A DNA stretch of 64,000 bases from Gemmatimonadota bacterium (GTDB lineage: Bacteria; Gemmatimonadota; Gemmatimonadetes; Longimicrobiales; Gaopeijiaceae): positions 558,001-622,000 of the forward strand of contig JAUIEJ010000001.1 in assembly GCA_030428885.1 (NCBI GenBank). The letters run 5' to 3'. The translations under genes and the position numbers were made by a program. Positions 1 through 64,000 of the stretch are shown in pieces; the stretch's first letter is position 1; each line of letters starts with the position of its first letter. Under the pieces are notes generated by a model. That model did no database searches. It was not told where the DNA came from and worked only from the letters and a program-made list of their open reading frames with translations.

Positions 1-286
1 TCTCGCGGCCCTTCCCCTCACCGACGCCGTGGAGGTGGCGGGGCACGTCGTCTACATGGTCCACATTCCCGAGGACCTGGACGTCGATCCCCGGGCCGCC
101 GGCGTCTCGGTGGTGATCCACGGCCACACCCATCGCCCCCGCAACGAGCGCATGGACGGGGTGCTCTTCCTCAACCCCGGCAGCGCCGGGCCTCGCCGTT
201 TCTCCCTGCCCGTGACCCTGGCCATTCTCCACCTGGGGCCCGACGGCGCCGAGGCGGAGTTCGTGGACCTGGCGCCCGGCCCGTAA
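1..286 (+). CDS. Metallophosphoesterase (YfcE/MJ0936-type), C-terminal part
   Basis: The 5' end lies outside the window; the frame is open from base 2. The visible ~94 residues carry GHTHRP, the C-terminal metal-binding GH-x-H motif of calcineurin-like phosphodiesterases, followed by LNPGSAG and a final strand. This matches the small YfcE/MJ0936 family, in which the last motif supplies two histidine ligands of the dinuclear metal site. Those enzymes hydrolyse phosphodiesters in the cytoplasm; the physiological substrate cannot be told from here. A second, complete member of the superfamily lies at 47705-48463. The next gene starts 22 bp downstream on the same strand. Confidence 0.85.
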   Translation, partial: LAALPLTDAVEVAGHVVYMVHIPEDLDVDPRAAGVSVVIHGHTHRPRNERMDGVLFLNPGSAGPRRFSLPVTLAILHLGPDGAEAEFVDLAPGP

Positions 287-307
287 CCCTCCTTCCTCGG
301 CCCTTCC

Positions 308-772
308 GTGCCCGACTCCTTCCCCGTCCGGCGTCTCCAGACGCTGCTCCACGACGAAATTCCCCTGGCCCGGGAGATGGGGGCCGAGGTCGTGTCGTGG
401 ACCGACCAGGGGCTGGCCATCGTGGCGCCCCTGGGCCCCAACACCAACCACCACGGCACCTTCTTCGGCGGATCGGCCTCGGCCCTGGGCATCCTGGCCG
501 GGTGGAGCCTGGTGCACCTCCTGGTGCTGGAGGCGGGCCTGGAAGCCGACATCGTGATCCAGCGGGTGGCGGTGCGGTATTCCTCGCCGGCCCCGGGTCC
601 CATGGTCGCCCGGGCCCTTCCCCCCGATCCGTTGGCCTGGCGGCGGTTCGCCTCCGGATATCGCCGCAACGGACTGGCCCGGCTCCGGGTGCGGGTGCAG
701 TTGATCTGCGAGGATCGGGTGGTGGCCACCCTCGACGCCGCGTACGCCGCCGTCGGTCCGGAGTCCCCTTGA
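308..772 (+). CDS. YiiD-C-type thioesterase (hotdog fold)
   Basis: A 154-residue protein with GTG start. The central stretch around residues 38-62 (LGPNTNHHGTFFGGS then LAGWSLVHLL) is the signature of the YiiD C-terminal domain family, putative acyl-CoA/acyl-ACP thioesterases with a hotdog fold. In E. coli the domain is fused to a GNAT acetyltransferase (FabY/YiiD); here it stands alone. Residues 90-110 (VAVRYSSPAPGPMVARA) are consistent with the second hotdog strand pair. No clear Shine-Dalgarno precedes the GTG, so the exact start is uncertain. The TGA stop lies inside the first of two direct repeats that precede the PadR gene. Family assignment is good; the substrate is unknown. Confidence 0.75.
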   Translation: MPDSFPVRRLQTLLHDEIPLAREMGAEVVSWTDQGLAIVAPLGPNTNHHGTFFGGSASALGILAGWSLVHLLVLEAGLEADIVIQRVAVRYSSPAPGPMVARALPPDPLAWRRFASGYRRNGLARLRVRVQLICEDRVVATLDAAYAAVGPESP

Positions 773-812
773 CATCTTAGGGGATTGTCGGGAGTTTCCC
801 CATGACATCTTA
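770..812 (+). promoter_or_regulatory. Direct repeats TGACATCTTA upstream of padR, probable autoregulatory operator
   Basis: The 10-mer TGACATCTTA occurs at 770-779 and again at 803-812, exactly 33 bp (about three helical turns) apart. The first copy overlaps TTGACA (769-774), a good -35 hexamer, and the stop codon of the preceding gene. A GGGGA/TCCCC inverted pair lies between them. PadR repressors commonly bind AT-containing repeats just upstream of their own gene, so an operator is the natural reading, but binding is inferred. The second copy also contains an in-frame ATG at 812 that could be mistaken for the padR start. Confidence 0.5.
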
Positions 813-841
813 TGGGACTCCCTCGAGCCGACGTGGCCGCC

Positions 842-1183
842 ATGACGCGCATGGACCTTCTCCAGGGGACGCTCGACGTCCTCGTCCTCCGGACCCTCAC
901 CGGAGGCCCCCGCCACGGGTACGACATCGCCCGGGCCATCAAGCGGCTGTCGGAGGACGTGCTCCAGGTGGAGGAGGGGGCGCTCTACCCCGCGCTCCAT
1001 CGCCTCCGGGCCAAGGGGTGGGTGGAGTCGGAGTGGGGCCGGTCCGAGAAGAACCGCCGCGCCAAGTTCTACGAACTCACGCCGGCGGGGCGGGAGGCCC
1101 TGGCGGCGGAGGCGCTCCAGTGGGACCGCTACTCCCAGGCGGTGGGGCGGGTCCTGGCCGACGCCCCCCGGGAGGGGGCGTGA
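842..1183 (+). CDS. PadR-family transcriptional regulator
   Basis: A 113-residue winged-helix protein beginning MTRMDLLQGTLDVLVL, the usual PadR N-terminus, so the ATG at 842 is preferred over the in-frame ATG at 812, which sits inside a probable operator. The recognition region reads GPRHGYDIARAIKR, then EEGALYPALHRL and the wing RRAKFYELTPAG. It is the short form with one C-terminal dimerisation helix. The stop overlaps the GTG of the downstream permease (GTGA), so the two are translationally coupled. In Acidobacteria and Gemmatimonadota such PadR genes typically precede orphan MacB-like permeases and are thought to repress them. Ligand unknown. Confidence 0.9.
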   Translation: MTRMDLLQGTLDVLVLRTLTGGPRHGYDIARAIKRLSEDVLQVEEGALYPALHRLRAKGWVESEWGRSEKNRRAKFYELTPAGREALAAEALQWDRYSQAVGRVLADAPREGA

Positions 1184-3825
1184 GCCGGGGGCGCCTCGAC
1201 CGTCTGCGGGCCATCTTCGGGCGGGAGCGGGTGGAGCAGGACGTGGACGAGGAGTTCGCCGCCCACATCGAGCACCGCATCGACGACCTCACCGAGGCCG
1301 GGGTGGACCCGGAGGAGGCCCGAGCCCGGGCCGAGGCCGAGTTCGGCGACCGGGCGAGGCTCCGCCGGGCCACGGTCCAGGCGGGGTCGACGGCGGGTCC
1401 CCGAGGGACGCGGGGCCCCGGGGGGAGCGTGCGGCGGGAGGTGGAGTGGGCCCTGCGTCAGCTCCGCCGGGCCCCGGGCTTCGCCGGCGTGGCGAGCCTG
1501 ACCCTCATGCTGGGGATCGGGGCGGCGGTGGCCATCGTGAGCGTGGTCCGGGCCGTCGTGCTGGATCCACTCCCCTTCTCCGAGCCCCACGACCTGGTGG
1601 CCCTGGAGATGCGCACACCGGCCGGGGATCCGTTCTCCACCGCCGAGCCGGCGTTCCTCGACTGGCGGGAACGCATGGGCACGCTGACCGACGTGGGGGC
1701 CTACGCGGGACGCACCGAAACCCTCCGCAGCCCCGGTGAGCCCCGGGCCGTGGTGCGGGGGTACGCCAACGCGGGCCTTCTCGAGATGCTGGGGGTCGAG
1801 CCGGCGGTGGGGCGTCTCTTCACCGCCGACGAAGACCGTCCCGGCGAACCGGCGCCCGTGGCCCTCCTGGGGCGGGAACTCTGGATCGAACGGTTCGGCG
1901 GCGCCCCCGACGCCGTGGGCCGCACCGTGGACATGGACGGCCGGGTCCTGGAGGTGGTGGGGGTCCTGCCCGAGGCCGTGCACGTGCTCTTCGGCGGTCC
2001 CGTGGACCTCCTCACCCCTCTGGCCGCCAGCCCCGCCATGGATCGAGGGGAGCACTACCTCGACGTGGTGGCGCGCCTCGCCCCCGGCGCGACGCTGGAG
2101 CAGGCCCGCGAGGAACTGGAGGCCGTGACGGCCTGGCAGAGCGCCACCTACGAGGAAGATCGAGGGTGGGGGGGGGCCATGAAGACGCTGGAGGTCGAAC
2201 TCCTGGGGGCCGAGACCATCCGGGCCGGCTGGGTGCTCCTGGCCGCGGCCGGGCTGCTGCTGGCCATGGCCTGCGTCAACGTCTCCAACCTCCTCCTGGC
2301 CCGGGCCACGGTGCGGCGGGGCGAACTGGGACTCCGGGCGGTCCTGGGAGCGGGGCGCGGGGCCCTGGTCCGGCAGCTCGCGGTGGAGTCCGGTGTGCTG
2401 GCGGTGCTGGGGAGCGGGCTGGGCATTCTTTTCGCCACTCTGGCGCTGCCGGTGGTGCGCCGACTGGGCGACGGGCGACTCCCCCGCCTGGAGGGCGCCG
2501 AGGTGGACCTCCTGGGCGCGGCGGTGGCCTGCGGCGTGGCGGCCCTCACGGTGGGGATCTTCGGCACCGTGCCCGCCCTGAACGCGGGTCGCGGGGCCCT
2601 GGCCCGGGGGCTCCGGGGCGCGGGCCGCGACGGCGGCGCCGCCGGGGCCGGGGCCCGCCGGTTGCTGGTGGCGACCCAGGTGGCCGCCAGCGTGGTGCTC
2701 CTGGTGGGCACGGGACTGCTGTTCCGCTCGTTCATGCGGCTGAACCAGGTGGATCCGGGCTTCGAGGTCGACGGCCGGGTCGCCCTCTCGTTGGCCATGC
2801 CCGACGCGGCGTACTCGTGGCAGGAGCGGGGTCCCCTGGTGCAGGAGATCCTGCGCCTCGGGCGCGAGGTGCCCGGGGTCGAGGCGCTGGGGGCCACCTC
2901 GGTGGATCCGTTCTCGGGCTACGCCCTGGCCAACTTCGTGGCCGCCAGCGACCGCATGCCCGATCGAGCCGCCGACTTCACCCCCATCCACTGGCGGGTG
3001 GTGACCCCGGGCTTCTTCGACGCCATGGGACTCGAGGTGCGGGCCGGGCGGGCCTTCACCGACGGCGACGACGGCCGGGAGGGGTTTCCGGTGGTGGTGG
3101 GCGAGCGCCTGGCCCAACACCTCTACGGATCGCCCGCGGAGGCCCTGGGTCGCGACCTGGTGTGGGGCGACCCCGACGGGTCCCGAATCCGCATCGTGGG
3201 CGTGGTGGAGACCATGCGGGACGTGTGGCTGGATCGGGAGCCCATGTACATGGTCTACCGGCCCCACCGCCAGATCGCCTGGGCCTCCATGACCCTGGTG
3301 GCCCGGGTGCGGGCCGGCGCCGTGGGGAGTGCGGCGACGGGCCTGCGCGACGCCGTGCGGGAGGCGGCCCCGGGGGTGGCGGTCCCCGAGGTGCGGGCGC
3401 TGGAGGCCACCGTTGAGCGGGCCCTGGCCGAGCCCCGGTTCAACCTCGTGCTGCTGGCCGCCTTCGCCGCGGTGGGGTTGGCCCTGGCGGTGGTGGGGCT
3501 GTACGGACTCACGGCCTTCGAGGTGCGGGGGCGGTTCCGTGAGATCGGGATCCGCATGTCGCTGGGGGCCGAGGCGAGCTCCCTGGTGGGCGGGTTCGTG
3601 GTGCGGCGATTGGGGTTGGCCGGGGCGGGACTCGCGGTGGGACTGGCCGTTGCCTGGTACGCCGCGCGGTGGCTCGACGCCCTCCTGTTCGAGACGTCGC
3701 CCCGGGATCCCCTGACCTGGATCCTCGTGGTGCTGACCGTGACCGTCACCACCGCCGTGGCGGCGTGGATTCCGGCCCGGTGGGCGTCGCGAGTGGACCC
3801 CCGGGAGGTGTTGTCGGCCGAGTAG
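1180..3825 (+). CDS. MacB/FtsX-type ABC permease (ADOP family)
   Basis: An 881-residue membrane protein whose GTG overlaps the PadR stop. Residues 1-65 form the soluble permease prefix (RLRAIFGRERVEQDVDEEF, EARARAEAEFGD). A first transmembrane helix is near residue 100, followed by a MacB-like periplasmic domain, a first FtsX domain with three helices around residues 350-500 (ACVNVSNLLLARATVRRGEL), a second helix and periplasmic domain, and a C-terminal FtsX domain (LYGLTAFEVRGRFREIGIRM, then FETSPRDP). This duplicated architecture without an ATPase is the acidobacterial duplicated orphan permease type. No ATP-binding subunit is adjacent. It probably exports a compound or acts on envelope lipids under PadR control; the substrate is not known. 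Confidence 0.88.
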   Translation: MSRGRLDRLRAIFGRERVEQDVDEEFAAHIEHRIDDLTEAGVDPEEARARAEAEFGDRARLRRATVQAGSTAGPRGTRGPGGSVRREVEWALRQLRRAPGFAGVASLTLMLGIGAAVAIVSVVRAVVLDPLPFSEPHDLVALEMRTPAGDPFSTAEPAFLDWRERMGTLTDVGAYAGRTETLRSPGEPRAVVRGYANAGLLEMLGVEPAVGRLFTADEDRPGEPAPVALLGRELWIERFGGAPDAVGRTVDMDGRVLEVVGVLPEAVHVLFGGPVDLLTPLAASPAMDRGEHYLDVVARLAPGATLEQAREELEAVTAWQSATYEEDRGWGGAMKTLEVELLGAETIRAGWVLLAAAGLLLAMACVNVSNLLLARATVRRGELGLRAVLGAGRGALVRQLAVESGVLAVLGSGLGILFATLALPVVRRLGDGRLPRLEGAEVDLLGAAVACGVAALTVGIFGTVPALNAGRGALARGLRGAGRDGGAAGAGARRLLVATQVAASVVLLVGTGLLFRSFMRLNQVDPGFEVDGRVALSLAMPDAAYSWQERGPLVQEILRLGREVPGVEALGATSVDPFSGYALANFVAASDRMPDRAADFTPIHWRVVTPGFFDAMGLEVRAGRAFTDGDDGREGFPVVVGERLAQHLYGSPAEALGRDLVWGDPDGSRIRIVGVVETMRDVWLDREPMYMVYRPHRQIAWASMTLVARVRAGAVGSAATGLRDAVREAAPGVAVPEVRALEATVERALAEPRFNLVLLAAFAAVGLALAVVGLYGLTAFEVRGRFREIGIRMSLGAEASSLVGGFVVRRLGLAGAGLAVGLAVAWYAARWLDALLFETSPRDPLTWILVVLTVTVTTAVAAWIPARWASRVDPREVLSAE

Positions 3826-3876
3826 GTTCTCCGCCGGCCCTTGACCCTTCCCCTACGTGAGGGTCGAGGGTGGGGT

Positions 3877-4719
3877 ATGGTCACTCTACCCCACACCCTC
3901 CGATGGCCTCTGGACGACGGCGGCGACACCCCCCTCGAGGTGTGGGTCGCCCCCCCCGTCGCCGGGGCCCTGCCCCTTCCCGAGCCCCCCTACCCGGTGC
4001 TCTGGGTCCTGGACGCCAATCTCTTCTTCGGCACCGTGGTCGAGACGACCCGGCTCATGGCCCAGCTCTTCGGGGAGCTGCCGCCCCTCATCGTGGCGGG
4101 CATCGCGTATCCCGACGTCGACGCCCGGGTGCAGGCCGAACTCCGGGCCCGGGATTTCACCCCCACCGCCGACGCCGGCTTCGAGGCCTCCGTGGGGTCC
4201 ATGCCCGGCGCCGCCCCCACCCTCCCTCCGGGGGAGCGACTGGGCCGGGCCGATGCCTTCGCCGAGCGGCTCCTGGGCGCCCGGCGTCGGGTGCACGAGC
4301 GTATGGGTGGGGCGCCGGGCCGGGACATTCTGTTCGGGTCGTCCCTGGGAGGCCTCTTCGTCGTCCACCTCTTCCAGCAGCGGCCCGAGGCGTTCCAGAG
4401 CTGGATCGCCGTGAGCCCTGCCCTCTGGTGGGACGACGCGCTGGCGCTGCGGCGAGAGCGGGAACGGCGGCCCGACGCGCCGGCCCGGGAGGGGCGGGTG
4501 TTCCTCGCCGTGGGCCGGGGGGAGGAGGGCGATCACCTGCCGTTCCTGGCGCCCTGGCGCATGGTCTCCAACGTGGAGGCGCTGGCGGGAGTCCTGGCCG
4601 GTCGCCCCGAACCCGACCTTCGGGTGGCCCACGCCGTGGTGGACGGGGAAACCCACACGTCGGTGGTGCAGCCGGGGCTCACCCGCGGGCTCCGGTGGGT
4701 GTGCGGGGGGGCGGGTTAG
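3877..4719 (+). CDS. Alpha/beta hydrolase, putative esterase (Fes/IroE-like)
   Basis: A 280-residue enzyme without an obvious signal peptide. LWVLDANLFFG near residue 40, the nucleophile elbow GSSLGG near residue 152 and HTSVVQPGL near the C-terminus match the putative esterase family that includes IroE/Fes and YbbA-type serine esterases; Ser of G-x-S-x-GG and the late His would form the triad. The ATG at 3877 follows a GAGGGTGGGG ribosome-binding region and is preferred over an upstream in-frame ATG at 3841. A GACCCT/AGGGTC inverted repeat (3843-3865) lies just upstream. The 3' end overlaps by 4 bp the convergent small lipoprotein gene. Substrate unknown. Confidence 0.75.
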   Translation: MVTLPHTLRWPLDDGGDTPLEVWVAPPVAGALPLPEPPYPVLWVLDANLFFGTVVETTRLMAQLFGELPPLIVAGIAYPDVDARVQAELRARDFTPTADAGFEASVGSMPGAAPTLPPGERLGRADAFAERLLGARRRVHERMGGAPGRDILFGSSLGGLFVVHLFQQRPEAFQSWIAVSPALWWDDALALRRERERRPDAPAREGRVFLAVGRGEEGDHLPFLAPWRMVSNVEALAGVLAGRPEPDLRVAHAVVDGETHTSVVQPGLTRGLRWVCGGAG

Positions 4720-5102
4720 CCGAACCGGAGGGAGCAGTCGTCCCAGGCGGTGTCGCGGTGGTCCGGATCGCCGTCCAGGAGGTCGTGGAGCATCTCGTGG
4801 GACACCGTGCGGTCGTTGGTCTCGTACCCGGCGACGATGACGATGTCGTGGGGCGGCGACCAGCGGGCCCGGGCGACGCGCCCGTCGGCCACGATGGACG
4901 AGGCCAGGAACCATCGGATGCGGCCGAAGGGGCCGGTGCGACCCGAGCAGGCTTCCACGGCTTCGTGGAGGTCGGCGTACGGGGGGAGGGGATCGAAGGG
5001 ACGCCGATTCTCGATGCGCGCCTCGATGATGGGATCCCCGCAGGCCGCGAGGAGGAGGACCAGGGCCGGGCGCCGCAGACGACGCAGCCCCGGTACGGTC
5101 AC
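4716..5102 (-). CDS. Small lipoprotein with HExxH-like motif, coupled to dnaE
   Basis: A 128-residue protein with a short lipoprotein signal (LVLLLAACG, Cys near residue 21). Near the C-terminus it has SHEMLHDLLDGDPDHRDTAW, an HExxH arrangement with later acidic residues and His that could form a small zinc-metalloprotease site. Two further Cys flank the domain and may form a disulphide. The GTG start overlaps the dnaE stop (GTGA), so it is probably the distal gene of a dnaE transcript, and its 3' end overlaps the convergent esterase gene. I recognise no named family. The HEMLH motif is plausible as a catalytic site but unproven. Confidence 0.6.
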   Translation of the reverse strand: MTVPGLRRLRRPALVLLLAACGDPIIEARIENRRPFDPLPPYADLHEAVEACSGRTGPFGRIRWFLASSIVADGRVARARWSPPHDIVIVAGYETNDRTVSHEMLHDLLDGDPDHRDTAWDDCSLRFG

Positions 5103-8100
5103 CGCTCCGCGCCCCGGCGCACCAGGCGCACGCGCGCCTTGCCGAAGATCTTCCGGAGCTCGGGGAGGGTCTCGCCCAGGGGATCCACCCGCAGGCTCCG
5201 GGAGCGGAAGCGGGGCGCCCTCACGCCGTTATCCGATCCCAGGGTGAGTTCCACCGGCGCGGCGCCGGGATGGGACTGGAGCACGGCCTTCGCCCGGGCG
5301 AAGGCGTCGTCCCCCAGATTCCGTCCCGGCTCCATCTCGATCTCGAGGCTGAGCTGCCCCGAGAGGGGGAGGGCTTCCAGCGGCTCCACGCCGTCGAGGA
5401 AGATGGGGGGATCCTCTTCGTCCCGTTCCCGGCCGCTCACGGCTCCCCGGATCAGGACCACGGCGTCCACCGCCAGCGCCTCCTTGGAGGTCTGCCAGGC
5501 GTCCTTGAACCCCAGGATGGTGGCCGTGCCGTGGAAGTCCTCCACCACGATCTTGCCCCACTCCGAATTGTCGCGTTTGGAGATCTGACGGCTGATGGAG
5601 GTCACCACGCAGGCGAGTTCGATCTTCTGTCCCGCGTGCTCCTTCAGGTTGCGGGAGTTCACCCGATCGTAGGCCTGGACCACGTCCCGGAACCGGTCCA
5701 GGGGATGCCCGCTGATGAAGAAGCCCAGGGCCTCCTTCTCCCGGGCGAGACGCTCGGGCTCGGGCCAGTCCGGCACATCGGGGAGGGGCGGGGGCTGGCG
5801 GGCCAGACCCGGTCCGGCGTCGGCCCCGAAGAGGGACGCCTGGCCGGCCTCCTCCTCGGCTTTGCGGGTGAGGACCTCCTGGTACGCCGTGTCGAGGCCC
5901 GCCCGGAGCTGGGCCCGGTGCCCGAAGGCGTCCAGGGCCCCCGCGGCGATGAGCGCCTCGCAGGCCCGCTTGTTGAGGGCCCGGACGTCGATGCGCTCCA
6001 GGAAGTCGAAGAGCGACACGAACGGACCGTCCTTTCGGGCCTCCAGCACCGAGGCCACGGCGCCCGAGCCCACCCCCCGCACGGCACCGAGTCCGAAGCG
6101 GATCTGATTGCCGCCGATGGCGGTGAACTTCCACCCCGACTCGTTGACGTCGGGCGGGAGCACCTCCACGCCGTCTTCGAGCTTGGGCAGGTGGCGCGGA
6201 AGATCGCGGCATTCGGCGATGTACTTCACCACGTCGTCGGTCTTGTCCAGCACCGACGACAGCAGTCCCGCCATGAACTCGGCGGGATAGTGGGCCTTGA
6301 GCCACGCCGTGTGGTAGCTCACCAGGGAATAGGCCGCCGAGTGACTCTTGTTGAAGCCGTAGCGACCGAAGGTCTCGATCTGGTCGGCCAGGTCCCGGGC
6401 CACCCGCTCGTCCACGTCCCGGGCCACCGCCTTCTCCACGAACGTGCCGAGCTGTTCGGCGATGAGGGCGGCGTTCTTCTTGCCCACCGCCTTCCGCAGC
6501 ACGTCGGCTTCGCCCAGGGAGAAGCCCGCCAGGATGTTGGCGATCCGCATCACCTGTTCCTGGTAGACGATGATGCCGTAGGTGGGCTCCAGCGACTTGG
6601 CCAGGTCCGGGTGGTCGTAGGTGACCGGCTCCTGGCCCAGCTTCCGGCGGATGTAGACGTCGGTCATGCCCGAGTCCAGGGGGCCCGGGCGGATCAGGGC
6701 GTTGGTGGCCACCAGGTCTTCGAATCGGTCGCAGCGCATGGACCGCAGCTTGTCGGTGGCCAGCGACGATTCGAACTGGAACACCCCGCTGGTGCCTCCC
6801 CGGGCCAGCATGCGGTAGACCGCCGGGTCGTCCAGGGGCACGTCGTCCATGCTCTCGTAGACCTCGCCGGTGTCGGGGTGCTTCAGCGCGCCCACCCGGT
6901 CCTTCACCATCTCCACGGCGTCGTGGATCACGGTGAGGGTCTTCAGACCCAGGAAGTCCATCTTGAGCATGCCCGCCTCTTCGAGGCAGTTCATGTCGTA
7001 CTGGGTCACCACCATGCCGTCCTCGCCGCCGTTCTTGCCGGTCTGGACGCAGACGGGGACGTAGTCGTCGATGGGGCCCGGGGCGATGACCACGCCCGCG
7101 GCGTGGACCGAGGCGTGGCGCGACAGTCCCTCGAGGGTCATGGCGTAGTCGAAGAGCTGCCGGTGGCGCTCGTCGAGCTTGTAGAGGTCGCGCACCTCCT
7201 TGAGCTGCTCCACCGCCTCCTCCACGGTGAAGCTCTGGCCCGGGGCGTTGGGAATGAGCTTGGCGATGCGGTCGGTTTCGCCGGGCTCGAATCCCAGGGT
7301 GCGCCCCACGTCCCGGATCACCGCCCGGGACTTCATGGTCCCGAAGGTGATGATCTGCCCCACGGCCTCCTTGCCGTACTTCTGCCGGGTGTACTCGATC
7401 ACCTCGCTCCGGCGCTCGAAGCAGAAGTCGATGTCCACATCGGGCATGGACACGCGCTCGGGGTTCAGGAACCGCTCGAAGAGGAGGTCGTGCTCCAGGG
7501 GGTCGAGGTTGGTGATCCCCAGGGCGAAGGCCACCAGCGATCCGGCGGCCGAGCCTCGACCCGGTCCCACGGGAATGCCCTGCTCCCGGGCCCAGGCGAT
7601 GAAGTCCTGGACGATGAGGAAGTACCCGGCGTACCCCGTGCCCTTGATGACCCCGAGCTCGTAGTCCAGCCGCTCCCGGGCGTCGTCGGGGAGGGGGTCG
7701 CCGAAGCGCTCCTTCGCCCCTTCGAGGGAGAGGAACTCCAGATAGTCGTTTTCGTCGGCGTGGCCCGGGGGGAGGGGGAAGGCCGGCAGGTGGTACTGCT
7801 TGTCGAACGAGACGTCGACGGCGTCGGCGACGGCCAGGGTGTTTTCGAGGACGTCGGGCCGGTCGGGGAACCGCTCCGCCATCTCGGGGCCGCTCTTGAA
7901 GTAGAGCCCCCGGTCGTACTGCATGCGGTTGGGGTCGTTGCGGTCCTTGCCCAGGCCGATGCACAACAGCACGTCGTGGGCTTCGTGGTCGCCCTCCGAC
8001 AGGAAGTGGGCGTCGTTGGTGGCCACCACCGGGAGCCCCAGCTCGTCGGCCAGGGTGAAGATCTTGCCGTTGAGTTCCCTCTGCCCCTCCGAGTCGTGGC

Positions 8101-8629
8101 CCTGGACCTCCAGGTAGTAGCGCCCGTCGAAGACGTCGGCGTACCAGGCCGCGGCCTCCCGGGCGCCGTCCCAGTCGTCGGCCATGAGGTGGCGGGCCAC
8201 TTCCCCCGCCAGACACGCCGACGACACGATGAGCCCCTCGCCATACTGGCGGAGCAGCTCACGGTCCACCCGGGGCTTGTGGTAGAAGCCCTCGGTGTAC
8301 CCCATGGAGGTGAGCTTCACCAGGTTCCGGTAGCCCTGCCGGTCCCGGGCCAGGAGCACCAGGTGGTAGTACGCCTTCTCGCCCTGACCCGAGCGCGAAC
8401 GATCCCGGCGATCGCCGGGGGCCACGTAGGCTTCCATGCCCAGAATGGGCTTCACCCCGGCGGCCTTGGCCGCCTTCTGGAACGTCCAGGCGCCGAACAT
8501 GCAGCCGTGGTCGGTGAGGGCCAGGCCGGGCATCTCGTACTCGGCGGCCCGGTGGACCAGGTCGGAGATGCGGTTCGCGCCGTCGAGGAGCGAGTACTCG
8601 GAGTGGGTGTGGAGGTGGACGAACGACAC
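5099..8629 (-). CDS. dnaE: DNA polymerase III alpha subunit
   Basis: A 1176-residue replicative polymerase. The N-terminal PHP domain begins FVHLHTHSEYSLLDG and continues LALTDHGCMFGAWTF. The palm carries GPGRGSAAGSLVAFALG and the catalytic PDVDIDF near residue 396. Thumb and fingers follow (RHASVHAAGVVIAP, KMDFLGLKTLTVI, GYGFNKSHSAAYSL), then helix-hairpin-helix repeats and an OB fold (IELACVVTSISRQISKRD). Length is typical for DnaE1. The preferred start is GTG at 8629, directly before the conserved HLHTHSEYS; the frame stays open to 8779 but the extra residues are unlike any PHP N-terminus. The stop overlaps the GTG of the small lipoprotein gene. Cytoplasmic, acting in the replisome. Confidence 0.97.
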   Translation of the reverse strand: MSFVHLHTHSEYSLLDGANRISDLVHRAAEYEMPGLALTDHGCMFGAWTFQKAAKAAGVKPILGMEAYVAPGDRRDRSRSGQGEKAYYHLVLLARDRQGYRNLVKLTSMGYTEGFYHKPRVDRELLRQYGEGLIVSSACLAGEVARHLMADDWDGAREAAAWYADVFDGRYYLEVQGHDSEGQRELNGKIFTLADELGLPVVATNDAHFLSEGDHEAHDVLLCIGLGKDRNDPNRMQYDRGLYFKSGPEMAERFPDRPDVLENTLAVADAVDVSFDKQYHLPAFPLPPGHADENDYLEFLSLEGAKERFGDPLPDDARERLDYELGVIKGTGYAGYFLIVQDFIAWAREQGIPVGPGRGSAAGSLVAFALGITNLDPLEHDLLFERFLNPERVSMPDVDIDFCFERRSEVIEYTRQKYGKEAVGQIITFGTMKSRAVIRDVGRTLGFEPGETDRIAKLIPNAPGQSFTVEEAVEQLKEVRDLYKLDERHRQLFDYAMTLEGLSRHASVHAAGVVIAPGPIDDYVPVCVQTGKNGGEDGMVVTQYDMNCLEEAGMLKMDFLGLKTLTVIHDAVEMVKDRVGALKHPDTGEVYESMDDVPLDDPAVYRMLARGGTSGVFQFESSLATDKLRSMRCDRFEDLVATNALIRPGPLDSGMTDVYIRRKLGQEPVTYDHPDLAKSLEPTYGIIVYQEQVMRIANILAGFSLGEADVLRKAVGKKNAALIAEQLGTFVEKAVARDVDERVARDLADQIETFGRYGFNKSHSAAYSLVSYHTAWLKAHYPAEFMAGLLSSVLDKTDDVVKYIAECRDLPRHLPKLEDGVEVLPPDVNESGWKFTAIGGNQIRFGLGAVRGVGSGAVASVLEARKDGPFVSLFDFLERIDVRALNKRACEALIAAGALDAFGHRAQLRAGLDTAYQEVLTRKAEEEAGQASLFGADAGPGLARQPPPLPDVPDWPEPERLAREKEALGFFISGHPLDRFRDVVQAYDRVNSRNLKEHAGQKIELACVVTSISRQISKRDNSEWGKIVVEDFHGTATILGFKDAWQTSKEALAVDAVVLIRGAVSGRERDEEDPPIFLDGVEPLEALPLSGQLSLEIEMEPGRNLGDDAFARAKAVLQSHPGAAPVELTLGSDNGVRAPRFRSRSLRVDPLGETLPELRKIFGKARVRLVRRGAER

Positions 8630-8871
8630 GGCGCAGACGGCGGAAGGCGAGAGGAAGGCCCTACACTCTAGACCGGGGAACCGCCGGGGCCAAATCCCGG
8701 ACGGCCCGGACCGCGACGGAATGCGGGTTTCGGGCCTCTCCCCTCCGCCGCCACCGGGCGGGCCACCGGCGTCCAACACTCCGGCGCCTTTCGCTGTCGT
8801 AAGAATGGCCCTCGGGGGCCGTACCTCTCCCCGGCCATTCGCACCTCCCTCGCCCTTCTCCGGACGACCTC

Positions 8872-11800
8872 ATGCCGCGCCTTCTGCGCACCCTCTTCCT
8901 GGCCCTCGGCACGTCCTGCGTTCTCGCGGCGATCCTGGCCCTCCCGGCCCGGGCCCAGTCCCGGACCACCTCGGCCATCCGGGGCACCGTGGTCCAGTCC
9001 AACGGGGCCCCCGTGGCCTTCGCCACGGTGTCCATCCGCCAGACCCAGACCGGAGCGGTGCGGGAGACGTCCACCACCCCCGAGGGGCGGTTCCTCCTCC
9101 AGCTCCTCCAGCCCGGAGGACCGTACGTGTTGACGGTCCAGGCCCTGGGATTCGCCGAGATCATCCGGGAGAACATCCAGTTGCAGGTGGGCGAGACGCT
9201 GACCTTCGCGTTCACCGCCAACGAGGCGGCCATCGATCTCGAGGGCATCGAGGTCAATGCGGCCCGGGGCGAGATCTTCACCCCGGACCAGGTGGGGCCC
9301 GCCACCCGTCTGGACGAGCGCACCGTGGAGGCCGTGCCCATCATGTCGCGCAACATCATGGAGCTGGCGGTGCTCTCGCCCCTGGTGAAGACCACCGAGG
9401 GCGGCGGCTTCTCCATCGCCGGGCAGAACGACCGCTACAACTCGATCCTCATCGACGGGCTCCTGAACAAGGACCTCTTCGGCCTCACCTCGGGCGGAGT
9501 GCCCGGGGCCCAGGCGGGGGCGAAGCTGATTCCCCTGGACGCGGTGGCCCAGTACGAGGTGCTGGTGGCGCCCTTCGACGTGCGCCTGTCGGGCTTCACC
9601 GGCGGCGTGATGAACGCCATCACGAAGACGGGCACCAACGACTGGCACGCCCGCTTCTTCGGGGTGAACCGCACCGAGGCCCTCATCGGCGACCTCAACC
9701 TCCCCACCGGACCCGTGGAGGCCTCGGGCGTGGAGCGGAATCTCTTCGGCGCCTCGGTGGGCGGACCGCTGATCCGGGACCGCCTCCACTTCTTCGTCTC
9801 GGGAGAGTTCGAGGAACGCAAGCAGCCCCCGGTGGGCTTCAACCTGGGCCGGGACGATCCGCTCCTGGTGCGGATCAGCAACGAGGCCGTGGGCGACGTG
9901 AGGTCCCTCTTCGACGATCGCTGGGGCGTGGACGTGGGCGATGCGGGTCCCTACTCCCTGAGCCTCGAACTGGCCAACATCTTCGGGCGCATCGACTGGA
10001 ACTTCGCCAACGGCAACCGCCTCACGGTGCGCAACATCTTCGCCCACGCGCGGAACGATCAGAGCCCCAACCGGGCGGCCTTCGAACCCTACGAGCTGTC
10101 GTCCAACGCCGTCTTCCGCGAGGCCACGAACAACACCACCACGGTGCAGCTCTTCTCCCCCCTGGGAGATCGGAGCAGCAACGAGTTCAACCTCAGCATC
10201 CAGCGCTCCTCCGACGGCACCGAGGCGGCCACGGCGTGGCCCCAGGTGGAGGTGGACGTGGTCAGCAGCATCGACGGAGCGGGCTACCAGCGCCCCCTCC
10301 GGGTGGGATCCCAGTTCTTCGCCCAGGACAACGACCTCTCCCAGACCACCGTCCGCTTCACCAACTCCATCAACTGGTCCCCGGCCCGGAGCAACTACAC
10401 GTTCGGCATCACCGGCGCCTACCACGACCTCCAGCACCGCTACCTGCCCGGGGCCACGGGGGACTACTACTACGCCTCGTACAACGATCTGGTGGCCAAC
10501 GCGCCCCAGCGGTACCAGCGCACCGTGCTCCAGCCGGGCATGGACCCCACGGTGGGAATCCGGGTGAGCGAGTGGGGCGCCTTCGCCCAGAACCAGATCG
10601 ATTCGGGGAAGGGGCTCACCATGCACTTCGGATTCCGGGCCGACGTGCCGTTCGTGCTGGATTCGCCTCCGGAGAACGCCGACATCCTGAACGAGTTCGG
10701 CCACAGCACGTCCAACGTGCCGTCGGGGCAGATCCTCTTCTCGCCCCGTTGGGGATTCAACTGGCAGAGCGGGGGTGAGCTCACCACCCAGGTGCGGGGC
10801 GGGGCGGGGATGTTCGTGGGCCAGTTGCCCTACGTCTGGCTCTCCAACGCCTTCCACAACGACGGCCTCCGTTCGGTGACCGCAGTCTGCACCGGGCGCC
10901 TCACCGACGACCCGCCCACGGGCAACACGGTGCCGGCCTTCGATCCCAACGCCCCGCCCATCACCGAATGCGCCCGGGGCGACTTCCAGAACCTGCGCAC
11001 CGTCACCGTCTTCACCGAGGACTTCAAGTATCCCCAGGACCTGAAGTTCTCCGTGGGGGTGGACCAGGAGCTCTCGTCCCGGGTGAGCGGGTCGCTGGGG
11101 TTCCTCTACAACCGGGCCATCAACCAGATCGCCCTGGAGGAACTGAACCTCGACGGTCCGAGCAACACCGGGCCTCTGGACGGCTACGGCAACTTCGAGC
11201 GGAGGTACTTCGGGCGGCAGTCGGCCCGGGGCTTCGTCCCGAACCGGGAACTCCAGGGCTACGAGCAGGTGCTGCTGGCCTACAACGAGTCCGAGGACTG
11301 GGCCTTCGCCTTCACCGCCGAGATGCGGGGCAACCTCACCGATCGGCTGGCCTTCCAGACCGGGTATTCGTTCTCGAAGTCGTACGACCGCATGAGCCTC
11401 GTGTCCGCCGACATGATCTCGAACTACGGCTTCAACCCCACGAACTTCGATCCGAACCGCCCCCAGGTCATCACGTCCAACTTCGATCGGCCCCACAAGG
11501 TCGTCCTGTCGATCTACGGGTCGCCGTTCCCGGGGCTGGACGACACCCAGATGTCGATTCTCTACACCGGCCAGTCGGGGCTGCCCTTCACCTACGTGTA
11601 CCGGGGCGACCTGAACGGCGACGGCTATCCGGGCCTGGGCGCCGCCTTCGACCGCACCAACGACGCGGTCTACGTGCCCGAAGTGGCCACCGAGGTGCCC
11701 GGGAGCTTCGCCATGTGGCAGCTCCTGGGGAGTGCGCTGGAGAACGACGCGTGCCTCATCGCCAACAAGGGCTCCATCATGGAGCGCAACTCCTGCCGGG

Positions 11801-12144
11801 CGCCGTGGCAGAACCGCCTCGACCTGCGCATGTCCCACACCCTCCGGGCCTTCGGCTCGGAGATCCGGTTCGAGGGCGACCTCATCAACGTCCTGAACCT
11901 GCTGAACCGGGACTGGGGCAACATCGACGGAATCGACCCCGTCGTCTCGCTCCTGGAGCCCGTCGGGCGGGCCGAGGGGTCGGGGGCGCTCCAGTCGGCG
12001 TGGGCCGGGGCGGTGCTGCCGTTCCGGGCCGACGACGGCACGCTCCAGGCGTCGGATCCGTGGTCCATCGTGACCCCGGATTCCCAGTGGCAGGCCCAGT
12101 TCGGCATCCGGGTGACCCTGGGGGCGGCGCGCTACCAGCGGTAG
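8872..12144 (+). CDS. Oar-like TonB-dependent outer-membrane protein (receptor A)
   Basis: A 1090-residue protein with a signal peptide ending near PARAQS. Residues ~30-115 are a carboxypeptidase-regulatory-like domain (SAIRGTVVQSNGAPVAFATV). A plug domain follows (GEIFTPDQVGPATRLDERTV, SIAGQNDRYNSILIDG, GFTGGVMNAITKTGTNDWHA) and a long beta-barrel ends GIRVTLGAARYQR. This is the Oar/CarboxypepD_reg class common in Bacteroidota, Acidobacteria and Gemmatimonadota, which take up large substrates or organise the surface; no ligand can be assigned. It is a close paralogue of the gene at 16004-19282, including a 150-bp stretch with only two mismatches. It converges on the anti-sigma gene with 21 bp between stops. 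Confidence 0.9.
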   Translation: MPRLLRTLFLALGTSCVLAAILALPARAQSRTTSAIRGTVVQSNGAPVAFATVSIRQTQTGAVRETSTTPEGRFLLQLLQPGGPYVLTVQALGFAEIIRENIQLQVGETLTFAFTANEAAIDLEGIEVNAARGEIFTPDQVGPATRLDERTVEAVPIMSRNIMELAVLSPLVKTTEGGGFSIAGQNDRYNSILIDGLLNKDLFGLTSGGVPGAQAGAKLIPLDAVAQYEVLVAPFDVRLSGFTGGVMNAITKTGTNDWHARFFGVNRTEALIGDLNLPTGPVEASGVERNLFGASVGGPLIRDRLHFFVSGEFEERKQPPVGFNLGRDDPLLVRISNEAVGDVRSLFDDRWGVDVGDAGPYSLSLELANIFGRIDWNFANGNRLTVRNIFAHARNDQSPNRAAFEPYELSSNAVFREATNNTTTVQLFSPLGDRSSNEFNLSIQRSSDGTEAATAWPQVEVDVVSSIDGAGYQRPLRVGSQFFAQDNDLSQTTVRFTNSINWSPARSNYTFGITGAYHDLQHRYLPGATGDYYYASYNDLVANAPQRYQRTVLQPGMDPTVGIRVSEWGAFAQNQIDSGKGLTMHFGFRADVPFVLDSPPENADILNEFGHSTSNVPSGQILFSPRWGFNWQSGGELTTQVRGGAGMFVGQLPYVWLSNAFHNDGLRSVTAVCTGRLTDDPPTGNTVPAFDPNAPPITECARGDFQNLRTVTVFTEDFKYPQDLKFSVGVDQELSSRVSGSLGFLYNRAINQIALEELNLDGPSNTGPLDGYGNFERRYFGRQSARGFVPNRELQGYEQVLLAYNESEDWAFAFTAEMRGNLTDRLAFQTGYSFSKSYDRMSLVSADMISNYGFNPTNFDPNRPQVITSNFDRPHKVVLSIYGSPFPGLDDTQMSILYTGQSGLPFTYVYRGDLNGDGYPGLGAAFDRTNDAVYVPEVATEVPGSFAMWQLLGSALENDACLIANKGSIMERNSCRAPWQNRLDLRMSHTLRAFGSEIRFEGDLINVLNLLNRDWGNIDGIDPVVSLLEPVGRAEGSGALQSAWAGAVLPFRADDGTLQASDPWSIVTPDSQWQAQFGIRVTLGAARYQR

Positions 12145-12165
12145 GCCGGGCGGGGTTGACCCGGC
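12145..12165. terminator. Hairpin between convergent receptor A and anti-sigma genes
   Basis: GCCGGG (12145-12150) and CCCGGC (12160-12165) form a 6-bp stem with a 9-nt loop filling the gap between two convergent stop codons. There is no U tract, so it is only a weak intrinsic terminator candidate. Confidence 0.35.
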
Positions 12166-12900
12166 TCAGCGTCCTCCGGCGTCCGGCGGGCCTCCGCCCG
12201 GGCCCGTCGTCCGGGGCAGCTCGTCGGCGTCCACGGCCACCGACCGGCGGGCGCCCGCCGGGGTGACCACGGTTACGCCCCGGATCGAGGCGGGCACGGC
12301 CAGGCGCAGGGTACCGCTGCGACCGGCGACCTCGGACAGGTCGACCCGGTCGGGACGCACGGTGATGCCCACGTCGTCCCACGGCGCCCAGAGCTGCACC
12401 CGGTCGTCGGGAGACGCCTCGAAGCGGATCCGCACCGCGTCGCCGTCGGCCCCCAGGCCCACGGTGAGTCGGGCGCCTTCGGGGCGGAACGCGGTGGTGG
12501 CCTGGGGGGCCTGCGCCGGGGCCGGAGCCGGCGGAGCGGGCGCCTCCCGGGTCGGGGCCGGGGGGTTGGAGGCCAGAGACCGGGCGATCCACGCCCGGGC
12601 CGGTCCTACCGCCAGGGCGAGGGCGGCCACGGCGGCGGCGGCTCGGATCCAGTGCCGGGCCGGCCGGCCCGCCCCGGGGGCCGGGGCTCGCCAGGGCCGG
12701 GCGTAGGCCTCGGGGGGCGGGGCCGGGGAGTCGGCGCGCCGCAGCCACTCCCGCACCTGCCGGGCGTCGCCCTCCAGGCGCGTCCTCCGGCGGCGGCAGT
12801 CGGGACATTCGCCCAGGTGGGCCTCGACGGCGTCCGACGCCGGGGGGTCGAGATCCCCGTCGATCCAGGCCAGGAGGTCACCGTCGGTGGCGTGGGTCAT
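12166..12900 (-). CDS. Zinc-finger anti-sigma factor
   Basis: A 244-residue membrane protein. The N-terminal ~50 residues are an anti-sigma zinc finger (HATDGDLLAWIDGDLD, then HLGECPDCRR), with the His-x3-Cys-x2-Cys zinc-binding pattern. A single transmembrane helix follows near residues 85-105, then an Ala/Pro-rich linker (APAPAQAPQA) and a small periplasmic beta domain with no recognised enzyme motif. The start codon overlaps the stop of the ECF sigma gene (ATGA), the classical sigma/anti-sigma arrangement. It would sequester the adjacent sigma factor at the membrane until a periplasmic or outer-membrane signal arrives. Confidence 0.88.
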   Translation of the reverse strand: MTHATDGDLLAWIDGDLDPPASDAVEAHLGECPDCRRRRTRLEGDARQVREWLRRADSPAPPPEAYARPWRAPAPGAGRPARHWIRAAAAVAALALAVGPARAWIARSLASNPPAPTREAPAPPAPAPAQAPQATTAFRPEGARLTVGLGADGDAVRIRFEASPDDRVQLWAPWDDVGITVRPDRVDLSEVAGRSGTLRLAVPASIRGVTVVTPAGARRSVAVDADELPRTTGPGGGPPDAGGR

Positions 12901-13397
12901 GGCAGTCCTCCGTGGGGCGACTCGAGGGTGCGGGCGAGCTTGTCCAGGGCCCGGGCGACCAGGGTGCCCACCGATGCGGTGGTGGTGCCCAGGGCGTCGG
13001 CGATCTCCCGCTGCTTGAAGCCCTCCTCCCGCATGAGGAGTGCGGTGCGTTCCTTCTCCCGGAGCTGGTCCAGGGCCCCGCGCACCCGGGCCCGGATGCG
13101 GGCCCGCTCGAGCTCCCGGTCCGGGTCCGGTTCGGCCCGGGGCCCGGGCACCCCGTCGGCGTGGCGGCGCAGGAGGTCGGCCCGGCCCGCTTCGGTGCGT
13201 CGGGTGTCGCGCACCACGTTCATGGCCGTGGTGAAGAGCCAGGGACGAAGGGCCCGGGGCGGATCGTCGCGCCGGGCGTGGAGCCGCAGGAACGTCTCCT
13301 GGACCGCGTCCCGGGCCAGGACCGGATCACCGCAGCTCCGGGCCAGATAGCGGAAGAGGGGGACGTTCCAGCGACGAAAGGCGTCATCGAGGTCCAT
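12897..13397 (-). CDS. ECF-subfamily RNA polymerase sigma factor
   Basis: A 166-residue sigma factor. Region 2 reads FRRWNVPLFRYLARSCGDP, AVQETFLRLHARR, PWLFTTAMNVVRD. Region 4 reads LREKERTALLMREEGFKQRE, IADALGTTTASVGTLVARAL. There is no C-terminal extension. The ATG at 13397 lies 5 bp after the stop of the TonB-dependent receptor and its own stop overlaps the anti-sigma start, so receptor, sigma and anti-sigma form one operon. Targets are unknown; the palindromic region at 15841-15898 between this operon and receptor B is the obvious candidate. Confidence 0.93.
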   Translation of the reverse strand: MDLDDAFRRWNVPLFRYLARSCGDPVLARDAVQETFLRLHARRDDPPRALRPWLFTTAMNVVRDTRRTEAGRADLLRRHADGVPGPRAEPDPDRELERARIRARVRGALDQLREKERTALLMREEGFKQREIADALGTTTASVGTLVARALDKLARTLESPHGGLP

Positions 13398-13402
13398 GCG
13401 GG

Positions 13403-15787
13403 TCAGAAGACGACACGGATGGCGAGGGCGGGAGTGGGAGACGTGAGGCCCGGAGCGATGCGATCGGCGGCGCCGGCCACGTCGCAGGCGCTGGAGATGA
13501 GTTCGGCCCCGACGCACGACGAGCCACGCAGGGCCGCCGGGTTGGAGGCTCCCAGGAGGTTTCGCACCGAGGCCGTGATCCCCCACGTGAGGGGACCGGT
13601 TCTGCGCTGCCAGTCCAGGGCCAGATCGAGGGAGGCGTAGGGCGCGCTGCGCCGGACCGAATGCTCCACCGGGCCCCCGTCCCCTTCCGCTCCGCACTCG
13701 ACCTCCAGGCCGGCGCAGCCCGATGCCGGGCCCTCCACGTAGGGCCACCCCGACTCCACGGTGAGGGCCGTGGAGCCGCGCAGGGCGGCGCCGAACCGGA
13801 CCTGGGCGCCGGCTTCGAACGAGTGGCGCCGGCCCGCCGGCGACGGCCAGGTGAGACCGTCCTGGCCCCGGAAGGTGGAGTGTCCCCGGGAGTAGGCCAG
13901 GTGGGCGTGGGCCCGGTCCCAGCGGCCCTCCAGGGCCATCTCCAGGCCTCGCCCCGTCTCCCGCCCCGGCGACCCGTCGGGGGAGGCCTGGGTCAGGAGT
14001 CCCTCCCGCACCGCGGAGACGCCGTCGAGGTAGAGGCCCGTCACGGTGCGCCGCCAGATCGCCACGGACACGGTCAGAGCCTCGGTGAGGCGGGCCGTGG
14101 CCGCCCCCGTGGTGGTACGGGCGTCGAGGGACGGCAGGCTGTCCCCCGCCAGGATCCAGACGTGGGCCACGGCGAGCCCCGGACCCAGCCCGGATCCCGC
14201 CACCGCCAGGGGATAGGTGTGCTGACGGCTGGTGCCGGTGGCGGCCTCCAGCGACAGGCGGGGCAGGGGGGTCCACCGGACCCGGAGCGAGGCCAGGGTG
14301 GGGCCCGCGGTTTCGGCCCGGGCGCCGGCGGCCACGTCCACGGGCCCCACCGGCATGGCCGACTCCAGCCAGACCGCCTCCCGCCGGGTCGTCAGGGCGG
14401 CGTCCTCGCCCGGCAGACGTCGCTCGCTCAGGTCGTCGCCCTGCTGGGAGAGCCGTTCCCGCACCGACTCCACGCCGGCCGACCACGCGGTTTCGCCGGG
14501 GAGGGTGCCCTCGGCGGTCACCCGCACCACGGTGTGGGTGAGGCGGGTGTCCACGGGACTCAGGAGGGCGTCGGGGTCGGGACCCAGGTGCCGGGGGCGG
14601 GGCGTGGGCACGGCCGAGGCACCGTACCCCACGTGCCCCACCATGGCCCGCACCCGGGCGTGGTCGAAGGCGCCGGTGACGGCGCCCCATCCCAGGGCGT
14701 TGCCCCACCGGCCCCGGGCCGGCGCCACCACGTCGCCCACCCGTCCCGTCAGGTGGTCGCCCTCCCAGAGGCCGCCCCCTTCCAGCGAGACGATGTCGTC
14801 GAGGCGAAGGTCGGCCCGGGCCGAGACGTCGCCGAACGCGTAGTTGACCCCGTCGTCCAGATCCCACCACGATCGGCGCCCCGTGAGGGAGAGCCCCACC
14901 CGCCCGTCGATCCAGCGGTCTTCGGCGTGGACCCGGGCGCCCAGACTCGAGAGTCCGCCGCTGCGCCGGTTCTCCCGGGCGGGGCGGGTCCGCACGTCCA
15001 GGGTGGCCGAGGCCCCCCGGGCCAGGGCCATGGGTTGGACCCCGGGGTGGAGGGTGGCCGTCTCCAGGCCCTCGCCGGCGAAGGCCGTGGTCATGCCTCC
15101 CAGGTGCATGGGGTCGAAGAGGGGAAGTCCGTCGTAGAGCACGTGGGTCATGGACCACGGCGCTCCCCGCACCCACGGCTGGGCCGCGAAGTCGCCCTGC
15201 CCGCTCACGCCGGGCAGCCGCTGGAGCGCCCGGAGCACGTCCGGCTCGCCCAGCGACCGCAGGCCGTCCAGGGACTCGGGCCGGGTGACCCGGGCATCGA
15301 GGGCCAGACCTCGCCCCTTGGGGGCCCCGAGACTCCCGGTCGCCGCCGCGCCCGTGGCGGAAAGTCCCCCGTCCAGCAGCGCCTGCCGGGAGACGTCGAC
15401 CGTCACCGGTGCCAGGGCCACGGGGGCCACGGAGAGGCCCACGGACCGGCGGATCCGCCAGGCGTCGGGGAGGTCGAGCCACACTTCGCCGTCCCGGTAG
15501 CCCAGGGCCGACACCGACAGCCGCCACTCTCCGGCCGGCACGCCGGCGAAGCGGTACCGACCCCGGGCGTCGGTCTGCACCCGGCGCGGTGGGGTGGGGT
15601 CGCCGGGCTCCACGGCATCGAGGCGCACCCGTGCGCCGGGCACGGGACGGCCCGAATCGGCGTCCACCACGGCGCCGGCGATGTCGCCTTCGGGCGCGGG
15701 TTCCTGAGCCCGCACCGCTGCGGCTCCCACCCCGAGGGCGAGAATCCCGGCCCCGGCCAGGGCCCGAACGGCGCGGTTGGCGATCAC
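13403..15787 (-). CDS. TonB-dependent receptor heading an ECF sigma operon
   Basis: A 794-residue outer-membrane receptor. A GTG start at 15787 is preceded by AGGAG and followed by a signal peptide ending near AVRAQE. Residues ~30-110 are a carboxypeptidase-regulatory-like domain (GDIAGAVVDADSGRPVPGAR). The plug contains LRALQRLPGVSGQGDFAAQP and WVRGAPWSMTHVLYDGLPLF. The barrel ends in IRVVF; a C-terminal Phe is typical of Omp85-inserted barrels. An upstream in-frame ATG at 15823 has a poorer context. It is much shorter than the two Oar-like receptors that flank the operon. Its position directly upstream of sigma and anti-sigma suggests it is co-regulated with them and may supply the signal. 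Confidence 0.9.
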   Translation of the reverse strand: MIANRAVRALAGAGILALGVGAAAVRAQEPAPEGDIAGAVVDADSGRPVPGARVRLDAVEPGDPTPPRRVQTDARGRYRFAGVPAGEWRLSVSALGYRDGEVWLDLPDAWRIRRSVGLSVAPVALAPVTVDVSRQALLDGGLSATGAAATGSLGAPKGRGLALDARVTRPESLDGLRSLGEPDVLRALQRLPGVSGQGDFAAQPWVRGAPWSMTHVLYDGLPLFDPMHLGGMTTAFAGEGLETATLHPGVQPMALARGASATLDVRTRPARENRRSGGLSSLGARVHAEDRWIDGRVGLSLTGRRSWWDLDDGVNYAFGDVSARADLRLDDIVSLEGGGLWEGDHLTGRVGDVVAPARGRWGNALGWGAVTGAFDHARVRAMVGHVGYGASAVPTPRPRHLGPDPDALLSPVDTRLTHTVVRVTAEGTLPGETAWSAGVESVRERLSQQGDDLSERRLPGEDAALTTRREAVWLESAMPVGPVDVAAGARAETAGPTLASLRVRWTPLPRLSLEAATGTSRQHTYPLAVAGSGLGPGLAVAHVWILAGDSLPSLDARTTTGAATARLTEALTVSVAIWRRTVTGLYLDGVSAVREGLLTQASPDGSPGRETGRGLEMALEGRWDRAHAHLAYSRGHSTFRGQDGLTWPSPAGRRHSFEAGAQVRFGAALRGSTALTVESGWPYVEGPASGCAGLEVECGAEGDGGPVEHSVRRSAPYASLDLALDWQRRTGPLTWGITASVRNLLGASNPAALRGSSCVGAELISSACDVAGAADRIAPGLTSPTPALAIRVVF

Positions 15788-15840
15788 AGGTACTCCTGGG
15801 CAGCGTGCGGCGGGCGGCGACATCCGACGGCTCTTCCGAA

Positions 15841-15898
15841 AGACGATCCAGGAGGTGGGATTCTGTCGGCCGGCAGAATTCACCCGGCCCGATCGTCT
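15841..15898. promoter_or_regulatory. 58-bp imperfect palindrome between divergent receptor genes
   Basis: Two nested inverted repeats share one centre (between 15869 and 15870). The outer arms are AGACGATC (15841-15848) and GATCGTCT (15891-15898), perfect over 8 bp. The inner arms span 15860-15879 (ATTCTG...CAGAAT) with one mismatched pair. On each strand, reading outward, CAGAAT is followed about 13-14 bp later by GATCGTC, and CGTC is a common -10 element of ECF promoters. It may therefore be a pair of divergent, mirror-image ECF promoters or a dimer-of-dimers operator. The symmetry is directly visible; the function is inferred. Confidence 0.55.
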
Positions 15899-16003
15899 CC
15901 AGACACAGCCACCCCCGAGGCCCGTTCGGGGCCCAGGGTGGCGCAGACCGCCCGGCCCGTCAAACGCCGTCGGCGTCGTTTCCCCCCTCCACCCTCCCCG
16001 GTC

Positions 16004-19000
16004 GTGATCTCTCTCCCCCTCCGCCGCTTGGCGCTTCCGGTCCTGGCCCTCCTCGCCGCCTGGGCGCCCGCCGACGGCCTCCGGGCCCAGTCCCGCACCA
16101 CATCGGCCGTTCGGGGCACGGTCACCACCGCGTCCGGAGCGCCCGTCTCGTTCGCCACCGTCACGGTGCGCCAGACCCGGACCGGGGCCACGCGGAGCAC
16201 GGCCACCACGCCCGAGGGCCGGTTCCTGGTCCAACTCCTCCAGCCCGGCGGACCCTACACGGTGACGGTGGAGGCTCTGGGCTTCGCCGCCGTGATCCGG
16301 GAGGGCATCCAACTCCAGGTGGGCGAAGTGGTGTCGCTGGAGTTCGAGGTCCGGGAGGAGGCCCTGGAACTCGAGGGCATCGAGGTGCGGGCCGACCGGG
16401 GCGAGATCTTCACCCCCGATCAGGTGGGCCCCGCCACCCGCCTGGACGAGCGCACCGTCGAGGCCATGCCGATCCTCTCCCGGGACATCATGGAACTGGC
16501 GGTGCTCTCACCCCTGGTGAAGACCACCGAGGGCGGCGGCTTCTCCATCGCCGGGCAGAACGACCGCTACAACTCGATCCTCATCGACGGCGTCCTCAAC
16601 AAGGATCTCTTCGGACAGACGGCCGGGGGGGTGCCCGGGGCCCAGGCGGGGGCGAAGCTGATTCCCCTGGATGCGGTGGCCCAGTACGAGGTGCTGGTGG
16701 CGCCCTTCGACGTGCGCCTGTCGGGCTTCACCGGCGGCGTGATGAACGCCATCACCAAGACGGGCACCAACGACTGGCACCTCCGGGCCCTGGGCGTCCA
16801 CCGGGCCGAGGCCCTCATCGGCGACCTCACCCTCCCCACGGGTCCGGTGGAGGCGTCGGGGGTGGACCGGTCCCTGGTGGGCCTCTCGGTGGGCGGACCC
16901 CTGATCCGGGACCGGGCCCATTTCTTCGTTTCCGGGGAATTCGAGCGCCGCAATCAACCGCCGTCGGGCTTCAACCTCGGCCGCGACGACCCCCTGCTGG
17001 TGCGGGTCGGCTCGGAGAGCCTGACCGAGGCCACCTCGTTGCTGGAGGCGCTGGGGGTCGAGTCCGGCCGGGCCGACGCCTATCCCCTCTCCACCGATCT
17101 GGCCAACGTCTTCGCCCGCCTCGACTGGAACTTCGCCGGCGGCAGCCGCCTCATCGTCCGCAACATCTTCGCCCGGGCCCGGAACGACGAGAGCCCGAAC
17201 CGAGCGGCCTTCGAACCGTACGAGCTGTCCTCCAACGCCGTGTTCCGGGAGGCCCTGAGCAACACCACCTCCCTCCAGCTCTTCACGCCCTTCGGCGACC
17301 GGGCGGCCAACGAGTTCGAGTTCACCGTGCGCCGGGGCACCGACGCCACCACGCCCGACGTGGACTGGCCCCAGATCGAAATCGACCTGGTGAGCTCCAT
17401 CGACGGGGCGAGTTATCAGCGCCCGGTCCGGGTGGGGTCCCAGTTCTTCGCCCAGGACAATGATCTCTCCCAGACCAGCGTGGGGTTCACCAACAGCCTG
17501 AATCTGGTCCAGGGCGACGGGGGCGCTCTCACCCTGGGGCTGGCCGGCTCGTTCCACGACCTCCGCCACCGCTTCCTGCCCGGGGCGGTGGGGGACTACT
17601 TCTTCGCCAGCCTCCAGGACCTGCGCAACAACGCTCCCCAGCGGTATCAGCGCACCGTCCTCCAACCGGGGTTCGACCCCACGGTGGGCATCCGGGTCAC
17701 CGAGTGGGGGCTCTTCGCCCAGCGGGAGGTGCGGGCGGGGAAGGGGCTCACCATGCACTTCGGACTCCGGGCCGACGTGCCCATCGTCCTCGATTCCCCC
17801 ATGGAGAATCCCCACATCCTCCAGGAGTTCGGCCACAGCACGGCCAACGTGCCGTCGGGCCAGGTGCTCCTGTCTCCCCGCTGGGGCTTCAACTGGCAGA
17901 GCGAGGGCGAGCGCACCACCCAGGTCCGGGGGGGCGCGGGCCTCTTCGTGGGGCAGCTCCCCTACGTGTGGCTCTCCAACGCCTTCCACAACAACGGCCT
18001 GCGGTCCGAGACCGTGGTCTGCACCGGACGCGTCACCGACGATCCCCTCACGGGCAACACGGTGCCGCCCCTCGACCCCCTGGGAGCGCCCATCGGAACC
18101 TGCGCCGCCGGTGACTTCCAGCGGCTGCGCACCGTCACCGTGTTCGAATCGGGCTTCAAGTACCCCCAGGACCTGAAGTTTTCCGCCACCGTGGACCAGC
18201 AGCTGTCCGACGGCGTCAGCGGCTCCCTGGGTGTGCTCTACAATCGGGCCATCAACCAGATCGCCCTGGAGGAGTTGAACCTCGAGGGGGCGTCGTCGCT
18301 GGGACCCCTGGAAGGGTACGGGGGCTTCGAGCGGCGGTACTTCGGAAGTGCGGCGCCCCGGGGGTTCACCCCGAACCGGGAACTCGACGGCTACGAGCAG
18401 GTGCTCCTGGCCCGGAACGAGACCGAGGACTGGGCCTTCGCCGTCACCGCCGAACTCCGGGGCAACCTCACCGACCGACTCGCCTTCCAGTCCGGGTACT
18501 CGTTTTCGAAGTCGTACGACCGCATGAGCCTCGTGTCGGCCGACATGATCTCGAACTACGGGTTCAACCCCACCCGCTTCGACCCCAATCGCCCCCAGGT
18601 CACCACGTCGAATTTCGACCGGCCCCACAAGGTCGTCTTCTCGGTGTACGGGGCGCCCTTTCCCGGTCTCGACGACACCCAGGTGTCGCTTCTCTACACG
18701 GGGCAGTCGGGACTGCCCTACTCGTACGTCTACCGCGGAGACCTCAACGGCGACGGCTATCCGGGCCTGGGTCCCGCCTTCGACCGGAACAACGATCTGG
18801 TGTTCGTGCCCGATCCCGTCACCGACCTTCCCGCCGGGGCGGCCACCTACCAGCTCCTGGGCAGCGCCATCGACAACGAGTCCTGCCTGGCGGAGGCTCG
18901 GGGCGAGATCCTGGAACGCAACGCCTGCCGGGCGCCGTGGCAGAACCGCCTGGATCTGCGCCTCTCCCACACCCTCCGGGCCTTCGGCTCGGAGATCCGC

Positions 19001-19282
19001 CTCGAAGGCGACCTCATCAACGTCCTCAACCTCCTCAACGGGGACTGGGGCACGATCCAGTCCATCCGGCCGGTGGTCTCGCTCCTGGAGCCCCTGGGCC
19101 GTCTGGAGACCCGGGGCATCGGGGCGCTCCAGTCCGGGTGGGCCGGCGCCGTCCTGCCCTTCCGGAACGAAGACGGGAGCCTCCGGGCCTCGGAGCCCTG
19201 GTCGACTCTGACCCCCGATTCCCAGTGGCAGGCCCAGTTCGGCCTGCGTCTCACCCTCGGGGGCGCCGCCGGCGAGCGGTGA
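16004..19282 (+). CDS. Oar-like TonB-dependent outer-membrane protein (receptor B)
   Basis: A 1092-residue paralogue of the protein at 8872-12144, with the same order of parts. A signal peptide ends near GLRAQS, a carboxypeptidase-regulatory domain follows (TSAVRGTVTTASGAPVSFAT), then the plug (GEIFTPDQVGPATRLDERTV, SIAGQNDRYNSILIDG) and a barrel ending GLRLTLGGAAGER. The GTG at 16004 directly precedes the hydrophobic signal sequence; no strong Shine-Dalgarno is visible. The frame is open for more than 2 kb upstream, but that extension is antisense to the minus-strand receptor operon. The two paralogues are alike in length and differ mainly in loop regions, as expected for recent duplicates with different ligands. 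Confidence 0.9.
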   Translation: MISLPLRRLALPVLALLAAWAPADGLRAQSRTTSAVRGTVTTASGAPVSFATVTVRQTRTGATRSTATTPEGRFLVQLLQPGGPYTVTVEALGFAAVIREGIQLQVGEVVSLEFEVREEALELEGIEVRADRGEIFTPDQVGPATRLDERTVEAMPILSRDIMELAVLSPLVKTTEGGGFSIAGQNDRYNSILIDGVLNKDLFGQTAGGVPGAQAGAKLIPLDAVAQYEVLVAPFDVRLSGFTGGVMNAITKTGTNDWHLRALGVHRAEALIGDLTLPTGPVEASGVDRSLVGLSVGGPLIRDRAHFFVSGEFERRNQPPSGFNLGRDDPLLVRVGSESLTEATSLLEALGVESGRADAYPLSTDLANVFARLDWNFAGGSRLIVRNIFARARNDESPNRAAFEPYELSSNAVFREALSNTTSLQLFTPFGDRAANEFEFTVRRGTDATTPDVDWPQIEIDLVSSIDGASYQRPVRVGSQFFAQDNDLSQTSVGFTNSLNLVQGDGGALTLGLAGSFHDLRHRFLPGAVGDYFFASLQDLRNNAPQRYQRTVLQPGFDPTVGIRVTEWGLFAQREVRAGKGLTMHFGLRADVPIVLDSPMENPHILQEFGHSTANVPSGQVLLSPRWGFNWQSEGERTTQVRGGAGLFVGQLPYVWLSNAFHNNGLRSETVVCTGRVTDDPLTGNTVPPLDPLGAPIGTCAAGDFQRLRTVTVFESGFKYPQDLKFSATVDQQLSDGVSGSLGVLYNRAINQIALEELNLEGASSLGPLEGYGGFERRYFGSAAPRGFTPNRELDGYEQVLLARNETEDWAFAVTAELRGNLTDRLAFQSGYSFSKSYDRMSLVSADMISNYGFNPTRFDPNRPQVTTSNFDRPHKVVFSVYGAPFPGLDDTQVSLLYTGQSGLPYSYVYRGDLNGDGYPGLGPAFDRNNDLVFVPDPVTDLPAGAATYQLLGSAIDNESCLAEARGEILERNACRAPWQNRLDLRLSHTLRAFGSEIRLEGDLINVLNLLNGDWGTIQSIRPVVSLLEPLGRLETRGIGALQSGWAGAVLPFRNEDGSLRASEPWSTLTPDSQWQAQFGLRLTLGGAAGER

Positions 19283-19291
19283 GGCGGGGAG

Positions 19292-19310
19292 CCCGCCGTG
19301 GAGCGGCGGG
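19292..19310 (+). terminator. Hairpin after receptor B
   Basis: CCCGCCG (19292-19298) and CGGCGGG (19304-19310) form a perfect 7-bp stem with a 5-nt loop, 10 bp after the stop codon. Only a short T run follows (GTACGACGTTT), so it is a plausible but weak intrinsic terminator. Confidence 0.45.
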
Positions 19311-19376
19311 GTACGACGTTTGCATCACTGGACGTCCGTCCCCGCCGCCCCCCGCTTCGTCCCTGGAGTCGTCGTC

Positions 19377-20090
19377 ATGTCGGCCACCCTTCGCACCACC
19401 TCCGCCTGGGCCTGGATTCTCGCTCTGGCCCTCGTTCTCGCCAGCGCCGTCCTGGGCTGGTCGTTCGTCGAAGGGCGCCGGGCGCCCGGCACCGTGCGGG
19501 TCGTGGGGGCCGCCACCGTGCCCTTCACCTCCGATGTGGTGAAGTGGCGCGTCCAACTGGTGCGTTCCGTGACGCCGGGAGCCGAGGCCCAGGGCTTCCA
19601 GCGGCTCCGCGACGATCGCTCCCGCATCGTGGAGCGGTTGACCTCGGCGGGGGTGGTGCCGGACGCCATCTCCCTCCAACCCATGACCACCAATCCCATC
19701 TGGGACCGGGACGGCCGGGTGTCGGGCACCCGCATCCAGCAGACCGTGCTGGTGGTGAGCACCGACCTCGACGCCGTGGAGTCCCTGGCCCTCGATCCCG
19801 GTGATCTGGTGGGGGAGGGACTCCAGCTCGAGGGCTCCACCCTGGAATACTTCTACGACCGCATGGCCGAACTGAAGCGGTCCCTGCTCCAGCAGGCCTC
19901 CGACGACGCCCGGGCCCGGGCCCGGGAGATCGCCGGCGACGGTCTGGGCGACATGATCGAGGCCCGGGCCGGCGTCTTCCAGATCCGGGAGCCCTACTCC
20001 ACCGAGGTCCAGGGGTACGGGGTCTACGACACCCAGACGAGGGACAAGGAGATCACCGTGACGGTCCACGCCACCTTCGGCGTGCGGTAG
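19377..20090 (+). CDS. SIMPL-domain (DUF541) periplasmic protein
   Basis: A 237-residue protein with an N-terminal hydrophobic helix (residues ~10-30) acting as signal or anchor. The remainder is the SIMPL domain: VRVVGAATVPFTSDVVKWRV opens it, ISLQPMTTNPIWD and TRIQQTVLVVSTD lie in the middle, and KSLLQQ-like ASDDARARAREIAGDGLG precedes the final strand. The family (E. coli YggE, Brucella BP26) forms channel-like oligomers in the periplasm and is loosely tied to oxidative stress. The ATG at 19377 follows GGAG at a suitable distance. Neighbouring genes do not suggest a pathway. Confidence 0.85.
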   Translation: MSATLRTTSAWAWILALALVLASAVLGWSFVEGRRAPGTVRVVGAATVPFTSDVVKWRVQLVRSVTPGAEAQGFQRLRDDRSRIVERLTSAGVVPDAISLQPMTTNPIWDRDGRVSGTRIQQTVLVVSTDLDAVESLALDPGDLVGEGLQLEGSTLEYFYDRMAELKRSLLQQASDDARARAREIAGDGLGDMIEARAGVFQIREPYSTEVQGYGVYDTQTRDKEITVTVHATFGVR

Positions 20091-20123
20091 ACGGGGCGAG
20101 CCCGTTCCATCGTTGCGGCGGGG

Positions 20124-20150
20124 GGAGCCATGCCGAAGATTGGCGGCTCC
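20124..20150 (+). terminator. Hairpin between SIMPL and metallopeptidase genes
   Basis: GGAGCC (20124-20129) pairs with GGCTCC (20145-20150), and GCC/GGC extends the stem inside around a GAAGATT loop. TTC follows. It is a terminator or leader hairpin; 14 bp separate it from the ribosome-binding site of the next gene. Confidence 0.4.
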
Positions 20151-20174
20151 TTCACTACCGTCCGGGGAGGCACC

Positions 20175-21002
20175 ATGCGTTGGCAGTCGGGCCGTCGAAG
20201 CTCGAACATCGAAGATCGTCGGGGCCGCAAGGCGGCCGCCGGCGGTGGACTGGGTCTGCTGGTGGTGGCGCTGGTGGTGCTTCTCCTGGGGGGCGACCCC
20301 CGGGCCCTCCTCCAGATGGTGGGCGGGAGCGGCGGCGCCGTGCAGTCCGGCCCCCCTCCGGCGGAGCAGGCCGAGGCCGCCGACTTCACCTCGGCGGTGC
20401 TGGCGTCCACCGAAGACGTGTGGGGCGAGATCTTCCGGGCGTCGGGCCAGACCTATCGTGAGCCCCGGCTGATCCTCTTCTCGGGGCGCACCAGCGCCGG
20501 GGCCTGCGGCATGGGCTCGGCCGCCATGGGGCCGTTCTACTGCCCGCCGAACCAGGAGGTCTATCTCGACCTCACCTTCTTCGACGACCTGGCGGGCATG
20601 GGGGGCGCCGGCGACTTCGCCGCGGCCTACGTCATCGGCCACGAGGTCGGCCACCACGTCCAGAATCTCCTGGGCACGTCCGATCAGGTTCGGGGCATGC
20701 AGCAGGGTCGGTCCCAGGCCGACGCCAACGCCCTCTCGGTCCGTCTGGAGCTCCAGGCCGACTGCTACGCCGGGGTTTGGGCGTACCACGCCAACCGCAC
20801 GAGCCGCATGCTCGAGCCCGGCGACGTCGAAGAGGGACTCGCCGCCGCGGCGGCCATCGGCGACGACCGCCTGCTCCGGCGGGCCGGGCGGGACGTGGTC
20901 CCCGAGGCGTTCACCCACGGGAGTTCGGCCCAGCGGCAACAGTGGCTGAACCGGGGCCTCCAGTCGGGCGACCCCCAGTCCTGCGATACCTTCGGCGGTT
21001 GA
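20175..21002 (+). CDS. Neutral zinc metallopeptidase, KPN_02809/YpfJ family
   Basis: A 275-residue protein preceded by GGGGAGG. It starts MRWQSGRRSSNIEDRRG, the typical cytosolic N-terminus of the family, followed by one transmembrane helix (GGLGLLVVALVVLLLGG, residues ~25-42). The catalytic domain has CGMGSAAMGPFYCPPNQEVY, a conserved Cys pair, the zinc motif HEVGHHVQNLLG near residue 156, and LELQADCYAGVWA, whose Glu or Asp is the likely third ligand. Members are single-pass proteins with the protease domain outside the cytoplasm; substrates are unknown. It ends 1 bp from the stop of the convergent DUF4837 gene. Confidence 0.92.
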   Translation: MRWQSGRRSSNIEDRRGRKAAAGGGLGLLVVALVVLLLGGDPRALLQMVGGSGGAVQSGPPPAEQAEAADFTSAVLASTEDVWGEIFRASGQTYREPRLILFSGRTSAGACGMGSAAMGPFYCPPNQEVYLDLTFFDDLAGMGGAGDFAAAYVIGHEVGHHVQNLLGTSDQVRGMQQGRSQADANALSVRLELQADCYAGVWAYHANRTSRMLEPGDVEEGLAAAAAIGDDRLLRRAGRDVVPEAFTHGSSAQRQQWLNRGLQSGDPQSCDTFGG

Positions 21003-21003
21003 G

Positions 21004-22011
21004 CTACCGCCCGCAGACGAACGAGTCCAGGACGTTTTCGAGCTGGATCATGTACTGGTACTTCTCCTTGCCCGGGGCGTAGAGCCAGGCATCGAGAAGG
21101 TACATGCGATCCTGGGCGGGGCACGCCACGGCCCGGAGCATGAAGGGACCCCCGGCGGGCCATGCCCCGGGCGGGCTCCGCCACACGGCCTGGATCTGAT
21201 AGGCGTCCAGGCCGTCGTGGGTGAAGCGGCCTCCCTGGATGTTGTCCAGCACCGCCAACTGTTCGTCGTTGTAGTACTGGTCGGCCAGTTCCTGGCGCCA
21301 CGCCAGGAAATCCTCGCCCTCCATGCCCTGGGGGATGGGACTGGCCCAGGTCACGGCCACCTGACGGATGAGTTCCGAGGGGTCGGGATTGTCGTTGCGG
21401 AAGATGTAGACCGAGTCCCGGGTGTCCCACGTGTAGACCGTGGGCAGCAGGAGTGAGAAGCCGGCCCGGTTCATGATGGTGTCGGAGAGGGCCGAATCCC
21501 GCCCCGACACGAACATCCGCGCCTCGGCCAGTTCCCGGTACTGGCGGTCGTAGAGGGTGTGGAGGTGGTCCAGCGAGGCCAGGAACGCGCTCGTGACGTC
21601 GCCCTCGGTGACCACCGCCGTGACGGTCTGTCCCCGGGCCCAGACGTCGAACGCCTGGACCACGCCGCCGCCGCGGTCCTCCTCCCGGGCGGCAGCCAGG
21701 ACCGGCGCCACCCAGTCGGCGTCGGCCGGTCCCACCACCAGGAGCTGGCGGAAGCGCATGAGGTCGCCCCACGTCGCCCCGTCCCGGGGATCCACGTGGG
21801 TGACGGTGAACGTCTTCTCGTCGCGCACCGTGTAGATGGTGGGCTCGAGGGCCCCGTACACCGAGTCCTGCACCTGGTCCCAGACGTCGGAGGGCACGGC
21901 GGTGACGATGGACGAAGCGTCGCCGTAGGCCCCCTGTTCCTCGGCGCAGGCACCCAGGACGAGGGGAACGAGGGCGACGATGGCAGGCGAAACGCGGGGG
22001 AGCTGGATCAC
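21004..22011 (-). CDS. DUF4837-family lipoprotein
   Basis: A 335-residue secreted protein. The GTG at 22011 is preceded by AGAGGAG and followed by a lipoprotein signal (LVPLVLGACAEEQ, Cys near residue 22). The body has the alternating pattern of DUF4837 proteins seen in Bacteroidota and Gemmatimonadota, including VTHVDPRDGATWGDLMRFRQ, YRELAEARMFVSGRDSALSD and VYIFRNDNPDPSELIRQVAV. No catalytic motif is evident. It is the last gene of a minus-strand operon (alkyltransferase-like protein, phosphatidylserine decarboxylase, M3 peptidase), 32 bp after the peptidase stop. Function unknown. Confidence 0.75.
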   Translation of the reverse strand: MIQLPRVSPAIVALVPLVLGACAEEQGAYGDASSIVTAVPSDVWDQVQDSVYGALEPTIYTVRDEKTFTVTHVDPRDGATWGDLMRFRQLLVVGPADADWVAPVLAAAREEDRGGGVVQAFDVWARGQTVTAVVTEGDVTSAFLASLDHLHTLYDRQYRELAEARMFVSGRDSALSDTIMNRAGFSLLLPTVYTWDTRDSVYIFRNDNPDPSELIRQVAVTWASPIPQGMEGEDFLAWRQELADQYYNDEQLAVLDNIQGGRFTHDGLDAYQIQAVWRSPPGAWPAGGPFMLRAVACPAQDRMYLLDAWLYAPGKEKYQYMIQLENVLDSFVCGR

Positions 22012-22043
22012 GCGGGGACTCCTCTGAAGGGACGCGCCACTCT

Positions 22044-24089
22044 CTACGCTGGGAGGGGGCCCAGATTTCGATCGAGAAGGGCCTGGGAGTCGGGGTCGCG
22101 CCCCAGGAATGCGCGGAAGAGCACCTCGGGGTCGTCGCTGTCGCCGCGGCTCAGGATCGATTCCACGTACGCCCGCCCGGTCTCCCGGTTGAAGATCCCC
22201 TCGTCGCGGAAACGGGAGAAGGCGTCGGCCTCGAGCACCTCGGACCAGAGGTAGCTGTAGTACCCCGCCGCGTACCCGCCGCTGAACAGGTGGGTGAATG
22301 AGGTGAGGATGTGGTACTGGGCGAACTCGGGGTCGGGAGAGAACTCCACGAAGCGGTTTCGCACCCAGGCCATGAGTTCGTCGGGTCCGGCGCCGTCGAT
22401 CTCCCGGGCCCACGGGCCGTGGAGTTCCAGATCCACCGTCCCGAACGAGAGCTGGCGCATCATCTGCCAGCCCCCCATGAACCGACGGGCGCGGCGCATG
22501 CGCTCGAAGAGCTCGTCGGGAAGGGGTTCGCCGGTCTCGTGGTGGCGGGCGAAGAGGTCCAGCGCCGGACGCTCCCAGGTCCAGTTCTCCATGATCTGGC
22601 TGGGGAGCTCCACCCAGTCCCACGCCACGTTCAGGCCTCCCCGCGACCGGATGGGGACCCGGGAGGTGGAGTGGTGCAGCAGGTGCCCGAACTCGTGGAA
22701 GAGGGTCTCCACCTCCCGGTGGGTGAGGAGCGCGGGGCGATCCCCCTCGGGGGGGGTGAAGTTTCCGCAGATGACGCCCAGGTGGGGGTCGAATCCGCCG
22801 TCGGCGCGGGGGCCGCCGGAACGGAAGTCGTTCATCCAGGCACCCTGGCGCTTCTCCTTGCGGGGAAACCAGTCGGTGTAGAACGAGCCCAGGTGGGTGC
22901 CGTCCTCGTCCCGGAGGTCGAAGTGGCGGACGTCGGGGTGCCACACCTCCTCCACCGGGTGCTCCTCCACGGTGAGGCCGAAGACGCGCCGGGCCAGTTC
23001 CCAGAGTCCCGCTTCCACCCGATCCAGGGGGAACCAGGGCCGGAGGGCTTCGTCGTCGAGTTCGTACTCCTTCCGGCGCAGGTCCTCGCTCACGAACGAC
23101 ACGTCCCAGGGGCGCAGCCGATCCAGGCCGAGTTCGGAGGCATGGGACTGCAGGCGCGCCACGTCGCGCTTCCAGTACGGGCGCGCCCGTTCGGCGAGGT
23201 CCGCCTCGAACGCCCGGGCCCGGGCCTCGGAGCGGGCCATGCGGTCTTCCAGGACGTAGTCGGGAAAGCCGTCGTAGCCCAGGAGACCGGCCTGCTCGGT
23301 GCGGAGGCGGAGAATCTCCACCAGGAGTTGGCGGTTGTCGTGTTCGCCCTGGCGACACCGGGTGGTGAACGCCTCGAACACCGCTTTCCGCAGGGGGCGG
23401 TCCACGGCGTACTTCAGAACCGGCTCCACCGACGGGTAGTCGAGGCTCAGGAGCCACCCCTCCCGCCCCGAGGCCTCGGCGGCGGCCCGGTATCGGCGGC
23501 GGGGGGCGTCGGGAATCCCCTCGAGGCGTGCCTCGTCGGTGATGAGGAGTTCCCACGCGGCGGTGGCGTCGAGGACGTGCTCGCCGAACCGCTGCTGAAG
23601 GGTGGAAAGTTCGACCTGGACCTCCTCCAGCCGCGCCCGATCGTCGGGGGGGAGGTCGGCACCGGAGCGGCGGAACTCCAGCATGGTCTTCTCGAGATGC
23701 CGCTTCCGGAGTCCCTGGAGTCCCTTCGCCTCGTCCGACGCCTCGTAGGCCCGAAGGCGAGCCCACAGTCCCTCGTGGAGCGTCAGACGGGTCCAGAACT
23801 GGGAGATCTCCGGGAGGACCGCATTGTAGGCGCTCCGGAGCTCTGGGGTCTCGGCCACCGACAGGAGATGGGAGGCCGGCGTGAGACGCTCCGCCACCCA
23901 GCGGGTCAGATCGTCCAGCGCCCCCAGGGTGTTGTCGAAGGTGGGCGGCGCCGGGTCGGAGGCCAGCCGTTCCAGGCGCTCGCGGCCCCGGCGGAGGACC
24001 TCCCGGACGCCGGGTTCGACGTGTTCGCCCCGGATGCGGTGGAAGAGGGGGCGGGGCGCCTCGGCGAGGAGGGGGTTGGGTTCGGTCAC
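22044..24089 (-). CDS. prlC: M3-family oligopeptidase (oligopeptidase A-like)
   Basis: A 681-residue cytoplasmic metallopeptidase, essentially the length of E. coli PrlC/OpdA. The zinc site is THREVETLFHEFGHLLHH near residues 455-470, with HEFGH as the HExxH motif, and the third ligand lies in the downstream ELPSQIMENW stretch. SGGYAAGYYSYLWSEV is the conserved Tyr-rich substrate loop. The GTG at 24089 overlaps the stop of phosphatidylserine decarboxylase (GTGA), so it has no free intergenic space. The family degrades short peptides, including cleaved signal peptides. Confidence 0.92.
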   Translation of the reverse strand: MTEPNPLLAEAPRPLFHRIRGEHVEPGVREVLRRGRERLERLASDPAPPTFDNTLGALDDLTRWVAERLTPASHLLSVAETPELRSAYNAVLPEISQFWTRLTLHEGLWARLRAYEASDEAKGLQGLRKRHLEKTMLEFRRSGADLPPDDRARLEEVQVELSTLQQRFGEHVLDATAAWELLITDEARLEGIPDAPRRRYRAAAEASGREGWLLSLDYPSVEPVLKYAVDRPLRKAVFEAFTTRCRQGEHDNRQLLVEILRLRTEQAGLLGYDGFPDYVLEDRMARSEARARAFEADLAERARPYWKRDVARLQSHASELGLDRLRPWDVSFVSEDLRRKEYELDDEALRPWFPLDRVEAGLWELARRVFGLTVEEHPVEEVWHPDVRHFDLRDEDGTHLGSFYTDWFPRKEKRQGAWMNDFRSGGPRADGGFDPHLGVICGNFTPPEGDRPALLTHREVETLFHEFGHLLHHSTSRVPIRSRGGLNVAWDWVELPSQIMENWTWERPALDLFARHHETGEPLPDELFERMRRARRFMGGWQMMRQLSFGTVDLELHGPWAREIDGAGPDELMAWVRNRFVEFSPDPEFAQYHILTSFTHLFSGGYAAGYYSYLWSEVLEADAFSRFRDEGIFNRETGRAYVESILSRGDSDDPEVLFRAFLGRDPDSQALLDRNLGPLPA

Positions 24090-25021
24090 GATGGCCTGCG
24101 TGGGGGATGGGAAGCGGCGGCCCCAGTATGCGGAGAAGGGGGCGGGGCCGCGAGGGGCTGCCCGGCCCGGACCTCGAGGCCGGGGTGCACGTCGCCGCGC
24201 AGGACCGGGCCGGGAGGGGTGAGGACGACCACGGTGGACCCCAGGTGGAACGCCATGAGTTCGGCGCCCCGGTCCACCCGGACCCCGGGGTCGTACGACC
24301 GATGGGGCGGCGGAGGCGTACCCCGGTTGGTCACCGAGGTCCCGGCGCCGCCGGACCACTCGGGATCGAAGGCCGCCGAAATCCGCCCCACGTTGTACGC
24401 GCCCACGGCCACCACGGCCACGGGCCCCAGGGCCGTGTCCAGGTGGGCCACCAGGCGCTCGTTCACCACGAAGAGCTCGTCGACCCACGCCACCGCCGGG
24501 GCGTTGACCGGAAAGAGGCGGCCCGGCGCGTGGCGGGCGTCCACCACGCGGCCCGGGAGGGGGGTGTGGATGCGGTGGTAGTGGCGCGGCGAGAGGTAGA
24601 CCGTGACGAAGAGCCCTCCCTCGAAGGCCCGGGCTCGCTCGGGGTCGCCCACCAGGTCGGCCACGGCGTAGTCCCGGCCCTTGGCCTGGAGGGCCCGTCC
24701 CGCCTCTACCACGCCCACGGCTCCCACGATGCCGTCCACCGGCGAGGCCAGCACCCCGGGGTCGTCGGGAAAAGTCCGGGCCCCGGGGCGGAGGCGCCGG
24801 ACGAAGAAGGCGTTGACGCTGGGGTAGTCCCCCAGGGTGCCCTGGGCTTCCGAGACGTCGATGCCCGTGGCTCGGGCGAAGGTGGAGAGCACGGGGCGGC
24901 GGAGTGGGCCCGGGAGGGGGAGGTCGGCCAGCCCCCCGGCGGCCCGGCTCAGGAGTCCCTGGGGCAGGCGTCGCAGCATGGCCAACGTGGCGCGCCACGG
25001 AAGGGACGGGCGGTCGGTCAC
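24086..25021 (-). CDS. psd: Phosphatidylserine decarboxylase proenzyme
   Basis: A 311-residue enzyme that converts phosphatidylserine to phosphatidylethanolamine at the inner membrane. YPSVNAFFVRRLRPGAR, LASPVDGIVG, SPRHYHRIHTPLPGRV and PVAVVAVGAYNVGRI are family motifs. LGSTVVVL near residue 258 holds the Gly-Ser-Thr self-cleavage site that generates the pyruvoyl prosthetic group. The GTG at 25021 overlaps the stop of the alkyltransferase-like gene and its own stop overlaps the M3 peptidase start, giving three tightly coupled genes. The N-terminal hydrophobic stretch is modest, as in the longer PSD class. No phosphatidylserine synthase lies nearby. Confidence 0.93.
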   Translation of the reverse strand: MTDRPSLPWRATLAMLRRLPQGLLSRAAGGLADLPLPGPLRRPVLSTFARATGIDVSEAQGTLGDYPSVNAFFVRRLRPGARTFPDDPGVLASPVDGIVGAVGVVEAGRALQAKGRDYAVADLVGDPERARAFEGGLFVTVYLSPRHYHRIHTPLPGRVVDARHAPGRLFPVNAPAVAWVDELFVVNERLVAHLDTALGPVAVVAVGAYNVGRISAAFDPEWSGGAGTSVTNRGTPPPPHRSYDPGVRVDRGAELMAFHLGSTVVVLTPPGPVLRGDVHPGLEVRAGQPLAAPPPSPHTGAAASHPPRRPS

Positions 25022-25347
25022 GCGTCGCCGTCCCAGTGGTGGTGCTCCAGGTCCACGGCGTCCCGGTCGCGGAAGGCCACACCTTCGTCCAGCAGGAGGC
25101 GCCGCTGGAGGGCGCGGCGGCCCAGGTCGGCGGGGATCGACAGCCGGCCCACCCGGTTCACCACCCGCCACCACGGCACGTCCTGGTCCGGGCCCAGTCC
25201 GTTCAGGACCGCTCCCACGCCCCGGGCCGCCCGGGGGGACCCGGCCAGGGCCGCGATGTCGCCGTAGGCGGCCACCCGCCCCGGGGGAATCCTTCGCACG
25301 TGGCGGATCACGGCCGCGGCGAACGTTCCCGGGGGATCACGACGCAT
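25018..25347 (-). CDS. Alkyltransferase-like (ATL) DNA-binding protein
   Basis: A 109-residue MGMT C-terminal-domain protein starting with ATG at 25347 after GAGGGAG. IPPGRVAAYGDIAALAGSPR is the helix-turn-helix, and ARGVGAVLN contains the arginine finger. At the active-site position it reads PWWRVVN (about residue 57) instead of PCHRV, so the methyl-accepting cysteine is replaced by tryptophan and the following His is also changed. Such ATL proteins bind O6-alkylguanine without repairing it and hand the lesion to nucleotide excision repair. It heads the operon with psd, the M3 peptidase and DUF4837. Confidence 0.88.
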   Translation of the reverse strand: MRRDPPGTFAAAVIRHVRRIPPGRVAAYGDIAALAGSPRAARGVGAVLNGLGPDQDVPWWRVVNRVGRLSIPADLGRRALQRRLLLDEGVAFRDRDAVDLEHHHWDGDA

Positions 25348-25394
25348 GGGGACTCCCTCTTTGAGACGGGTCGGCGGGCGTGGTATGGTACCGC

Positions 25395-26735
25395 ATGAGT
25401 CGATCCGCCAACACCGTGTCCGACCTCCGGGGCCCGTCCCGTCGCATGCCGGACCTGGCCCTGACGCTCCTCCTGGTGTTCGGGGTGACGGCGTTGGCCA
25501 TGTGGGCCAGTCCCGACGCCTACGAAGGGGGGCGCCTCACGGTCCTCACGGGCTTCGTGCTCCTGGCGGCCAGCGTCACCGGCGGGCTGGCCTCGCGGGT
25601 GGGGCTGCCTCGCCTCACGGGGTTCCTCCTGGTGGGCATCCTGGCCGGCCCGTCGGTCCTGGGCATCCTGTCGGAGGGGGCCGTGGCCGATCTCCGCCTC
25701 ATCGACGAGTTCGCCCTGGCCCTCATCGCCCTCCTGGCCGGGGGAGAGCTGAAGCTCGCCGCCCTGAGGCCCCAGGCTCGGACCATCGCCTACACCACCC
25801 TCCTGGTCACGGGGGTGGTGTGGGTGGGGGTGGCCGGCACCCTCGTGGCGTTGAGGCCCCTCGTTCCCTTCCTCGCCGACCTGCCCTTCACCGCCACGGT
25901 GGGGGTGGCCCTCCTCCTGGGGGTGTGGGCCGCCAACTCGTCGCCGGACCTCACGGTGGCGGTCATCGAGGAGACCGGGGCCAAGGGGCCCCTCACCGAC
26001 GCGATCCTCGGCATCACCATCGTGAAGGACGTGGTGGTCATCGTCCTGTTCACCCTCACCCTCGCCCTGGTGGGTCCCCTGGTGGAGCCGTCCCAGAGTT
26101 TTTCGGCCCACGTGCTCGTGGATCTGCTCCGGGAGGTGGGGGGTGCGCTGGCCGTGGGGGCCGTGCTGGGGTGGGTGTTCTCCCTCTACCTGCAGGGCGG
26201 CGACGGAAGGCCCCGCCCGCCCTTCGCCACCTTCCTCTTCGCCTACCTCATCGTGGTGGTGGCCCATCGCCTCCACGTGGAGCTGCTCCTGGCCGGCGTG
26301 GCCGCCGGATTCGTCATCGAGAATCTGTCCCCGGCCGGCGATCGGATGATCCGGGGCATCGAAGCCGTCTCCGTGGTGATCTTCGCCTTCTTCTTCGCCG
26401 TGGCGGGGGCCAGCCTGGACCTGGGGGCCGTGGGGCGGTTCTGGCTCCCGGCCCTCGTGCTGCTCCTGGCCCGGGCCGGGTTCACCTGGCTCGGGGCTCG
26501 ATGGGGTACGCGGGCGGCGCGGGCCGATGCCCGGATCCGGGAGCGCACCTGGCGGGGGCTCGTGAGCCAGGGTGGCGTGACCCTCGGTCTGGTGCTTCTC
26601 ATCGAGCGCAGTTTCCCGTCGGTGGGGGCCGGCGTCGTGGCCCTGGGAATGTCGGTCATCATCGGCAACATCCTGGCCGGTCCGATCCTTCTGAAAGCCG
26701 CGCTGGCCGGGTCCGACGACGGGTCCGGCGGGTAG
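25395..26735 (+). CDS. Cation:proton antiporter (CPA2-type)
   Basis: A 446-residue integral membrane protein with about a dozen hydrophobic segments. Family motifs include GLPRLTGFLLVGILAGPSVL, LIALLAGGELKL, WAANSSPDLTVAVIEETGAK and GPLTDAILGITIVKDVVVIV, the last containing the acidic residue expected in the ion pathway. There is no C-terminal RCK/TrkA domain, so it is a minimal transporter, likely exchanging Na+ or K+ for H+. The start is the ATG at 25395; only 47 bp separate it from the divergent ATL gene, so the two promoters must be close or overlapping. Confidence 0.88.
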   Translation: MSRSANTVSDLRGPSRRMPDLALTLLLVFGVTALAMWASPDAYEGGRLTVLTGFVLLAASVTGGLASRVGLPRLTGFLLVGILAGPSVLGILSEGAVADLRLIDEFALALIALLAGGELKLAALRPQARTIAYTTLLVTGVVWVGVAGTLVALRPLVPFLADLPFTATVGVALLLGVWAANSSPDLTVAVIEETGAKGPLTDAILGITIVKDVVVIVLFTLTLALVGPLVEPSQSFSAHVLVDLLREVGGALAVGAVLGWVFSLYLQGGDGRPRPPFATFLFAYLIVVVAHRLHVELLLAGVAAGFVIENLSPAGDRMIRGIEAVSVVIFAFFFAVAGASLDLGAVGRFWLPALVLLLARAGFTWLGARWGTRAARADARIRERTWRGLVSQGGVTLGLVLLIERSFPSVGAGVVALGMSVIIGNILAGPILLKAALAGSDDGSGG

Positions 26736-26772
26736 CGCCCGGGGCGCCCCGGCCCCCGCACCGGGGAGACGC

Positions 26773-26832
26773 TTGACAGTCGATGGCGTCGGATTACCTT
26801 CGCGGCGAATCCGGGTGGGTGGCTCCACCCGG
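26773..26832 (+). promoter_or_regulatory. Strong housekeeping promoter and leader hairpin for the acidic protein
   Basis: TTGACA (26773-26778) and TACCTT (26795-26800) are spaced by 16 bp, and the tRNA-Ile promoter at 42898 has the same design and spacing. Just downstream CCGGGTGG (26811-26818) and CCACCCGG (26825-26832) form a perfect 8-bp hairpin with a 6-nt loop in the expected 5' leader. AGGAGA lies before the ATG at 26859. Confidence 0.6.
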
Positions 26833-26858
26833 ACCGACCCCTCCAGGAGACCTTCCGC

Positions 26859-27080
26859 ATGGACGCATTGCTGCTGCCCGCCCTCGACGACGAGTCCCTC
26901 GCCCGCCTCGGCATCCGGGCCCAGGACGACGACGAGAACTGGGAGGAGAAGGCCTGGTCCGAGGACGACGAAGAAGACGAGGACTGGGACGAGGACGACG
27001 ATTGGGACGACGAGGAAGACGAGGAGATGGACGACGACGAGGAGGAGGACTGGGACGACGAGGAGTGGGACGAGGACTAG
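26859..27080 (+). CDS. Extremely acidic small protein with spaced tryptophans
   Basis: A 73-residue protein. The first ~22 residues look like an ordinary amphipathic segment (MDALLLPALDDESLARLGIR). The remaining 51 are about 80% Asp/Glu (40 of 51), interrupted by six Trp, one Lys and few other residues. No signal peptide or Cys is present. It has a good promoter, leader hairpin and AGGAGA ribosome-binding site, so it is probably expressed. I recognise no family. Poly-acidic proteins can be DNA mimics, chaperones for basic proteins or cation buffers; none is demonstrated here. Its TAG stop is the left CTAG of the MITE-like insertion. A biased GC-rich composition could mimic such a frame, but the promoter and RBS argue for a real gene. 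Confidence 0.65.
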   Translation: MDALLLPALDDESLARLGIRAQDDDENWEEKAWSEDDEEDEDWDEDDDWDDEEDEEMDDDEEEDWDDEEWDED

Positions 27081-27357
27081 AAGGGTGTTGAAGAAGTGGG
27101 GCGAGTCGCGTTGAGGGCGCCACAGGGCCAGATCCAAGGCGGCTCGTCGAAGGCATAGCCATAGCTACGGCGAGACGGGCCAACGCAGGAGATGGCCCTG
27201 TGCCGCCCCCAACCCTCCGGGCGCGGGGGGTTCCGGGGCCCAGGCGTCGTCTTTCCTCCTCGTCGTGACGCTGCCACGACTCGTCGTCTCTCCTACCTCT
27301 GGACACCCGGAAGACCCCGGCGCGCGACCGCACCCCACTTCTTCAACACCCTTCTAG
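27077..27357. mobile_element. MITE-like element, 21-bp terminal inverted repeats, CTAG target duplication
   Basis: The left terminal repeat (27081-27101, starting AAGGGTGTTGAAGAAGTGGG) is perfectly repeated in reverse at 27333-27353. Each end is flanked by CTAG (27077-27080 and 27354-27357), consistent with a 4-bp target duplication. The 273-bp interior contains no convincing gene. A second inverted repeat inside (27115-27130 against 27193-27208, 15 of 16 pairs) and a GTCGTG/CACGAC hairpin give it strong secondary structure. It is therefore a non-autonomous element needing a transposase from elsewhere. The left CTAG holds the TAG stop of the acidic gene and the right CTAG the TAG stop of the convergent kinase gene, so neither reading frame was damaged. 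Confidence 0.82.
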
Positions 27358-29336
27358 GTCGTGGGGAGGACCCGCCGCTTGCGCACGGCGGCCCGTATCC
27401 CGTCCAGGAGTTCCTCTTTCCGTACCGGCTTCCCCACGTGCCCGTCGCATCCGGCCTCCAGCGCCGCCTCGACCTCCCGGGGCGCGGTGGAGGCCGAGAA
27501 CGCGATGACGGGCACGCCGGGGTCTCCGGCGTCCGCCTCCCGAGCCCGGATCGTGCGCACGGCCCTGTAGCCGTCCATCTCGGGCATCACCAGGTCCATG
27601 AGGACCGCGCCCACCCTCGGCGGGCGGTCCAGGCGGGCCAGGGCTTCCCGGCCGTTTTCGGCTTCCTCCACCTCGCAGCCCTGCTTGGTGAGGAGGGCCC
27701 GAACGAGAAGCCGATTCACGGCGTTGTCGTCCACCACCAGCACGCGGCGGGGCCAGTCGGGGTCGGCGGTACCGCCGTCGTCGCCTCCCGAGGGATCGGG
27801 TGACGGCGACGCCCCGCGGCGTCGGGCCCGGCACACCGCCTCCTTGAGGCGACTCCACGACACGGGCTGGACGACCCGCTCGTGCACCGACGCGCCGGGG
27901 TCGTGGGCGTCCTGCACCCGGGTGACCAGCACCAGCCCCGGGGCGTGAGGCCCCCGGGCGATCCCGTCCACCGTGCCCTCCAGGTCGCCCTGGGCCCAGG
28001 TGTCGTCCACCACGGCCACGCCGAAGGGGCGTCCGGCCTCGGCCGCGTCGCGAATCACCCCGCCGAGCTGCTCCAGGGCGTCGACCTCGGTGACGGTGGC
28101 GCCGCTCCGCTCCAGGAGATCCCGGAGCAGGGCACGATGGCCTCCGTGGTCGTCGGCCAGGACGATGCGCCCGCCGGCCAGGGTCCGGGTCGGGGTGGGG
28201 GGGGCGTCCTCGGCGGGGCGGAGGGGCACCTCCACGGTGAAGGTGCTCCCCACCCCCGGCTCGCTCTCGGCCCGGAGGGTGCCCCCCATGAGGGTGGTGA
28301 GTTCCCGGCAGAGGGCCAGTCCCAGACCACTCCCTCCGTGGCGCCGGGTCATGGACCCGTCCACCTGGCTGAAGCGCTCGAAGACACTCTCCAGTCGCTC
28401 GGCGGGAATCCCCACCCCCGTGTCCCGGACGGCGATCCGGAGTCCCCCGGAGTGATCCGGGCCCCCGAACTCGGCCCGGAGTTCCACCTCGCCCTCCTCG
28501 GTGAACTTCACGGCGTTGCTCAGGAGGTTCATGACCACCTGCCGCACCCGGACCGGATCGCCCCGCCAGGGCCGATCGGCGTCGGGTTGGACCCGGACCA
28601 GGAGTTCCAGCTCCCGGGTGTGGGCCATGGGAGCCACCACCGAGGCGGCGCCCTCCAGCAGGGTCCGGAGGTCGAAGGTCTCCTCTTCGAGGCGCATCCC
28701 GCCGGCCTCGAGCTTGGAGAGGTCCATGATCTCGTTCACGAGGCCCAGGAGGGACTCCCCGGCGGTGCGGAGTACGTCGAGCTGACCCTTCTGCCGCACG
28801 TCGAGGTCGGTGTCGGCCAGCAGGTCGGCCATGCCCAGCACCGCGTTCAGGGGCGTGCGGATCTCGTGGCTCATGTTCACGAGGAATTCCGACTTGGCCC
28901 GTGCCGCCGCTTCGGCGGCATCCCGGGCGGTGGCCAGTTCCTCGGTCATCTTCACCCGGTCGGTCACGTCCCGACCCACCCCGGCGAGGTAGACGATGCG
29001 CCCGTCGTCGTCGGTGAGGGGGAAGATGTTGGTCTGCTGCCAGTAGGTGGAGCCGTCCTTCCGCCGGTTGGGCACCAGCATGTTCCAGCTCCGCCCCGAC
29101 AGCACGGTTTCCCAGAGGTGGGCGTAGAAGGTCTGGTCCCGGAGTCCCGATTTCAGGAGCCGGGGGCTCTGGCCCAACGCCTCGGCCGGCGTGTACCCCG
29201 TCATCTCGGTGAAGCCCTCGTTCACGTACACGATCCGCCCGTCCCGGTCCGTGAGGAGGACCAGGGCCGGCGTCTGCTCCACGAGGTTGGCGAGGAGCTG
29301 AGGCGGGATCGGGTGGAGGGAGCGAGATCCGGGCAT
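27354..29336 (-). CDS. Hybrid sensor histidine kinase (PAS-HisKA-HATPase-receivers)
   Basis: A 660-residue cytoplasmic kinase. Residues ~13-128 form a PAS domain (IVYVNEGFTEMTGYTPAEAL with a PAC tail GVGRDVTDR). HisKA has NMSHEIRTPLNAVLG with the phospho-acceptor His157. HATPase_c has VVMNLLSNAVKFTEEGE, DTGVGIPAERLESVFERFSQ and HGGSGLGLALC. A first receiver-like domain (IVLADDHGGHRALLRDLLER) looks degenerate. A second, intact receiver has VLVVDDNAVNRLL, the phospho-Asp in VLMDLVMPEMDG and the Lys in HVGKPV. There is no transmembrane segment. The ATG at 29336 begins 173 bp from the divergent M14 peptidase gene. The stop lies in the right CTAG of the MITE. Signal and target unknown. Confidence 0.92.
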   Translation of the reverse strand: MPGSRSLHPIPPQLLANLVEQTPALVLLTDRDGRIVYVNEGFTEMTGYTPAEALGQSPRLLKSGLRDQTFYAHLWETVLSGRSWNMLVPNRRKDGSTYWQQTNIFPLTDDDGRIVYLAGVGRDVTDRVKMTEELATARDAAEAAARAKSEFLVNMSHEIRTPLNAVLGMADLLADTDLDVRQKGQLDVLRTAGESLLGLVNEIMDLSKLEAGGMRLEEETFDLRTLLEGAASVVAPMAHTRELELLVRVQPDADRPWRGDPVRVRQVVMNLLSNAVKFTEEGEVELRAEFGGPDHSGGLRIAVRDTGVGIPAERLESVFERFSQVDGSMTRRHGGSGLGLALCRELTTLMGGTLRAESEPGVGSTFTVEVPLRPAEDAPPTPTRTLAGGRIVLADDHGGHRALLRDLLERSGATVTEVDALEQLGGVIRDAAEAGRPFGVAVVDDTWAQGDLEGTVDGIARGPHAPGLVLVTRVQDAHDPGASVHERVVQPVSWSRLKEAVCRARRRGASPSPDPSGGDDGGTADPDWPRRVLVVDDNAVNRLLVRALLTKQGCEVEEAENGREALARLDRPPRVGAVLMDLVMPEMDGYRAVRTIRAREADAGDPGVPVIAFSASTAPREVEAALEAGCDGHVGKPVRKEELLDGIRAAVRKRRVLPTT

Positions 29337-29509
29337 GGTGCGGGAAAGATGTGCGGGGGGCGACCGCTCACCAGGGAGTGTCGGCGGAAAGGATGCGCAC
29401 GTTGAGGAGCGGGACGCCCCGCTCCACCTCGTCTGGCCGCGGGCGCGGCGGGGGGCCACTTTGCAGCCCAGGAGGCCCGCCGGGCTCCCGCCCACCCCCG
29501 TTCCCGTCC

Positions 29510-32269
29510 ATGCCGATGTCCCCGTCCCGTGCCGCCGCTCGCCTCTTCGCCGCCGCCCTGATGCTGGCCCCCGGGCTCGCTCTGGGCCAGGTCCCCACTC
29601 CCGAATCCGTGCTGGGCCACCGGGTGGGCGAAGACTTCCACCTGGCCACCTACGAAGAGTCCATGGCGTATTTCCAGGCTCTCGACGCGGCCTCGGACCG
29701 GGTGGAGATGCGCCAGGTCGGGGTTACTTCGGAGGGCCGCCCGTGGTTCGTGGCCTTCGTGAGCTCAGCCGCCAACCTCCGCAACCTGGAGCGGCATCGG
29801 GAGATCGCCCAGCGGCTCGCCCACCCCGAGGGCCTCACCGACGACGAGGCCCGGGCCCTGGCCGCCGAGGGGCGGGCCCTGGTCCACATCGACGGCGGGC
29901 TCCACGCCAGCGAGGTGGCCCACGCCCAGCACACGATCCAGTTGGCCTACGACCTGGTGACGGGCGACGACGATCCCGAAGTGGCGGCCATCCTGGACAA
30001 CGTGATCCTGCTATTGTGGCCCTCCATCAATCCCGACGGCCAGACCATGGTGGCCGAGTGGTACCGGCAGAACCTGGGCACGCCCTACGAGGTGTCCCCC
30101 ATGCCCGAGCTCTATCAGAAGTACATCGGGCACGACAACAACCGCGACGGCTACATGATCAACATGATCGAGTCGCGGGTGGTGACCCGGGTCACCCGGG
30201 AGTGGGAGCCCCAGATCCTCTACAATCACCACCAGACGTCGCCGTTCCCCACCCGGATCTGGATCCCGCCCTTCGCCGAGCCCGTCTCGCCCGACGTGCA
30301 TCCCCTCATGTGGCGCACGGTCAACCTCATCGGCATGGCCATGTCCCACGCCCTGGAGGAGCGGGGCCAGAAGGGGGCGACCCACATGGGCACGGGGTTC
30401 GACAACTGGTACCCGGGCTTCATGGACCACGCCAACAACTTCCACAACGTGGCGTCGTTCCTCACCGAGACGGCGCTGTACCGCTACGCCACGCCCCACT
30501 TCTACACCCTGGGCGACTTTCCCCAGAACGCCCGGGACCTCCGCCCCCAGTCCCTCTACTCCTCCCCGTGGGAGGGCGGATGGTGGCGCATCGGCGACGC
30601 CGTGGACTACATGCTGACCGCGTCGTTTTCGGTGCTGGATTTCGCGGCGAAGTACCGCTCCGACGTGCTCTACAACCGGTACCAGGCGGGGCGGGACGTC
30701 ATCGCCCGGTACGCGTCGGCGCCGCCCTACGCGTGGTTCGTGCCCCGGGACCAGCGGGACCCCGTGGCGGCCGTGGAACTGCTGCGGCGGCTGGCCTTCA
30801 ACGGCATCGAGGTGTCCCAGCTCACCCGGGACGTGGAGTTCGAGGGTGTGGCCCACGCCGCGGGCACCTGGGTGATTCCCATGGACCAGCCCTTCGCCCA
30901 CTACGTGAAGCAGCTCTTCGAGGTGCAGGAGTACCCCGATCTCCGGGAGTATCCCGAGGGACCCCCGGACCAGCCGTACGACATCGCGGGCTGGACGCTC
31001 CCGCTCCAGATGGGGGTGCGGGTGGTGGCGGCCCAATCGCCCGTGGACGGGCTCGACGGCGCCCTGGAGCCGGTGTCGGGCGAGGCCCGGCCCTGGGACG
31101 GGGGCGAGGGGGGGGACGCCGATGCCGCGGCCTTCGACACGCCCCCGGGCGTGGGATTCGACAGCCATCCGGTGGCGTCGGGCATCGTGCCGCCCCCGGG
31201 AACGGTGCGGGGTGGCGGTGGGGCCCTGGTGCTCGATCCCGCCCAGAACAACACCTTCAAGGCGCTGAACCGGGCGTGGGATCTGGGGGCCACGGTGCGC
31301 TTCCGTCCCGGAGTCGCCGGCGGGGCCGGTGAGGCCGGCACCTCGGGGCGGTGGATCGTCTCGGGGCTGTCGGGCGACGCCCGCACCGCCATGGTCCGGG
31401 ACTTCGCCCTCCAGGCCGAAGGCGGCGGCGCCGACGGGGTGGTGGTGCGGCGACCCCGCATCGGCCTCTTCCACCCCTTCCAGCCGAGCATGGACGAAGG
31501 GTGGACCCGGTGGGTCATGGAGATGTACGGCTTCCAGCCCGCCGAACTCACCAACCCCGACGTCCGGGCCGGAGAACTGGGGGAGCGGTACGACGTCATC
31601 GTCATCGCCGACATGCGGGCGGGCCAGATCGTCGACGGGTACGACCCCGGCGAGATTCCGGGGCGCTACGCCGGCGGCATCGGCGCCGAGGGCATCCGGG
31701 CCCTGGATGCCTTCGTCCGGGGCGGGGGCACCCTGGTCACCCTCAACGGCAGCAGCCGCTTCGCCATGGACGCCCTGCACCTGCCGGTACGGGACGTGTC
31801 CGACGGGCGGCGGCGCACCGACTTCTTCGTGAGCGGCTCCATTCTGGAACTCCTCACCGATCCGTCCCACCCGGTCATGTCGGGCATGCCCGAGCGTGCG
31901 CCCATGCTGGTGGGGGGCGGGCCCGTCTTCACCGTGGACGACGACTTCCAGGGGCGGGTGTTCGCCCGCTACGGCGACGAGGGATCGCCGCTCCTGTCGG
32001 GCTACCTCCTGGGGGAGGAGCACCTCCAGGGGTACGCCGCGGGGGTGGAGGTGCGCCACGGCGAGGGGCGGGTGGTGCTCCTGGGCGTGCGCCCCCAGTG
32101 GCGGGGCCAGCCCTTCGGATCGTTCCGTGTGCTCTTCGGGGCGGCGCTGTACGACTCCATCGTGGCCGGTGCGGCACCCGAGGGGGAGCCGTTCTGGACG
32201 GCGCCCGACGACGAGTCCGGCGAGGACGAGCCCGGCGGCGAGTCGGGTCGGTCCGGGGGAGGGAGCTGA
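29510..32269 (+). CDS. Secreted M14 zinc carboxypeptidase-like protein (copy 1)
   Basis: A 919-residue exported protein with signal peptide (AAALMLAPGLALGQ). The M14 domain spans roughly residues 40-350: HIDGGLHASEVAHAQHT contains the HxxE zinc pair, LLWPSINPDGQTMV is the conserved Asn-Pro-Asp-Gly stretch and YNHHQTSPFPTRIWIPP supplies the third His. The C-terminal ~350 residues contain a class I amidotransferase-like fold (YDVIVIADMRAG, GTLVTLNGSSRFAMDAL, GRVVLLGVRPQWRGQPFGS). This two-part architecture is characteristic of Gemmatimonadota M14 proteins. A tandem paralogue follows after 1 bp. ATG at 29510 (or 29516) begins the signal peptide; no strong RBS is visible. Confidence 0.88.
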   Translation: MPMSPSRAAARLFAAALMLAPGLALGQVPTPESVLGHRVGEDFHLATYEESMAYFQALDAASDRVEMRQVGVTSEGRPWFVAFVSSAANLRNLERHREIAQRLAHPEGLTDDEARALAAEGRALVHIDGGLHASEVAHAQHTIQLAYDLVTGDDDPEVAAILDNVILLLWPSINPDGQTMVAEWYRQNLGTPYEVSPMPELYQKYIGHDNNRDGYMINMIESRVVTRVTREWEPQILYNHHQTSPFPTRIWIPPFAEPVSPDVHPLMWRTVNLIGMAMSHALEERGQKGATHMGTGFDNWYPGFMDHANNFHNVASFLTETALYRYATPHFYTLGDFPQNARDLRPQSLYSSPWEGGWWRIGDAVDYMLTASFSVLDFAAKYRSDVLYNRYQAGRDVIARYASAPPYAWFVPRDQRDPVAAVELLRRLAFNGIEVSQLTRDVEFEGVAHAAGTWVIPMDQPFAHYVKQLFEVQEYPDLREYPEGPPDQPYDIAGWTLPLQMGVRVVAAQSPVDGLDGALEPVSGEARPWDGGEGGDADAAAFDTPPGVGFDSHPVASGIVPPPGTVRGGGGALVLDPAQNNTFKALNRAWDLGATVRFRPGVAGGAGEAGTSGRWIVSGLSGDARTAMVRDFALQAEGGGADGVVVRRPRIGLFHPFQPSMDEGWTRWVMEMYGFQPAELTNPDVRAGELGERYDVIVIADMRAGQIVDGYDPGEIPGRYAGGIGAEGIRALDAFVRGGGTLVTLNGSSRFAMDALHLPVRDVSDGRRRTDFFVSGSILELLTDPSHPVMSGMPERAPMLVGGGPVFTVDDDFQGRVFARYGDEGSPLLSGYLLGEEHLQGYAAGVEVRHGEGRVVLLGVRPQWRGQPFGSFRVLFGAALYDSIVAGAAPEGEPFWTAPDDESGEDEPGGESGRSGGGS

Positions 32270-32270
32270 C

Positions 32271-34952
32271 GTGGGCCGGCGGTGGCGCCGGGGCGGCGCG
32301 GCCGTGTGGAGCCTGATGGCGGCGGCCCTGACCGCCGGGCCGGGGGCGGGGCAGGCCCTTCCCACGCCGGCTTCGGTGCTGGGCTTCACCCCGGGCGACG
32401 ACTTCCACCTGGCCACCTACGAGCAATCGCTGGAGTACTTCGAGGCCCTGGCGGCGGCCTCGCCGCGCATGGAACTGGTGGAGACCGGCCGGACCACCGA
32501 GGGGCGGCGCTGGGTGTTCGCCGTCGTGTCGTCGCCGGCCAACCTGGCCCGCCTCGACGAGATTCGCGCGGCGGCGCGGCGCCTGGCCGACCCCGAGTCC
32601 CTCACCGAAGCCCAGGCGAGGGAGCTGGTGGCCGCTACGCCGGCGCTGGTGGACATCAACGGGGGACTCCACGCCACCGAGGTGGCCGGGGTCCAACACA
32701 CGATCCAACTGGCCTACGACCTGGTGTCCGGGGGCGACGACGACGCCCGCATCGCCTCGATCCTCGACGACGTGGTGGTGGTGCTGTGGCCGTCCCTGAA
32801 TCCCGACGGCCAGACCATGGTGGCCGACTGGTACATGCAGAACGTGGGCACGCCCTACGAGACGGCGCCTCTCCCGTTCCTGTACCAGGCCTACCTGGGC
32901 CACGACAACAATCGCGACGCGTACATGCTCAACATGATCGAGTCGCGGGTCCTGGCCCGGACGTGGCAGGAGTGGGAACCCCAGATCATCTACGTGCACC
33001 ATCAGTCGTCGCCGTTCCCCACCCGCATCTGGCTCCCGCCCTTCGCCGAACCCGTGGCGCCCCGGGTGCCGGCCCTCATGTCCCGGCAGGTGAACACCAT
33101 CGGCATGGCCATCGCCCAGATGCTGGAAGGACGGGGCATGCCCGGGGCCGTGCACATGGGCACGGGCTTCGACGCCTGGTATCCGGGCTACGTGGACTAC
33201 CTGCCCATGCTCCGGCACCAGATCGCGTTCTGGACCGAGACGGCCCTGTACCGCTACGCCACCCCGCGGTTCTACACGCTGAGCGACTTTCCCCCGGGCC
33301 GCCGGGAGCTCCGTCAGGAGTCCCTCTACTCGAGCCCCTGGACCGGAGGGTGGTGGCGACTGCAGGACGCGGTGGACTACATGCGGGTGGCTTCGGTGGC
33401 GGTGCTGGATTACGCCGCCAAGTATCGCGAAGACCTGCTCCTGAACCGCTGGCGGTCGGGGCGCAGCGTCGTGGACCACTACCGGTCCGAACCGCCCTTC
33501 GCGTGGTTCGTCCCCCGGGATCAGCGCGACCCCGTGGCCCCCGCCGAGCTGCTGCGCCGGCTCGCGTTCAACGGCGTGCGGATCTCGACCCTGGATCGGG
33601 AGGTGGAGCACGACGGTCTGCGCTGGCCCGCGGGCACCTGGGTGATTCCCGCCGATCAACCCATGGGGGAGCTGGCGCGCCAGCTCCTGGAGGTCCAGAC
33701 GTACCCCGACCTGCGGGAGTATCCCGACGGTCCGCCGGAACAGCCCTACGACGCCGCCGGCTGGACGCTGCCCTACCAGGCCGACGTCCGGGTGGCGGCG
33801 GCCCGGGCGCCTCTGGGCGACGACGTGCGCTCGGCCCTGGTGCCGGTGGAAGCCGAGGCGGTGCCCTGGGACGCGGGAGCCGACGATGCCGCCCCCTTCG
33901 ACGCCGTGCCCGGCGTGGGCTTCGACAGTCATCCCGTGGCGGCGGGGATCGTCCCCCTTCCGGGTCGACTCGAGGGATCGGGTCCCGCCCTCCATCTCGA
34001 CCCGGCCCAGAACAACGCGTTCACCGCGCTGAACCGCGCCTGGGACGCCGGCGCCGAGGTGCGGTGGGCGGCGGGGGAGGGGGGCCGGGGCCCCCGGTGG
34101 GTGGTGACGGGGCTGGGGAGCGGCGCCGCGAGCGCCCTCGTGGACGAACTCCACCTCCAGGCCTCCCGGGGTCCGGCCCGGGGCACCCCGGTGGCCCGCC
34201 CCCGGGTGGGGCTCTACCGGCCGTGGACCGCCAGCATGGACGAAGGGTGGACCCGGTGGCTCCTGGAGCGGTACGGGTTCGCCTTCACGTCGCTCCGGGA
34301 CGCCGACCTCCGGGCCGGCGGCCTGGGGGATCGCTACGACGTCATCGTCCTTCCCTCCGAGTCGGCGGGGCGGCTCCGGAACGGCCACGCCACCGGCACC
34401 GTGCCGGGGCGATACGCCGGGGGCATGGGTGAGTCCGGGGTCCGGGCGCTGGACGACTTCGTCCGGGGCGGGGGCACGCTGGTGGCACTGAACGCCAGTT
34501 GGCAGTTGCCGGTGGAGGCCTTCCACCTCCCCGTCACCAACGTGGTGGGAGGCCTCGGGCGCGACGAGTACTTCGTGTCGGGGTCGCTCCTGGAGATCCG
34601 GACCGACCCCGAACACCCCCTGACGGCGGGCATGCGGGAACGGGCCCCGGTGTTCGTGGATCGGAGCCCCGTCTTCCGGCCCGACGAAGGGTTCGAGGGT
34701 CGGGTGGTGGCGTGGTACGGCGACGAGGGCTCGCCCCTCCTGTCGGGCTACCTCCTGGGCGAAGAGCACCTCCACGGGGCCGCGGCCGTCCTGGAGGCCC
34801 GACACGGCGACGGGCGGGTGGTGCTCATGGGCCTGAGGCCCCAGTGGCGCGGCCAGCCCCTGGGGTCGTTCCGCCTCCTCTTCGACGCGGTCCTGTACAC
34901 CCGAGCCGTGGCCGACGCGGCGCCCCCCGAGGCGGAGGGCGAGTCGGGTTGA
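32271..34952 (+). CDS. Secreted M14 zinc carboxypeptidase-like protein (copy 2)
   Basis: An 893-residue paralogue of the preceding gene with the same domain order. Signal peptide (LMAAALTAGPGAGQA), M14 zinc motif LVDINGGLHATEVAGVQHT, LNPDGQTMVADWYMQN, third-His region YVHHQSSPFPTRIWLPP, and C-terminal amidotransferase-like region (YDVIVLPSESAG, GTLVALNASWQLPVEAFHL, VVLMGLRPQWRGQPLGS). The GTG at 32271 lies 1 bp after the stop of copy 1 and is preceded by GAGGGAG, so the pair is co-transcribed. Both copies retain the zinc ligands, suggesting two active enzymes with different specificity. Probably periplasmic or secreted. Confidence 0.88.
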   Translation: MGRRWRRGGAAVWSLMAAALTAGPGAGQALPTPASVLGFTPGDDFHLATYEQSLEYFEALAAASPRMELVETGRTTEGRRWVFAVVSSPANLARLDEIRAAARRLADPESLTEAQARELVAATPALVDINGGLHATEVAGVQHTIQLAYDLVSGGDDDARIASILDDVVVVLWPSLNPDGQTMVADWYMQNVGTPYETAPLPFLYQAYLGHDNNRDAYMLNMIESRVLARTWQEWEPQIIYVHHQSSPFPTRIWLPPFAEPVAPRVPALMSRQVNTIGMAIAQMLEGRGMPGAVHMGTGFDAWYPGYVDYLPMLRHQIAFWTETALYRYATPRFYTLSDFPPGRRELRQESLYSSPWTGGWWRLQDAVDYMRVASVAVLDYAAKYREDLLLNRWRSGRSVVDHYRSEPPFAWFVPRDQRDPVAPAELLRRLAFNGVRISTLDREVEHDGLRWPAGTWVIPADQPMGELARQLLEVQTYPDLREYPDGPPEQPYDAAGWTLPYQADVRVAAARAPLGDDVRSALVPVEAEAVPWDAGADDAAPFDAVPGVGFDSHPVAAGIVPLPGRLEGSGPALHLDPAQNNAFTALNRAWDAGAEVRWAAGEGGRGPRWVVTGLGSGAASALVDELHLQASRGPARGTPVARPRVGLYRPWTASMDEGWTRWLLERYGFAFTSLRDADLRAGGLGDRYDVIVLPSESAGRLRNGHATGTVPGRYAGGMGESGVRALDDFVRGGGTLVALNASWQLPVEAFHLPVTNVVGGLGRDEYFVSGSLLEIRTDPEHPLTAGMRERAPVFVDRSPVFRPDEGFEGRVVAWYGDEGSPLLSGYLLGEEHLHGAAAVLEARHGDGRVVLMGLRPQWRGQPLGSFRLLFDAVLYTRAVADAAPPEAEGESG

Positions 34953-35016
34953 GGGGGGCCTCCCGTCATCCCGGGGTTGCTCGACCTCGGTGGGCGGCTT
35001 GATCTTGATCGTTCAC

Positions 35017-35031
35017 GCGGCCCCGGGCCGC
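35017..35031 (+). terminator. GC palindrome after the M14 pair
   Basis: GCGGCCC (35017-35023) and GGGCCGC (35025-35031) are separated by a single C, in the 119-bp gap between the M14 pair and the rhomboid gene. It could fold as a short hairpin but has no T run. Confidence 0.3.
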
Positions 35032-35071
35032 GGCGCTCCCGGCGGCCCCCCTCGCGGGGTCCCGGCGGACG

Positions 35072-35932
35072 ATGACCCGAGGGGAGGCCGAGGGTGAGCG
35101 ACCCCCGACGACGCGGTGGCTGGCGGACACGTCCATGTTCATGATGACCCCGTGGGTACGCAGGCTCCTGATCGCCAACGTGGCGATCTTCGTGCTGAGC
35201 GCCTACTTCCTGCCGTATCTCTATCGGGACTTCGTCCTGATCCCGGAGCTGCTCTGGCAGCGCCCCTGGACGGGCATCTCGTACATGTTCCTCCACGGCG
35301 GCTGGTCGCACCTGCTCTTCAACATGATCGGGTTGTTCTTCTTCGGCCCCCGACTCGAACAGCGGCTGGGTGGGGCCGATTTCCTGAAGCTGTACTTCGT
35401 CGCCGGCTTCGGCGGTGCGGCCTTCTCGTTCTTCTTCGAGCCCGGCGCCGCGGTGGTGGGAGCGTCGGGGGCCATCTACGGCATCCTCCTGGCGTTCGCC
35501 ATGATCTGGCCCCGGGAGCGCATCTACATCTGGGCCGTCCTGCCCATCGAGGCGTGGCTGCTGGTGACCCTCATGGTGGGGGCGAGCCTGTGGATGGGCT
35601 TCGGCGGCGCCGGGGGCAACACGGCCCACTTCGCCCATCTCGGGGGACTGGCCTTCGCCTTCGCCTACCTGAAGTGGCGGGAGTGGCGGAAGGGGTCGGA
35701 TCGACGGGACTTCCAGCGCCGCATGGAGCGGGCGGCCGAGCCGTCGGCCGGGCTGTCGGATCGGGCCCAGCTCTCCCGGTGGGAGTCCATCGACGTCGAG
35801 GGGCTCCACGAGCTCAACCGCGAAGAGGTGCGGGACCTCCTGGCCAAGGCCCGGACCCTGGGCGCCCGGGGCCTCACCCCGTCCGAACGCCAGTTCCTGG
35901 ACCGCATGGCGGGGCCCACGGGGGGACGGTGA
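35072..35932 (+). CDS. Rhomboid-family intramembrane serine protease
   Basis: A 286-residue protein with six hydrophobic segments. FLHGGWSHLLFNMIGLFFFG is the conserved L1/TM2 region, GASGAIYG near residue 130 holds the catalytic Ser, and NTAHFAHLGGLAFAFAY near residue 185 holds the catalytic His. A hydrophilic C-terminal tail of about 80 residues is rich in Arg and Glu and ends with a short helical segment (LTPSERQFLDRMAG) found in related bacterial rhomboids. Rhomboids cut transmembrane helices of other proteins in the membrane; the substrate is unknown. The ATG at 35072 is assumed; in-frame ATGs at 35135 and 35144 are alternatives closer to the first helix. Confidence 0.92.
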   Translation: MTRGEAEGERPPTTRWLADTSMFMMTPWVRRLLIANVAIFVLSAYFLPYLYRDFVLIPELLWQRPWTGISYMFLHGGWSHLLFNMIGLFFFGPRLEQRLGGADFLKLYFVAGFGGAAFSFFFEPGAAVVGASGAIYGILLAFAMIWPRERIYIWAVLPIEAWLLVTLMVGASLWMGFGGAGGNTAHFAHLGGLAFAFAYLKWREWRKGSDRRDFQRRMERAAEPSAGLSDRAQLSRWESIDVEGLHELNREEVRDLLAKARTLGARGLTPSERQFLDRMAGPTGGR

Positions 35933-35945
35933 GGCGTCGCCGGCG

Positions 35946-36563
35946 GTGACCCTGTCGGGGGGGTATCCGATCCCCGCGCGGCCCGTGCGGGTGGAAGAGG
36001 TGATTCAACGCAGCCGCTTCCTCACCGCTCTGGCCCATGCCCCGACGCCCGAAGCCGCCCACCACCTTCTCCAGAGCCTGCGGGACGAGCACCCCGACGC
36101 CACGCACCACTGCTGGGCGTTCGTGGCGGGTCCGCCCGGCTCCACGGCGTCCATCGGAATGAGCGACGACGGCGAGCCCCATGGGACTGCGGGTCGCCCC
36201 ATGCTGACCACCCTGCTCCACAGCGGCGTGGGAGAGATCGCGGCGGTGTGCGTGCGCTGGTACGGGGGGACCAAGCTCGGCACCGGCGGACTCTCCCGGG
36301 CCTACTCCGGCGGCGTGAAGGCGGCCCTGGAGCAGCTCGAGGTGGAGGCCCGGGTGGAGCGGGCCCGGCTGGAGATCGTGGTGGGTTACCCCCACGTCGA
36401 TGGTCTCCAGCGCCTTCTCGACGAGTTGGACGGGCTCCAGGTGGACGAGCGGTACGGGGGCGACGTGCGCTACGTGGTGGACCTCCCCGAAATGCACGTT
36501 CCGGCCTTCGAGCGGGCTCTGGCCGATCTGAGCCAGGGACAGGGTCGCGTGCGCCGCTGCTAG
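35946..36563 (+). CDS. yigZ: YigZ/IMPACT-family protein (UPF0029)
   Basis: A 205-residue cytoplasmic protein with GTG start 13 bp after the rhomboid gene. The N-terminal UPF0029 domain has VIQRSRFLTALAHAPT, HHCWAFVAG, SDDGEPHGTAGRPML and CVRWYGGTKLGTGGLSRAYS, all hallmark motifs. The C-terminal ferredoxin-like DUF1949 domain follows (LEIVVGYPHVDGLQRLLDEL). The family is related to eukaryotic IMPACT and is thought to act around translation; its biochemical function is unsettled. No pathway link to its neighbours is apparent. Confidence 0.93.
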   Translation: MTLSGGYPIPARPVRVEEVIQRSRFLTALAHAPTPEAAHHLLQSLRDEHPDATHHCWAFVAGPPGSTASIGMSDDGEPHGTAGRPMLTTLLHSGVGEIAAVCVRWYGGTKLGTGGLSRAYSGGVKAALEQLEVEARVERARLEIVVGYPHVDGLQRLLDELDGLQVDERYGGDVRYVVDLPEMHVPAFERALADLSQGQGRVRRC

Positions 36564-36639
36564 CGGGGCGTGACCGAGCGGGCGAACCGAACGACCGTCT
36601 CCGCTCCGGGGGGTATTCCAATACAACAAGATTGAATGG

Positions 36640-36699
36640 TTGACACGTCATGGGAACTGTGCGATGATCTTACCAGTTGTCCAGTCAATCAATGACGTG
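36640..36699 (+). promoter_or_regulatory. Promoter and inverted-repeat operator upstream of yceI
   Basis: TTGACA (36640-36645) with a 17-bp spacer to GATGAT (36663-36668) gives a reasonable sigma-70 promoter, in an unusually AT-rich 80-bp patch for this genome. CACGTCAT (36644-36651) and ATGACGTG (36692-36699) are perfect 8-bp inverted arms that overlap the -35 and flank the -10 and start site, so a repressor could block both. An ATTC..AAT/ATTGAAT pair lies just upstream (36615-36637). AGGAG precedes the ATG at 36759. Confidence 0.5.
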
Positions 36700-36758
36700 C
36701 CGAGCGTATTTCGGAGCCCGGCGCGCGTACCACCATCGACCCGACAGGAGCCGTTCCC

Positions 36759-37370
36759 ATGACCTCCATTCTCCGAGGCGGCACTCTCGCCGCCGCCGCC
36801 CTGACCGCTGCCGCCGCCCCCGCCGCGGCCCCCATGACCTGGACCGTGGACGCCGACCACACCACGGTGGGCTTCTCGGTGCAGCACTTCTTCACCCCCG
36901 TGGAGGGCCAGTTCGACGACTTCGAGGTCGATCTGCAGTACGACGCCGAAAACCCCCCGGCGAGTACGGTGACGGCCCGGATCGCGGTGGCCAGCGTCAA
37001 CACGAACAACGACCGTCGGGATCAGCACCTCATGTCGGGCGACTTCTTCGAGGCCGAGGCCCACCCCGCCATCACCTTCGAGAGCACCTCGGTGCGGGCC
37101 GACGGGGACCAGGGCCTGGTGGCTACGGGCGATCTGACCATCAAGGGCGTGACCCGTGAGGTGGAACTCCCCATCACCCTCCTGGGCATCCAGGACATTC
37201 CCGCCGAGATGCAGGAGATGCTGGGGGGAGCCCAGCGCATCGCCTCGTTCCACGCGTCGCTGAGCATCGATCGGGGTGACTTCGGCGTCGGCACCGGCAA
37301 CTGGGCCGCCACCCTGGTGGTGGGCGGCCAGGTCGACATCGACATCGCCGTGGAGGCCCACCTGCGCTGA
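36759..37370 (+). CDS. YceI-family periplasmic protein
   Basis: A 203-residue exported protein with an Ala-rich signal peptide ending near AAAAPAAAP. The YceI lipocalin-like fold is marked by MTWTVDADHTTVGFSVQHFF at the start, NNDRRDQHLMSGDFFEAEAH in the middle, ATGDLTIKGVTREVELPITL and a final strand pair. Family members bind polyisoprenoids in a deep hydrophobic pocket; some are induced by alkaline or osmotic stress. It is preceded by a distinct promoter with an inverted repeat, so it is probably a regulated single-gene unit, and it is closed by the hairpin at 37394-37423. Confidence 0.93.
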   Translation: MTSILRGGTLAAAALTAAAAPAAAPMTWTVDADHTTVGFSVQHFFTPVEGQFDDFEVDLQYDAENPPASTVTARIAVASVNTNNDRRDQHLMSGDFFEAEAHPAITFESTSVRADGDQGLVATGDLTIKGVTREVELPITLLGIQDIPAEMQEMLGGAQRIASFHASLSIDRGDFGVGTGNWAATLVVGGQVDIDIAVEAHLR

Positions 37371-37393
37371 TGCGCGGGAACCGGTCGCGGTGG

Positions 37394-37423
37394 GGGGCGG
37401 GTCGGCGAGTGCCGGCCCGCCCC
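37394..37423. terminator. Bidirectional hairpin between yceI and the D-aminoacylase-like gene
   Basis: Positions 37394-37406 (GGGGCGGGTCGGC) pair with 37411-37423 (GCCGGCCCGCCCC) over 13 bp with one G-T wobble and a 4-nt GAGT loop. It lies between two convergent stop codons, where a shared terminator is expected. No T tract is present. Confidence 0.6.
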
Positions 37424-37430
37424 GTGTCGG

Positions 37431-39068
37431 TCAGCCCCCGGGTGTGACCGGGGAGCCGTCCTTGCGCAGGGGCATGCCCAGCGTGCCGTCCAGGAACTCG
37501 CCGTCCCGGATCGCGAAGCCCCCGTTCACCAGGAGGTGTCGCACGCCATGGGCGTACTGGTGGGGGTTCTCGTACGACGCCGTGGACCGGTATTCGTCCA
37601 GATCGAGGACGGCGACGTCGGCCCGGTACCCGGGTCGGACGTACCCCCGATCGTGCAGGCGGAGGAAGTCGGCAGCGAGGCCCGACATGCTGCGCACCGC
37701 GAAGGCCACGGAGATGTCGGTGCCGTCCAGGGCGTAGAGGCGCATCTTCCGGGGAAACGCGCCGTATACCCGGGGGTGCACCACGTTCTGGCCCTCGGCC
37801 GGGGTCCGTCCGTCGGTGCAGGTCATCATCCACGGCATGGTGGCCAGGAGACGGGTGTTCTCGGCGTCGTAGAGATCGAGATTCATGACCGACGCGTTGC
37901 CGTTCTCCCGGAGGATCCGCTCCACCGTCCGGGGCACCGACAGGCCCCACTCCGCCGCCACCTGCGCCAGGGTCTTTCCGTTCAGGCGAGGGTCGGGATC
38001 GCCGAAGAGGATCTTCTCCGCGCCGCCCCGGAGCGCCAGGGACTCCATGATCTGGACCTGGAGGATCCGGGCCGTGTCGGGGCGGGAGAAGCGACGGGCC
38101 ACGGCCTCCTGGCCCCCGGCGGCCGCCCATCGGGGTAGAGCGTACGAGCGGAGATTGGACTGGGTGGCGGTGTAGGGGTGCTGGGCCGCCACCACCTCCA
38201 CGCCCCGTTGCCGGGCGGCCTCGATCATGCGGGCGCCGTCGTCGGCCCGCCCGTAGTTCGTTGCCCCCTGGGGATTGAAGTGGGAGAAGATGACCCGGAG
38301 GCCGCTCTCCGCCCCGATGCGGATCCCCTCCTGGACCGAGGCGTCGTAGCCCACGCCCTGGTAGGTGGCGCCGAGATCCCGGTCGTGGGTGTCGTAGATG
38401 GCGTCGGGCCACTCCGCCGCCACCACCCCCAGTTCGATCACCTCTTCCGTGGAGGCGTAGTACCCGGGGGTGTAGAAGAGGCCCGACGACAGTCCCAGGG
38501 CTCCCTCCTCCATGGCCTGCCGGACCATGCCCTTCATGGTCTCCATCTCGTCGGGCGTGGGGGGGCGGTCGTCCATGCCCATGACCGTTTCCCGTACGTG
38601 CCCGTGGCCGACGTAGGTGAGGGCGTTCACCCCGATCCCGCTGTCGGCCCACTCCCGGAGGCGGGCGCCGACCTCGTGGGTGCCTCCCCCGTCCACCCCC
38701 ATGACCACGGTGGTGATGCCCTGGTGGAGGAAGGGCCGCCCGTCGCGCCCGTAGTCCTCCGAGAGCTCGGCGTGGGAATGCATGTCGATGAAGCCCGGGA
38801 CCACGGTGCTTCCCGACACGTCCATTCGTTCGTCGCTCTCGGCCTCCGAGAGGTCTCCCACGGTGTGGATGCGCCGGTCCAGGATGCCCACGTCGGCCAC
38901 CCGACCCGGGGCCCCGGTGCCGTCCACCACGGTGCCTCCCGCCAGAATGAGATCGAAGCGCGGAAGGGGCTCGGGCTCCTCCTGGCAGGCGGCGAGACCG
39001 AGGGCCGCCACGAAGGCCAGGGCGAGGCGCGAGAGGGACCGGCGACGAGGGGGGGGCGTCGAGACCAT
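37431..39068 (-). CDS. N-acyl-D-amino-acid deacylase-like amidohydrolase lipoprotein
   Basis: A 545-residue amidohydrolase-superfamily protein. ATG at 39068 begins a lipoprotein signal (ALAFVAALGLAACQEE). The metal site starts with GFIDMHSHAELSE (HxH near residue 94). QGITTVVMGVDG, LGLSSGLFYTPGYYASTEEV, and ENGNASVMNLDLYD with VHPRVYGAFPR are typical of D-aminoacylases. The C-terminus returns to the beta-sandwich (GYVRPGYRADVAVLDLDEYR). Such enzymes remove acyl groups from D-amino acids or act on related dipeptides, here anchored outside the cytoplasm. It lies 59 bp after the acyl-CoA synthetase gene on the same strand, possibly the last gene of that operon. Confidence 0.88.
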   Translation of the reverse strand: MVSTPPPRRRSLSRLALAFVAALGLAACQEEPEPLPRFDLILAGGTVVDGTGAPGRVADVGILDRRIHTVGDLSEAESDERMDVSGSTVVPGFIDMHSHAELSEDYGRDGRPFLHQGITTVVMGVDGGGTHEVGARLREWADSGIGVNALTYVGHGHVRETVMGMDDRPPTPDEMETMKGMVRQAMEEGALGLSSGLFYTPGYYASTEEVIELGVVAAEWPDAIYDTHDRDLGATYQGVGYDASVQEGIRIGAESGLRVIFSHFNPQGATNYGRADDGARMIEAARQRGVEVVAAQHPYTATQSNLRSYALPRWAAAGGQEAVARRFSRPDTARILQVQIMESLALRGGAEKILFGDPDPRLNGKTLAQVAAEWGLSVPRTVERILRENGNASVMNLDLYDAENTRLLATMPWMMTCTDGRTPAEGQNVVHPRVYGAFPRKMRLYALDGTDISVAFAVRSMSGLAADFLRLHDRGYVRPGYRADVAVLDLDEYRSTASYENPHQYAHGVRHLLVNGGFAIRDGEFLDGTLGMPLRKDGSPVTPGG

Positions 39069-39127
39069 GGCGAACGGGTGTGGGGGAATGGGGGGGACAA
39101 TCTTCGAGGGACGCCCCCCGTATGCAA

Positions 39128-41239
39128 TCATCCCTCTCCCGGAGGGGGCGTGACGTAGACCCGGGCGTCCACGCCCACCACTCCGTCGGGGCGGCAGAAG
39201 AGGGGGTTGATCTCGGCCTCCGCCACCTCGGGCCGGTCCACGAGCAATCGGGCCATGGCCTGCACGGCCTCCCGCAGCCCTCGCCGGTCGACGCCGGCCT
39301 GGCCCCGGGCGCCGGAGAGGATCGGCGCGATGCGCAGCTCGCCCAGCATGGCGTCGACGGCGCGGTCGTCCAGGGGCGGCAGCCGATGGGCCACGTCGGC
39401 CACGATCTCCACCCAGGTCCCCCCGGCCCCGACCGTCACCACCGGGCCCACCTGGGGATCCCGCCGGCCGCCCAGCAACAACTCCACGGTGGGCGGGGCC
39501 GCCATGGGCGAGACGAGCACGCCCCGGAACCTCGCCCCCCGGTCGGCGGCGGCTCCGGCCATGGCGTCGAAGGCCTGGCGGACGGCCTCGTCACCCCGGA
39601 GTCCCAGACGAACCCCTCCGGCGTCGGTCTTATGCACGATGCCGTCGGCCACGACCTTCAGCGCCACCGCCCCCTCGTAGCCGGCGGCGGCGGCCACCGC
39701 GGCACCCCCGTCGGAGGCGAAGGCGGCGGGCACCAGGGGCAGTCCCGCCCCCTCCAGAACCGCCCGGGCCTCGGGCTCGGAGAGGGCCACGGGCTCGTCG
39801 ACGGCCATCTCGTGCGGCGTCGCGGCGGGCCGCCACGGAGGGGAGGCCAGCACGGCCCCCCGCTCCACCAGCGCCGCCGCGCAGCGACACGCCACCTCCA
39901 GCGATTCCACCACCGGCACCCCCGCCTCCCGCAGCACCGCCAGCGGCGCCGTGTCCTCGGGGGCGTACATGGTGTGGACCACCAGGCCCCGCCCCGCCTT
40001 CGCCGCCACCTCGGCCATGCGCCGGGCGGCCGCCTCTTCCGCCGGCGAGAGGGCCGGGTCGAAACGCACGCCGTACCCGCCGAAGAGCCCCACCACCAGC
40101 ACGGCCCCCACCGACGGGTCGGCCACCAGGAGCTCCAGCGCCTGGGCGAACCGCTCGGGATCGGCGTCGGCGGCCCCCGCCAGATCCACCGGGTTGGTCA
40201 CCGCCGCCGCCGGCCCCAGCAACTCCCGGAGCGCCGCCCGGGTCCCGGCCCCCGTCTCGGCCCGGGCGATCCCGGCCTCGTCCAGGAGGTCGATGGCCAG
40301 CGTGCCCTGGCCTCCGCCGTCGGAGAGGATCACCACCCCCGTGCCCGCCGGGGCCGGCGGCTGGGACGCCAGGGTGAGCCCCACCGAGAAGAGTTCGTCG
40401 CTGCGCTGCACCTCCACCACCCCGGCCTGTCGCAGCGCCGCCCGGAGCACGGCGTAGTGGCCCGCCACCGCCCCGGTGTGGGACCGGGCCGCCGATTCCG
40501 AGGCCTCGGTGCGGGCCGCCTTGAGGAGCACCACGGGTTTCTTCCGGGTGGCCCGGGCCGCCGCGTCCAGGACGGCGGGGCCCCGGCGGAAGCCCTCGGC
40601 GTGGACCAGGATGGCCCGGGTGTCGTGGTCGTCGGCCAGAGCGCCGAGGAACTCGGCGAAGCCCAGGTCGAGCTCGTTGCCCACGCCCACGCACACCGAC
40701 ACGCCGTCGGCCGAGCGGCGGGTCACGTCGAGCATGAGGTTCAGGGCCAGGTTCCCCGACTGGACCAGGAGGCCGAGGCTCCCGGCCCGCACGCCCCGGG
40801 CCCCGATGAGGTTGAGGCCCAGGGGCAGGTTGAGAAGGCCCGAGGTGTTGGGGCCCACCAACCGCACCCCGTGGGTCCGAGCGGCCTCGGCCACGGCCTG
40901 CTCCAGCGCCGCCCCGTCGGCTCCGCTCTCCCGGAATCCCACGGCCAGGAGCACGGCGGCGGGAATGCCCGCCCGCCCGCAGTCGGCCACCACCTCCGGC
41001 GCCGAGGCCGCGGGGGTGCAGACCAGGGCGAGATCGCACGGCTGGGGCACCGCGTCGAGGGAGGGGACGACCGGGAGTCCCAGCACCTCACCCCCCCGGG
41101 GGTTCACCGGATGGATCGCCCCCCGGTAGCCCGCCGTCTGGAGGGCCCGCACGGCCTGGTGCCCCCGCTTGCGGGGATCGGCCGAGGCCCCCACCACCGC
41201 CACCCCCCGGGGTCGAAGCACCGCGTTCAAGGCGTCCAC
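39128..41239 (-). CDS. ADP-forming acyl-CoA synthetase (acetate-CoA ligase type)
   Basis: A 703-residue fused alpha-beta enzyme. Residues 1-130 are a CoA-binding Rossmann domain (RGVAVVGASADPRKRGHQAV). The succinyl-CoA-ligase-like domains follow (LLVQSGNLALNLMLDVTRR, then SESAARSHTGAVAGH, which carries the phospho-His-type loop). The C-terminal ~220 residues are an ATP-grasp domain (ALKVVADGIVHKTDAGGVRL, VGAGGTWVEIVADVAHRLPP). It interconverts acyl-CoA + ADP + Pi with acid + CoA + ATP. GTG at 41239 lies 5 bp after the enoyl-CoA hydratase stop, so the two form an operon and probably act on the same acyl-CoA pathway. The acyl substrate is not determinable. Confidence 0.9.
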   Translation of the reverse strand: MDALNAVLRPRGVAVVGASADPRKRGHQAVRALQTAGYRGAIHPVNPRGGEVLGLPVVPSLDAVPQPCDLALVCTPAASAPEVVADCGRAGIPAAVLLAVGFRESGADGAALEQAVAEAARTHGVRLVGPNTSGLLNLPLGLNLIGARGVRAGSLGLLVQSGNLALNLMLDVTRRSADGVSVCVGVGNELDLGFAEFLGALADDHDTRAILVHAEGFRRGPAVLDAAARATRKKPVVLLKAARTEASESAARSHTGAVAGHYAVLRAALRQAGVVEVQRSDELFSVGLTLASQPPAPAGTGVVILSDGGGQGTLAIDLLDEAGIARAETGAGTRAALRELLGPAAAVTNPVDLAGAADADPERFAQALELLVADPSVGAVLVVGLFGGYGVRFDPALSPAEEAAARRMAEVAAKAGRGLVVHTMYAPEDTAPLAVLREAGVPVVESLEVACRCAAALVERGAVLASPPWRPAATPHEMAVDEPVALSEPEARAVLEGAGLPLVPAAFASDGGAAVAAAAGYEGAVALKVVADGIVHKTDAGGVRLGLRGDEAVRQAFDAMAGAAADRGARFRGVLVSPMAAPPTVELLLGGRRDPQVGPVVTVGAGGTWVEIVADVAHRLPPLDDRAVDAMLGELRIAPILSGARGQAGVDRRGLREAVQAMARLLVDRPEVAEAEINPLFCRPDGVVGVDARVYVTPPPGEG

Positions 41240-41244
41240 GGGAC

Positions 41245-42042
41245 CTATTCTCCCGTGAAGCGGGGGTCGCGCTTCTCGCGGAAGGCCGCGATGCCCTCGG
41301 CCCAGTCGGCGGTGCCCATGCACTCCAGGAGGGCGTCGGCTTCCCGCTGGAGCGCCACCTCGGGCCCGTCGCTCACGGCGGTGTGGAGCAGTTCCTTCAG
41401 GAGTCGCACTGATCGGGGTGCCCGGCGGGCGAGCTCGTGGGCCATGTCCATGGCCGTGGGGAGCACGTCGTCGGCGTCCACCACCCGGTTGGCCAGCCCC
41501 TGGCGCTCCGCCTCATCTCCCAGGAGGAACGGGCAGAGCAGCAGGATCTCCCGGGCCCGCACCTCACCCAGCCGCCGCACCAGGGTATAGGTCACCCCGC
41601 CGCCCACGAAGGTGCCCAGCGCCGCCTCGGGCAACCGCAGCTTGGCCTCCCGGGCCACCACGATGAGGTCGCACGAGAGGGCGAGCTCGAAGCCGGCCCC
41701 CACGGCGTGGCCGTTCACCGCGGCCACCACGGGCTTGGGGAGGGTCTGGATGCGGTGATTCACCCGCTGGGCCAGCGCCACGTAGTCCCGACGCTCGTCG
41801 GGTCCCAGGGGGGTGTCGCCATGGGACTGCAGGTCGGCGCCGACGCAAAACCCCCGGCCCGTGCCCGTGATCACCACGGCCCGCACCGCGGGGTCGCGGG
41901 CGGCCTGTTCCAGGGTGGCGTCCAGGGCCCCGTACAACCCGGGACTCACGGCGTTGAGCCGGTGGGGACGGTGGAGCGTGAGGAGCAACACGTCGCCCCG
42001 GGACTCCACCAGGAGCTCGGGGGCGGGAGCGGCGTCGGTCAT
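41245..42042 (-). CDS. Enoyl-CoA hydratase/isomerase family protein
   Basis: A 265-residue crotonase-fold enzyme. LLLTLHRPHRLNAVSPGLYG opens the fold, VVITGTGRGFCVGADLQSHG forms the first oxyanion-hole segment, and KPVVAAVNGHAVGAGFELAL the second. One catalytic Glu is likely in LRLPEAALGTFVGGGVTYTL. This combination resembles PaaG/EchA-type hydratases. The ATG at 42042 is preferred to an upstream frame extension that lacks conserved residues. It is followed after 5 bp by the ADP-forming acyl-CoA synthetase, suggesting a shared degradative or salvage route for an acyl-CoA. Confidence 0.9.
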   Translation of the reverse strand: MTDAAPAPELLVESRGDVLLLTLHRPHRLNAVSPGLYGALDATLEQAARDPAVRAVVITGTGRGFCVGADLQSHGDTPLGPDERRDYVALAQRVNHRIQTLPKPVVAAVNGHAVGAGFELALSCDLIVVAREAKLRLPEAALGTFVGGGVTYTLVRRLGEVRAREILLLCPFLLGDEAERQGLANRVVDADDVLPTAMDMAHELARRAPRSVRLLKELLHTAVSDGPEVALQREADALLECMGTADWAEGIAAFREKRDPRFTGE

Positions 42043-42132
42043 GGGTGTGGCTTCAGGCGTGCGGGAAGGGTCGGGGGGCCGCCGAATCTGCATCCTGGCC
42101 GGGCCCGACGCCATGCAGTCGTGGACGGGCGT

Positions 42133-42789
42133 CTACGGGTAGAGTCGCTCCACGCCCCAGGCCCCGTTCTCCCTTCGCGACCACACCCAGCGATCGTGGA
42201 GGCGGCTGGCCCGCCCCTGCCAGAATTCCATGCGCTGGGGGGCGACCCGGAAGCCGCCCCAGTAGGGGGGCAGGGGCACGTCGTCGCCGGGGTAGCGGTC
42301 GTCGAATTCCTTCACCCGGCGTTCCAGTTCGGAGCGGTCGGGCAGGGGGCGGCTCTGTTTCGAGGCCCAGGCGCCGATGCGGCTTCCCCGGCCCCGGGTG
42401 CGGTAGTAGGCGAACGACTCCTCTTCCGAGATCCGGGTCACCGGGCCCTCGATGCGCACCTGGCGCTCCAGGATCGCCCAGTGGAGGAGGAGTGCCGCCC
42501 GGGGGTTGGCCTCGAGTTCGCCGGCCTTGCGGCTCTCGTAGTTGGTGAAGAACACGAAGCCGTCGGGGCCCACGTCCTTGAGGAGCACCATGCGGCTCGA
42601 GGGGTGCCCGTCGGGGGTGGCGGTGCTCAGGCTCATGGCCTCGGGCATGAACAGCCCCGAGCGCTCGGCGTCGCGAAACCAGCTCCGGAAGAGGGCGATG
42701 GGGTCTTCGTCGCCCCTGGGGTCGGGAAGCCCCAGGGCCACCCCCCGGCCGAAGGTCCAGAGGGCGCGAAAGCGGGCGGCAAACGACAT
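42133..42789 (-). CDS. pdxH: Pyridoxamine/pyridoxine 5'-phosphate oxidase
   Basis: A 218-residue FMN enzyme that makes pyridoxal 5'-phosphate from PNP or PMP in the cytoplasm. MSLSTATPDGHPSSRMVLLK and GFVFFTNYESRKAGELEANP are FMN-binding segments, and the C-terminal dimerisation region PPYWGGFRVAPQRMEFWQGR, SRLHDRW and RRENGAWGVERLYP is complete. Length is typical. It lies 90 bp upstream of the enoyl-CoA hydratase gene on the same strand and may be the first gene of that run. The divergent tRNA-Ile gene starts about 150 bp away. Confidence 0.96.
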   Translation of the reverse strand: MSFAARFRALWTFGRGVALGLPDPRGDEDPIALFRSWFRDAERSGLFMPEAMSLSTATPDGHPSSRMVLLKDVGPDGFVFFTNYESRKAGELEANPRAALLLHWAILERQVRIEGPVTRISEEESFAYYRTRGRGSRIGAWASKQSRPLPDRSELERRVKEFDDRYPGDDVPLPPYWGGFRVAPQRMEFWQGRASRLHDRWVWSRRENGAWGVERLYP

Positions 42790-42897
42790 GGTGGGCCAGG
42801 GGTGGGTGGGGCGGGTTCCGGCCCGGCGGCCGGCTCCCCCAAGGTGGGACCCCGTCGCGGCCGTGTCACGCCGCCGCCCGACCCCGCCCCGAAACGG

Positions 42898-42925
42898 TTG
42901 ACCGACGATACGTCGGAGTTACCTT
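42898..42925 (+). promoter_or_regulatory. tRNA-Ile promoter with an embedded palindrome
   Basis: TTGACC (42898-42903), a 16-bp spacer and TACCTT (42920-42925) lie 12 bp before the tRNA, at the expected distance. The same -35/-10/spacer design precedes the acidic protein gene at 26773. Between the hexamers sits CCGACGATACGTCGG (42902-42916), a perfect 6+6 inverted repeat around ATA, which could be a protein-binding site in the spacer. Confidence 0.6.
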
Positions 42926-42937
42926 TAGCGGCTCCAG

Positions 42938-43011
<74 letters not shown>

Positions 43012-43024
43012 CTGCCGCATCGCC

Positions 43025-43057
43025 AGGGCCCGCCTAGCGTTTCGCTGGGTGGGCCCT
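43025..43057. terminator. Terminator hairpin after tRNA-Ile
   Basis: Positions 43025-43038 (AGGGCCCGCCTAGC) pair with 43044-43057 (GCTGGGTGGGCCCT) over 14 bp including G-T wobbles, around a GTTTC loop. It begins 13 bp after the tRNA and also lies beyond the stop of the convergent propeller gene, so it may serve both strands. No T tract follows. Confidence 0.65.
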
Positions 43058-43066
43058 CGCCGCATC

Positions 43067-44233
43067 TCACCCCCCGGATCCGGTGGGGACTTCGAGTCGG
43101 ACGACGTACTCCAGGTCGACCTCGTCCCGCAGCACCACGTAGACGGACGAGGCGCCGAAGCCGACGATGCGGGAGCCCATGGGCAGGTCGAACCGCTGAA
43201 TGCGGACGCCGCGCCCGTCGAAGACGTCGATGCGCGGCAGCTCGTCGGCGGCGACGTGTCGCTCCACCCAGAGTCGGTCGTCCGGTCCGCAGTGGGCGGC
43301 GTCCCGCTTGATGGAAGGGAGGTGGTCGGGAAGGTCGAGATCCGTCCGCTCCGGCACCCGGTACTCCACCGAGGATCCACTTCCGAAGCCGACCTGCAAG
43401 ACGTCGTTCGGCCTCTGTCCCACCTCCTTCCACCAGCGCTCGACCCACGCGTCGGTCACGGCCACCGGACGGTAGTCGACGACGGGGCCCTCCACCATCC
43501 GGCCTGCGTCGGAGAAGACCCGGACCCGGTACGGCTCGGGGAGGACGACGAACGCGGTGCCGTTGCGGCAGACGGCCCAGTCCGCCGCCGCCACGGAAAA
43601 CGGAGCCCAGGACGTCGAGATACGGAATGCTCCTCCTCGGCTGCGTACCTGAATCGGCATGGACGCGATGGGACGCATCGGCTCGCCGGCGATCCCCGAC
43701 CAGCGGGCCAGCACCAGGGAGTCGAACATCATTCCATTCCGGTCGTCCCCGCGGATCACGTCTCCGCGCATGGTCCAGCGGCCGAGGTGATCGACCACGG
43801 GGGCGGCCGCTCCGATTCCCAGCACCCGTTGGGTCGGGAGATCGCCCGCCGTGACGACGTTCCCGGTGGGAACGCCATCGAGGCCCAGCTCCAGCAGCCT
43901 CCCGTTCCCCGGGTCTCGCACGAGAATGCGCCCGTCGGGCAGGGTGGTGAGTCCCTGGGGGGCCAGGTACTCGGTGGGCCCCTGTCCGCTGCGGCCCACC
44001 GTCCGCGGGGTGTCGAGAGTCGGACCGTACACGAGGACCGAGCGCTCCATCATGTCCACCACCACGAGTCGACCGTCGGGCAGTTCCGCCACGGCGCTCA
44101 CGTACGACCGGCCCTCGGTGGCGGTGGCGGCCACCTGGAGTTGGACGGGCTCCTGGGCGCCGACGTGCCGGGCCCCTCCCAGGGTCAGAGCCAGGAGCAG
44201 CGGGAGCGTTCTGCGGCGCGCGCGGCACATCAT
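43067..44233 (-). CDS. Secreted six-bladed beta-propeller protein (1 of 3)
   Basis: A 388-residue exported protein with a signal peptide ending near HVGAQE. It contains repeated propeller-like segments (SAVAELPDGRLVVVDMMERS, GLTTLPDGRILVRDPGNGRL, DDRLWVERHVAADELPRIDV) and the motif GRSGQGPTEYLAP near residue 80. That G-x-G-x-GP-x-E(F/Y) motif recurs in the propellers at 49473 and 51403, marking one paralogous family common in Gemmatimonadota. No catalytic residues are apparent; a binding or scaffolding role outside the cytoplasm is likely. It lies 4 bp after the HD-domain gene and is probably co-transcribed with it. Confidence 0.7.
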   Translation of the reverse strand: MMCRARRRTLPLLLALTLGGARHVGAQEPVQLQVAATATEGRSYVSAVAELPDGRLVVVDMMERSVLVYGPTLDTPRTVGRSGQGPTEYLAPQGLTTLPDGRILVRDPGNGRLLELGLDGVPTGNVVTAGDLPTQRVLGIGAAAPVVDHLGRWTMRGDVIRGDDRNGMMFDSLVLARWSGIAGEPMRPIASMPIQVRSRGGAFRISTSWAPFSVAAADWAVCRNGTAFVVLPEPYRVRVFSDAGRMVEGPVVDYRPVAVTDAWVERWWKEVGQRPNDVLQVGFGSGSSVEYRVPERTDLDLPDHLPSIKRDAAHCGPDDRLWVERHVAADELPRIDVFDGRGVRIQRFDLPMGSRIVGFGASSVYVVLRDEVDLEYVVRLEVPTGSGG

Positions 44234-44237
44234 CGAC

Positions 44238-44807
44238 TCACCCCTCCCGGGCCCGCCGCTCGGTTTCGGTGTCCAGGATCTCCCGGACCGCCTCCAAGAG
44301 GGGGTCTCCGCTGGTGTAGCGGCGGCCGTAGTCCAGGTTGAACGCGTAGTCGAAGTCCGGCGGGTTGTGGCCCTGGGTGTGCTGCAGAATCGTCTCCAGT
44401 TTGTCCAGCGCCTTCGCCAGCCGTGCCTCGGGCGACTCGGCCGCCTCGTATTCGTCCCAGAGGTCGACGATCTCGCTCCGGAGTCCCATGGGAAGGGGCT
44501 CGACGAGGGTTAGGAGGTCCCGGCGCTCATCGTCGGCTTTGGGGGCCGTGGGGTCCTGATCCACCGCGGGAATGTCGCCGCCGATGGCTTCCCCCAGGTC
44601 GTGGATCACGCACATCTTGAGCAGGCGCGCGGGATCGACCTCGGGGTACCGGGGCGCGAACACCAGGGCCATGAGGCACAGGCGCCAGGTATGTTCGGCC
44701 ACGCTCTCGGGCTCGCCGGCGGAGGTCCACGCCGAGCGCACCGTGTGCTTGAGCCGTTCGGCGCTCCGGAGAAACTCCAGGACGCCTGCCAGATCGGAGG
44801 GGTTCAT
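44238..44807 (-). CDS. HD-domain hydrolase (HDDC2/YfbR-like 5'-nucleotidase)
   Basis: A 189-residue cytoplasmic protein with the HD metal-binding pattern: ESVAEHTWRLCLMALVFAP supplies the first His, LLKMCVIHDLGEAIGGDIPA the His-Asp pair plus Glu, and KALDKLETILQH the final Asp. This is the arrangement of HDDC2 and YfbR 5'-deoxynucleotidases. The ATG at 44807 overlaps the ATG of the divergent lipoprotein gene inside one CATG. No Shine-Dalgarno precedes it, and TAGTAT a short distance upstream could be a -10 element giving a very short leader. The propeller gene follows after 4 bp. Confidence 0.85.
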   Translation of the reverse strand: MNPSDLAGVLEFLRSAERLKHTVRSAWTSAGEPESVAEHTWRLCLMALVFAPRYPEVDPARLLKMCVIHDLGEAIGGDIPAVDQDPTAPKADDERRDLLTLVEPLPMGLRSEIVDLWDEYEAAESPEARLAKALDKLETILQHTQGHNPPDFDYAFNLDYGRRYTSGDPLLEAVREILDTETERRAREG

Positions 44808-45222
44808 GCTGAGGGGTATACTAACAGTTCTGGCCGCGCTCCTCGTGGGGGGTGCCGCCTGCTCGTCGCCCACGGCGCCGAACGAGGTGCGGGTGCTGGC
44901 CACCCTCGCCACCGCCGAATACGGCTACGAGGGGCCCAATCCCGTGCTCCTTCCCCTCTCCGGCGGGCGGGTCCGGGTCGAAACCGTCACGGTGGGGTCG
45001 TGCCGCCTCGTGCGCCCCGACACCGAGGTGGAGCGGCAGGGGCGCCGGGTGGCGGTGTTCGCGTTCGAGATCCGGGAGGCGTGCCCCGATCGGGCCACGA
45101 CGGGATCCCCGCACCACGTGGTCGTGGAGTTCCCCTCCGGGGGGTGGGCGATCGTGGACGTCGTCGGCAGGGATCCCGACGGCGGAGTCCTCGTCCTCAC
45201 CGACAGCGTCCGCGTGGACTGA
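44806..45222 (+). CDS. Small lipoprotein of unknown function
   Basis: A 138-residue protein with a clear lipoprotein signal (LAALLVGGAACSSP, Cys near residue 19). The mature part is beta-rich with a likely disulphide pair (VGSCRL and REACPD) and ends VLTDSVRVD. GGAGGGG lies 5 nt before the ATG at 44806, whose bases overlap the start codon of the divergent HD gene. No family is recognised. It begins a plus-strand run of five genes to 48463. Confidence 0.6.
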   Translation: MLRGILTVLAALLVGGAACSSPTAPNEVRVLATLATAEYGYEGPNPVLLPLSGGRVRVETVTVGSCRLVRPDTEVERQGRRVAVFAFEIREACPDRATTGSPHHVVVEFPSGGWAIVDVVGRDPDGGVLVLTDSVRVD

Positions 45223-45322
45223 CCGATCCGACGGAGCGGCCGATCGCCCGGTCGCGTCGACCGCCGGCCGTCGCCATCTTCCGGGGCCCAACGAGCGTTC
45301 CCCCGGAATCCGGGAGCCGAGC

Positions 45323-45841
45323 ATGGCGCAGGACCTCCGAGAGACCGTGGCCTCGTGGCTCGAGGCCATGCAGTGCGAGTTCCGGCAGGTGGACGATCCC
45401 CGCATGGAGTGGCGGTACGAGGTGCGGTATCCCACCCGTCGCACCGATCACATCATGCACGTGGCCCAGGTGCCCGGGCCCGTCCCGTCGCTGGCCATCG
45501 CCTCCATCACCCGCATGTCCGAGCGGCACCTGCAGCGGTTCGCGGGACTCCCGGACGACGAGAAGCGGGTCTTTCTCTTCGGACTCCGCCACACCCTCAA
45601 CACCCCGGAGGTGGACTTCGAGCTGAAGGGCGGCGGCGGGCTCGCCTGTCCCGAGGCGTTCCAGGTGAGCGTGCGGCGCTTCGAAGACGGCCTGTCGCTG
45701 GACGAGTTCGCCCGGAGCTTCGGCGCCGTCTACAAGATCGAGCTCAGCGCCATCTGGTTCATCCAGGAAACCCTCGACCAGGACCCCACCTCACCGCCGG
45801 TCTTCTTCGACTTCGGCGACGCCGACCTCCCGGAGGCGTGA
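45323..45841 (+). CDS. Conserved hypothetical protein (DUF2299-like)
   Basis: A 172-residue cytoplasmic protein. The N-terminal pattern (LRETVASWLEAMQCEFRQVD, then WRYEVRYPTRRTDHIMHVAQ) and the following alpha/beta sequence resemble the DUF2299 group, best known from archaea; this is a tentative likeness from memory of the pattern. No catalytic motif is visible. Its TGA stop overlaps the ATG of the GNAT fusion gene (TGATG), so the two are translationally coupled. Function unknown. Confidence 0.6.
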   Translation: MAQDLRETVASWLEAMQCEFRQVDDPRMEWRYEVRYPTRRTDHIMHVAQVPGPVPSLAIASITRMSERHLQRFAGLPDDEKRVFLFGLRHTLNTPEVDFELKGGGGLACPEAFQVSVRRFEDGLSLDEFARSFGAVYKIELSAIWFIQETLDQDPTSPPVFFDFGDADLPEA

Positions 45842-46833
45842 TGGGGGCGGGCACGGGCCACGCCGTCTCTCCCCACGATCGCCGCTTCGCCGACGACGTG
45901 GAGTCGGGCCGGCTGGCCCCGGCGGACTTCGATCACCGGGCCCACCTCCGCCTGGCCTACGTGCACCGGGTGGCGGGCGACGTGGCCGCGGCCCATGGGG
46001 CGGTGCGGGCGGCCATCCGGGGCTTTCTCGATGCCCACGGCGTGGACCCGGGCAAGTACCACGAGACCGTGACCCGGGCGTGGGTGGGCGCCGTGGGCGT
46101 GTTCATGGACCGGTGCCCGCCCGCGGCTTCGTTCGAGGAGTTCATCGCGGCGTCGCCGGCGCTTCTCGATCCGGCGATCATGACCACCCACTACTCGCCG
46201 GAGCGGCTCTGGTCCGACGAGGCCCGGGCCGGCTTCGTGGCTCCGGACCGGGATCCCATTCCCGGCACCGTCCCCCTCGACCTGCCGGAGCGCCTCGAAA
46301 CCGAGCGCCTGGTGCTCCGGCTGTGGAGTCCCGAAGACGCCCCAGCCCTCCACGAGGCCCTGGGCGAAAGCGTCGATCACCTGTACCCCTGGATTCCGTG
46401 GGCCACCGGGCGGGCGCCGGATCCGGCGCAGGCGGCCCGGCTCCTCGAGGGGTGGCTCGCGCAGCGGACCCGGGGCGAAAACGTGATCTACGCCATTCTC
46501 CGCCGCGACGGCGGCTTGGTGGGGGGCGTGGGGGCGTACGCCCGGGTGGGCCCGGGGGCGTTGGAACTGGGGTACTGGCTGCGCGCCTCCGCGGCGGGGC
46601 AGGGGTACGCCACCGAAGCCACCGGGTGTCTGGCCGACGCCGCCTCGGCCCTTCCCGGGGTGCAGCGCCTGGAAATCCACACGGACGCGGCCAACGGCGC
46701 CAGTCGGCGCGTGGCGGAGAAGCTGGGTTTCCACCTCAGCGGGGCCGAGGGACCCCGGGGTGGGGTCGTCTACGTCCGAGCCCGGAATCCGGAAGAGTCG
46801 AGGAACGCGCCACCGCGCCCCGGTGTTGGATAG
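45841..46833 (+). CDS. Fusion of a His-rich unknown domain with a GNAT acetyltransferase
   Basis: A 330-residue two-part protein. Residues ~1-135 form a helical unit with FDHRAHLRLAYVHR, KYHETVTRAWVGAV, FEEFIAASPALLDP and YSPERLWSDEARAGF. I recall this unit as a free-standing conserved hypothetical protein; its function is unknown, but the conserved His and Glu suggest a binding site. Residues ~145-320 are a RimJ/RimL-type GNAT domain (LETERLVLRLWSPEDAPALH, ELGYWLRASAAGQGYATEAT, IHTDAANGASRRVAEKLGFH), with the acetyl-CoA loop at AAGQGYAT. The acceptor is unknown. The start overlaps the stop of the preceding gene. Confidence 0.8.
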   Translation: MGAGTGHAVSPHDRRFADDVESGRLAPADFDHRAHLRLAYVHRVAGDVAAAHGAVRAAIRGFLDAHGVDPGKYHETVTRAWVGAVGVFMDRCPPAASFEEFIAASPALLDPAIMTTHYSPERLWSDEARAGFVAPDRDPIPGTVPLDLPERLETERLVLRLWSPEDAPALHEALGESVDHLYPWIPWATGRAPDPAQAARLLEGWLAQRTRGENVIYAILRRDGGLVGGVGAYARVGPGALELGYWLRASAAGQGYATEATGCLADAASALPGVQRLEIHTDAANGASRRVAEKLGFHLSGAEGPRGGVVYVRARNPEESRNAPPRPGVG

Positions 46834-46865
46834 GTACCTGTCCCTCCCTCTCATCTTCCGATCCG

Positions 46866-47693
46866 ATGCCTATCTCCACGACGGCTCGCGCCCTGCTTCT
46901 CGCCCTGACCGCCGCCGGCCTGTCGGCGTCGGGGACGGCCGCCATGCAGTCCAACGGGTCCGGCGGATCCGGGGGCGATGGAGGCCTGCCCGTGGCTGAC
47001 CTTCCTCCCCGGGAGGGCATGTACCACGCCTACCGCCCCGGCGAGCGCCTCGTCTACGACGCCCACGTGGGCATCCTGGGCGGTGTGGGAGAGGCGGTGC
47101 TGGAGATCCGCGCCGACTCGCTCCACGGCATCCCGGTCTACAACACCCGCCTCCAGCTCCAGGCCTCGGCCCTCTTCGGCTCGCTGAAGGTGGACAACCT
47201 CTTCCAGTCGTGGATGGACCCCGAGACCATGCGGGCCCTCCGGTTCGAGAAGCAGCAGGACGAGCCCCGGACCAAGACCCACGAGACCTTCGACTTCCTC
47301 CTGGACGAAGGCATGTGGCGGCGTACCGACGGCAAGGAAGAAGGGGCGTTGTCGTCCCAGTATCCCCTGGACGACGTCTCCTTCATCTACTACGTGCGGG
47401 CCCTGCCGCTGGAGGTGGGGAAGCGCTACGTCCTGGACGACTACTACAAGGAGTCGGGCAATCCCGTGGTGCTGGACGTGCTGCGGCGGGAGACGGTGAA
47501 GGTGCCCGCCGGCGAGTTCCAGACCATCGTGGTTCGCCCCACGATCCAGACCAGCGGGCTGTTCAGCGAGGGGGGCGAGGCCGAGTTGTACCTCACCGAC
47601 GACGTGCAGCGCTTCCTGGTCATGCTGAAGTCCAAGCTGCCCCTGCTCCAGACCCTGGAGTTCCGCCTCCGGGACTTCTCCACGGGGTACTGA
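46866..47693 (+). CDS. DUF3108 periplasmic protein
   Basis: A 275-residue exported protein with a signal peptide ending near GTAAMQS and a Gly/Ser-rich spacer. The DUF3108 body includes YRPGERLVYDAHVGILGGVG, SLKVDNLFQSWMDPETMRAL, FDFLLDEGMWRR and VPAGEFQTIVVRPTIQTSGL, followed by EAELYLTDDVQRFLVMLKSK. Family members are predicted beta-barrel-like periplasmic proteins of unknown role, often near envelope genes. The ATG at 46866 begins 33 bp after the GNAT fusion gene and the next gene starts 12 bp after its stop. Confidence 0.8.
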   Translation: MPISTTARALLLALTAAGLSASGTAAMQSNGSGGSGGDGGLPVADLPPREGMYHAYRPGERLVYDAHVGILGGVGEAVLEIRADSLHGIPVYNTRLQLQASALFGSLKVDNLFQSWMDPETMRALRFEKQQDEPRTKTHETFDFLLDEGMWRRTDGKEEGALSSQYPLDDVSFIYYVRALPLEVGKRYVLDDYYKESGNPVVLDVLRRETVKVPAGEFQTIVVRPTIQTSGLFSEGGEAELYLTDDVQRFLVMLKSKLPLLQTLEFRLRDFSTGY

Positions 47694-47704
47694 GCCTCCG
47701 GCCC

Positions 47705-48463
47705 GTGCGCGTCGCGGCGCTCTACGATATCCACGGCAACCTCCCGGCGCTGGAGGCGGCCCTGGCCGACGTGGCGTCGGTGGGGGTCGACGCCGTGGTG
47801 GTGGGGGGCGACGTCATGCCCGGTCCGCTGCCCGGCGCCTGCCTCGACCGGCTCCAGGCCCTGGACGTCCCCGTGCACCGGCTCTACGGCAACGGAGAGG
47901 CCGACGTGGTGCGCCTTCATCGGGGCGAGGCCGTGACCCGGGTGCCCGAACGACTCCACGACCTGCTGCGCTGGACGGTGGAGGCCCTGGAGCCCCGCCA
48001 TCTCGACGCGGTGGCGGCGTGGCCCTCCACCGTGCGTCTGGAGGTGGACGCCGTGGGCGACGTGTTGTTCTGCCACGCCACCCCGCGAGACGACTGGGAG
48101 ATCTTCACCCGCCGCTCGCCCGAGGCCGCCCTCCGCCCGGTGTTCGAGCCCACCGGCGCCGACCTGGTGGTGTGCGGCCACACCCACATGCCCGTGGATC
48201 GCCGGGTGGGCGGGGTGCGGGTGGTGACCTGCGGGAGTGTGGGACTCCCCTTCGGCGAACCCGGGGCCCACTGGCTGCTCCTGGGCCCCCGGGGGGTTGA
48301 GTTCCGCCGGGTGGACTACGACCGCGCCGCGGCCTTCGCCTCCTTCGCCGCCACCGACTACCCGCGGCTGGACGACCTCCGGATCGTGGATCCCCGCTCC
48401 GAGGCCGAGATGCTCGACGCCTTCGCCCCCGTGACGCTGGGACTGACGCCGCCCGAGGCGTGA
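47705..48463 (+). CDS. Metallophosphoesterase (YfcE-type phosphodiesterase)
   Basis: A 252-residue calcineurin-like enzyme. All four metal-binding motifs are present: LYDIHGNLPALEA, VVGGDVMPGP, YGNGEADVV and CGHTHMPVDRR, with CHATPRDD between them. The first motif has YDIHGN where most members have SDIHGN. The GTG at 47705 directly precedes the first strand. The core is the size of YfcE, with a C-terminal extension of about 45 residues. It hydrolyses phosphodiesters with two metal ions; the natural substrate is unknown. Probably the last gene of the run beginning at 44806. Confidence 0.88.
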   Translation: MRVAALYDIHGNLPALEAALADVASVGVDAVVVGGDVMPGPLPGACLDRLQALDVPVHRLYGNGEADVVRLHRGEAVTRVPERLHDLLRWTVEALEPRHLDAVAAWPSTVRLEVDAVGDVLFCHATPRDDWEIFTRRSPEAALRPVFEPTGADLVVCGHTHMPVDRRVGGVRVVTCGSVGLPFGEPGAHWLLLGPRGVEFRRVDYDRAAAFASFAATDYPRLDDLRIVDPRSEAEMLDAFAPVTLGLTPPEA

Positions 48464-48464
48464 G

Positions 48465-48744
48465 CCCCCTGTCGCCGCCGGCCGCCTCCTCGTCTCCGAG
48501 GTGCCTCCCGCGTAGGGTTTCGATCGGCGGCGGACGCCAGGGAAACGTGCGGATGAATCCGTTGCCGGGATCGAACGGGCACTTTCGCTCACATGGGAGG
48601 GCGAAGTGGCGGATGAATGGAGGCCGCCGCCGACCAACCGCGACTTGTGGTCGATGGTGAGGGTTTCCGTGTGGTTGGATCTCGCGGGACCGTTCATCCG
48701 CACGTTTCGATCAGGGCCCCGCCGTCTCACCCCCTGTCGCCGCC
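48465..48744. repeat. Non-coding region with 15-bp direct repeats around a long inverted repeat
   Basis: The 305 bp between 48464 and 48768 carry no credible gene. CCCCCTGTCGCCGCC occurs at 48465-48479 and 48730-48744. Between these, 48542-48557 (GAAACGTGCGGATGAA) is perfectly repeated in reverse at 48693-48708, and the similarity continues inward imperfectly to about 35 bp per arm (CGGGATCGAAC against GAGATCCAAC). TTTCGATC is also duplicated (48518, 48705). A third CGGATGAAT lies at 48610. The pattern suggests a decayed small mobile element or a structured RNA; no transposase is present. Confidence 0.55.
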
Positions 48745-48768
48745 CGTTGGAAACCCGCATGGTGGGGC

Positions 48769-49056
48769 ATGCGCGATCCCCACGAATTCCTGGAACGGGC
48801 GGCCGACCTCGCCGAAGAGCGGGAACGGGTCGGTCGGGACCTGGTGCGCGGATGGTTCTTCACCGTCTTCGTCGCCGTCTTCGTGGCGGTGGTCATGGGG
48901 GCGACCAACCCGTTCGGCACCGCGCTCATCGTGGGCCTCACCCTCTTCTCCGTGGGGCTGACGGTCCGGTCTCTTTCTGTGATCCGCGGCCTGGAGGCCG
49001 AGCTCGCCCTCCTGGAGTCCCCCGACGAGGGATCCGGCGACGCCCTGGGCCCGTGA
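48769..49056 (+). CDS. Small two-helix membrane protein
   Basis: A 95-residue protein. An N-terminal charged helix (EFLERAADLAEERERVGRDL) is followed by two transmembrane segments (WFFTVFVAVFVAVVMGA and GTALIVGLTLFSVGLTV) and an acidic tail. The pattern suggests a small inner-membrane protein with its N-terminal helix in the cytoplasm. No family is recognised and no strong ribosome-binding site is visible before the ATG. Confidence 0.5.
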   Translation: MRDPHEFLERAADLAEERERVGRDLVRGWFFTVFVAVFVAVVMGATNPFGTALIVGLTLFSVGLTVRSLSVIRGLEAELALLESPDEGSGDALGP

Positions 49057-49122
49057 ACCGTCACAGGTACGCCGTCCGGTTCGTTCACTCTCTGGTGGGT
49101 GATCTTTCTCGGGAGGTGGACC

Positions 49123-49515
49123 ATGCGCGGGCTCGCGCATCCGATTCGCTGGATCCTGGCGGTGAGCGCCCTGGCGGCGTGTTCGGGAGCCTCCGGGCTC
49201 CTGGGACCCGATGCCGAACAGGGCATCGACGGCCTGGTGCTTCTGGGACCCCAGTGCCCGGTGGTCCAACCGGGCTCGCCCTGTCCCGACGTCGCCTACG
49301 AGGCGACCCTCGATCTCTGGGACGCCGGCGGCGGCTACGTCACCCGGCTCCGTTCGGGCGCCGACGGGCGTTTCCACGTGGGACTCCGTCCCGGCGACTA
49401 CGTCCTGGAGCCCCAGTCGGGCAACCCGTTCCCCTACGCCGGCCCCGTGGAGGTCACGGTGAGCCGCGGCGAGTGGACCGCCGTCACCGTGTACTTCGAC
49501 ACGGGCATGCGGTAG
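49123..49515 (+). CDS. Small lipoprotein with prealbumin-like/carboxypeptidase-regulatory fold
   Basis: A 130-residue protein. The ATG at 49123 follows GGGAGG, so it is chosen over an upstream GTG at 49099. A lipoprotein signal (WILAVSALAACSG) leads to the segment LLGPQCPVVQPGSPCPDVAY. That Cys-containing pattern followed by LRSGADGRFHVGLRPGDYVL is seen in small secreted proteins with a carboxypeptidase-regulatory-like beta sandwich. It may bind carbohydrate or protein at the surface; this is inference. Its 3' end overlaps the start of the next propeller gene by 43 bp in another frame. Confidence 0.65.
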   Translation: MRGLAHPIRWILAVSALAACSGASGLLGPDAEQGIDGLVLLGPQCPVVQPGSPCPDVAYEATLDLWDAGGGYVTRLRSGADGRFHVGLRPGDYVLEPQSGNPFPYAGPVEVTVSRGEWTAVTVYFDTGMR

Positions 49516-50660
49516 CGGCGGGTCTCGCCGCCGCCCTCACGGGAGCGCCGTGTCCGCTCGCCGGGCAGGCAAGCGATCCCGGGATCGCCATCGACAGTAC
49601 CGTCGTCGTGGTGGAGCCGTCTCGCAAACTCTCCCTCGAGCCCCTCGTCCGCATCGGCACCGTGGACGGCGCACCCGAGACCCAGTGGGGTTCGGTGGTG
49701 AGCCTCCAGGTCGAGGTGGACGCCGGTGAGGTCTACGTCGGCGACGGAGTCTCGAACCGGCTGCGGGTGTTCGGCGTCGACGGCGCGTTCCGGCGGGCGT
49801 GGGGTCGAAGCGGGGATGGTCCGGGGGAGTTCAACGGCGGGCCATTGGTGAGCGTGGGGCGGGACACGGTGGTGGCCACCGACGGATTCCGAGTCAACGT
49901 CTTCACGGCGGAGGGCGAGGTCATCCGCACCTTCACCCCCCGGCCCCTGGAGCGGGTTTCGTTTCTCGAGTCCATCAGCCCCGTGGACGACGGCTGGATC
50001 GCCCTCATCCGGGAAGTGGTGCCGGGCCGCGGGCAGCTTCGTCGGGCCTACGCCATGGACCTCGCCGGGCTGTTGACCGGCGAGCCGGTTCTCGAGGTGC
50101 CCTATCAGGAGGCGGGGACTCCGTCTCTGTTCGCCCCGCGGGCCCGGGTGGCGCATCACGGCGACGGAATCGTGGTATCGGACGCCGTGGAGTACCGGAT
50201 CGAGCGCCGGGGCCCCCGGGGGCGGGTCCAATCGGTCCACCGGTTCACCGACGCCCTCGTGGCCGTGAGCGAGGCCGACTTCGACCGGTACGAGACGGCG
50301 ACGGACGCTCGGTGTCGCGCCTCCGACGGGGCCGCTCTCTGCGTGCCGCTGCTCGACGATCACTTCTCGGCCGTCCGGCGTCGGGGGCTTCCGGCCGCGC
50401 GGCCGGTGGTGGGACGCCTCCTGGGGTCGGCGGACGGAACGATCCTGGTGCAGCGGGCCGACCTCGATCCCACGCCCTTCACGCCGGGGGACGAGACGCT
50501 CTGGGACCTGGTGGCCGACGACGGGCGCTGGCTCGGCCGGATCGAGTTCCCCCTGGGGATGCGTCCCGTCTGGCTCGGGGCGGATCAGATCTGGGGTGTG
50601 GAACTCGACGCCTTCGACGTGCCCACCGTGGTGGGGTACCGAATCCGGGTCGTCGAGTAG
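49473..50660 (+). CDS. Secreted six-bladed beta-propeller protein (2 of 3)
   Basis: A 395-residue exported protein. The only plausible start giving a signal peptide is GTG at 49473 (AVAAGLAAALTGAPCPLAGQ, cleavage after GQA), which overlaps the preceding lipoprotein gene by 43 bp. Propeller signatures include VYVGDGVSNRLRVFGVDGAF and GRSGDGPGEFNGG, the family motif shared with the genes at 43067 and 51403. Two Cys in the C-terminal third (DARCRASDGAALCVPLLDDH) may form a disulphide. No enzymatic motif. The ribosome-binding site is weak, so the start is less certain than the gene itself. Confidence 0.7.
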   Translation: MDRRHRVLRHGHAVAAGLAAALTGAPCPLAGQASDPGIAIDSTVVVVEPSRKLSLEPLVRIGTVDGAPETQWGSVVSLQVEVDAGEVYVGDGVSNRLRVFGVDGAFRRAWGRSGDGPGEFNGGPLVSVGRDTVVATDGFRVNVFTAEGEVIRTFTPRPLERVSFLESISPVDDGWIALIREVVPGRGQLRRAYAMDLAGLLTGEPVLEVPYQEAGTPSLFAPRARVAHHGDGIVVSDAVEYRIERRGPRGRVQSVHRFTDALVAVSEADFDRYETATDARCRASDGAALCVPLLDDHFSAVRRRGLPAARPVVGRLLGSADGTILVQRADLDPTPFTPGDETLWDLVADDGRWLGRIEFPLGMRPVWLGADQIWGVELDAFDVPTVVGYRIRVVE

Positions 50661-50676
50661 CCCGGGGTTCGGGGGG

Positions 50677-51168
50677 CTACGGTGCCGTAACCGGGCGGTT
50701 GTTGGCCAGGGCGGCGATCTTCCACTCGCCGTCGAGGCGGAGCAGCAGCCAGACCTCGCTGAACTCCAGGACCGCGGCGGGGGCGCCGGCGGCCTGGACC
50801 GTGGCGGTGCGGGTGTCGGTCCACACCGTGGCCACGTCGCCCCGGGCCTCCACCGACGTGACCCGGACCGAGCGCTCGTACGACTCGGTGGACGAGAACA
50901 GCACCGCCCCCACGACCTGCCACTGGGTGGTGAGGTCCTGGGCGAGCCGGTCGTCGGTCTCGCCCATGTCGGCGTGGGACGCACCCCGCACCAACTGCAC
51001 GCTTCCCGGCGCCAGGAGCGCCACGGCGCCGTCCAGGTCTCGAGCGGTGACCGCTTCGTTGAAGGCCCGCACGCGATCGGCCGCGACCGCCTCGTCGGTG
51101 GTGCCGCAGGCCCCGGCGGGGAGGGCGAGGCCCAGGAGGGCCGTGAGGAGGAGCGCTCTGGATCGCAT
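50677..51168 (-). CDS. SnoaL/SgcJ-like NTF2-fold lipoprotein
   Basis: A 163-residue protein with a lipoprotein signal (LLGLALPAGACGTTDE). The body has the NTF2-like pattern of SgcJ/YybH proteins: VRAFNEAVTARDLDGAVALL, APGSVQLVRGASHADMG, SVRVTSVEARGDVATVWTDT and EVWLLLRLDGEWKIAALANN. The fold is usually a small binding pocket; no catalytic pair is identifiable. It is transcribed against the flanking propeller genes, with 16 bp to the convergent stop at 50660. Confidence 0.75.
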   Translation of the reverse strand: MRSRALLLTALLGLALPAGACGTTDEAVAADRVRAFNEAVTARDLDGAVALLAPGSVQLVRGASHADMGETDDRLAQDLTTQWQVVGAVLFSSTESYERSVRVTSVEARGDVATVWTDTRTATVQAAGAPAAVLEFSEVWLLLRLDGEWKIAALANNRPVTAP

Positions 51169-51402
51169 GGCCGTGGTGGGGCAGGAGGATGGGACCCGAC
51201 GGGCCCATGGAAGCTCGCCCCGAACCGGGGTGGCCCACCGTCGGGAGATGGCGGTGCTCCGCCGTCGAGATTCTCCCCTGGGTTGTCCGTAGATCCCCGG
51301 AGAGCAGCGCCGTCGCCCTCACCTGGAGGCTCGCGGGATCGGGGCCCTCGTCGCATCATGAGCGCCCTGCCCGCCCGCCTCCCCTCCGACCCGGCCACCC
51401 TC

Positions 51403-52614
51403 ATGCAGCACTGCACCCACCTCCGTGTCCTCGTCTCCTTGAGCGTGGGCGTGGGAGCGTGCGCCGCCCCCGACGCCGATCCCGAGTCCCACGCCTTCGA
51501 CCCGTCGGTGCCCCGGTGGAGTCTCTCCGTGGAGGCCGAAGTGGGGGGAGCCGACGAGGCCGAGGGGATGATCCTGGGCGGGGTGATGGGGGGCGTGCTC
51601 CTGGACGACGGCGGGTTCGCCCTGGGCGAGGGCCAGACCCTGGAGGTGCGGTTCTACGATGGCCGAGGGGCCTTTCGGGGCGCCCGGGGTGGGCGAGGTC
51701 AGGGCCCCGGTGAATTCACCTTCATCAACTGGGTGGACTCGCCCGACGGGGTCGGGGTGACGGCGTGGGACCCCCAGGCCAACCGTGTGACCTCGTTTCC
51801 TGGACTCCAGGGCGACCCCTCGACCCGCTCGCTGGACCTGGGCGCCGCCGGGCCCCGGGGATCGGGCGCGCCTGTGGGACTCCTGGCCGACGGCACCGTC
51901 GTGGTGCTCCACGGGGCTCGGGAGAACGATCTGACCGGTGCCGTGGAGGGCGAACATCGCGACACGGCCCGGGTGATCGCCGTGGGAGCCGATGATTCAC
52001 GGATCCTCCTCGCCCGGCCCGGCACCGAGCGGTTCGTCGCCTCCGACGGCGAGCAGAGCGGCGCCCCCCTGGTGGTGTTCGGCTCCGAGCCCCGGGCCAC
52101 GGTCATGGGCCCCACGGTGGTGGCCGGCGGAACGGACACGGCCGAGCTGACGCGCCTCGACCCCACGGGTGCGCCCCTGGATCCGGCCCGGATCGCCGTG
52201 CCGGCGTTGGCTGCAAATCCCGACGCCGAGTCGGCCGTGCGACAGGCGGGAGTCGCGGCCGACAGCGCCGTCTGGGCGCGCATCGCGCCGTACAACCCGA
52301 CCCTGGACTTCGCCACGCTCCTGGAGTATTCGCGAGACCTCTGGACGAGTCTTCCGGCGAGGGACACGCTCCCCCGATTCTCCGAACTTCGGGGCGACCG
52401 GGCCGGGCATCTCTGGGTCCGGGCGTACGTGCTCCCCACAGCCGACTCCGTGACCTGGGCCCGCATGGACGCAGGGTTCGACGCCGAAGGTCGGGTGGTG
52501 GTGCCCGCGGGATGGCGGATCCTGGACCAGGAGGGCGACCGCCTCCTGGTGGCGCTCCGCGACGCCGCCGACCGCTGGATCGTCCGTATGCTTCGGGCGG
52601 AGGGCGCGTCCTGA
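51403..52614 (+). CDS. Six-bladed beta-propeller lipoprotein (3 of 3)
   Basis: A 403-residue protein with a lipoprotein signal (LVSLSVGVGACAAPD). It carries the family motif GGRGQGPGEFTFINW and repeated propeller segments (GVTAWDPQANRVTSFPGLQG, LLADGTVVVLHGAREND, GRVVVPAGWRILDQEGDRLL). The ATG at 51403 is adopted because it directly precedes the signal sequence; an upstream in-frame ATG at 51358 is possible and neither has a strong ribosome-binding site. The TGA stop overlaps the proposed CTG start of cutC. Confidence 0.7.
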   Translation: MQHCTHLRVLVSLSVGVGACAAPDADPESHAFDPSVPRWSLSVEAEVGGADEAEGMILGGVMGGVLLDDGGFALGEGQTLEVRFYDGRGAFRGARGGRGQGPGEFTFINWVDSPDGVGVTAWDPQANRVTSFPGLQGDPSTRSLDLGAAGPRGSGAPVGLLADGTVVVLHGARENDLTGAVEGEHRDTARVIAVGADDSRILLARPGTERFVASDGEQSGAPLVVFGSEPRATVMGPTVVAGGTDTAELTRLDPTGAPLDPARIAVPALAANPDAESAVRQAGVAADSAVWARIAPYNPTLDFATLLEYSRDLWTSLPARDTLPRFSELRGDRAGHLWVRAYVLPTADSVTWARMDAGFDAEGRVVVPAGWRILDQEGDRLLVALRDAADRWIVRMLRAEGAS

Positions 52615-53273
52615 ACCCGTCGGAGGGCGTCCTCGTCGAGGCCTGCGTCACCTCCCTCGCCGAGGCGGTGGCGTCGGCCCGGGCCGGTGCCCACCGCCTC
52701 GAGCTGTGCGTGGATCTGGAGGTGGGGGGACTCACCCCCCCCTCCGACCTGGTGGAGGCGGTGGTGGAGGGCGTGGACGTGCCGGTCTTCGCCATGGTCC
52801 GGCCCCGGGCGGGCGACTTCCGGCCTCGCCCCGGCGAGGTCGACACCATGCTCCGGTCCGTGGAGGAATCCCGCCGGGCCGGGGTCGCCGGTCTCGTCGC
52901 GGGGGTCCTGGACGAACGGGGCGACGTCCACGGCCCCGCTACCGAAGCGCTCGTGTCCGCCGCGGCGGGGCTCCCCATCACCTTCCACCGGGCCTTCGAC
53001 CACGGGCCCGACCCCGACGCTGCCCTGGAGTCCCTGGTGGAACTCGGTGTGACCCGCGTCCTCACGGGGGGAGGCCCGGGCCGGGCCTGGGAGGGGAGGG
53101 ACCGGCTTCGACGTCTCGTGGCGCGGGCGGCCGGCCGCATCGTGGTGCTGGTGGGCGGGGGGGTCCGGGGCGATCACGCGGCGGAGTTGGCGCGGTTCAC
53201 GGGCGCCCGGGAGTTCCACGCCCGGGCCTCGGGGGTGCCCGGGGTCGTGGGCGCCCTGCGGCCCCGCCGCTGA
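52611..53273 (+). CDS. cutC: CutC-family protein
   Basis: A 220-residue TIM-barrel protein. LVEACVTSLAEAVASARAGA, HRLELCVDLEVGGLTPPSDL, VFAMVRPRAGDF, LPITFHRAFDHGPDPDAALE and LGVTRVLTGGG are all CutC hallmarks. CutC has been linked to copper homeostasis, although its biochemical role is disputed. No ATG, GTG or TTG lies at the right place in frame; the best candidate is CTG at 52611, overlapping the TGA of the propeller gene and preceded by GGAGGG. The upstream in-frame extension has no family similarity. CTG is an unusual start codon. Confidence 0.88.
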   Translation: MNPSEGVLVEACVTSLAEAVASARAGAHRLELCVDLEVGGLTPPSDLVEAVVEGVDVPVFAMVRPRAGDFRPRPGEVDTMLRSVEESRRAGVAGLVAGVLDERGDVHGPATEALVSAAAGLPITFHRAFDHGPDPDAALESLVELGVTRVLTGGGPGRAWEGRDRLRRLVARAAGRIVVLVGGGVRGDHAAELARFTGAREFHARASGVPGVVGALRPRR

Positions 53274-53289
53274 GCGTTATCTTCGCGCC

Positions 53290-54024
53290 ATGGCGCACTC
53301 CCCCGATTCCCCCGCCGCCGTCCCGCTCCAGCCGGGGGTCCTGCATCTCGTCCGGGCTCGTCTCGATGCGCCCCCCTGGCCCCGGGAGCACCTGGCCGCG
53401 GTCCTCTCCGACGACGAGCGGGCGCGCATCGCTCGCTTCCGTTTTCCCCACCTGCAGCGGCGCCACGAGGCCGCCACCGGGCTCCTGCGCAGGGTCCTGG
53501 CCCGGATCGTGGACCGGGATCCGGCCGACCTGAGGTTCGAGGTGGGGGAGCACGGCAAGCCGCACCTTCCCGGTGGACCGGCCTTCAACCAGTCCCACTC
53601 CGGAGAGTGGTGGATGCTCGGGGTGGCGTCGGAGGGACGGGTCGGGGTCGATGTGGAGGTCCACCGGACCCTGCACGACCTGGACGACCTCGCCCGCAAC
53701 ACCTTCCACCCCGCCGAGGCCGACGACGTCCTGAACGAGCCGTCGCCCGAGGAACGGACCCGGGCCTTCTTCCGGGTCTGGAGCCGGAAGGAGGCGTTCA
53801 TCAAGGCCGTGGGCCGGGGGCTGTCGTATCCGCTGGCGGGGTTCCGGGTGTCGGCCCGGGCCGAGCCCCCGCGGGAGATCCTGGCCATCGACGATCCAGC
53901 CGACGACGTCCGCGGGTGGTGCATGCGTTCGGTGCCATGGGACTCCACTCTGGCCGCCGCCGTCAGTTGGGACCGGCCCGAAGGCCGGGTGGTGTGGACG
54001 CCGGCTCTCGGCCGCGACGCTTGA
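53290..54024 (+). CDS. 4'-phosphopantetheinyl transferase (Sfp type)
   Basis: A 244-residue enzyme that transfers the phosphopantetheine arm of CoA to a carrier-protein serine. KPHLPGGPAFNQSHSGEWWM, GVGVDVEVHR-like GRVGVDVEVHRTLHDLDDLA near residue 119 (Mg-binding Asp/Glu) and FFRVWSRKEAFIKAVGRGLS near residue 163 are the three motifs of the Sfp class. That class serves polyketide or peptide synthases as well as fatty-acid synthesis; no such synthase is in the window. The ATG at 53290 lies 16 bp after cutC. TTATCTTCG a few bases upstream resembles the -10 region TTACCTTCG before the acidic gene, so a very short leader is possible. Confidence 0.93.
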   Translation: MAHSPDSPAAVPLQPGVLHLVRARLDAPPWPREHLAAVLSDDERARIARFRFPHLQRRHEAATGLLRRVLARIVDRDPADLRFEVGEHGKPHLPGGPAFNQSHSGEWWMLGVASEGRVGVDVEVHRTLHDLDDLARNTFHPAEADDVLNEPSPEERTRAFFRVWSRKEAFIKAVGRGLSYPLAGFRVSARAEPPREILAIDDPADDVRGWCMRSVPWDSTLAAAVSWDRPEGRVVWTPALGRDA

Positions 54025-54080
54025 TCGCCACCCCCGGCGCTCCGTAGGTTTCCCGCCGCGCCCCCCCTACGAGAAGCCCC

Positions 54081-55298
54081 GTGCGGACGTCCCCACAGGC
54101 CCCCGATCTCTCTGCTCCCGACCCCGCCGCCTCGGCGTTGGGATCCGAGCCCTCCGCCCGCGACCGGGGTGCCGAGCGCGAGCTGCGACAGGCCCAACGC
54201 ATGGAGGTGGTGGGCCAGATGGTCAGCGGCGTCGCCCACGATCTGGCCAACATCCTCACGGCCATCCAGGGGTTCGCCGAACTGGCCGCCGACGGGGCGT
54301 CGCCCACCACGGCGGCGGTGATCCGGGAGATCCGGTCCACCGCCGACCGGGGCACGGCCCTGACCCGGAAGCTCCTGGCCGTGGGCCGGGCCCGGGAGTC
54401 CCGCGCCGCGGCGCTGGATCTGAACGACTGCGTGGCCGAGGTCGAGGCGCTGCTTCGCCGCGTGGTGGGGCCGGACCTGGAGATCCGAACCGAGCTGGAC
54501 CGGGAGATCCCCCGGGTCAACGCCGTGGCCCACGACCTGGAGATGGTGCTCCTGAACCTGGCCCTCAACGCCCGGGACGCGGTCCGGGGTCCGGGGTGGG
54601 TCCGCATCGCCACCCGGGTGGAGGCGGACCCGGGCGCGCCCTGGCCGTGGGTGGTTCTGGAGGTGGCCGATTCGGGCATCGGCATGGACGAGGAGACCCG
54701 GACCCGGGTCTTCGAGCCCTTCTTCACCACCAAGGAAGAAGGGGTGGGCACGGGACTCGGGCTGGCGGTGGTGGCCGATGTGGTGAACGACCTGGGCGGG
54801 CGCATCGAACTGGCCAGCGCCCCGAGCCAGGGCACGACGTTCACCATCCGTCTGCCGGCGCCCCAGGATCTGATGCCCCGGGAGGAGGAACCGCCCGTGG
54901 AAGACGCGGGCGGGGGGCCCGAGGTCCTGCTCCTCTGCGACGACGACCCGGGGGTCGTGCGCATGTTGGCGTCGGCGCTGCGACGGGTCGGGTACGAGGT
55001 GGTGGAGACCCACGGGCCCCACGAGGCCATCGCGGCCTTCGAGGATCGGGACGGCGCCGTGGACCTCCTGGTCACCGACGTCATGATGCCCGAACTCACC
55101 GGCGAAGACCTCCTGACCCGTCTCCGACAGGTGCGGGCCGATCTCCCCGTGGTGCTCCTCACCGGGTACACCCAGGACGGGCTCCAGGCGCAGGGCGTGG
55201 AGCTCGGGGCCGGGCGCCTGCTCCAGAAGCCCTTCGGTCCCGAGGAGCTGCGCGGCATCGTCCGGGAGGTGCTGGACCAGGCTCGGAGCGGCGCGTAG
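54081..55298 (+). CDS. Hybrid histidine kinase with C-terminal receiver (flagellar locus)
   Basis: A 405-residue cytoplasmic kinase without PAS or membrane segments. HisKA: MEVVGQMVSGVAHDLANILT with His53. HATPase_c: MVLLNLALNARDAV, VADSGIGMDEETRTRVFEPF, FTTKEEGVGTGLGLAVV. A linker leads to a receiver with LLLCDDDPGVVRM, phospho-Asp333 in VTDVMMPELTG and Lys in LLQKPFGP. It is followed after 4 bp by a second kinase-like protein lacking the phospho-acceptor. Its place beside an NtrC-type activator and flagellar genes suggests a FlrB/FleS-like role, phosphorylating the activator at 58539; the partner is inferred from neighbourhood only. Confidence 0.9.
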   Translation: MRTSPQAPDLSAPDPAASALGSEPSARDRGAERELRQAQRMEVVGQMVSGVAHDLANILTAIQGFAELAADGASPTTAAVIREIRSTADRGTALTRKLLAVGRARESRAAALDLNDCVAEVEALLRRVVGPDLEIRTELDREIPRVNAVAHDLEMVLLNLALNARDAVRGPGWVRIATRVEADPGAPWPWVVLEVADSGIGMDEETRTRVFEPFFTTKEEGVGTGLGLAVVADVVNDLGGRIELASAPSQGTTFTIRLPAPQDLMPREEEPPVEDAGGGPEVLLLCDDDPGVVRMLASALRRVGYEVVETHGPHEAIAAFEDRDGAVDLLVTDVMMPELTGEDLLTRLRQVRADLPVVLLTGYTQDGLQAQGVELGAGRLLQKPFGPEELRGIVREVLDQARSGA

Positions 55299-55302
55299 CA
55301 GC

Positions 55303-57072
55303 ATGGCGGTCACCGACGCCTACCGAACCCTCTACCTCCAGGCCCCCATCCCCCTGGTCACCCTCCGGGACGACGGCCGGGTGGTGGACGCCAATCCCGC
55401 CTTCGTGGAGGCGACCCGGAGTCCCAGGGAAACCCTGCTCGGCGCCGACGTCGGCGACTCCCTCGCGGCGCAGGATCGGGGCGCGAGCCGGGTCTATCTG
55501 CGCCAGGCCCTGGAACGGGGGACCGCGGAATGGTCCGTGAGCCTGTCGGGCACACCCAACGTGCGGTGGCACGTGAAGGCGATCTCGTTCAAGGGTCAGG
55601 TGGCCGTGCTGGCCTTCTGGACTCCCCCGGAACAGGACGTGGCCCGGACTCTCGTGCCCGCTCTCGCGGCGGTGGCCCGGAGGATTCCCGAGCAGGCCCT
55701 GATCCTCCTCTCCGCCGATCTGTGGATTCTGGGCGCGTGGGGACTTCCGGAGGTGGGGGCCGCCGACGACTCGGACGTCGTGGGGCGCCACCTGCGACGC
55801 CTCGTGGACGTCGACCCCGGGCGATTGAAGGAGCTGGTCGAGGCCATGGGGGCCGAGGAACCGTGGGCCGGGCGACTCACCCTCTCCGAAGACGACCTGG
55901 GCGGCGGGGAGTGCATCGCCAGTCTCGTCCCGTCGCGGGTCGTGGGCGGAAGTCGCCAGGGCGCCGGGTTCCTGGTGCTCCGCCGAGCCGCCGCCGACGG
56001 ACGCCCTCCCCAGGATCATCGGCGTCTCCACCGCATGGCCCGGGTGGGCGACTTCGCCGTGGAACTCGTGGACACACTCCGGGACCGGGTGCGGGCGCTG
56101 GTCCGGAGCGAGCCGGGCAGCCCGGACGCCCGGCGACTGGGCCTGGAGTTCGAGGCCCTGGACCAGCGGTTGCGCCAGTTCACCGACATCGCCCGCATCG
56201 AGGGGCGGGTGGCCAGGGCCGACGTCGCCGAAGGGGTGCGGAGCCGGTGGGCCGATTTCCTGGCCGACCAGGGCATCGAACTCACGGTGTCCGTGGACGA
56301 CGGCGTGGGCGAGGAGTCTCTCGCCGTCTCCGAAGACCTCATGGTGGCCGTTCTCGACGAACTCGTGGAAAACGCCCGGGTCGCTCTCGACGACGCCCCG
56401 GTACGGACCATCGCCGTGACGGTGGAGGCCGCCGAGGGCAGCGCCCGGGTGGCCGTGGAGGACTCGGGGCCCGGAGTGCCCGGGAGTCGGCGTCAGGCCG
56501 TCTTCCGCCCCTTCGCCTCGGGCCGCGCTGGTCGCCTGGGGCTGGGGTTGGCCACCGCCCGCAGTCAGTTGGAACTGGTGGGCGGATCGCTGATCCTGGA
56601 CGACTCCGACACCGGGGCGCGATTCGTGGTCCGGGTGCCCGTGGAGGGGCCGTCGGCCCCGGCGCCCGGTCCCTCCGACGGTCTCCGTTCGCCCGTCCTG
56701 TCGGGGCGGTCGGTGCTGGTGGTGGACGAGGCCGAAGACACCCGTCGCGCCGTGGCTCGGATCCTGGGCACCGTGGGCATGACCGTGCGGGAGGCCTGGA
56801 GCGCCCGGAGCGCGGTGTCGGAGCTCGTGCAGCGCGGGGTGACCGACGCCGTGGTGTGTACCGTGGGGGGCGACGAGTCGGGGGGCGCGCGTTTCGTTTC
56901 CGACCTCAGGGAAGTGGCCCCCGAGCTGGTGGGCCGGACGGTCCTGCTGGTCGATGTGGCGTCACCGACCCGCATCGGGGTGCTGGAGCAGCGGTGGGGG
57001 TGTGCCGTGTTGGCCCGCCCCCTGGTGGTGGAGCAGTTGGTGTCGCGGCTGGAGCGCGACGCCGGGGCCTGA
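55303..57072 (+). CDS. Degenerate histidine-kinase-like protein (PAS-HATPase-pseudoreceiver)
   Basis: A 589-residue protein. Residues ~8-110 are a PAS domain (APIPLVTLRDDGRVVDANPA), and a second PAS-like region follows to ~230. The dimerisation helix reads LHRMARVGDFAVELVDTLRD, where Asp257 stands in place of the phospho-acceptor His. The ATPase domain looks intact (LDELVENARVALDD, EDSGPGVPGSRRQAVFRPFA, GLGLGLATARS). The C-terminal receiver fold (SVLVVDEAEDTRRAVARILG) has DAVVCTVGGDES, with Thr where the phospho-Asp should be, and Arg for the conserved Lys (LARPLVV). It may bind ATP but cannot relay phosphate, so it is probably a regulator of the adjacent hybrid kinase. Confidence 0.85.
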   Translation: MAVTDAYRTLYLQAPIPLVTLRDDGRVVDANPAFVEATRSPRETLLGADVGDSLAAQDRGASRVYLRQALERGTAEWSVSLSGTPNVRWHVKAISFKGQVAVLAFWTPPEQDVARTLVPALAAVARRIPEQALILLSADLWILGAWGLPEVGAADDSDVVGRHLRRLVDVDPGRLKELVEAMGAEEPWAGRLTLSEDDLGGGECIASLVPSRVVGGSRQGAGFLVLRRAAADGRPPQDHRRLHRMARVGDFAVELVDTLRDRVRALVRSEPGSPDARRLGLEFEALDQRLRQFTDIARIEGRVARADVAEGVRSRWADFLADQGIELTVSVDDGVGEESLAVSEDLMVAVLDELVENARVALDDAPVRTIAVTVEAAEGSARVAVEDSGPGVPGSRRQAVFRPFASGRAGRLGLGLATARSQLELVGGSLILDDSDTGARFVVRVPVEGPSAPAPGPSDGLRSPVLSGRSVLVVDEAEDTRRAVARILGTVGMTVREAWSARSAVSELVQRGVTDAVVCTVGGDESGGARFVSDLREVAPELVGRTVLLVDVASPTRIGVLEQRWGCAVLARPLVVEQLVSRLERDAGA

Positions 57073-57092
57073 TTCGCCCGGGCGGGGTCCGG

Positions 57093-57548
57093 TCAGGCGC
57101 CGGTGACGCGGGGCCGGAAGGGCGTGCGGACGCCGGGGGCGTCGGAGCGGACGAACTGGACGCCGAGACCCGCCTTGAGATTGATGGCCACCGGACCCTG
57201 CAGGTTGGCCGTCCACATCTCGCCCGCATCCCGGGGCACCGTGGCGATGGCCAGGATGGCCACGTCGGCGGGCTGCTTCACGCCCAGGGCATCGGCTTCC
57301 TGGTTGGGAAGGTCCACGCTGTAGCCTTCGATGACCTGGAAGGGGTCCACCAGCACGAACGCCAGGGGAGCGTGCTCCTCCGACCGGAGCCAGTAGAAGC
57401 CCGGGACGTCGGCCGCCTCGAGGCTGTAACGCGTGGCATCGGGAAAGCCCAGGAGCCCCCGGGGAAACCGCACGGGCTGGCCGATGAAGGGCTCATCGTC
57501 GCCCGATTGACCGGTGGGGGGCGACGGCAGGGTCATGGCGGCGCTCAT
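57093..57548 (-). CDS. fliW: Flagellar assembly factor FliW
   Basis: A 151-residue cytoplasmic protein. VRFPRGLLGFPDATRYSLEA, FYWLRSEEHAPLAFVLVDPF, VAILAIATVPRDAGEMWTAN and LQGPVAINLKAGLGVQFV are typical FliW segments. FliW binds flagellin and CsrA, releasing CsrA repression of flagellin synthesis when flagellin is exported. No csrA is in the window, though it usually follows fliW; the next gene here is the convergent kinase-like gene 20 bp away. The ATG at 57548 overlaps the flgL stop (ATGA), so the pair is one transcript. Confidence 0.95.
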   Translation of the reverse strand: MSAAMTLPSPPTGQSGDDEPFIGQPVRFPRGLLGFPDATRYSLEAADVPGFYWLRSEEHAPLAFVLVDPFQVIEGYSVDLPNQEADALGVKQPADVAILAIATVPRDAGEMWTANLQGPVAINLKAGLGVQFVRSDAPGVRTPFRPRVTGA

Positions 57549-58429
57549 CGCAGGTAGTTCGTGAGGGTGGTGTCCAGGATCCGGCTGGTGGAGAGCAGGG
57601 CGGCCTGATAGGCGGCCTGACGGTTCACCAGGACGGTGATGGCTTCTTCCATCTCCACGTCCATGAGGTCCGACCTCAGGTTGCGGAGGTTGAGATCGAG
57701 GGACTCCACGTTGGCCTCGGCCACGTCGAGTCGGATCTGACGAGCACCCACCTCACCCACGAACCCCTGGAGGTTGGAGTGGGCTGCGTCGATGCGGTCG
57801 GCGCTTCCCTGGATGGTGGCGGTGTCGTTGGCCCGGAGGGCGGTGGAGAGGGCCTCGATGGAGGCCAGGACGTCGGAATCGATGAACAGCGTGCCGGCCC
57901 CATGGGCTCCCTGCATCACGCTCCCTGCGCCCACCTCGTACGAGGGGGACTGGCGGGTGGGGGCCGCGGGATCTTCGGCGCCGGTCACGGCGTCGAGAGG
58001 GGCGCGATCGGGGTAGAGACCGCCGAACACGTAGGCGTCGCCCGACTGGGTATTGGCGATCTGCACGACCTGCCGGTAGAGCTCGTCCACCTCGTCGGCC
58101 GTGACCGATCGGGTCTGGGCATTGGCGTTGGCGCCGGACTGCCCGTAAGCCAGTTCCCGGGCGCGCTCCAGAATGCCCGACACCTGATCCAGCGCCGTTT
58201 CCTCGACGGAGAGTCGCTCCCGGGCCGCCGAGATGTTGCGGCCGTACTGGGTCAGAGCGCGAAGATCGGAGTCCGTCGCCAGCACGCGGCTCGCCGTGGC
58301 GGGATCGTCCGACGGCCGGTTGATGCGCTGCCCGGTGGAGACCTTGTTCTGGGCGTCCGCCACCTCGGAAAGGCCGCGCTGGACCGTCCCCAGGCTGCGC
58401 ATGAGAGTCAGATTGTTGGTGATCCGCAC
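57545..58429 (-). CDS. flgL: Flagellar hook-filament junction protein FlgL
   Basis: A 294-residue flagellin-like protein. The N-terminal D0/D1 region reads MRITNNLTLMRSLGTVQRGL, VSTGQRINRPSDDPATASRV, and the C-terminal region LMDVEMEEAITVLVNRQAAY, QAALLSTSRILDTTLTNYL, with FGGLYPD in the variable centre. It joins the hook to the filament outside the cell. GTG at 58429 follows AGAGGTGG and gives the standard MRITNN start; GTG at 58438 is the alternative. A FliA-like promoter lies at 58488-58514, consistent with a late flagellar gene. Confidence 0.95.
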   Translation of the reverse strand: MRITNNLTLMRSLGTVQRGLSEVADAQNKVSTGQRINRPSDDPATASRVLATDSDLRALTQYGRNISAARERLSVEETALDQVSGILERARELAYGQSGANANAQTRSVTADEVDELYRQVVQIANTQSGDAYVFGGLYPDRAPLDAVTGAEDPAAPTRQSPSYEVGAGSVMQGAHGAGTLFIDSDVLASIEALSTALRANDTATIQGSADRIDAAHSNLQGFVGEVGARQIRLDVAEANVESLDLNLRNLRSDLMDVEMEEAITVLVNRQAAYQAALLSTSRILDTTLTNYLR

Positions 58430-58487
58430 TGCGTCCACCTCTCGTCGAGTTGAGTCCGGAGGGCCCGGCTCGTAGTCTACCCGGGTA

Positions 58488-58514
58488 GTTTCGGCCCCCC
58501 TACCGGGAACTTGA
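58488..58514 (-). promoter_or_regulatory. Sigma-28 (FliA)-like promoter for flgL-fliW
   Basis: On the minus strand TCAAGTTC (58514-58507), an 11-bp spacer and GCCGAAAC (58495-58488) match the FliA consensus TAAAGTTT-N11-GCCGATAA at 6 of 8 positions in each box with the exact spacing. The start codon lies about 60 bp downstream. The perfect palindrome CTACCCGGGTAG (58477-58488) sits at the transcription start and could be an additional operator. A weak sigma-70-like pair (TTGAGT 58450, TAGTCT 58473) faces the opposite way toward the activator gene. Confidence 0.55.
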
Positions 58515-58538
58515 GTCGTTCCCCCAGCCCCACGAGCG

Positions 58539-59885
58539 ATGGCGCGGATCCTGTGCGTGGACGACGAGGCCGGTGCCCTCGAGATCCTGAAGGAGACCCT
58601 CCGACAGGCGGGTCATGAGCCCGTGGGGGTCCGGAACGTCGAGGCCGCCATGGCGGTTCTCGGGCGGGGCGGCGTCGATCTCGTCCTCTCCGATTATCGG
58701 ATGCCCGAGACCTCGGGCCTGGAGTTCCTCAACCTGATCCAGGAAGAGGGCCTGGACGTGCCCCTGGTCATGATCACGGGCCACGCCTCCGTGGGGCACG
58801 CGGTGACGGCCATGAAGGCCGGGGCCATCGACTACGTCACCAAACCCGTGCGGGCGGGTCAGCTCGAACTGGTGGTGGAACAGGCTCTGGAGCTGGTGCG
58901 CCTGCGTCGCCAGAACCAGGCCCTGCGCAGCGAGGTGACCGAGCTCCGCGCCGGACACGAACTCGTGGGCGAGAGCGCGGCGTTCGAGAAGCTCCTGGAA
59001 GTGATCCGGGCTGCGGCGCCCACCCGGGCCAGCGTGCTGCTCCAGGGTGAGTCGGGTACGGGAAAGGAACTCCTGGCCCGCACGCTCCACACCCTGAGTG
59101 GTCGGGACGATGGCGCCTTCATCACGGTGAACTGCGCGGCCATGCCCGAGCACCTGGTGGAGAGCATCCTCTTCGGGCACGAGAAGGGGGCGTTCACCGG
59201 GGCCGTGAAACAGGTGAAAGGGGCGTTCGAGCGAGCCAATCGCGGGACTCTGCTCCTGGACGAGATCTCCGAGATGCGACTCGACCTCCAGGCCAAGCTG
59301 CTCCGGGCCCTGCAGGAGAACGAGTTCGAGCGCGTGGGCGGGACGTCCCCCGTGCGCGTGGACGTGCGCGTCATCGCCACCACCAACCGGGATCTCCCCA
59401 CCGAGGTGGAGGAAGGGCGCTTCCGCCAGGATCTCTTCTATCGCCTCAACGTGCTTCCGGTGCGGGTCCCCTCGCTCCGGGAGCGGCCCGACGACATTCC
59501 CCGTCTCGCTCGCCATTTCGCCCGACGGTCGGCCAGCGAGCTGGATCGTCCCGCGCCCACCTTCTCGGCCGATGCCGTGGAGCGCCTCCAGGGGTACGCC
59601 TGGCCGGGCAACGTCCGGGAACTGGCCCACGCCGTGGAGCGGGCCGTAATCCTCTCCCCCGGGCCCGAACTCGGACCCGAGGCCTTCGATCTCCTGGGGG
59701 ACGCACCGGGGATGCCCGGGGCGGCCCTTCCCGACGGGGCCGTGGTCCTCACGAGTCTCCGCATCGACGAAGCCGAACAGGCCCTCATCGAAGCGGCGCT
59801 GGAACGCACCGAGGGCAACCGCACCCAGGCGGCGGGACTCCTGGGCATGAGCGTGCGTACGCTCCGGTCCAAGCTCAACAAGTAG
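58539..59885 (+). CDS. Sigma-54-dependent response regulator (NtrC/FlrC family)
   Basis: A 448-residue activator. Receiver: RILCVDDEAGALEILKETL, phospho-Asp52 in LSDYRMPETSG, Lys in YVTKPVRAG. AAA+ domain: LLQGESGTGKELLARTLH (Walker A), HEKGAFTGAVKQVKGAFERA containing the GAFTGA sigma-54 contact loop, GTLLLDEISEM (Walker B) and RVIATTNRDLPTEVEEGRF. A Fis-type helix-turn-helix ends it (EGNRTQAAGLLGMSVRTLRS). The -24/-12 promoter of the flgB operon lies about 190 bp after its stop. It is the likely flagellar master activator of class FlrC/FleR/FlgR, probably phosphorylated by the kinase at 54081. Confidence 0.93.
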   Translation: MARILCVDDEAGALEILKETLRQAGHEPVGVRNVEAAMAVLGRGGVDLVLSDYRMPETSGLEFLNLIQEEGLDVPLVMITGHASVGHAVTAMKAGAIDYVTKPVRAGQLELVVEQALELVRLRRQNQALRSEVTELRAGHELVGESAAFEKLLEVIRAAAPTRASVLLQGESGTGKELLARTLHTLSGRDDGAFITVNCAAMPEHLVESILFGHEKGAFTGAVKQVKGAFERANRGTLLLDEISEMRLDLQAKLLRALQENEFERVGGTSPVRVDVRVIATTNRDLPTEVEEGRFRQDLFYRLNVLPVRVPSLRERPDDIPRLARHFARRSASELDRPAPTFSADAVERLQGYAWPGNVRELAHAVERAVILSPGPELGPEAFDLLGDAPGMPGAALPDGAVVLTSLRIDEAEQALIEAALERTEGNRTQAAGLLGMSVRTLRSKLNK

Positions 59886-59894
59886 GAAGGATCC

Positions 59895-59911
59895 GCCGGG
59901 GGCAGCCCGGC
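59895..59911 (+). terminator. Hairpin after the sigma-54 activator gene
   Basis: GCCGGG (59895-59900) and CCCGGC (59906-59911) form a 6-bp stem with a 5-nt loop, starting 10 bp after the stop codon. There is no T run. Confidence 0.35.
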
Positions 59912-59968
59912 AGAAGCTTCCGTTCCGGCCGGGTCGTCCCGGGGCCACGCCGCTCCGCGAACTCGGAC

Positions 59969-59990
59969 CTCCCCGGGAGTCTCCCGGGAG
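59969..59990. promoter_or_regulatory. Tandem palindromes, candidate enhancer (UAS) for the flgB promoter
   Basis: CTCCCCGGGAG (59969-59979) and CTCCCGGGAG (59981-59990) are adjacent perfect palindromes, the first with one central base. They lie about 90-110 bp upstream of the -24/-12 promoter at 60079, the usual distance for binding sites of NtrC-family activators, which bind as dimers to tandem dyads. The binding protein would be the product of 58539-59885. This is inferred from position and symmetry; GC-rich palindromes also arise by chance here. Confidence 0.5.
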
Positions 59991-60078
59991 TGTCGTTCTC
60001 GTAAAACTTTATGCAGTAGGGCTTTGGGCTGCTGCGGCGACGCTGTTCCGGCCGTGGCGATCCCCACGTGCCGCCCTG

Positions 60079-60094
60079 TGGAACGGGCGTTGCT
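60079..60094 (+). promoter_or_regulatory. Sigma-54 (-24/-12) promoter of the flgB-flgC-fliE-fliF-fliG operon
   Basis: TGGAACGGGCGTTGCT matches the consensus TGGCACG-N4-TTGCW with a single mismatch and the invariant GG and GC at the correct 10-bp spacing. Transcription would begin near 60105, giving a leader of about 24 nt that contains GGGAGG before the ATG at 60128. The gene of a sigma-54 activator lies immediately upstream. Confidence 0.8.
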
Positions 60095-60127
60095 CAAGGA
60101 CCCTCCCGCACCCACGGGAGGAACTGC

Positions 60128-60427
60128 ATGCTCAACGATGTCACGGGAATCGGATCCACCTCCGCCGATCTACGGCGGGAGCTGACCGCGTCCATGGAAC
60201 GGACCCGGGCCGGCTCGGATCGGATCGCCAACGCCTTCAACGGCACCGACGCCTCGTTCACCGACGCCCTGGACGCCGCGCAGAACGGCGCCACGGTGGA
60301 TGGTGAACCGGTGGACGTGGAAGCCGAGATGGTCCGGTTGGCCGACGAGCAGATCCGCTTCGACGCCATGAGCCGGATGCTCTCCAAGGTCTACCAGCAG
60401 GTCCGTGCCAGTGTGAGGGGCGGATGA
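60128..60427 (+). CDS. flgB: FlgB-like proximal rod protein, shortened
   Basis: A 99-residue protein, shorter than the usual ~130-residue FlgB. The C-terminal part fits FlgB well (VDVEAEMVRLADEQIRFDAM, SRMLSKVYQQVRASVRGG), matching the conserved helix that packs in the rod. The N-terminal part (LRRELTASMERTRAGSDRIA, NAFNGTDASF) lacks the standard ASNIANxxTPGY rod motif, although it is preceded by GGGAGG and placed just before flgC as expected. Position and C-terminus support FlgB; the N-terminus is either diverged or trimmed. The stop overlaps the flgC start (ATGA). Confidence 0.7.
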   Translation: MLNDVTGIGSTSADLRRELTASMERTRAGSDRIANAFNGTDASFTDALDAAQNGATVDGEPVDVEAEMVRLADEQIRFDAMSRMLSKVYQQVRASVRGG

Positions 60428-60921
60428 GCGAGTCGGGCGGCGTTCCCGGTCTTCTCCGCGGTCTGGGGATCTCCGCGAGCGGCCTGACGGCCCAGCGGCG
60501 GCGTCTGGATGCCATCGCCATGAACATCGCCAACGCCGAAACCACGCGGACGGCCGAGGGAGGGCCCTACCGCCGGCGCTTCGTCGAGCTCATGCGCGCC
60601 CAGGAGACCCCTCCCAACGGGCCGGCACCCGACCCCTCCCGCCTGGGACCCATCGACGTGCCCCGTCCCGGCGACGCCCCCTTCGGCGAACCGACGCCCA
60701 ACGGGGTGGAGGTCGCCGGCATCGTCGAAGACACCACCCCCGGGCCCCGGGTCTACGACCCCGCCCACCCCGACGCCGATGCCGACGGATTCGTGGAGTA
60801 CCCCAACGTCGACATGGCCCAGGAGATGGTGGCCCTCATGGAGGCCCGCCGGGCCTACGAGGCCAACGCCACCGCCTTCGAAGCCATGAAGTCCATGCTG
60901 CAGCGCGCCCTGGAGATCTAG
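60424..60921 (+). CDS. flgC: Flagellar proximal rod protein FlgC
   Basis: A 165-residue rod protein. The N-terminal rod motif is LLRGLGISASGLTAQRRRLD, AIAMNIANAETTRTAEGGPY, and the C-terminal motif YPNVDMAQEMVALMEARRAY, EANATAFEAMKSMLQRALEI; both are standard FlgC. The middle is Pro/Gly-rich. It is exported by the flagellar type III apparatus and assembles the proximal rod in the periplasm. Its ATG overlaps the flgB stop and its TAG is directly followed by the ATG of the next gene. Confidence 0.95.
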   Translation: MSESGGVPGLLRGLGISASGLTAQRRRLDAIAMNIANAETTRTAEGGPYRRRFVELMRAQETPPNGPAPDPSRLGPIDVPRPGDAPFGEPTPNGVEVAGIVEDTTPGPRVYDPAHPDADADGFVEYPNVDMAQEMVALMEARRAYEANATAFEAMKSMLQRALEI

Positions 60922-61257
60922 ATGAGTCTCGGCATTCCCGGAGTCTCGAGTTTTCCCGGGGGGCTCGGGCCTCTCGGCTCCCCGACCCGGGCCGGCGGGG
61001 GCCGTGAGGCCGACCCGGCCCCGTCCGAGGCCGAGTCGCGCCGGAGCGAGTCCGTCGCCACCGGTCGAAACACCGCGCCCAGCGACGTGCCTCCCGGCAC
61101 CGACCCCGAACTCTGGGCGGTCCTCACCACCGAAGAGCGGGCCCACTTCACGCGACTTCGGTCCATGGGCCCCCTCACCTACTCCACGTCGTCGAGCGCC
61201 GGACCCCAGCAGCCCAGTCAGGCTCGCCGGGGCGTCCGTCTGGATGTCCGCGTATGA
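60922..61257 (+). CDS. Unknown protein encoded between flgC and fliE
   Basis: A 111-residue protein. The first ~55 residues are Gly/Pro/Ser/Arg-rich and probably disordered. The second half contains a compact segment (PPGTDPELWAVLTTEERAHF, TRLRSMGPLTYS) that looks helical and possibly conserved, followed by another disordered tail ending RLDVRV. The ATG abuts the flgC stop and its own stop overlaps the fliE start (ATGA), so it is translated in step with the rod genes. The canonical order is flgB-flgC-fliE, so this is an extra gene. No family recognised; a rod chaperone, cap or export helper is possible but unproven. Confidence 0.65.
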   Translation: MSLGIPGVSSFPGGLGPLGSPTRAGGGREADPAPSEAESRRSESVATGRNTAPSDVPPGTDPELWAVLTTEERAHFTRLRSMGPLTYSTSSSAGPQQPSQARRGVRLDVRV

Positions 61258-61559
61258 GTGCCATCGACCAGATCCGCGCCGCGGCCGCCGCTCAAGGTGC
61301 CGCGCCTCTTCGCCCCGGCAGCCAACTGTCCAATGCGGCGCCGGGCTTCGGCGACACCCTGAAGTCCATGCTCGGCGACGTCCAGCAGCTCCAGGACCAG
61401 TCGTCGGATGCCATCGGCTCGTTCCTCCGGGGGGAGCCGGTGGAAATCCACGAGGTCATGGCCGCCGTGGAGGAAGCGGGCATCGCCCTGGACTTCCTGA
61501 TCGAACTCCGCAACCGCCTCACCGAAGCCTACCGCACCGTGGTAGGCATGCAGACCTGA
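61254..61559 (+). CDS. fliE: Flagellar hook-basal body protein FliE
   Basis: A 101-residue protein of standard FliE length. FGDTLKSMLGDVQQLQDQSS, DAIGSFLRGEPVEIHEVMAA and VEEAGIALDFLIELRNRLTE, AYRTVVGMQ form the characteristic helical C-terminal two thirds. FliE links the MS ring (FliF) to the proximal rod. The ATG overlaps the preceding stop (ATGA); fliF begins 15 bp downstream. Confidence 0.95.
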   Translation: MSAIDQIRAAAAAQGAAPLRPGSQLSNAAPGFGDTLKSMLGDVQQLQDQSSDAIGSFLRGEPVEIHEVMAAVEEAGIALDFLIELRNRLTEAYRTVVGMQT

Positions 61560-61574
61560 TGAGGGCCGCCTGAC

Positions 61575-63029
61575 ATGGCATCGTTCAACGAGATCGTGCG
61601 AGACCTGGGACGTCCGCGAATCCTGGGCCTCCTCGCCGTGGTGGGGATCGCCGTGGCGGGCCTCTGGGGCCTGGTGGCCTGGGGGACCGCCCCGACGTGG
61701 GTGCCCCTCTTCCGGGATCTGCCCGTGGAGTCCATCGGCGAGTACACCCGCCTGCTGGACGATGCGGGGATCGAGAACCGCCTCACCATGGGCGGCACCG
61801 AGATCCAGGTCGAGGAGTCCGACGTGGCCCAGGCCCGGGTGGCCCTGGCCCAGGCCGGGATCGAACCGGCCGGCAAGCCCGGGTGGACCATCTTCGACCA
61901 GCCGTCGTGGGGCATGACCGAGTTCACCCAGCGCGTGAACTACCGCCGGGCTCTCGAGGGCGAACTGGCGCGGAGCATCGCCCAGATGCAGGGCATCTCC
62001 AGCGCCGACGTGCTCCTGGGCATGCGGGAGTCCCCCTCCCTCCGCGGAGGCACCGCCCCCATCGAGGCGTCGGTGATGCTCAGCGTGGCGACGGGCGCCC
62101 GTCCCAGCGGGGAACTCGTGGAGGCCATCACGTTCCTCCTGGCCCGCAGTGTCGACGGACTGAGTTCGGACCACGTCAGCGTGGTGGACAACACGGGTCG
62201 GGTTCTCTCCGCCGGAGAAGAGCCCGGTCTCTCGTCGTCGGGCAACAGCCGCCGTCAGATGGCCCTCCAGCGCGACCTGGAGTCCTATCTCGAGCGCCGC
62301 GCCGAGGACCTGGTCACGCCCCTGGTGGGAGCGGCCAACGTCCGGGTACGGGTCGCCGCCGCGTTGGACTACGAGCGCGTGCAGCGGATCACCCAGGCCG
62401 TGGATCCCGAGGTGTCGGTGCTCATGAACGAAGAGCGCTCCGAAGTGGTGCCGGGCGATCCGTCGCAGGGTGCGGCGAGCACCATCTACAACAACGAATT
62501 CCAGACCAACCAGAGCACCGAGACGGTGGAGCGCACCCCGGGCTCGATTCAGCGCCTCACCGTGTCGGTGGCCCTGAACGAGGCCGCCCTGGGCGAGCGG
62601 GGCCCCGCCGTGCTCGAGCAGGTCCAGCGCCTGGTGGCCAACGCCGTGGGCCTGGACGACCAGCGCGGCGACGAGATCTCGGTGGAGGCCATGCCCTTCG
62701 AGCAGCCCACCGCGGCGCCCACGACTCCCGAAGAGACCGGCGGACCGGCCTGGCTGGCCGTCCTGCTCCAGTATCAGCGGCAGATCGTGGCCGCCCTGGC
62801 CATGATCGTAACCCTCGTGGTGGCCTTCCGCGCCCTGGGCACCCTGAAGACCGCCGCCGCCGACCTCTCCCGCCGCGAGGCCCTGCCCGCGGGAGACACA
62901 CCGGACGGCGCCCGCCTGACCGCCGGGGGCGAGACCGCCGTGACCGCCCGGGATCAGCTCGCCGACCTCCTGGCTCAACGGCCCGAGAACGCGTCCCGCG
63001 TACTCCGCGCCTGGATGAAGGACGCCTGA
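61575..63029 (+). CDS. fliF: Flagellar MS-ring protein FliF
   Basis: A 484-residue membrane protein. One transmembrane helix lies near residues 17-37 (ILGLLAVVGIAVAGLWGLVA) and a second near 395-415. The first ring-building motif is WVPLFRDLPVESIGEYTRLL, followed by GKPGWTIFDQPSWGMTEFTQ, RVNYRRALEGELARSIAQMQ and DHVSVVDNTGRVLS. The C-terminal cytoplasmic tail (ARDQLADLLAQRPENASRVL, RAWMKDA) is the FliG-binding peptide. It forms the inner-membrane ring of the motor. fliG starts 1 bp after the stop. Confidence 0.97.
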   Translation: MASFNEIVRDLGRPRILGLLAVVGIAVAGLWGLVAWGTAPTWVPLFRDLPVESIGEYTRLLDDAGIENRLTMGGTEIQVEESDVAQARVALAQAGIEPAGKPGWTIFDQPSWGMTEFTQRVNYRRALEGELARSIAQMQGISSADVLLGMRESPSLRGGTAPIEASVMLSVATGARPSGELVEAITFLLARSVDGLSSDHVSVVDNTGRVLSAGEEPGLSSSGNSRRQMALQRDLESYLERRAEDLVTPLVGAANVRVRVAAALDYERVQRITQAVDPEVSVLMNEERSEVVPGDPSQGAASTIYNNEFQTNQSTETVERTPGSIQRLTVSVALNEAALGERGPAVLEQVQRLVANAVGLDDQRGDEISVEAMPFEQPTAAPTTPEETGGPAWLAVLLQYQRQIVAALAMIVTLVVAFRALGTLKTAAADLSRREALPAGDTPDGARLTAGGETAVTARDQLADLLAQRPENASRVLRAWMKDA

Positions 63030-63030
63030 C

Positions 63031-64000
63031 GTGGCCGTGGCGAACGGCCGTCGGGCCATCAAGTTCGAGAACCTCTCGGGCCGTCAGAAGGTGGCCATCC
63101 TTCTCATGACCCTGGGTCCCGAGGGGGCTCCGGCCCTGACCCAGAACCTCACGCCCGAGGAGATCGAGGTGCTGTCGCTGGAAGTGGCGCAGCTCGAGGA
63201 CGTGCCCCCGAGCGTGGTGGAGCGGGTGCTCACCGAGTGGTTCGAGACCGAGGAGGAGGCGTTCACCCTGGCCACGGGGGGCGTCGACACGGCCCGGGAC
63301 ATCCTGCGCAACACTCTGGGCCCGGATCGCAGCGAGGAAGTGCTGCACCGCATCGAGAGCCAGTTGCGGGAAGGCACGGGATTCCACTCCCTGCGGCACG
63401 CCGACCCGTCTCAGTTGGCCAACGTCCTCCGCAACGAGCACGTCCAGACCATCGCCCTCATCATGGCGCACCTGGAGACGTCGCTCGTGGCCGAGGTGGT
63501 GCGGAGCCTCAATCCCGAAGTGGCCGCGGAGGTGATGCTCCGCATGGCCCGCATGGAGAAGGTCCATCCCGAGGTGCTCGAAATCGTGGAGCGGTCCCTC
63601 GGGGGCGAAACGAACATCGCCCTCTCCCGGGACCTCGCCGCCGCCGGGGGCCCGGCGGCCGTGGCCGCGGTCCTCAACCTCTCGAGCTCGGCCCTGGAGA
63701 AGGAACTCCTGGACGGGGTCGGGCAGAAGGATCCCGAGCTGGTCGACGAGATCAAGAGCCTCATGTTCATCTTCGAGGACATCCTGCGCCTCGACGACCG
63801 GGCCGTGCAGAAAGTGGTCCAGGAGGCCGACGTCCGGGAACTGGCCCGGGCCCTCAAGGGCGCCAGCGAGGAACTCAAGGCGAAGATCCTCGGCTGCATG
63901 TCCCAGCGGGCCAAGGCCGGGCTCGAGCAGGAGATGGAGTTCATGGGCCCCACGCGCCTCCGGGACGTGGAGGCGTCGCAGGCCGCGGTGGTGAAGGCCG
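63031..64000 (+). CDS. fliG: Flagellar motor switch protein FliG (3' end cut by window)
   Basis: The frame opens with GTG at 63031, preceded by AAGGA, and runs off the window after 323 codons. LSGRQKVAILLMTLGPEGAP is the FliF-binding N-domain, RNEHVQTIALIMAHLETSLV the EHPQ-type middle-domain motif (here EHVQ), and SLMFIFEDILRLDDRAVQKV with LARALKGASEELKAKILGCM the C-terminal torque domain that contacts the stator. The usual length is about 340 residues, so only a few tens of residues are missing. It carries the charged residues that interact with MotA and couples the MS ring to the FliM/FliN switch. Confidence 0.96.
   Translation, partial: MAVANGRRAIKFENLSGRQKVAILLMTLGPEGAPALTQNLTPEEIEVLSLEVAQLEDVPPSVVERVLTEWFETEEEAFTLATGGVDTARDILRNTLGPDRSEEVLHRIESQLREGTGFHSLRHADPSQLANVLRNEHVQTIALIMAHLETSLVAEVVRSLNPEVAAEVMLRMARMEKVHPEVLEIVERSLGGETNIALSRDLAAAGGPAAVAAVLNLSSSALEKELLDGVGQKDPELVDEIKSLMFIFEDILRLDDRAVQKVVQEADVRELARALKGASEELKAKILGCMSQRAKAGLEQEMEFMGPTRLRDVEASQAAVVKA

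Follow-up and report, generated by a model that had tools for sequence, protein, structure and literature searches.

The window analysed here, the whole 64,000-nt stretch of a Gemmatimonadota genome (G000), contains two adjacent kinase genes at a flagellar locus (Table 1). The second encodes a pseudo-hybrid histidine kinase, termed pHK below, and the coordinates, strand and frame assigned to it in a preliminary description are correct. Its ATG at 55303 lies 4 bp beyond the TAG (55296-55298) of a gene for a complete hybrid histidine kinase (HK), as had also been described. No sensor domain was found in HK, and the kinase core best matches CckA models (6.7e-77), below their cut-offs. The gene order phosphopantetheinyl transferase-HK-pHK-fliW-flgL-ntrC-flgB-flgC-fliE-fliF is common to the window and to the loci of G001 and G003, which carry the pHK orthologues of the window type (with G000, the trio). 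HK and pHK are separated by 4 bp, by an overlapping GTGA and by ~40 bp in the three genomes.

Table 1. Features of the kinase pair and the surrounding flagellar locus, in positions of the window.
Feature	Position	Strand	Evidence
4'-phosphopantetheinyl transferase gene, upstream of HK; synteny in both orthologous loci	53290..54024	+	Pfam
Intact hybrid histidine kinase (HK), 405 aa, DHp(His53)-CA-REC	54081..55298	+	Pfam, alignment
Pseudo-hybrid histidine kinase (pHK), 589 aa	55303..57072	+	ORF list, Pfam, alignment, AlphaFold model
Asp257 codon, phospho-His position of the DHp helix; Glu in both orthologues	56071..56073	+	alignment
Asn357 codon, second N-box Asn, kept (VLDELVENARVA); first Asn is Glu	56371..56373	+	alignment
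G1 box DSGPG, kept in 3/3 orthologues	56461..56475	+	alignment
Thr520 codon, receiver phospho-Asp position; Cys and Thr in orthologues	56860..56862	+	alignment
Arg572 codon, conserved receiver Lys position; Arg in 3/3 orthologues	57016..57018	+	alignment
fliW, between kinase pair and ntrC	57093..57548	-	Pfam
Flagellin-type gene, probably flgL, between kinase pair and ntrC	57545..58438	-	Pfam
NtrC-type sigma-54 activator, intact receiver; probable output of HK	58539..59885	+	Pfam
Sigma-54 -24/-12 site TGGAACGGGCGTTGCT, 1 mismatch, upstream of flgB	60079..60094	+	motif search; in two orthologous loci
flgB-like rod gene, likely NtrC target; ORF 60068-60427, start probably ATG ~60128	60128..60427	+	position, orthologues

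A sigma-54 site with one mismatch is found 5′ of flgB in all three trio loci. Over the whole window, matches with up to 2 mismatches number 6 against 16.6 expected by chance, and thus only the conserved position before flgB was counted as evidence. The flgB-like ORF itself has no Pfam match.

The domain order of pHK is PAS-PAS-DHp-CA-REC, with PAS-A at residues 1-110, PAS-B at ~111-230, DHp at 237-296, CA at ~301-450 and a degenerate receiver at 466-589. In Pfam searches PAS_4 and HATPase_c (3.8e-14) are above threshold and Response_reg is below it, and there is no match to HisKA. In the AlphaFold model (mean pLDDT 76, pTM 0.39) the DHp region is a hairpin of two helices (237-268 and 274-296), preceded by two PAS folds and followed by a CA domain and a receiver.

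Alignment with the upstream kinase bears out the three substitutions that had been reported. Asp257 stands in place of the phospho-acceptor His (VGQMVSGVAHDLAN vs VGDFAVELVDTLRD), Thr520 is at the receiver phospho-Asp position (VVCTVGG in pHK, LVTDVMM in HK), and Arg572 is at that of the conserved receiver Lys (LARPL in pHK, LQKPF in HK). The switch Thr of the receiver is also gone, being replaced by V550. Thus the phospho-accepting DHp His that a functional HisKA-class hybrid kinase has is absent from pHK, and is likewise absent from all eight members of its family, and the phospho-Asp and Lys of a functional hybrid kinase receiver are absent from pHK and both orthologues.

The ATP-binding boxes had been described as intact, and this holds for the most part. 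N357, the G1 box (DSGPG) and the G2 box (GLGLG) are kept, but Glu replaces the first Asn of the N box and the ATP lid lacks 2 residues: from PF to GLGL it has 8 residues in 8/8 members of the pHK family, and 35 of the 47 generic kinases that could be measured have 10. Because N357 and both glycine boxes remain while the N-box Asn is lost and the lid shortened, pHK likely binds nucleotide, and its catalytic ability is uncertain.

Profile searches of 121 genomes recovered eight pHK members in 8 genomes, all of one taxonomic family. The profile was built from these eight, so that their own scores of 727-874 bits follow by construction; the next match is at 278 bits or less. With the single window protein as query, full-length members are found at E ≤7.5e-27, followed by one family member matched over part of its length (2.6e-25) and the next protein at 1.1e-18. 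A contig scan with the single protein gave generic CA-domain matches only. In a tree of the DHp-CA-REC part a branch with support 100/100 separates the eight pHKs from the other kinases. It should be noted that the branch of the trio is long (2.69 changes per site) and that the comparison kinases were picked by profile similarity; for these reasons the branching inside the clade was left unused.

None of the eight members has an intact His, and neither of the two refuting conditions set in the preliminary description held as worded. The residues at this position are D, E and E in the window type and L, E, R, G and T in the others, and beyond the trio there is no support for a conserved acidic substitute with a role of its own. 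Among the 81 next-nearest scorable kinases of relatives, 78 have His at the same column, two have a His a few residues off (misregister) and one is ambiguous. With 78/81 on one side and 0/8 on the other, the loss of His is beyond chance. A one-off decay is rejected, given that the eight His-less homologues form one clade.

The receiver shows a different distribution. Asp and Lys are kept in five members (G005, G007, G011, G023 and G041) and lost in the trio, where T/T/C and R/R/R are found. Joint conservation of the three losses, which the preliminary description had raised, is therefore seen in the flagellar-locus trio and not across the family. Since His is missing in 8/8 and the receiver sites in 3/8, the losses read as stepwise, that of His being old and family-wide and that of the receiver later and in one lineage. 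The family is a natural series for testing what a dead histidine kinase does. Receiver residues 495-504 (VREAWSGRSA-like) are nearly invariant in all eight members although three have lost the phospho-site, and this stretch is possibly a contact surface.

Pairwise dN/dS among the three species is 0.44-0.49 for pHK, 0.17-0.28 for HK and 0.06-0.12 for NtrC. Amino-acid identity across the trio is 48-49% for pHK vs 69-78% for HK. The pHK reading frame is open, without stops, in the three species, and the ATP boxes, the PAS motifs and an AWSxRSA receiver motif are invariant in the trio. By these measures pHK is constrained by purifying selection yet fast-evolving. A recent pseudogene is ruled out by the three intact orthologues together with the dN/dS values. 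At the level of sequence, pHK is confirmed as a real, selected pseudokinase that has neither the phospho-His nor the phospho-Asp.

The flagellar NtrC is present in 15 of the 121 genomes, and all 8 pHK genomes are among these (hypergeometric p = 7e-9, ignoring kinship). In G005 and G011 the pHK homologue is flanked by cheR-cheB (with cheY in G011) and by cheA. Its neighbors in G007 are cheA and a run of cheY, cheZ-like, flgM-like, fliS and fliD genes; the names cheZ and flgM come from position and sequence and are not backed by Pfam. In G023 and G041 the homologues are away from che genes, that of G041 being ~13 kb from the flagellar ntrC. All five genomes with an intact pHK receiver have CheW domains and all three with a dead one lack them, a match that compares two lineages and is a correlation, not proof. 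Whole-genome searches found no CheW domain in G000, G001, G003, G004 or G002. The trio genomes have large flagellar loci, yet are without the usual chemotaxis core (CheW).

This pattern would suit a relic: a pseudokinase tied to chemotaxis in the ancestor, whose function is fading in a lineage that has no chemotaxis. The agreement of receiver sites with CheW, the three relatives adjoining che genes, the absence of pHK from G004 and a dN/dS of ~0.45, above the values of HK and NtrC, are all in its favor. We nevertheless consider it unlikely, as the frame has stayed open in three species at 45-49% identity with dN/dS well below 1, the ATP boxes, PAS motifs and AWSxRSA motif are invariant, and the place beside HK is retained.

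The genome G004 separates the regulators from the pseudokinase. One contig (L147, C82:1-15217) has the order HK-ntrC-fliA-flgN/csrA-ChpT-like-receiver-flgM-like, and the regulator genes from HK to the flgM-like gene form a single 6-kb run. HK is 96 bp from the NtrC gene and co-directional with it, and the flgB-type sigma-54 site is now 5′ of fliA. The genome, in which FlhA was not found, has a completeness of 78%, yet the contig is unbroken across this region. It looks as if the flagellar structural genes were deleted and the regulators kept. The arrangement indicates that HK, NtrC, the ChpT-like protein and the receiver belong together and can persist without pHK. The co-occurrence of pHK with the upstream kinase thus stands for the 3/3 trio genomes but is not reciprocal, as G004 has HK and NtrC without pHK, and pHK as an obligate subunit of HK is rejected on the same ground, with the completeness of 78% in mind. 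Five pHK-family genomes are without a detected orthologue of this HK, the kinase search having covered all of them but G041.

Outside the window, the flagellar cluster encodes further phosphorelay proteins. P0008 (G000 C2:655106-656590, L146:13106-14590), whose gene is ~40 kb downstream of pHK, is PAS-PAS-DHp-REC with an invariant His274 and an intact receiver; neither a CA domain nor G1 and G2 boxes were found in it. Its DHp was called from the H-box, the Pfam HisKA match being weak (0.016). Pairwise dN/dS for P0008 is 0.22-0.34. P0009 combines a DHp His with a degenerate CA fold that has no ATP boxes, as in ChpT, and its His32 is invariant in 8 sequences. No Pfam or NCBIfam match was obtained for P0009; compared with the ChpT structures 4fpp and 4fmt its model gives TM 0.46-0.47, and ordinary kinases score equally in Foldseek. 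P0010 is a lone receiver. The ChpT-like gene (L146:4324-4950) and the single-receiver gene (L146:6786-7166) flank motA/motB, and weaker homologues of the ChpT-like protein are on flagellar (FlhA-bearing) contigs of G373, G348, G005 and G041.

Of the 121 genomes, G000, G001 and G003 alone have P0008, and the same three alone have a dead-receiver pHK. The parts of the two proteins are complementary, P0008 having the His and an intact receiver and lacking the G1 and G2 boxes, and a split kinase should be considered, in which the CA domain of pHK would use ATP to phosphorylate the P0008 His in trans. There is precedent in CheA4, which phosphorylates the P1 domain of CheA3 in trans (PMC3964821). 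In CheA3/CheA4 of Rhodobacter sphaeroides the catalytic and phosphoryl-accepting parts are on separate proteins, as they would be in pHK/P0008; the present pair is outside the CheA family, with a HisKA-type DHp and no P5/CheW domain. We regard a split kinase as rather unlikely. The three genomes are one lineage, hence the phyletic match is one event; the lost N-box Asn and shortened lid may impair catalysis; and the intact HK could equally serve P0008, whose gene is far from that of pHK. The exact phyletic match does make the idea directly testable.

Set side by side, HK, pHK, P0009, P0010 and P0008 are similar in layout to the CckA-DivL-ChpT circuit, and kinship is not claimed. A broader, rather doubtful reading is a distributed phosphorelay in a flagellated lineage without CheW-based chemotaxis, in which pHK (as CA-only component), P0008, the CckA-like HK, the ChpT-like phosphotransferase and the lone receiver would jointly control NtrC and the sigma-54 flagellar operon. 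In that case pHK would come from an ancestral chemotaxis cluster, its receiver having died after the loss of chemotaxis.

Since the parts that handle phosphate are lost, the ATP site is kept and every genome with a family member is flagellated, pHK probably steers other signalling proteins and does not signal on its own. Our best explanation, which we hold with a probability of roughly 0.45, is that pHK senses through its PAS domains, binds nucleotide and acts on HK as an allosteric subunit of a switch for flagellum assembly. The two PAS domains and the CA domain would sense a cytoplasmic signal, perhaps the state of flagellum assembly. By protein contact pHK would then set the kinase/phosphatase balance of the sensorless HK; we infer both the contact and the direction of the effect. 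HK would drive the NtrC-type activator, directly or through the ChpT-like phosphotransferase of the same cluster, in a presumptive relay order, and the activator would turn on the sigma-54 flgB operon.

Several observations favor this explanation. HK and pHK are adjacent in 3/3 genomes of the subtype, a kinase without a sensor thus standing beside a protein with two PAS folds. The position of HK 96 bp from NtrC in G004 ties the kinase to NtrC, and the sigma-54 site before flgB is conserved. pHK is intact and under purifying selection, and its family is restricted to flagellar-NtrC genomes. The HK core is CckA-like, with a ChpT-like protein and a lone receiver in the same cluster, and a His-less PAS protein, DivL, modulates CckA (PMC4211667, PMC9430884). 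Assembly state is a plausible signal, as flagellum-associated kinases elsewhere monitor whether the MS ring, rotor and export apparatus are assembled, after which NtrC-type regulators activate rod/hook genes (PMC7064773). Against the explanation are the absence of pHK from G004, the lack of a detected orthologue of this HK in other family genomes, and the faster evolution of pHK relative to HK. The DHp hairpin of pHK, with 37 residues, is ~5 shorter than the 42 of HK, which disfavors a regular mixed four-helix bundle of the two. The allosteric-partner reading of the preliminary description thus survives as a selected pseudokinase beside an intact HK in the three subtype genomes, but not as one whose losses are joint family-wide. 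Other candidate targets also fit pHK, namely the CA-less His-REC protein, NtrC and an ancestral CheA-linked role. A role outside all the readings given here seems very unlikely.

To our knowledge, few pseudo-histidine kinases have been described, and DivL is the main worked example. DivL resembles pHK in its PAS repeats, a DHp without His and a CA fold, and in principle in its pairing with a CckA-like hybrid kinase. The DivL structure 4q20 aligns with the pHK model at Z 20.2 and rmsd 5.4 over 192 residues, a match that is generic, since other kinases align equally. DivL has Tyr at the His position, unlike any pHK member. Compared with the piece of DivL used, pHK has an additional degenerate receiver and better-kept nucleotide boxes, and its locus is flagellar with NtrC as output, whereas the output of DivL is CtrA. 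DivL regulates its partner kinase without phosphotransfer (PMC4211667). The best explanation by analogy is that pHK may work like DivL; identity with DivL is not claimed.

NifL offers another comparison, with the fold order PAS-PAS-H-GHKL and a sigma-54 activator as partner. Foldseek ranks it first against the pHK model (E 7.7e-19), and a profile search of solved structures ranks it second (5.1e-33). NifL controls its activator with a GHKL domain that binds ADP (PMC8219145), and the pHK gene is near that of a sigma-54 activator. By this analogy pHK, in one nucleotide or PAS state, would bind the NtrC-type activator and block it without phosphate transfer. Many ordinary kinases match the model equally, however, and for this reason the Foldseek rank is not read as kinship with NifL; the TM-scores are 0.24-0.28, low from domain arrangement. 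pHK reaches 34.7 bits against a NifL-model cut-off of 242.45, its extra receiver is not NifL-like, the NtrC here has a receiver where NifA has GAF, and fliW and flgL intervene between the genes. Such a blocking role is quite unlikely.

The flagellar kinases FlgS, FlrB and FleS have the phospho-His, in HisKA domains. Their systems likewise consist of a cytoplasmic kinase, an NtrC-type regulator and a sigma-54 rod/hook operon, and no pseudokinase partner is described for them in the literature examined, which includes PMC7064773. Searches of an open-access library turned up no flagellar pseudo-histidine kinase of the pHK sort. Pseudo-histidine kinases as such are already known; what is new is a second family, its flagellar setting and a readable order of losses. 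The findings suggest that flagellum-assembly switches can have pseudokinase input.

In addition, the flgN/csrA gene of G004 (L147:3804-4364) is one ORF with a FlgN domain (1-120) and a CsrA domain (130-168). This FlgN-CsrA fusion occurs in the lineage where fliW adjoins pHK.
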